Below, piece by piece: positions 1-6,853 of a stretch of DNA of 6,853 nt. Source of the DNA: Deltaproteobacteria bacterium RIFOXYA12_FULL_61_11 (lineage in GTDB: Bacteria > Bdellovibrionota_F > JAHFAK01 > YA12-FULL-61-11). The stretch lies in contig MGSU01000233.1 in NCBI GenBank assembly GCA_001799195.1, positions 1 through 6,853 of the forward strand, given 5' to 3'. A program made the translations under genes and the position numbers. How positions within the stretch are numbered: the stretch's first letter is position 1; each line of letters begins with the position of its first letter. Below the pieces are notes generated by a model that searched no databases, was not told the DNA's origin, and worked only from the letters and a program-made list of their open reading frames with translations.

Positions 1-184
1 CCTGAGGAGTTCCTTCTTTGACCTTGGGGTCTTCGATGATGGCGTCGAGGATCGTCACCTCGTGTCCCGCCGCGAGCAGGACTGCGGCCAAGCTGCACAG
101 GCCGAGCGGAGGTTGGGCTGTGGCCCGGCGGCGTTGTAGGCTGGAGGCGACCATGGTCAGGGGGGGCTCGATGAGGAGGATCAT
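1..184 (-). CDS. Cobalamin-binding radical SAM protein, N-terminal fragment (cut by window edge)
   Basis: Only the first 61 codons lie in the window; the gene continues past position 1. Translation from the ATG at 184 starts MILLIEPPLT and contains PPLGLCSLAAVLLAAGHEV followed by TILDA. A hydrophobic first strand, then a 'PPLGL..LAA.L...GHEV..LD' signature, is the classic start of the Rossmann-like B12-binding domain found at the N-terminus of many radical SAM enzymes (methyltransferases, cyclases, bacteriochlorophyll or hopanoid-type tailoring enzymes). The radical SAM CxxxCxxC motif would lie downstream, outside the window, so that half is inferred. The start is supported by GAGG seven bases upstream. 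The gene follows the lipoprotein by 106 bases on the same strand. The substrate cannot be told. A B12-binding domain without radical SAM chemistry is the main alternative. Confidence 0.75.
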   Translation of the reverse strand, partial: MILLIEPPLTMVASSLQRRRATAQPPLGLCSLAAVLLAAGHEVTILDAIIEDPKVKEGTPQ

Positions 185-191
185 CTAGAAA

Positions 192-195
192 CCTC
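192..195 (-). promoter_or_regulatory. Ribosome binding site of the radical SAM-like gene
   Basis: On the minus strand GAGG lies seven bases before the ATG at 184. It decides the start of this truncated gene, since the next ATG in frame (codon 11) would remove the first beta strand of the B12-binding fold. Confidence 0.5.
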
Positions 196-233
196 GTGCA
201 CGCGATTGACTGCATCCTATGTCGCTTGCTGGA

Positions 234-251
234 GGGGGTCAAGGGACCCCT
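234..251 (-). other. Hairpin in the gap between the lipoprotein gene and the radical SAM-like gene
   Basis: A perfect six-base stem (GGGGTC/GACCCC) with a four-base loop, extendable by one G-T pair, lies 40-57 bases beyond the lipoprotein stop codon. No T-run follows on the transcribed strand, so it does not meet the rule for an intrinsic terminator. It could be a processing or pausing structure, a weak terminator acting with Rho, or chance in GC-rich DNA. Confidence 0.3.
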
Positions 252-290
252 CGAAGAGACGGTTGCTGCCCGAGGATGGCCGGAGCAGCC

Positions 291-2240
291 TCAGCGCCGG
301 TCCAGAGCCATGAACAATTGCTGTTCTTGCCCGAGAAGCTTACCGGCAGAGTCGAGCGTGCCCAGGACGTACCAGAAACGCTGTTCCGAGGTCCCCTGAT
401 AGAGGACAATCGCGTTGCCGGAAGCGTTGAAGGCCACGGTGGGCTGGCCGCCCCGCCGGCTTTCGCCTTCGCTGAGACAGAATTCAGTACCGGTCAGCCG
501 CCCGTCCTCCCCGAGCGTGCCGGTGACGTACCACAAGCGCTGCTCCGAGGTGCCCTGGTAGACGACGAGCAATCGTCCGTCAGGTGCGAAAGCCGCCGAA
601 GGTGTGGAACCTCTCCGGGCATCTCCCTCGGTCAAGGAAAACGTCGTGCCGCTCAGGGTTCCATTCGCACTCACACGGCCCGAAAAGTAATGAAGATCCT
701 GACTATCGGGTACGCGATAGGGGATGAAGACCCGCCCGTTCCCGTCGATGGCCAACCCGGGTTCAATGCCACTGATTCCGTCGCCTGTGCCCAGTTCGTG
801 CTCTTCGCCGCGGAAGAGTCCGTCGTCGCCCAGGCGGCCGGACAGGTACCGGAGGCGGTGGTCTGAGATCCCTTCGTAGAGGATCAGTACCCGGCCGTCC
901 CTGGTCACGGCTACCTCGGGTGTGGTGCCGCGCCGACCGGCATCTCCGGGGAGGGTCAAGGTTTGCAAGGACCCGGAGAAGGTCGGTAGGGGCTCTACAC
1001 GGGTGAAGGTCCCCGAGAGAGCGGAGAGTCGCTGGTGCTCGGAATCTTGGAGAATGGTCAGGAAGGCGCCGTCGGCGAGCAGTGTCGAAGCCGAATGCGG
1101 TCCTTTGGGGCGTTCGGTCAAGAAATCGGTGAGCAAGAACTGGCGAGTGAACTGCAGGCCGTCGGCACCCAGCTTGCCGAGGGAGAGGTACAGGTTGTCG
1201 CCGTTCGCTCCCCGCCAGGTCAGCAGGGCCTGGTCGCCCCGCAGGGAGAGCGAGGGAGAAGCGCCGCGCGGTTCCTGGGCGGCCAACATAGCCTCGAAGG
1301 CTTCGACTTCTCCGCGATCGAGATTGAGTGCGTCGGCGCCGCTTGCCAGGCAGGTCGGCAAGGCGTCGTGGCAGTTCCAGATCCTGAGGTTGAACCCGCC
1401 GAGGTGGAACTGGTTGACCTTCCCCCCTTCCTTCCCGTGTTCGAGGGCGCCGGCCCACTGGAAGGGCTCCCCGAGCTCGGAGAGGTTGAAGATCGTCCCG
1501 CCGTACTCGTGACCTTCGACGAGGCAGAGCTGGTTCAGTCGGGTAAGGCCCTGTTGCTCGAGGAAGGCCTCGCGGTGCGAACCCGTGATTACCGCGGTCA
1601 AGGCTCGCGGTTGTCCCCCGCGCTCGGCCGAGGTGCTGAGACCGGAGCGATGCAGTTCGAGGAGGTCGGTCAGGGCGTCGAACAGGGCCGGGTCGTCGGA
1701 TTTCGGTTCGAGTACCAGGAAGAATTGGAGGCCGTCGCCGTGCACGCCTCGTCCGGAGCGTGGTGTGGGCCAGGTCTCGACGAGGCGAAGGACTTCCTCG
1801 AGCGTCGGGCTCTCCTCGGTCGGTCCGTCGTGGTTGACCACCACCTGCCCTTGCCGCAGGTGCAGGTCCAACTCGAGGGAGTGCAACTCGTGTTCGAGGG
1901 CGAAGCGGGCGTGCTCGAGGAGGAACTGCTCCCCGCTCGAAGGATGGTAGTGGGCGATGAACCGGGGATGGGGCAACTCGTGGATGTACCCGAGTGCCGA
2001 GCCGTCCTCCTGCTGTACGTCCGAGCCCGTGCCGAGGACGATCCTACCCGGAGCATCGGGTTGCGATGCCGGAGCCTCTGGCCGTTGTTCTTCCGGGTCC
2101 TCGGGAGGAGGGGTGCAGGCGAGGACCAGGAAGAACAGAAAAGTCAGGGTTGTCTTCTTTACCCTGCTGAGAACGGACAAGAGGAACCTCGACAACAATT
2201 CAGGGATGTTTGGGCCGGCGAGGCAGCCTCGGCGGAGCAT
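291..2240 (-). CDS. Lipoprotein with GDPD/PI-PLC-like phosphodiesterase domain and C-terminal six-repeat (propeller-like) region
   Basis: From the ATG at 2240 the product has 649 residues. A basic segment (SRVKK) precedes a hydrophobic stretch TLTFLFFLVLA and Cys42 in a VLAC lipobox, so export and lipid anchoring are likely. A Pro/Glu-rich tether follows. Residues about 93-320 resemble the GDPD/PI-PLC TIM-barrel superfamily: FIAHYH (His97, His99), LELDLHL (Glu123, Asp125), VNHDGP (His137) and FLVLEPKS (Glu178, Lys180) fit the order of catalytic and metal ligands, though HYH replaces the usual HRG. This is closer to the AIM6-like branch than to true GlpQ. Residues about 323-649 form six repeats, the last four with a strict or near 53-residue period (RRGxTP, DGR, YxGTSEQR, WY.xGxL, DGxLxG), suggesting a six-bladed propeller. 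A TTG at 2180 with GAGG six bases upstream would give a more normal 22-residue signal peptide, so the start is open. Substrate unknown; lipid head groups or a binding-only role are both possible. Confidence 0.83.
   Translation of the reverse strand: MLRRGCLAGPNIPELLSRFLLSVLSRVKKTTLTFLFFLVLACTPPPEDPEEQRPEAPASQPDAPGRIVLGTGSDVQQEDGSALGYIHELPHPRFIAHYHPSSGEQFLLEHARFALEHELHSLELDLHLRQGQVVVNHDGPTEESPTLEEVLRLVETWPTPRSGRGVHGDGLQFFLVLEPKSDDPALFDALTDLLELHRSGLSTSAERGGQPRALTAVITGSHREAFLEQQGLTRLNQLCLVEGHEYGGTIFNLSELGEPFQWAGALEHGKEGGKVNQFHLGGFNLRIWNCHDALPTCLASGADALNLDRGEVEAFEAMLAAQEPRGASPSLSLRGDQALLTWRGANGDNLYLSLGKLGADGLQFTRQFLLTDFLTERPKGPHSASTLLADGAFLTILQDSEHQRLSALSGTFTRVEPLPTFSGSLQTLTLPGDAGRRGTTPEVAVTRDGRVLILYEGISDHRLRYLSGRLGDDGLFRGEEHELGTGDGISGIEPGLAIDGNGRVFIPYRVPDSQDLHYFSGRVSANGTLSGTTFSLTEGDARRGSTPSAAFAPDGRLLVVYQGTSEQRLWYVTGTLGEDGRLTGTEFCLSEGESRRGGQPTVAFNASGNAIVLYQGTSEQRFWYVLGTLDSAGKLLGQEQQLFMALDRR
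294..938 (-). repeat. Four tandem 159-bp coding repeats in the lipoprotein gene
   Basis: The RRG-type repeat starts fall at codons 436, 542 and 595 of the lipoprotein, with a diverged unit near 489, giving a 53-codon (159-bp) period. The two copies nearest the 3' end are also alike in DNA: the plus-strand words CGCTGTTCCGAGGT at 379 and CGCTGCTCCGAGGT at 538 are exactly 159 bases apart. Two older, more diverged units (about codons 323-435) precede these. This is internal duplication of a protein blade and not a mobile repeat. Confidence 0.8.
2187..2190 (-). promoter_or_regulatory. Alternative ribosome binding site for a TTG start of the lipoprotein
   Basis: GAGG lies six bases before a TTG at 2180-2178. 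Starting here would give MSVLSRVKKTTLTFLFFLVLAC, a compact lipoprotein signal peptide. The competing ATG at 2240 also has GAGG (2248-2251), seven bases upstream, but leaves an unusually long N-region of about 30 residues before the hydrophobic core. Sequence alone does not decide between them. Confidence 0.35.
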
Positions 2241-2357
2241 GGCGAGACCTCGGGGAGTTGCAACCAAAGGGTTATAGCACGGCGAGGAGGAGGAGGGCGA
2301 GGGCTCTGGCTATTCGGTAGTGAACTCTTGTTCAAGCGGGGTGGGGGCGATGTGGGC

Positions 2358-3698
2358 TCAGACCAAACCTTGCTCGATCATGGCTTCGGCGACGTTGCGG
2401 AAGCCGGAGATGTTCGCGCCCAGAACGTAGTCGTCGGGCCGGCCGAACTCCTCGGACGCGGCGCGGCAGTTCTGGTGGATATCGACCATGATCTGGTGCA
2501 GCCTTTGGTCGACCTCCTCGCGGGTCCAGCGCAGGCGCATACTGTTCTGGCTCATCTCGAGACCTGAACAAGCTACGCCGCCGGCATTCGACGCCTTGCC
2601 GGGGGAGTAGAGGATACCCGCGGTGCGGGCCGCCTCGACCGCCTCGAGGGTGAGGGGCATGTTCGCACCCTCGGCGATACAGGTGCAGCCGTTGGACACC
2701 AGCCGTTTGACGTCCTCGGCGTCCATCTCGTTCTGGATGGCGCAGGGGAAAGCGACCTGACAGGGGATCTGCCAGGGACGCTTGCCTGCGTGGAAACTCA
2801 CGCCGAATTCGTCGGCGAAGTCCTTGACTCGGTCGTGCCCGCTGGCGCGCATCTCCAGCATGAACTCGATCTTGTCTCCGCGGATGCCCGAGGGGTCGTG
2901 GACCATGCCGTCCGGACCCGAGATGGTGACGACCTTGCCGCCGAGTTCCTCGAGTTTCTTTGCCACGCCCCAGGCCACGTTGCCGAAGCCGGACACGGCG
3001 CAGGTCTTGCCCTCGACCGAAGCGCCGCGGGTGCGGAGCATCTCTTGGGCGAAGTAGACACAGCCGAAGCCGGTAGCTTCCGGCCTGACCAGGCTGCCTC
3101 CCCACTTGAGGCCTTTTCCGGTGAGCACGCCCTCGAAGGAATTGCGGATGCGTTTGAACTGGCCGAAGAGGTAGCCGATCTCGCGGCCGCCCACGCCGAT
3201 GTCACCTGCCGGGACGTCGGTGTCGGCGCCGATGTGACGGGAGAGTTCGGTCATAAAGCTCTGACAGAAGGTCATCACCTCGCCGGGAGTCTTGCCCTTG
3301 AGGTCGAAGTCGCTGCCGCCCTTGCCTGCTCCCATGGGAAGACCGGTGAGCGAGTTCTTGAACATCTGTTCGAAGCCCAGGAACTTGAGCGCACTGAGGG
3401 TGACTGTGGAGTGGAAGCGTAGGCCGCCCTTGTAGGGACCGAGGGCGCTGTTGAACTCGACCCGATAGCCTCGGTTGACATGGTAGTCGCCGCGGTCATC
3501 CTTCCAGGGCACTTTGAAGAAAATGGTCCGTTCGGGCTCGACGATGCGTTCGAGGATCTTCTCCTTCTGGTAACGGGGATCCCGATCGACCAGGGGTTCG
3601 ATCGACTCGAAGACCTCGGTCACCGCCTGGATGAACTCCTTTTCCCAGGGATACCTCTTCCTGACATCGTTGAGTACCTCGGCGACATACGTGTTCAT
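2358..3698 (-). CDS. gdhA: Glutamate dehydrogenase, hexameric ~450-residue family, coenzyme site of NAD type
   Basis: This cytoplasmic enzyme interconverts L-glutamate and 2-oxoglutarate plus ammonia, joining nitrogen assimilation or catabolism to the TCA cycle. The 446-residue product is full length for the small hexameric family. The N-terminal substrate domain has GPYKGGLRFH (Lys90), KFLGFEQMFKNSL (Lys114), LPMGAGKGGSDFD (catalytic Lys126) and DVPAGDIGVGGREIGY (catalytic Asp166). A Rossmann domain follows with SGFGNVAWG (236-244) and, after its second strand, SGPDG (260-264); the substrate region returns with NAGGVACSGLEMSQNS (Ser378). Phe238 and Pro262-Asp263 match, as I recall it, the NAD-dependent Clostridium symbiosum enzyme; E. 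coli NADP-GdhA has Ser in the first position and SDSSG in the second. NAD preference is therefore inferred, despite the family often being auto-labelled NADP-specific. The ATG at 3698 has AGGAGA six bases upstream. It lies 30 bases after the ATP-grasp gene, probably in one transcript. Confidence 0.97.
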   Translation of the reverse strand: MNTYVAEVLNDVRKRYPWEKEFIQAVTEVFESIEPLVDRDPRYQKEKILERIVEPERTIFFKVPWKDDRGDYHVNRGYRVEFNSALGPYKGGLRFHSTVTLSALKFLGFEQMFKNSLTGLPMGAGKGGSDFDLKGKTPGEVMTFCQSFMTELSRHIGADTDVPAGDIGVGGREIGYLFGQFKRIRNSFEGVLTGKGLKWGGSLVRPEATGFGCVYFAQEMLRTRGASVEGKTCAVSGFGNVAWGVAKKLEELGGKVVTISGPDGMVHDPSGIRGDKIEFMLEMRASGHDRVKDFADEFGVSFHAGKRPWQIPCQVAFPCAIQNEMDAEDVKRLVSNGCTCIAEGANMPLTLEAVEAARTAGILYSPGKASNAGGVACSGLEMSQNSMRLRWTREEVDQRLHQIMVDIHQNCRAASEEFGRPDDYVLGANISGFRNVAEAMIEQGLV

Positions 3699-3704
3699 CT
3701 GTGG

Positions 3705-3710
3705 TCTCCT
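3705..3710 (-). promoter_or_regulatory. Ribosome binding site of gdhA
   Basis: AGGAGA on the minus strand, six bases before the gdhA ATG, sits inside the 30-base gap after the upstream stop codon. It is the strongest and best-spaced ribosome binding site of the window, and the gap leaves little room for an independent promoter. Confidence 0.7.
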
Positions 3711-3728
3711 CTGTTGGTTGCCACCTAT

Positions 3729-6674
3729 CTACGACAACGGTTTGCGGATCACCCCGCGCCGTCGTTTACCGTCGACCTTGATCACGACCGGAGCCTCGGT
3801 ACGCAGGTGTACCGTATAGGTCTGCTCCAATCGGGGAATCTGTTGTTCCAAGTAGTCCCAGTCGAGAAAACAATCGCCCCCACCGAGTTGGAGGGAAAAA
3901 TAGGGGATGGAGCGCGAGGTGATGTTCTGGAAGAAGTGGCTGCCCTGCGAGGGATCAGCATAGAACCCCTCTATCTCGGCTTCGACGATGGCGCCGACCT
4001 GGCTGATCTGGTCCCAGGTCAAGGGAATACCGACGAAGGGATCGGCTGTCCCGAGCCGTCCGATGCCGATGAGCAAGTACCGTCGTTCCTCGTCTTCCAT
4101 ACTGCGATTGATCGTGGCTATCTCTTCCGCGATCTCCCTGGTCTTCTGGTTGGTGAAGGTCCTTCGTTTCACTACCACGATATCGAAGAGGTCGTCGAGA
4201 ATACCGTTGCCCAGGGCCTGGTTCGAAGCGACGATGATGTTGTTGTGATCTTCATCCTGCTTGTCGAAGGTCACATGTTCTTTCTTCACCACCAAGGGGC
4301 GGGCTTGCAGGAGGTAGAAGTGGGGCACGGACTTGTTCGTCCGTTCGAAGTCGACAGCGAACTCGATCTCCACGTCCTTGGCCATGGCGTTGGTCAGAAC
4401 ATCAAGCAGCTCGCGCACGATCCGCGAGAGGGGGTAGGTCTCGTAGCGGACGATGTTTTCGAAGGTGAGGACCACGGGGCCCGGTTGGCCGTTGTTGGGG
4501 CGGAGTTGTTGGGACTCGACCTCGAAGATGCTGCTGATGGCCTGGACGCTGCGATCCTCGCGGACCCGGCGCACGGGGAGTTGGACCAGGGTATCGAGTT
4601 CGTCGTGGAAGTTGTCGGGGACCTCTGCGCGTAGGTCCAAGGCGTAGAAATCCTTCTGACTGTTCTCGAAGATGGTGTCCATACTGCTGAATTGGGGCAG
4701 GATCTCCGGGTAGACCGGACAGTACCGGAACGCCTTGCCTCCACCCACGATCGTATTGCCGAGACCGAGGGCGATGTTGACCACGCCGTCGGAGGGGCGG
4801 ATGTGAGAGACCGGGTAGAAGTTGTAGCTCTGGGCGACCCCGGAGAACGTGGGATAGAAGAGCCCTTTGAACTCGTGCCCGACGACTTCTTGCAGCAAGA
4901 CGCCCATCTTCTCGTCCTCGAGGACGAACGGCGTACTCTGGAAATAGGCTTTGCTCTTCTGCAGATAGGTCGAGGCGTACACCAGTTTGATGGCCCGCTC
5001 GAGCTGGGCGATGCGCTGGATCTGCAGAGGGGCGTTGTTGGGAAGCATGTAGGTGGCGTAAATACCGGCAAAGGGCAGGAAACGGCTGTCCTCGAGCAGG
5101 CTGGAAGAGCGCACGGCGAGCGGTGTGGTGAAGGTTGAGCTGAGATCCACCAGCATACCCTTGACCGGGTCGGGCAGCTCGGCGGCGAGAAAGGAGGACA
5201 AGACCTGGGAGTCGGTACCCTCGAGGGCTACGTCGAGGAGCTCGTTCTGCTCGATGAAGGTATCGAATTCGTCCGTGCTGAGGCAGATGGTCCTGGGCAC
5301 CCTGATCTTGAGGTCGCGGAATTCGCTGCGCAGCTTGCTCGAACCGAGCAGATAATGGCCGAAGGTCACGCTGCGGGCCTTGCCTCCCAATGGGCCGCCA
5401 CCGAAATGGATGACATTGGATTCGAAATCGCCGGGGCGGTACTGGACCATGAGTCCGCTCTGTTTGGCCTCTCGATACCTACCGAGTACATAGAGTAAGA
5501 AATGGCGAACCTTGGCAGGGTCGTTGCCCAAGTCCGAGACCTTGATCGGTCGCAGGGAGAAAGCGATCTCGTGCTCTCCGCGTGCGGTCAACCAGAGCGA
5601 GAAATGGTTTTGCAGGGCGTGGTAGAGCAGACAGTCGTCCGGGATCTCGGCGATCTTCTCGTGGAATTCCCGCAGGGTGGTCGCCTGACCGAAGGACTCG
5701 CCCTTGGCATTGTGGAAGTTGAAGGGGCCGAAACCCATCCGCTCGCGCAGGAAGTCGTTGATGATGCTCATGCCGTGGGATGACTTCTTGTGCAGGAAGG
5801 TCACTCCGAGCTGTTCGGCCTTGATGCGATTCTCGGCCTGGGAGGACATGAGGACGAAGGGGAGGAAGGGATAGCTGACGCGTACGGCGTCGATCAGGAT
5901 TGCCCCGGCGTTCTTGTCTTTATGTCCTTGGTAGTAGAACACCGTGTCGGTGAGCACGGCCAAGAGGTGATCTCCGTATTCGTCAACCACCTCTTGTGCT
6001 TCCTCGACGCTGTGGCAGAGGAGGATCTTGGGCCTCGTCTTCATGCCCATGATCTTCTGGTAATCGTCGATCCCTTCTTTGGTGAGGAGCTGGGTTTGTT
6101 GCATCACCTTTGAATACAGGATCGGGAGGAACTTGGAGTAGAAGTCGACCGAGTCCTCGACGAGGAGGATGAGTTTGATGAAACCGGTTGCGGCCACGTC
6201 GTGGGCCACATTGAGCTTGTCTTCGATGTATTTGATGATGGCGAAGAAGATGTTGGTGTTGCCGTTCCAGAAGAAGACGCCGTCGAAGGCCGAGCGGCGC
6301 TTGTGCAAGAGGATGGTGTCCAGCATCGAGGGATCGCTGAGCAGGAGCACCACCGGGAGTTTGGGATGACCGGTCTTGATCTGCTTCGATAGGCCGAAGG
6401 CGTTGGTGTCGGGCAGGTCCATCATGGTGATGACCAGGTCGAAGTGCCGGTGTTCGAGAATCTCGGCGACCTCGCCGGCCGAACCGACCCGGGTCACTCT
6501 CGGGACATGGAGCAGGTTGAGCACCGAGTATTCTTGCCAGATGCGCTCGGCCAAGTGGCCGTCCTTCTCCAGGATGAAGGCGTCATAGAGATTGGCGACG
6601 AGCAGGATCTCCTGGACCTTGAAGGGCATGAGATCCAGTAGCGTGTTGATTTCCATGAACCTGTTGGTGGTCAT
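3729..6674 (-). CDS. Receiver-PPDK_N fusion protein: two receiver-like domains, PEP-synthase-type ATP-grasp domain, novel C-terminal domain
   Basis: A 981-residue soluble protein, counted from the ATG at 6674. Residues 20-156 form a receiver-like fold lacking the acidic pair (Ala27-Asn28) and the phosphoacceptor (Met84 in DLVITMMDLP). Residues 166-311 form a second receiver with the full set in place: Glu173/Asp174 (LLVEDS), Asp243 (AVLTD), Ser277 and Lys296, plus a roughly 25-residue insertion near 187-216. A conserved helical segment follows (330-400; YHALQNHFSLWLTARGE). Residues about 424-795 are the PPDK_N/PEP-synthase ATP-binding domain: GGGPLGGK (Lys432), AVRSSSLLEDS (Arg522, Glu528), FAG, LLQEVVG, GLGNT and LLQARP (Gln790, Arg792). 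The C-terminal part (796-981) has LLIGIGRLG, GIPLTWDQIS and DPSQGSHFFQN, but no phosphohistidine swivel domain (no TSHAA-type motif) and no PEP-binding barrel, so it is not a PEP synthase. Likely an ATP-dependent phosphotransfer protein controlled by phosphorylation; its target is unknown. An upstream GTG at 6791 and ATG at 6749 are possible starts but add unconvincing sequence; ATG 6656 is also possible. Confidence 0.93.
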   Translation of the reverse strand: MTTNRFMEINTLLDLMPFKVQEILLVANLYDAFILEKDGHLAERIWQEYSVLNLLHVPRVTRVGSAGEVAEILEHRHFDLVITMMDLPDTNAFGLSKQIKTGHPKLPVVLLLSDPSMLDTILLHKRRSAFDGVFFWNGNTNIFFAIIKYIEDKLNVAHDVAATGFIKLILLVEDSVDFYSKFLPILYSKVMQQTQLLTKEGIDDYQKIMGMKTRPKILLCHSVEEAQEVVDEYGDHLLAVLTDTVFYYQGHKDKNAGAILIDAVRVSYPFLPFVLMSSQAENRIKAEQLGVTFLHKKSSHGMSIINDFLRERMGFGPFNFHNAKGESFGQATTLREFHEKIAEIPDDCLLYHALQNHFSLWLTARGEHEIAFSLRPIKVSDLGNDPAKVRHFLLYVLGRYREAKQSGLMVQYRPGDFESNVIHFGGGPLGGKARSVTFGHYLLGSSKLRSEFRDLKIRVPRTICLSTDEFDTFIEQNELLDVALEGTDSQVLSSFLAAELPDPVKGMLVDLSSTFTTPLAVRSSSLLEDSRFLPFAGIYATYMLPNNAPLQIQRIAQLERAIKLVYASTYLQKSKAYFQSTPFVLEDEKMGVLLQEVVGHEFKGLFYPTFSGVAQSYNFYPVSHIRPSDGVVNIALGLGNTIVGGGKAFRYCPVYPEILPQFSSMDTIFENSQKDFYALDLRAEVPDNFHDELDTLVQLPVRRVREDRSVQAISSIFEVESQQLRPNNGQPGPVVLTFENIVRYETYPLSRIVRELLDVLTNAMAKDVEIEFAVDFERTNKSVPHFYLLQARPLVVKKEHVTFDKQDEDHNNIIVASNQALGNGILDDLFDIVVVKRRTFTNQKTREIAEEIATINRSMEDEERRYLLIGIGRLGTADPFVGIPLTWDQISQVGAIVEAEIEGFYADPSQGSHFFQNITSRSIPYFSLQLGGGDCFLDWDYLEQQIPRLEQTYTVHLRTEAPVVIKVDGKRRRGVIRKPLS

Positions 6675-6678
6675 GGGG

Positions 6679-6698
6679 CCCCTGCCAAGTTCCAGGGG
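6679..6698 (-). promoter_or_regulatory. Inverted repeat over the likely ribosome binding site of the receiver-PPDK_N gene
   Basis: In the mRNA CCCCUG and CAGGGG can pair around an eight-base loop. The right arm holds the only purine-rich Shine-Dalgarno-like sequence just before the ATG at 6674, and it is followed by CCCC, which could pair with the same G-run. If the ATG at 6674 is the start, this structure would limit translation. In GC-rich DNA a six-base stem can arise by chance. Confidence 0.25.
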
Positions 6699-6853
6699 AC
6701 CGCACCAGGCCGCAGTACCCTGCCTTCGGGACGATCCTGAGGCCTGCATAGACTCTTCTCCCGGACATGTCCACCACGGAATGGAGGTCACAAGGCAAGT
6801 TGGATCCTCCTGGGAGAAGATGGGGTTGTCGGAGAGGGTAATACGTATCCCTT
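6699..6853. other. Upstream spacer/leader with no supported gene
   Basis: No recognisable protein, RNA gene or clear -35/-10 pair was found. Reading frames on the minus strand stay open into this stretch but give atypical sequence. A strong GGAGG (6806-6810, minus strand) lies eight bases before a TTG at 6798 and fourteen before a GTG at 6791, neither of which leads into convincing protein. One frame ends in TGA at 6790-6788 after 21 codons from the right edge and could be the tail of an upstream gene, but this cannot be judged from so little. Confidence 0.4.

Follow-up and report, generated by a model that had tools for sequence, protein, structure and literature searches.

Some kinases related to PPDK are split, and these pass phosphate from ATP through a histidine of a swivelling domain to acceptors other than pyruvate (PMC12167813). 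Rifampin phosphotransferase resembles the protein described here, as do the split kinases HpeHI, CreHI and PpsAB (phenylphosphate synthase): all combine an ATP-grasp domain with a swivel domain, which is putative in our protein, have a known or predicted non-pyruvate acceptor and do without a PEP barrel (PMC12167813). They differ from our protein in keeping a substrate-binding domain and a GGxxxH motif. PpsA and PPDK share with it a PPDK_N ATP-grasp domain that has the catalytic residues; the small domain behind the ATP-grasp of our protein superposes on their His-domain region. Unlike them, our protein has no PEP/pyruvate barrel, its candidate His domain is undetectable by sequence, two receivers stand in front and its gene partner is glutamate dehydrogenase (GDH). 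To our knowledge, none of rifampin phosphotransferase, HpeHI, CreHI and PpsAB has receivers. In actinobacteria, GDH and the 2-oxoglutarate node have dedicated regulators, such as GarA and OdhI, that are controlled by phosphorylation, a likeness of role; these are FHA proteins phosphorylated by Ser/Thr kinases, and their fold and mechanism are unrelated to those of our protein. We found no paper on the receiver-PPDK_N architecture or on its GDH linkage in the open literature that we searched.

The window, the whole stretch of 6,853 nucleotides that was analysed, is one entire contig of a draft genome (G000:C233:1-6853). The ORF for the receiver-PPDK_N protein encodes 981 aa on the minus strand, from the ATG at 6672-6674 to the last sense codon at 3732-3734, with the stop codon reaching to 3729. 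The features of this gene and of the gene downstream are as follows.

3729..6674, minus strand: REC-REC-PPDK_N-(putative) swivel protein, 981 aa, stop codon included (ORF, Pfam and AlphaFold)
6207..6617, minus strand: receiver fold 1, a pseudo-receiver, approximately residues 20-156; residues 19-156 of the model match receiver structures, e.g. PorX
5730..6179, minus strand: receiver fold 2, residues 166-315; Z about 12-15 to receiver structures
5457..5717, minus strand: helical linker with weak DUF5752 similarity, about residues 320-406 (Pfam and model)
4293..5444, minus strand: PPDK_N ATP-grasp domain, about residues 411-794 (PF01326 and structure matches)
3732..4292, minus strand: C-terminal domain, proposed to be a diverged swivelling phosphohistidine domain, residues 795-981 (AF2 pLDDT 89 when modelled alone)
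3936..3938, minus strand: codon of H913, the proposed phosphorylated histidine, an invariant residue in the motif SQG[S/T]HFFQN
2358..3698, minus strand: GdhA, the NADP-specific glutamate dehydrogenase, 446 aa (710.8 bits to NF006929, cut-off 536)

The AlphaFold model of the full protein (72 sequences, pLDDT 84.5) places the domains in the order receiver fold 1, receiver fold 2, helical linker, ATP-grasp, C-terminal domain. Within the linker, Pfam gave a weak DUF5752-like stretch near residues 330-368, and H352 is near-invariant among 110 family members. A PDB sequence search with the protein yielded nothing beyond weak receiver and RPH matches. Two further ORFs occupy the minus strand of the window: a 658-aa lipoprotein-like ORF at 291-2267 without a Pfam match, the first half of which resembles a glycerophosphodiester phosphodiesterase by eye (HSLELDLHLRQGQVVVNHD), and, at 2-184, the start of a protein that the end of the contig truncates and that has a weak B12-binding match below threshold.

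Pfam PPDK_N (PF01326) matched residues 429-807 with E 2.2e-33, and comparison with the PpsA, RPH and PPDK structures gave Z scores of 18-26. A first-pass annotation, made from the DNA letters and their translations, had described the ATP-binding half as intact (GGK, AVRSSS..ED, LLQARP), and this holds: the residues it named are present, and K432, R522-S524, E528-D529, E769, E771 and Q790 are invariant in the 110 family members, with R or K at position 792. In the full model, residues 411-980 superpose on residues 4-467 of PEP synthase 2ols (Z 25.6, 366 residues), and residues 419-980 on residues 7-511 of PPDK 1dik. The PEP/pyruvate-binding barrel is missing; there was no match to a PEP-binding family, and in the barrel's stead the protein has its domain of 185 residues and ends at residue 981. 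NCBIfam gave partial, weak matches to PEP synthases and their relatives, all far below cut-off, and in the clustered gene neighbours of relatives (84 loci) no PEP-utilizer gene recurred. In agreement with the first-pass annotation, the 981-aa protein is not a PEP synthase, it has no PEP domain, the database label misleads and the phosphate acceptor has to be elsewhere. If the reading given below is true, labels such as 'PEP synthase-like' and 'PEP/pyruvate-binding domain-containing' on hundreds of proteins would be corrected.

The same annotation held that the phosphohistidine domain was absent and that residues 796-981 were unrelated to it. Sequence profiles agree as far as they go: PF00391 (PEP-utilizers) had no match in the protein either in Pfam or in a profile search of the genome, and an HHalign comparison of 69 C-terminal sequences with PEP-utilizer domains from the same and other genomes returned a probability of 0.2. 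The isolated domain, however, models confidently (pLDDT 89) in what appears to be a swivelling beta/beta/alpha fold. Foldseek gave no match below E 0.001, and the best of 1000 realigned chains was the central domain of PPDK (386-510; 113 residues, 3.2 A) at Z 6.7, which is weak when taken alone (<8) and falls within the range of models without true relatives. The C-terminal domain of Bacillus stearothermophilus pyruvate kinase, which is PEPUT-like, came a close second, and the N-terminal domains of two Enzyme I chains are among the top eleven matches, as are other PPDKs. Many of the remaining matches (LD-carboxypeptidase, aconitase, chaperonin apical, protease-associated and RraA-like domains) likewise have a fold of the swivelling beta/beta/alpha class.

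H913 lies in S-x-G-[S/T]-H-F-F and is invariant in 110/110 relatives. It is the first residue of the modelled helix 913-920, between strands 893-899 and 925-928, and so an invariant histidine stands at the start of a helix after an IVT-type strand, where PPDK has its catalytic histidine. H913 is also found in paralogs that lack receivers or carry a nucleotidyltransferase domain (see below). The T/SxxGGxxxH loop motif of known swivel domains (PMC12167813) is absent, with SxG[S/T]H in its place. On account of the fold, the position after the ATP-grasp domain and the invariant histidine, the C-terminal domain is probably a strongly diverged swivelling phosphohistidine domain, and the statement that such a domain is absent was probably wrong.

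By tblastn, Parabacteroides, Phocaeicola and Prevotella were found to have full-length homologues with 36-38% identity. A scan of GTDB contigs confirmed at least 549 relatives, the best 80 of which were kept; these are mostly from Bacteroidota, with further labels of Delongbacteria, Aegiribacteria, Eisenbacteria, Bdellovibrionales, Myxococcota, Acidobacteria and Bacillota, although metagenome-bin labels can be wrong. No relatives were found in the viral contigs searched. The ATP-grasp and C-terminal domains also occur together in three other architectures: tandem paralogs of 1150-1410 aa that carry one more domain at the N-terminus, a 575-aa form consisting of the two shared domains alone, and a form of ~1060 aa with a nucleotidyltransferase domain at its C-terminus. 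The longer tandem paralog lies directly upstream of the receiver-PPDK_N gene at L014:7461-10916 and at about 25 other loci; by eye, its extra N-terminal domain is sensor-like (GAF-like).

In the window, gdhA lies 30 bp downstream of the 981-aa gene and on its strand, and the gap holds an AGAGGAG ribosome-binding site. No other GDH match was found in the source genome; one other genome of the source group that we compared has neither GDH nor the family gene. The first-pass annotation missed this coupling, which is visible within the window. In an unsupervised clustering of neighbours at 84 family loci, from which clusters opposite in strand to conserved genes were left out as shadow frames, GDH was the commonest non-family neighbour (36 loci; 38 by profile). 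The linkage spans Bacteroidota, Delongbacteria, Aegiribacteria and contigs labelled Bdellovibrionales and Bacillota. Within 700 bp, the receiver gene preceded GDH in 17 cases, the two genes diverged in 10, GDH preceded the family gene in 2 and the genes converged in 2; in a FastTree phylogeny the arrangement changed at least 4 times, the exact place of the window protein on that tree being unsure because of long branches. Some loci with long flanks, including L012, L066 and L073, have no GDH nearby.

We also used a sample drawn independently of linkage, consisting of 118 evenly drawn Bacteroidota genomes. Full-length copies numbered 20, in 16/118 genomes, and 16/20 lay no more than 500 bp from a GDH gene; the remainder were 2.4 kb, 15 kb or 46 kb away or on another contig. 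A strong NADP-GDH was present in 34/118 genomes, among them 15/16 carriers of the family protein, and in the sixteenth carrier GDH was split between contigs. The hypergeometric value for this overlap, before correction for kinship, is 6.8e-9 (1.7e-10 with the split gene counted) and overstates independence because the sampled genomes are related. GDH occurred without the family protein in 19 genomes, and the dependence is therefore one-way, as expected for a regulator. The 575-aa paralog, in turn, adjoins a second, divergent GDH in four genomes (G034, G089, G097 and G131). Both GDH/paralog sets stand side by side in G050 and in Delongbacteria, where one locus (L041) reads GDH2-576aa-1056aa-REC protein-GDH1. 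A functional coupling of the family protein to GDH is, on this evidence, very likely.

Since the gene adjoins GDH in very different bacteria, its product is probably an ATP-powered switch for GDH and not a PEP synthase. Our main reading, to which we give a probability of about 0.5, is that the protein descends from the PPDK/PEP-synthase lineage, having lost the barrel and gained two receivers, and acts as an ATP-dependent phosphotransferase that controls GDH. The ATP-grasp domain would bind ATP and, judging by the fold and the invariant residues, transfer a phosphoryl group to H913 on the swivelling domain. This mobile phosphohistidine domain would then hand the group to an outside acceptor, most likely GDH, the activity of which would be changed reversibly; gene context and the two-domain 575-aa paralog beside the second GDH point to this target. 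The smallest GDH-linked member consists of an ATP-grasp and a putative His domain, and the chemistry shared by the family should therefore run from ATP through histidine to an outside acceptor. The receivers and other N-terminal domains would be add-on control: receiver 2, through D243, may gate the reaction in response to nutrient or redox signals, and the sensor-like N-terminal domain of the longer paralogs may do likewise.

That GDH itself is the direct phosphoryl acceptor is possible, at somewhat less than even odds. No GDH residue separated linked GDHs from unlinked ones, taken from genomes that lack the family, in the manner of a modification site. At GDH residue 84, 18/19 unlinked GDHs have Ser and 26/39 linked ones Asn, a difference that possibly reflects only phylogeny, and the window GDH has Ser. 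We propose only tentatively the most extended form of the main reading, namely a PPDK-derived, receiver-controlled, protein-modifying kinase that passes phosphate from ATP via the swivelling histidine to GDH across Bacteroidota and several other phyla, with receiver-less and nucleotidyltransferase-bearing versions serving the second GDH.

The first-pass annotation had recognized two N-terminal receiver folds ahead of PPDK_N, which the model confirms by matches to receiver structures even though the Pfam receiver match (residues 52-111) is sub-threshold at 22.5 bits against a cut-off of 30.2. Receiver 1 has T83 at the position of the phospho-acceptor Asp and W136 at that of the Lys, and we call it a pseudo-receiver because of these replacements. 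Receiver 2 has the complete acceptor set of E173, D174, D243, S277 and K296, with D174 kept in 105/110 relatives and the other four in 110/110. In the fold and acceptor set of receiver 2 the protein resembles two-component response regulators; it is unlike them in having an ATP-grasp/His enzyme as its output, a degenerate receiver 1 and no recurrent partner kinase gene; a histidine kinase was not a recurrent neighbour in the clustering of 84 family loci. At L140:6785-8858, PAS-type histidine kinase-like and response regulator-like genes lie between GDH and the family gene; the former, in this single genome, is a candidate for a partner kinase.

The complete and invariant acceptor set, the missing recurrent histidine kinase and the frequent tandem pairs of long and short receiver-bearing paralogs would fit an internal phosphorelay, in which phosphate passes from ATP to H913 and on to D243 of receiver 2, either within one molecule or between partners, and the phosphoprotein binds GDH and controls it non-covalently. 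Such a protein would be an ATP-powered counterpart of a hybrid histidine kinase. We consider this unlikely. The receiver-less 575-aa paralog is also GDH-linked, and the receivers are therefore not needed for the shared function; the histidine kinase-like gene and regulator at L140 could be an ordinary phosphate donor; and we know of no PPDK-type His domain that donates to a receiver.

A shared operon can also reflect a common pathway instead of regulation. It is quite unlikely, in our view, that the protein is a metabolic dikinase with a small-molecule substrate from the glutamate/2-oxoglutarate node, GDH being its co-transcribed pathway partner and the receivers only tuning it. RPH and HpeHI are precedents, as barrel-less PPDK-like kinases that act on small molecules (PMC12167813), and genes resembling 2-oxoacid:ferredoxin oxidoreductase were the second commonest neighbour (14 loci). 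However, a separate acceptor-binding domain of the rifampin phosphotransferase/HpeHI type is absent both from the 575-aa paralog, which is ATP-grasp plus small His domain, and from the ATP-grasp/C-terminal half of the window protein, and the receiver and sensor-like domains point to signalling. The oxidoreductase-like genes, named by eye as alpha (about 614 aa) and beta (about 342 aa), lie at L014:4399-7283 and at 13 other loci.

The view taken in the first-pass annotation, that the C-terminal domain is new and that phosphate goes to it or to another molecule by new chemistry, draws on the undetected PEP-utilizers profile and on the weak structure scores of the isolated domain. We regard it as improbable in the face of the fold, the position, the invariant histidine at the helix start and the matches to PPDK, Enzyme I and the PEPUT-like domain of pyruvate kinase. 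Very improbable is a sensor of ATP, ADP and AMP without phosphotransfer, in which the ATP-grasp domain reads the energy charge and the protein is a pure allosteric GDH subunit; pseudo-receiver 1 shows that folds are kept here without their chemistry, but the catalytic ATP-grasp residues and H913 are all invariant over relatives of about 35-40% identity.

In many gut and anaerobic bacteria, GDH is a main point at which ammonia enters metabolism. Reversible inactivation of Bacteroides GDH in vivo was reportedly described in the 1980s, by a mechanism not known at the time. A gene next to gdhA that encodes ATP-grasp, histidine and receiver domains is a direct candidate that can be tested by knock-out. 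If the control of GDH by phosphotransfer is true, the PPDK mechanism would extend from metabolites to the regulation of proteins, and Bacteroidota and several other phyla would share a control of nitrogen assimilation. At L041:1694-6607, L092:1993-6954 and L137:1627-6566, the 575-aa paralog is followed by the ~1060-aa nucleotidyltransferase paralog beside the second, divergent GDH, an arrangement that suggests a possible control of that GDH by nucleotidylation.
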